Positions 1 through 6,611 of a stretch of DNA of 6,611 nt are shown here, piece after piece (position 1 is the stretch's first letter; each line of letters starts with the position of its first letter). Source of the DNA: Actinomycetes bacterium (lineage in GTDB: Bacteria; Actinomycetota; Acidimicrobiia; Acidimicrobiales; Acidimicrobiaceae); the NCBI GenBank assembly GCA_021833085.1, contig JAKBGL010000053.1:1-6611 (forward strand). Direction: 5' to 3'. The notes below the pieces were generated by a model. It searched no databases. It was not told the origin of the DNA and saw nothing but the letters and a program-made list of their open reading frames with translations. The position numbers and the translations under genes were made by a program.

Positions 1-784
1 CGGCCGCTATCACACTTTTGATTCCGCTCACACTAGGTAGTCCTTGACCTGATGAACTGTGCTGTGAAGTCACCTTTTTCAGTGCAGCTTCCTGTGCAAG
101 CTGTGCTTGCAGCGCTTGTTGAACGAAGCTCTCTATCTGGCCTTTGATGGAAGAGAGAGTGCTTTGTTCGCTAGCTATCTCGGAGACGATGTAAGATTTG
201 TTTGCATCTACGGCATTCAAGGCGCTTTGCGCTTGAGAGAGATTTGATTGAAGAACAGTCTGAGCAGTCTGTACCTGCGACTGGTCCACCTTGACCTGCA
301 TTAGATAGTCAGATATGTTCATGGTAGCCACGCTTGCAAAGTCTGATTTCAAGAGTGCGTTTTGGATTGATGAACTGAAGTAGCTTTCAGTGTTCTGAGT
401 CCCGATCTGATCTACGAACTCATTTACTGCAGCGGTAGACAGCTTGCTTTCGGCCGTTTTTAACGTTGCCTCGTCGGAACCTAGAAGAGCCTGCGATTGC
501 GCGACGGCTTGTTCAGCCTGAGAGAAGTTCTCCTGTACCGTGGCTTGTTCGACAACGAGTTGGTGAAGCTGTGAGCTTTGAGCCAGTATATTGGTGGAGA
601 GCTGGTCAGCTTCTTGCTGCAATGTGGACTTACTCGGCGATGCGGATGATACTTTTGTGTTCAGATAAGAGATCCCTGCAAAGAACACAGCAGCTGCTAG
701 CGCTGCAGCCGCTATTTTCCTAATAAGGGAATATAGAAACTGGCGCTGAAAATCATCAAGCAAAGAATACCCAGATGTTGTCAT
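1..784 (-). CDS. Coiled-coil membrane-anchored or secreted protein, probable N-terminal part of an NlpC/P60-type cell-wall hydrolase (partial)
   Basis: An uninterrupted reading frame runs from ATG 784 leftward through the window edge, giving 261 visible residues with no C-terminus. A short charged N-terminus is followed by one hydrophobic segment (about residues 24-41), a signal anchor or uncleaved signal peptide. Gln/Ser/Ala-rich heptad-like stretches at about 52-118 and 165-238 look like two coiled coils flanking a more globular part (about 119-164). A Ser/Gly linker (about 242-254) ends the visible part. This layout is typical of the stem of actinobacterial peptidoglycan hydrolases of the RipA/CwlO kind, where a C40 NlpC/P60 domain follows the linker, but that domain is not in the window, so the enzymatic role is inference. 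The first in-frame start after an upstream TAA (811-809) is ATG 784, which has no good Shine-Dalgarno. The gene points the same way as the upstream MFS gene, 190 bases away. Confidence 0.75.
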   Translation of the reverse strand, partial: MTTSGYSLLDDFQRQFLYSLIRKIAAAALAAAVFFAGISYLNTKVSSASPSKSTLQQEADQLSTNILAQSSQLHQLVVEQATVQENFSQAEQAVAQSQALLGSDEATLKTAESKLSTAAVNEFVDQIGTQNTESYFSSSIQNALLKSDFASVATMNISDYLMQVKVDQSQVQTAQTVLQSNLSQAQSALNAVDANKSYIVSEIASEQSTLSSIKGQIESFVQQALQAQLAQEAALKKVTSQHSSSGQGLPSVSGIKSVIAA

Positions 785-808
785 AGTTTGTTGGTGCCCA
801 GGATAGCT

Positions 809-826
809 TTACAGCACGCGACCCAT
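809..826 (-). other. Five-codon mini-ORF with strong Shine-Dalgarno, upstream of the coiled-coil gene
   Basis: On the minus strand a perfect AAGGAGG (835 to 829) stands just before ATG 826, which opens the reading frame M-G-R-V-L and stops at TAA (811-809). It is in the same frame as the coiled-coil gene, whose ATG lies 24 bases beyond the stop. The SD-to-ATG spacing is only 2 bases, tighter than usual. A GTG at 817 in the same frame lies 11 bases from the SD. It may be a leader for translational coupling, or a former start region of the coiled-coil gene cut off by a stop codon. There is no evidence that the peptide itself has a function. Confidence 0.3.
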
Positions 827-828
827 AT

Positions 829-835
829 CCTCCTT
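829..835 (-). promoter_or_regulatory. Strong Shine-Dalgarno AAGGAGG
   Basis: This is the best ribosome-binding site seen by eye on the minus strand. It is too far (44 bases) from ATG 784 of the coiled-coil gene to serve it directly, and it serves ATG 826 or GTG 817 of the mini-ORF instead. In the same 785-974 gap a -10-like TATACT (902 to 897, minus strand) is visible, without a convincing -35. Confidence 0.45.
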
Positions 836-974
836 GAGTTATTCTTAGAGGCCGCCTTACTTTGGCTATCAGCTAGAAATCTCCTAGACGTATTGAAGTA
901 TATACCCAACGAGTACGTATTTTCATCCACTTAGGTGACGGAGTCTCTATAAAAAACTAGCTAATGTGATGAAA

Positions 975-2204
975 TTATGCAATATCACCAGGATGGGGTG
1001 GTCGCGCGTTTCGTGCCGAAGGCATAAGAATTAGGGTTAGCGAAAGAAGAAAAAGTGCGACTCCACCGATTATAAGAACCATGGAGTTACCTATAGCCCC
1101 TGCGACTCCACCGCCAAGTGCCTCACCCAGAGGAAGAAGTGATGTAGAGCCCATGTAGTCATAAGAGCTGACTTTTGAGATTTGATCTATGGGATAGCTT
1201 TTCTGTAGGAGAGTGTCCCATACTGACCCAAAGTATCCTGTAGCGACTCCAAAGATAGCGAAGCTCCCAAGAATGACGAGCAGATCTACATGGAGGGCGA
1301 GCAGTATGAGACTTGGGACACCTAGAAGCATAAGTATGCTAGCTATATATAAAGGTCGTTGCGGTGGACGTCTCATGGCGATAAGTGATCCAAAGATCGC
1401 TCCACCACCGTCAGCGGCGACTATGTATCCCCAAGCTGCGGCACCACCTAGAGAGTGAGCGGCGATTACCGGACCAACGACAAACAGGGGACCAAACGTG
1501 GTTAAGTGCATGACTCCAAAGACTACGATCGTCCAAAATGCCCATGATTTCGAGCGGACAGCTTTGTAGCCGCCCTTTATCTCACTGAGGAATGACCCCC
1601 TGGAGATAGGTGAGACGAACTCGTTCTCAGGTAGATCAGATGGATGAATTCGTGAGAGATAGATCGATGACCCGATATATGCCAAGGTTGCAAAAAGAGC
1701 CCCCTCGCCTGGACCAATAGTAGCAACGACTAGGCCACCAATGGCGGGTCCAATTAAAGTACCTAAAGAGACGGAAGCTCCTACCAAGCTGTTGATTCTG
1801 TGGAGCTGATCGACCGGTGTTATCTCAGGAATAAGTCCAGTTACGGTCGGAACGAAAAACGCTCGTGCGGACCCCCAAACAACAGCTAAGACAGATAGGT
1901 TCACAACAGTATTTAGATGCAGGAGAATCATAGATGCGGATACGAGAGCGACGGTTGCTCTAACGATGTCTGAAAATAGGGCGATGAAGCGTCGTTCGTG
2001 ACGGTCGGCGATGACACCACCTACGAGTAGTAATAGCACAAACGGTAGGTCGGCAAGTCCAAGGACTACTCCGACTTGAAGAGCGTCACCACCGCTTTTT
2101 AGGATAGCAAAGGTGAAGGCGATCGGTAGCGCACTGGAGCCGACCATTGAAAGTGCGCGTGCAGTCAACAGCGAACGCGTCTCTTTACTTAACGATTTTT
2201 GCAC
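975..2204 (-). CDS. Major facilitator superfamily exporter (MFS_3 / EntS-like)
   Basis: A complete 409-residue inner-membrane protein with about 12 hydrophobic segments, a normal MFS length. The conserved loop between helices 2 and 3 is clear (G62-G-V-I-A-D-R-H-E-R-R72, MFS motif A). So is the stretch at about 113-157, with Ala-Arg-Ala-Phe-Phe-x-Pro, a Leu-Ile-Pro-Glu turn and Gly-Pro-Ala-Ile-Gly-Gly, characteristic of the MFS_3 group that includes the enterobactin exporter EntS and many drug or macrolide exporters. It is likely a proton-driven efflux pump, and the substrate cannot be told from sequence. GTG 2204 is the first start after an in-frame TAA. It has only a weak GAGAA ribosome site, but the next Met (residue 20) would fall inside helix 1. 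The gene ends in TAA with no clear hairpin terminator behind it. It is divergent from the formate dehydrogenase locus, and nothing visible ties it to that pathway. Confidence 0.9.
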   Translation of the reverse strand: MQKSLSKETRSLLTARALSMVGSSALPIAFTFAILKSGGDALQVGVVLGLADLPFVLLLLVGGVIADRHERRFIALFSDIVRATVALVSASMILLHLNTVVNLSVLAVVWGSARAFFVPTVTGLIPEITPVDQLHRINSLVGASVSLGTLIGPAIGGLVVATIGPGEGALFATLAYIGSSIYLSRIHPSDLPENEFVSPISRGSFLSEIKGGYKAVRSKSWAFWTIVVFGVMHLTTFGPLFVVGPVIAAHSLGGAAAWGYIVAADGGGAIFGSLIAMRRPPQRPLYIASILMLLGVPSLILLALHVDLLVILGSFAIFGVATGYFGSVWDTLLQKSYPIDQISKVSSYDYMGSTSLLPLGEALGGGVAGAIGNSMVLIIGGVALFLLSLTLILMPSARNARPPHPGDIA

Positions 2205-2420
2205 TGTGGTTCTCGTGATGTTTGAAGGGTCTTAAGGTTTGAATTGCTCTTCTTCGTGAAGCAGGGAAGAGATGACCTGAGTCGATACTTGACTTTGAGA
2301 GTGTGCTAACTCAATGAGTAAGGGAAGCCATCATGGTAGTATATCTTGCAAAGGAACTCACTTAGGCCAATTCCCTAAAAATCGGTAGAGTTCTGTGTCG
2401 TAAAAGATACGATTAGGCAG
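2205..2420. promoter_or_regulatory. Divergent intergenic region between the MFS gene and the DUF6457-mobA genes
   Basis: These 216 bases must hold the start signals for the leftward MFS gene and probably for the rightward DUF6457-mobA pair. A -35-like TTGACT (2289-2294, plus strand) and a small dyad TTGAG-N10-CTCAA (2295-2314) are visible, but no good -10 lies at the right distance. A 10-codon reading frame starts at ATG 2333 behind a purine-rich stretch, and its coding status is doubtful. No riboswitch fold was recognised. Confidence 0.35.
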
Positions 2421-2642
2421 ATGGAATCTGAAGAGTTTTTGAGTAAGGTAGCGCAGGCTTTTGGAACAGTTTCACCTAGCGATGATGACATCTCGACGGT
2501 GTTAACGATTGCTTCGGTTGCGGCACACTCTAGTGAGAGAAAAATGGCTCCTATTGTCTGCTGGCTTTCTGCCAAGGCTGGAATCTCCCCCAATGATGCT
2601 TTGGAGATTGTCTCTAGAGTTGTTGATGGCCAGCTTAGCTAA
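2421..2642 (+). CDS. DUF6457 domain protein, molybdenum cofactor-associated small protein
   Basis: A 73-residue mostly helical cytosolic protein. The central part (about residues 28-54) fits the DUF6457 pattern, with a helix, an Ala-Ala-His-Ser-x-Glu-Arg motif (34-40), then Ala-Pro and a hydrophobic helix. In actinobacteria this domain sits beside, or is fused to, the MobA nucleotidyltransferase, as here, where mobA starts 1 base after the TAA. The molecular function is not known, and a helper role in cofactor guanylylation is inference from context. ATG 2421 is the first start after an in-frame TAA upstream, and its ribosome site is weak (AGG, 3 bases before). Family assignment is from remembered motif similarity. 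The gene is a real coding unit judged by length, position and tight coupling to mobA. Confidence 0.7.
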   Translation: MESEEFLSKVAQAFGTVSPSDDDISTVLTIASVAAHSSERKMAPIVCWLSAKAGISPNDALEIVSRVVDGQLS

Positions 2643-2643
2643 A

Positions 2644-3234
2644 ATGAGATCGCCAAGGAGTGGCGACTTCGGCGCGGTTATATTAAGTGGTGGCCGTAGT
2701 TCTCGCATGGGACAAGATAAAGCGTTGCTCCGAACACCGTCTGGGAAGATGATGATCGAGATCGTATCGCAGGCGGCTTCTCTTGTTGCAAGTTATGTAG
2801 TCGAAGTTGGGGGAAACTACTCTGGACATGACTACGTTGCAGATAGAAGTATACACGAAGGTCCCTTGGCGGCTAGTGTTGCGGGTCTTCGAGCTATAAC
2901 TTCAAAACGATTGTTTGATGGAATTTTTGTGTTAGCTTGCGACCTTGCTTCGATTGACTCTGATGCTTTGAAGTCGTTAGTCGTTCTATCTGGAGGATGC
3001 ACAGTCGTGCCAGTCGTGTCAGGTCGAGCTCAGTACAGCTGCAGCTTTATCTCTGCTTCCGGAGTTAACCGAGTCCTTGGAAAAAAGGAGTTTCGAAGTT
3101 CTAAGTGGTCTGAACTCTATGAAGCAACGGACGACGTGGTCTATCTCGACGTCGATTTGGAGCCTAATTTAGTTCCAGATGCGTTCTTGGATGTAGATAC
3201 TCCGTCGGAGTATACATCGTTATTTCATACCTAG
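2644..3234 (+). CDS. mobA: Molybdenum cofactor guanylyltransferase MobA
   Basis: A 196-residue cytosolic nucleotidyltransferase, the usual MobA length. It transfers GMP from GTP to Mo-molybdopterin, giving the MGD needed by bis-MGD enzymes such as the formate dehydrogenase downstream. Visible motifs are the N-terminal GTP-binding loop G16-G-R-S-S-R-M-G-x-D-K26, Glu-Gly-Pro-Leu at 72-75 (family GPLAG), the metal-binding Cys-Asp at 99-100 and Asp-x-Asp-Thr-Pro at 183-187. The family's usual Cys-Asp-x-Pro is Cys-Asp-Leu-Ala here, a mild deviation. The frame stays open upstream to 2509, but ATG 2644 is preferred because it puts the GTP loop at the normal distance from the N-terminus and follows the DUF6457 stop by one base. 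ATG 2626 is a second option that overlaps DUF6457. Neither has a strong Shine-Dalgarno, which suggests translation coupled to DUF6457. It ends in TAG. Confidence 0.9.
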   Translation: MRSPRSGDFGAVILSGGRSSRMGQDKALLRTPSGKMMIEIVSQAASLVASYVVEVGGNYSGHDYVADRSIHEGPLAASVAGLRAITSKRLFDGIFVLACDLASIDSDALKSLVVLSGGCTVVPVVSGRAQYSCSFISASGVNRVLGKKEFRSSKWSELYEATDDVVYLDVDLEPNLVPDAFLDVDTPSEYTSLFHT

Positions 3235-3246
3235 CGGATCTCTCTG

Positions 3247-3268
3247 TTGACATTTCTAGAGATATGTC
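3247..3268 (+). promoter_or_regulatory. Candidate promoter/operator upstream of formate dehydrogenase: -35-like TTGACA overlapping a dyad
   Basis: The consensus-like TTGACA (3247-3252) overlaps a 20-base imperfect palindrome at 3249-3268 (GACAT outer arms paired with ATGTC, TCT/AGA inside; 16 of 20 positions symmetric). No good -10 is visible 16-18 bases downstream, so promoter activity is uncertain. The dyad could be a regulator site, or the stem of a weak terminator for mobA, with CCTTTTG just after it. It lies in the 111-base gap before the formate dehydrogenase start. Confidence 0.3.
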
Positions 3269-3304
3269 CTTTTGAGCGGCTAAATTCAAATTAGGAGTCT
3301 TTGA

Positions 3305-3317
3305 CTCTTTCAAAGAG
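3305..3317. repeat. Short perfect inverted repeat CTCTTT-C-AAAGAG
   Basis: Six-base arms around one central base, in the untranslated leader if the formate dehydrogenase starts at 3346. The size and position fit a DNA-binding dyad rather than an RNA hairpin, since the loop is only 1 base. It could be chance. Confidence 0.25.
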
Positions 3318-3333
3318 ATCGTCTAACTTGAAT

Positions 3334-3338
3334 AGGAG
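3334..3338 (+). promoter_or_regulatory. Ribosome-binding site AGGAG that fixes the formate dehydrogenase start
   Basis: AGGAG lies 7 bases before GTG 3346, an ideal spacing. Another AGGAG at 3293-3297 stands only 3 bases before TTG 3301 in the same frame, a poorer pair of spacing and codon, and the 15 extra residues it would add are not typical of the family. Confidence 0.7.
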
Positions 3339-3345
3339 ATCTACT

Positions 3346-4956
3346 GTGTATGTGGCTACAAAGATTACCGTTGAGGACAAGGAGTTAGAGGCTAGAGTCG
3401 GCGAAGTACTCATTGATGTATTGAGGAAGCACGACATCGATTTTCCAAGTATCTGTTATAACGACTTGTTGGGTCCAATCAAGACCTGTGACACATGTTT
3501 TGTTGAGGTAAATTCGAAACTCAAAAGAGCGTGCGACTACAAAGTACAAGGCTTGGAATACGTAAGTATTAGTACGTCACTAGCAGAGTCGTCCAGACAA
3601 GAAGGAATGCAGCGTATCCTTGAGAATCATGATCTTTACTGCACTATCTGTGAGAACAACAACGGTAACTGCATAGTACATAACACCTTTTCAGCGATGG
3701 GTATAACCGAACAGATCTACCCACACAGGAGTAAAGGTTATAGTATCGATGCTTCTCACCCGTTTTATCGCTATGATCCGGATCAGTGCATTCTTTGTGG
3801 ACGCTGCGTGGAAGCATGTCAAAACCTCCAAGTCAATGAGACACTTAGCATAGACTGGTCTCTACCCCAACCAAGGGTCTTGTGGGATGGGGGAGTAGAT
3901 GCCGGAACTTCAAGTTGTGTAGGTTGTGGACACTGCGTTACCGTCTGCCCGTGCAACGCACTGATGGAGAAGTCGATGCTCAAAGAGGCTGGCCTTTTTA
4001 CGAACATGGCGGAGGAAATTAAACGACCCCTAATCTCTCTTACAAAATCACTAGAGCCGGCTATAGGACTTACAACGATACTTTCGATCTCTGAGGCTGA
4101 GTCGAAGTTACGTAAAGAGCAGATAACAAAGACAAAAACGGTCTGTACCTACTGTGGAGTTGGCTGCTCCTTTGAGATCTGGACGAAAAATCGAAAGATC
4201 TTAAAGGTTGAACCAACTATGGAGAGTCCTGCGAACCAGATCTCAACTTGTGTGAAGGGCAAGTTCGGTTGGGATTACGTGAACTCTGCGGAGAGGCTAA
4301 CGACTCCTCTTATAAGAGTGGGAGATCGGTTTCAGGAAACGTCGTGGGACGAGGCGTTAGCTTTTCTTGCTAGACGAATAGGTGAGATAAAGTCCGAGTC
4401 GGGGCCGGACTCACTCGGCTTTATATCTTCGTCTAAGTGCACGAACGAAGAGAGTTTTTTAATGCAGAAATTGGCGCGAGCCGTCGTGGGTACAAACAAC
4501 GTTGACAACTGTTCACGTTACTGCCAATCCCCTGCCACTATGGGCCTCGTCCGAACCGTTGGTGTAGGAGGTGACTCCGGATCGATTACTGATATTGCGA
4601 AGGCAGAACTGGTTCTTATAATTGGTTCAAATACCGCAGAGAGCCACCCAGTCATCGCCACGAGAGTGAAGCGGGCCCAGAAGCTTGATGGTCAAAAGCT
4701 TGTAGTAGTTGATCTTAGAAAACATGAGATGGCGGAGCGCGCTGATCTATTTATTTCGCCACGGCCCGGCACCGATCTAGTTCTTCTAAGTGCGGTCGCA
4801 AAGTACCTAGTCGATTCTGAGCGGTATGATAAGAGGTTTGTTTCCGAGAAGACGATTCAGGTACAAGATTACCTAACATCTTTAGTTCCGTTTACCCTTG
4901 AGTACGCAAGTGTAGTATGTGAGCTCGATAAAGAGGTCATTATCGAGCTAGCATAG
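3346..4956 (+). CDS. fdhF: Formate dehydrogenase catalytic subunit, N-terminal part, ended by an in-frame TAG
   Basis: The first 536 residues of a YrhE/YjgC-type molybdenum or tungsten formate dehydrogenase (formate to CO2 or the reverse). The order of domains is: 2Fe-2S domain (C37, C48, C51, C63); His-Cys3 4Fe-4S site (H95, C99, C102, C109); two ferredoxin 4Fe-4S clusters (C148/151/154/158 and C191/194/197/201); then the catalytic domain with its own 4Fe-4S site (C267, C270, C274, C302). The metal-ligand residue is Cys 393 in Asn-Cys-Ser-Arg-Tyr-Cys-Gln-Ser-Pro-Ala-Thr, so this is a Cys and not a selenocysteine enzyme. Gln follows it where E. coli FdhF has His, as I recall for the Bacillus and Staphylococcus group. 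No signal peptide, so cytoplasmic. GTG 3346 is chosen for its AGGAG at 7 bases. The TAG at 4954-4956 ends it in mid-domain, before the C-terminal cofactor-binding domain, so the fragment alone should be inactive. The remainder follows in the same frame. Confidence 0.9.
   Translation: MYVATKITVEDKELEARVGEVLIDVLRKHDIDFPSICYNDLLGPIKTCDTCFVEVNSKLKRACDYKVQGLEYVSISTSLAESSRQEGMQRILENHDLYCTICENNNGNCIVHNTFSAMGITEQIYPHRSKGYSIDASHPFYRYDPDQCILCGRCVEACQNLQVNETLSIDWSLPQPRVLWDGGVDAGTSSCVGCGHCVTVCPCNALMEKSMLKEAGLFTNMAEEIKRPLISLTKSLEPAIGLTTILSISEAESKLRKEQITKTKTVCTYCGVGCSFEIWTKNRKILKVEPTMESPANQISTCVKGKFGWDYVNSAERLTTPLIRVGDRFQETSWDEALAFLARRIGEIKSESGPDSLGFISSSKCTNEESFLMQKLARAVVGTNNVDNCSRYCQSPATMGLVRTVGVGGDSGSITDIAKAELVLIIGSNTAESHPVIATRVKRAQKLDGQKLVVVDLRKHEMAERADLFISPRPGTDLVLLSAVAKYLVDSERYDKRFVSEKTIQVQDYLTSLVPFTLEYASVVCELDKEVIIELA
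4922..4949 (+). repeat. Perfect 10-bp hairpin just before the in-frame TAG
   Basis: The arms AGCTCGATAA (4922-4931) and TTATCGAGCT (4940-4949) are exact reverse complements around the 8-base loop AGAGGTCA. The loop holds an SD-like AGAGG. The right arm ends 4 bases before the TAG (4954), and ATG 4957 follows. It lies inside sequence coding for conserved-length protein (reading L-D-K-E-V-I-I-E-L), so it may be coincidental. If it folds, it could influence termination or re-initiation at this junction. Confidence 0.5.
4954..4956 (+). other. In-frame amber codon splitting the formate dehydrogenase gene
   Basis: TAG at codon 537 counted from GTG 3346. The frame before and after is the same, and both sides align with the family without a gap. 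In remembered Bacillus and Staphylococcus homologues this position (Leu/Phe-Ala-x) is Glu, so one G-to-T change from GAG would explain it. TAG also ends mobA (3232-3234) and, twice in tandem, this gene itself (6301-6306), so TAG appears to be an ordinary stop here. Confidence 0.9.
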
Positions 4957-6303
4957 ATGGTTGCGTCGGTTTCGTCTATGGCGGTGCTCTGGGCCATGGG
5001 GGTGACTCAACATCAAAGAGGCTCTGATACTTCAACGGCTATTTCTAATCTGCTTTTGTTAACGGGTAACTATGGGAAACCAGGGTGCGGGGCTTATCCT
5101 CTTAGAGGTCACAACAACGTTCAAGGAGCTTCAGACTTCGGTTCAATGCCTGACAACCTTTCGGGGTATCAGTCTGTTGAAGACCAAGGTGCTAGGGAGC
5201 GTTTTGAGAACGAGTGGGGTGTGATCCTGCCGACGTCAAAGGGACTTGACAATCATGAGATGGTCGATGCTATCTATCAAGGGTCATTGCGAGGACTCTA
5301 TTTAATCGGAGAAGATATGGGACTCGTCGACTCCAACGCATCGTATGTGCGCGGGGCCTTTGAGAAACTTGACTTGTTTGTGGTGCAAGATATTTTTTTC
5401 TCTAGTACCGCTGCATATGCGGATGTGATCTTACCCGCGTCTCCGTCATTAGAGAAGGAAGGTACCTTCACTAACACGGAAAGAAGGATCCAGAAAATAA
5501 ACGAGGTGTTTCCTCCGTTGGAGCAGAGTCGACCGGATTGGCGTATTATCTGCGACTTAGCTAACGCTTTGTCAGCACGGTGGTGCTATAAAAATCCGGG
5601 AGAGGTGATGGATGAAGCTGCTAGGGTTACCCCACTCTTTGCAGGTGTGAGCTACGATCGATTAGAGGGATTTAGCTCATTGCAGTGGCCAGTATCCGCT
5701 GACGGTAGCGATACACCGACACTTTTTTTAGATGGATTTGGATTTGAGGACAAGAAGGCACGGCTCTGGCCCCTTGTCTATGGAGGTGTTAGTGAGGAGC
5801 CTGACTCGGAGTACGATCTCCACTTGAACAATGGGCGTCTTTTAGAACACTTTCACGAAGGTAATATGACTTATAAGACCCAAGGTATCAAAGACCGCAC
5901 TCCATCTACATTTGTTGAAGTGCCAGTCAAACTTGCTGAGGAACGAGGAATAAAAGACGGAACTTTAGTGCGACTTATATCTCGGCGAGGATCGGTGAAG
6001 GTCCGAGCGATAGTCACCGATCGCGTAACGAACAATCAACTATATATGCCGATGAACAGCTCTTCGAATGAGGATGCTATCAATATTCTGACATCATCAA
6101 GTACTGACTTGGCAACTCATACGCCTGCTTATAAAGAGCTAGCTGTAAAGTTGGAAGTAGTTGAGAAAGAAGGTCGATCGCCACTGCCAAGGAATAACTT
6201 TCGCTATGGAAGGCGTACGCCAAGCTTCGGTGTAATGGTGGAACGTAAGTGGTTGCGTGACGACTATGTGGATCCGCCGGCAAGACGAAAGAGAGAGTGG
6301 TAG
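4957..6303 (+). CDS. fdhF: Formate dehydrogenase catalytic subunit, C-terminal part
   Basis: 448 residues that continue the preceding gene in the same frame with no missing sequence. They begin in the molybdopterin oxidoreductase domain (Trp-Ala-Met-Gly-Val-Thr-Gln-His near residue 13) and hold the family signatures Gly-His-Asn-Asn-Val-Gln-Gly-Ala (about 50-57), Leu-Pro-Ala-Ser-Pro-Ser-Leu-Glu-Lys-Glu-Gly-Thr-Phe-Thr-Asn-Thr-Glu-Arg-Arg (about 159-177), and a C-terminal dinucleotide-binding domain with Asn-Asn-Gly-Arg-Leu-Leu-Glu-His-Phe-His-Glu-Gly-Asn-Met-Thr (about 291-305). ATG 4957 touches the preceding TAG, but no ribosome site stands at normal distance. The nearest SD-like AGAGG (4932-4936) is 20 bases away, in a hairpin loop. 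Alone this piece has no iron-sulfur ligands and no active-site Cys. It is either the separated half of a pseudogene or the product of re-initiation. With the first half it totals 985 residues including the amber position, the normal family length. It ends in tandem TAG TAG. Confidence 0.85.
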   Translation: MVASVSSMAVLWAMGVTQHQRGSDTSTAISNLLLLTGNYGKPGCGAYPLRGHNNVQGASDFGSMPDNLSGYQSVEDQGARERFENEWGVILPTSKGLDNHEMVDAIYQGSLRGLYLIGEDMGLVDSNASYVRGAFEKLDLFVVQDIFFSSTAAYADVILPASPSLEKEGTFTNTERRIQKINEVFPPLEQSRPDWRIICDLANALSARWCYKNPGEVMDEAARVTPLFAGVSYDRLEGFSSLQWPVSADGSDTPTLFLDGFGFEDKKARLWPLVYGGVSEEPDSEYDLHLNNGRLLEHFHEGNMTYKTQGIKDRTPSTFVEVPVKLAEERGIKDGTLVRLISRRGSVKVRAIVTDRVTNNQLYMPMNSSSNEDAINILTSSSTDLATHTPAYKELAVKLEVVEKEGRSPLPRNNFRYGRRTPSFGVMVERKWLRDDYVDPPARRKREW

Positions 6304-6305
6304 TA

Positions 6306-6611
6306 GTGGCAAAGGCGTTGGAATACGAAGTTAAGTCGTACTTAAGTGAGCCAAGTGGAAGAACGAAAGCTGCAGCCTTATTAGAAGAACTTTCCAAGCG
6401 AGGAACCTTAGATAAGGTTCAACTTATTTTGGAGAATGCTTCAGCACCCATCTCGTACCTCTTGGAGCGAGCTGACACTGACTCTGGACGGGAGAAGGTA
6501 GGAAACGTAGCACTTTTACTGACTGCCGTTGGGAAAATCGATGCATCGAAGGTTGATAGAATGCTCTGTCTGTTGTTGGGTAAGACACGTGTAGGCGTGG
6601 GTGCAAATAGT
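6306..6611 (+). CDS. Probable DUF1641 (YrhD-like) formate dehydrogenase-associated protein, partial
   Basis: An open frame of 102 codons runs from GTG 6306 to the window edge without a stop. The start lies 2 bases after the formate dehydrogenase stop and has GAGAGAG (6291-6297) as ribosome site. GTG 6297, in frame and overlapping that gene, is a second option. The visible protein is Leu-, Glu- and Lys-rich and predicted helical, with a Leu-x-x-x-Gly-Thr-Leu-Asp-Lys-Val motif near residues 30-39 and a later hydrophobic helix followed by Ile-Asp-Ala-Ser-Lys-Val. These fit DUF1641, the family of B. subtilis YrhD/YjgD, encoded directly beside the same type of formate dehydrogenase. The exact role is unknown, and it is thought to be an accessory or partner of the dehydrogenase. 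The family call rests mostly on gene position and weak motif similarity. The C-terminus lies beyond the window. Confidence 0.65.
   Translation, partial: MAKALEYEVKSYLSEPSGRTKAAALLEELSKRGTLDKVQLILENASAPISYLLERADTDSGREKVGNVALLLTAVGKIDASKVDRMLCLLLGKTRVGVGANS
6403..6420. repeat. Perfect 18-base palindrome GAACCTTA-GA-TAAGGTTC
   Basis: Eight-base arms around two bases, inside the probable DUF1641 gene. The position within coding sequence and the ordinary codons (reading G-T-L-D-K-V) make a chance origin likely. It could be a protein-binding dyad. Confidence 0.35.

What the first reader, a model, noticed from the sequence alone, without database searches (positions are those of the whole stretch)
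4921..4960. Formate dehydrogenase split by a single in-frame TAG with ATG directly after it
Seen: TAG at 4954-4956 interrupts a frame that otherwise runs without fault from GTG 3346 to TAG 6301, 985 residues in all, matching the known length of the YrhE/YjgC family. All cluster cysteines and the Cys metal ligand are kept, and both halves read as well-conserved family sequence, so any damage is recent. Inference: (a) nonsense mutation or base error, Glu GAG to TAG; (b) a true two-piece enzyme through stop-start re-initiation (TAG-ATG touching); (c) amber suppression. The split lies within the catalytic domain, not at the Cys ligand, so it is unlike selenocysteine UGA genes.
Basis: partly seen in the sequence, partly recalled or inferred. 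Interest (0 to 1): 0.7.

Follow-up and report, generated by a model that had tools for sequence, protein, structure and literature searches.

The report
Stray stop in formate dehydrogenase gene
A formate-oxidising enzyme gene from an iron-oxidising acid-loving bacterium carries one premature stop in this copy, but a nearly identical genome and the compared relatives lack it there, so it is most likely a sequence error or a private recent mutation, not a new kind of split enzyme.

Summary
The TAG at 4954-4956 is really in the window and is the only break in a 985-codon forC (YjgC/YrhE) formate dehydrogenase gene of a Ferrithrix-like bacterium. It is not a conserved feature. The held same-species genome (G000, 13 differences in 6611 bases) is open there, with Glu. 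So is a protein from a 4566-base contig (P0123). None of 102 compared loci (95 distinct, G000 included) has a stop at that codon, and the column is variable, so it is no special site. The stop is one of four differences crowded into 19 bases, all T in the window, three of them changing the protein; the other nine are scattered, mostly silent transitions. That suggests a poor patch of sequence or assembly first, a recent strain mutation second. The touching ATG is the ordinary Met538 codon. Amber suppression is disfavoured: TAG is the commonest stop in the sampled stretches, and none of 39 named tRNAs reads it, though that tRNA set may be incomplete. Stop-start re-initiation cannot be excluded, since TAG touching a start joins frames elsewhere in this genus, but the cut lies inside the catalytic domain and parts the two active-site motifs. 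No reads were available.

The parts
3346..6303 (+). forC (YjgC/YrhE-type formate dehydrogenase catalytic subunit), interrupted by one in-frame TAG
   Evidence: intact counterpart in G000 scores 824 bits on TIGR01591 (cut-off 666)
3346..4953 (+). first open piece, 536 codons: 2Fe-2S and 4Fe-4S domains, Mo-ligand Cys (NCSRYCQSP), first half of PF00384
4954..4956 (+). in-frame TAG at codon 537; Glu in G000, G002 and G003
4954..4972 (+). 19-base patch with four of the 13 differences from G000 (4954, 4962, 4970, 4972), all T in the window
4957..6303 (+). second open piece, 448 codons from the Met538 codon: second half of PF00384 (with the RGH motif) and PF01568
6306..6611 (+). start of a small gene, possibly forE; the whole gene in G000 has a sub-threshold DUF1641 match and is followed there by fdhD (beyond the window)
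   Evidence: no Pfam match for the part inside the window
2644..3234 (+). mobA-like molybdenum cofactor guanylyltransferase (start codon chosen by eye)
   Evidence: queried from 2641
2421..2642 (+). small DUF6457 protein
   Evidence: 29.3 bits, cut-off 27; queried to 2638

Best explanation
The TAG is a private base change in this one copy of an otherwise normal, selected forC gene. Most likely it is a sequencing or assembly error in a short low-quality patch (4954-4972) of a metagenome assembly. In the organism the codon is then Glu and one 985-residue ForC is made, which works with a ForE-like partner and FdhD to oxidise formate. Shown: the stop, its absence from the same-species genome, the crowding of differences. 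Inferred: that the patch is technical, that the source is a thinly covered metagenome, and the function of the enzyme (from its family).
For: G000 is open over 985 codons with Glu537. P0123, 780 aa with longest contig 4566 bases, equals G000 over its length apart from the start residue, and differs from the window only at residues 1, 537, 542 and 543. 0 of 102 loci, G000 included, has a stop at this column. Four of 13 differences fall within 19 bases (3e-5 of 200,000 random placements, a test chosen after seeing the data). In the patch all four window bases are T and three of four differences change the protein; outside it 8 of 9 are silent and 8 of 9 are transitions. In forC outside the patch 5 of 5 differences are silent. 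A congener's metagenome contig bears cov_1.82 in its title. Late-cycle false T calls replacing G, then A and C, are described for an old Illumina chemistry (PMC2745764, passages read).
Against: No reads and no coverage of the window's own record were available, so error is not shown. Val542 (3 of 95) and Ser543 (6 of 95) occur in relatives, so two of the patch changes are natural-looking. The T-accumulation chemistry had been replaced by 2009 according to the same paper, and the platform used here is unknown. The sister species G002 has its own stop at codon 10 of forC and other lost conserved residues, so real decay of this gene seems to happen in the genus.
Confidence: 0.6

Rival explanations
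1. A real, recent nonsense mutation in one strain, perhaps made with its three neighbours by a clustered mutation or a short recombination tract. The strain has lost ForC function, or the gene is starting to decay.
For: The nine differences outside the patch look like those of two strains (8 silent, 8 transitions). The sister species G002 carries a different GAG-to-TAG change at codon 10 and lacks five near-invariant residues that G000 keeps, including a Cys; a second protein record close to that species (P0121) also starts downstream of codon 10. G000 has two further FDH-like proteins at 36-37% identity that might stand in. The change at 4954 completes an inverted repeat with TCTATG at 4975-4980 (seen), a possible templating site.
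Against: Crowding of four T's in 19 bases. No donor tract within 3 mismatches in G000. By my reading only one of the four changes fits hairpin templating. P0123 shows the Glu form.
Confidence: 0.34
2. A working two-piece enzyme: translation stops at TAG and re-initiates at the touching ATG, and the two pieces assemble.
For: A stop touching ATG or GTG between two long same-frame open frames was found 9 times in 42 stretches of G000 and G002, all 9 with TAG (5 ATG, 4 GTG); whether each is a true gene pair was not tested. The ribosome-binding score upstream of 4957 (-7.0) lies inside the range of those junctions (-2.9 to -13.3).
Against: The score counts an AGAGG about 17 bases upstream, which I judge too far. 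The ATG is Met538, Met in 58 of 95 relatives, so adjacency follows from any stop at codon 537. The cut divides PF00384 at profile position 183/184 and parts the CQ from the RGH motif. None of 102 loci has a stop here.
Confidence: 0.03
3. Amber suppression or reassignment gives full-length protein.
For: A second GAG-to-TAG change in forC of G002.
Against: TAG is the commonest stop of open frames of 250 codons or more in the sampled stretches of G000 (56 of 138) and G002 (51 of 138) (frames not checked to be genes). None of 39 ARAGORN-named tRNAs among 40 RF00005 matches has anticodon CUA; the set may be incomplete (one Val tRNA only).
Confidence: 0.01

Closest known systems
ForC of Bacillus subtilis ForCE1 (YjgC, PDB 8rqz/9gzq), paralogue YrhE of ForCE2
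   Same: same length as YjgC (985), alignment over the whole length, CQ and RGH motifs; a small gene with a sub-threshold DUF1641 match beside it
   Different: the window copy has a stop at codon 537; mobA lies upstream and, in G000, fdhD downstream
forC of Ferrithrix thermotolerans DSM 19514 (L041) and of MAG DBS1-3.bin57 (L040)
   Same: 79% and 84% identical over the whole length, with Glu at codon 537
   Different: no stop at 537; L040 has its own TAG at codon 10
premature stops from base errors in draft assemblies (general knowledge; listing only)
   Same: single base, beside other private differences
   Different: reads are not available to prove it here

Membership tests
ForC (YjgC/YrhE) formate dehydrogenase catalytic subunit | 2Fe-2S, 4Fe-4S and Mo/W-bis-PGD domains in ForC order, about 985 residues | tested here: met
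   over the two pieces taken together
ForC (YjgC/YrhE) formate dehydrogenase catalytic subunit | active-site CQ ... RGH motif | tested here: met
   NCSRYCQSP in piece 1, PLRGHNN in piece 2; motif as stated in PMC8808070 (passages)
ForC (YjgC/YrhE) formate dehydrogenase catalytic subunit | adjacent ForE-like DUF1641 gene | tested here: inconclusive
   full gene in G000: PF07849 18.5 bits, E 0.0018, below cut-off 21
ForC (YjgC/YrhE) formate dehydrogenase catalytic subunit | one uninterrupted reading frame | tested here: not met
   TAG at codon 537 in the window; met in G000
Selenocysteine formate dehydrogenase | in-frame UGA at the metal ligand | tested here: not met
   the ligand codon is Cys; the stop is TAG at codon 537
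Amber-suppressed or pyrrolysine gene | a tRNA with anticodon CUA | tested here: not met
   0 of 39 named tRNAs in G000, one of 40 matches unnamed; G000 is 96% complete and differs from the window's copy, so a missed tRNA is possible
Natural split enzyme by stop-start coupling | the split conserved in relatives | tested here: not met
   stop at codon 537 in 0 of 102 loci

The most novel reading that the evidence does not exclude
A strain of Ferrithrix makes ForC as two pieces by TAG-ATG re-initiation, using the same touching junction that joins frames elsewhere in its genus, and the pieces rebuild an active formate dehydrogenase.
Probability: 0.02. Interest if true: 0.55.

Novelty: not a real feature. 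Interest (0 to 1): 0.1.

Why it matters
It warns that one in-frame stop in a draft contig should be compared with a same-species genome before it is read as a split or recoded gene. If the mutation is real, it is one more case, beside that of the sister species, of loss of ForC in acidophilic iron oxidisers.

Tried and rejected
Recurrent splitting at this place in databases. Searches with each piece (best 120 of 4371 and of 2669 matches listed) show many partial proteins. The ten listed C-terminal proteins of 448-452 aa, all fetched, begin at a Met that aligns by eye with Met538. Ten N-terminal proteins of the 120 listed were fetched. By eye six run past the site as family sequence (P0243, P0260, P0270, P0286, P0311, P0352), and P0325 runs past it into an odd tail. 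P0348 (500 aa) ends before it. P0269 (527 aa) turns into an unrelated tail shortly before it. P0279 (539 aa) turns into an unrelated tail at about codon 536-537, close to the site: this leans against my reading, but it is a change of sequence and not a plain in-frame stop. P0348/P0033 and P0269/P0035 have equal longest-contig lengths (10296, 7246), so they may be frame-broken pairs with gene callers restarting at Met538; this is inferred.

Gene conversion within the genome: no match within 3 mismatches in G000. Hairpin-templated mutation: the stretch folds better in the window (z -1.69) than in G000 (z 0.09), but by my reading only position 4954 fits templating. RNA element: no Rfam match at gathering score in the window. 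Plasmid copy: no near match for window 4700-5200. Searches on assembly errors and read errors and on Ferrithrix MAGs: listings only.

Full report
What is there. On the + strand the window holds a small DUF6457 gene, a mobA-like gene, and an FDH gene from GTG 3346 to TAG 6301, followed by the start of a small gene. In the same-species genome G000 that small gene is complete, has a sub-threshold DUF1641 match (18.5 bits, cut-off 21), and is followed by fdhD (4.5e-65). Two minus-strand frames at 2-784 and 975-2204 were not scanned. The FDH is of the ForC type. Its pieces match B. subtilis YjgC (8rqz, 985 aa) at 736 and 614 bits over residues 6-534 and 536-978, so the stop stands for one residue and nothing is missing. 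PMC8808070 (passages read) describes ForCE as a menaquinone-linked FDH with CQ and RGH motifs, mostly encoded beside a DUF1641 gene. The genus name rests (G003 is same genus) and on G003's contig length and identity equalling those of Ferrithrix thermotolerans DSM 19514; G002 likewise appears to be MAG DBS1-3.bin57.

The stop. TAG at 4954-4956 is codon 537. It cuts PF00384 between profile positions 183 and 184, with the CQ motif before it and the RGH motif after it. Neither piece reaches the TIGR01591 cut-off of 666 bits (358 and 441 bits); the intact G000 protein does (824 bits). I infer that neither piece alone would be a formate dehydrogenase.

Same-species comparison. The tool places the window on G000 contig C129, yet the letters differ at 13 of 6611 positions. 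I do not know whether these are two strains or two assemblies of one. G000 is open over 985 codons with Glu537. Nine differences are scattered: 8 silent, 1 Leu/Phe in the minus-strand frame at 2-784, and 8 of the 9 are transitions. Four lie within 19 bases (4954, 4962, 4970, 4972). The window has T at all four, and they give the stop, a silent change, Ala to Val and Thr to Ser. Such crowding arose in 3e-5 of 200,000 random placements of 13 differences; this test was chosen after seeing the data. At 4954 G002 and G003 agree with G000; at 4962 G002 has T like the window, and at 4972 G003 has T in the raw alignment. In forC outside the patch all five differences are silent, and between G000 and G002 dN is 0.085 against dS 1.15, so the gene as a species trait is under purifying selection.

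Wider comparison. P0123 (780 aa, longest contig 4566 bases, cluster of 4) equals G000 over its length apart from the start residue, with Glu537, Ala542 and Thr543; whether it is independent of G000's source is not known. Among 102 loci (22 including G000 itself, 80, which kept the best 80 of 587; 95 distinct) none has a stop at 537. Residues there are E 51, T 12, H 10, R 7, N 6, K 6, Q 4, D 4, V 2. The column is too variable to be a catalytic or specially decoded site. Stops elsewhere: L040/L008 (one record) at codon 10 and L066 at codon 974.

Rivals. Amber reading: TAG ends 56 of 138 open frames of at least 250 codons in 274,278 sampled bases of G000 (of 2,566,218) and 51 of 138 in 246,319 of G002. 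In G000, 39 of 40 tRNA matches were named and none has anticodon CUA. Re-initiation: in the same stretches nine same-frame junctions have a stop touching ATG or GTG, and all nine use TAG (that script skipped the first 3000 bases of each strand, and two more are seen in L163). So TAG touching a start could let ribosomes restart in this genus. But the Met538 codon is already there in G000, G002 and G003, and Met stands there in 58 of 95 relatives, so the touching ATG follows from any stop at codon 537. Nothing else points to a two-piece enzyme.

Error or mutation. For error: the crowding, the all-T pattern, and the low coverage stated in the title of a congener's contig (cov_1.82; the coverage of the window's own record is unknown). 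False T calls replacing G and then A and C late in reads are described for an old Illumina chemistry (PMC2745764, passages); whether it was used here is unknown. For real mutation: the other differences look like strain variation, Val542 and Ser543 occur in relatives, and forC of the sister species G002 seems to have decayed on its own. That copy has TAG at codon 10, Cys151 to Ser, and four more near-invariant residues lost beyond those shared with G000. P0121, a near-identical protein (one mismatch found over the part after its start) from a cluster whose longest contig is 52,668 bases, starts after codon 10. I put error at 0.6 and real mutation at 0.34.

Noticed in passing
L040 5001-7958 (MAG DBS1-3.bin57, apparently = G002 C152): forC of the sister species has TAG at codon 10 where G000 has GAG, and has lost five near-invariant residues that G000 keeps, including a Cys of the 4Fe-4S region (C151S). 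P0121, whose cluster reaches another, longer contig, starts downstream of codon 10. Looks like independent decay.
   Followed up: partly
G000 and G002 stretches, e.g. L168:7249, L164:4732, L179 (- strand): Long same-frame open frames joined by a stop touching the next start use TAG then ATG or GTG in this genus (9 of 9 found), in several cases with a strong ribosome-binding score upstream.
   Followed up: partly
G000:C156:52783-54819 and G000:C170:5867-7903: Two further FDH-like proteins (open frames of 1013 and 1039 codons) at 36-37% identity to the window's forC.
   Followed up: no
L066 near 7932: A ForC relative in an Acidobacteriaceae MAG shows a stop at the position of codon 974, close to the C-terminus.
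   Followed up: no
P0279 (539 aa, database protein): An N-terminal ForC fragment of another organism turns into an unrelated tail at about codon 536-537, close to the window's stop; probably a frame break or contig end, not checked at DNA level.
   Followed up: no
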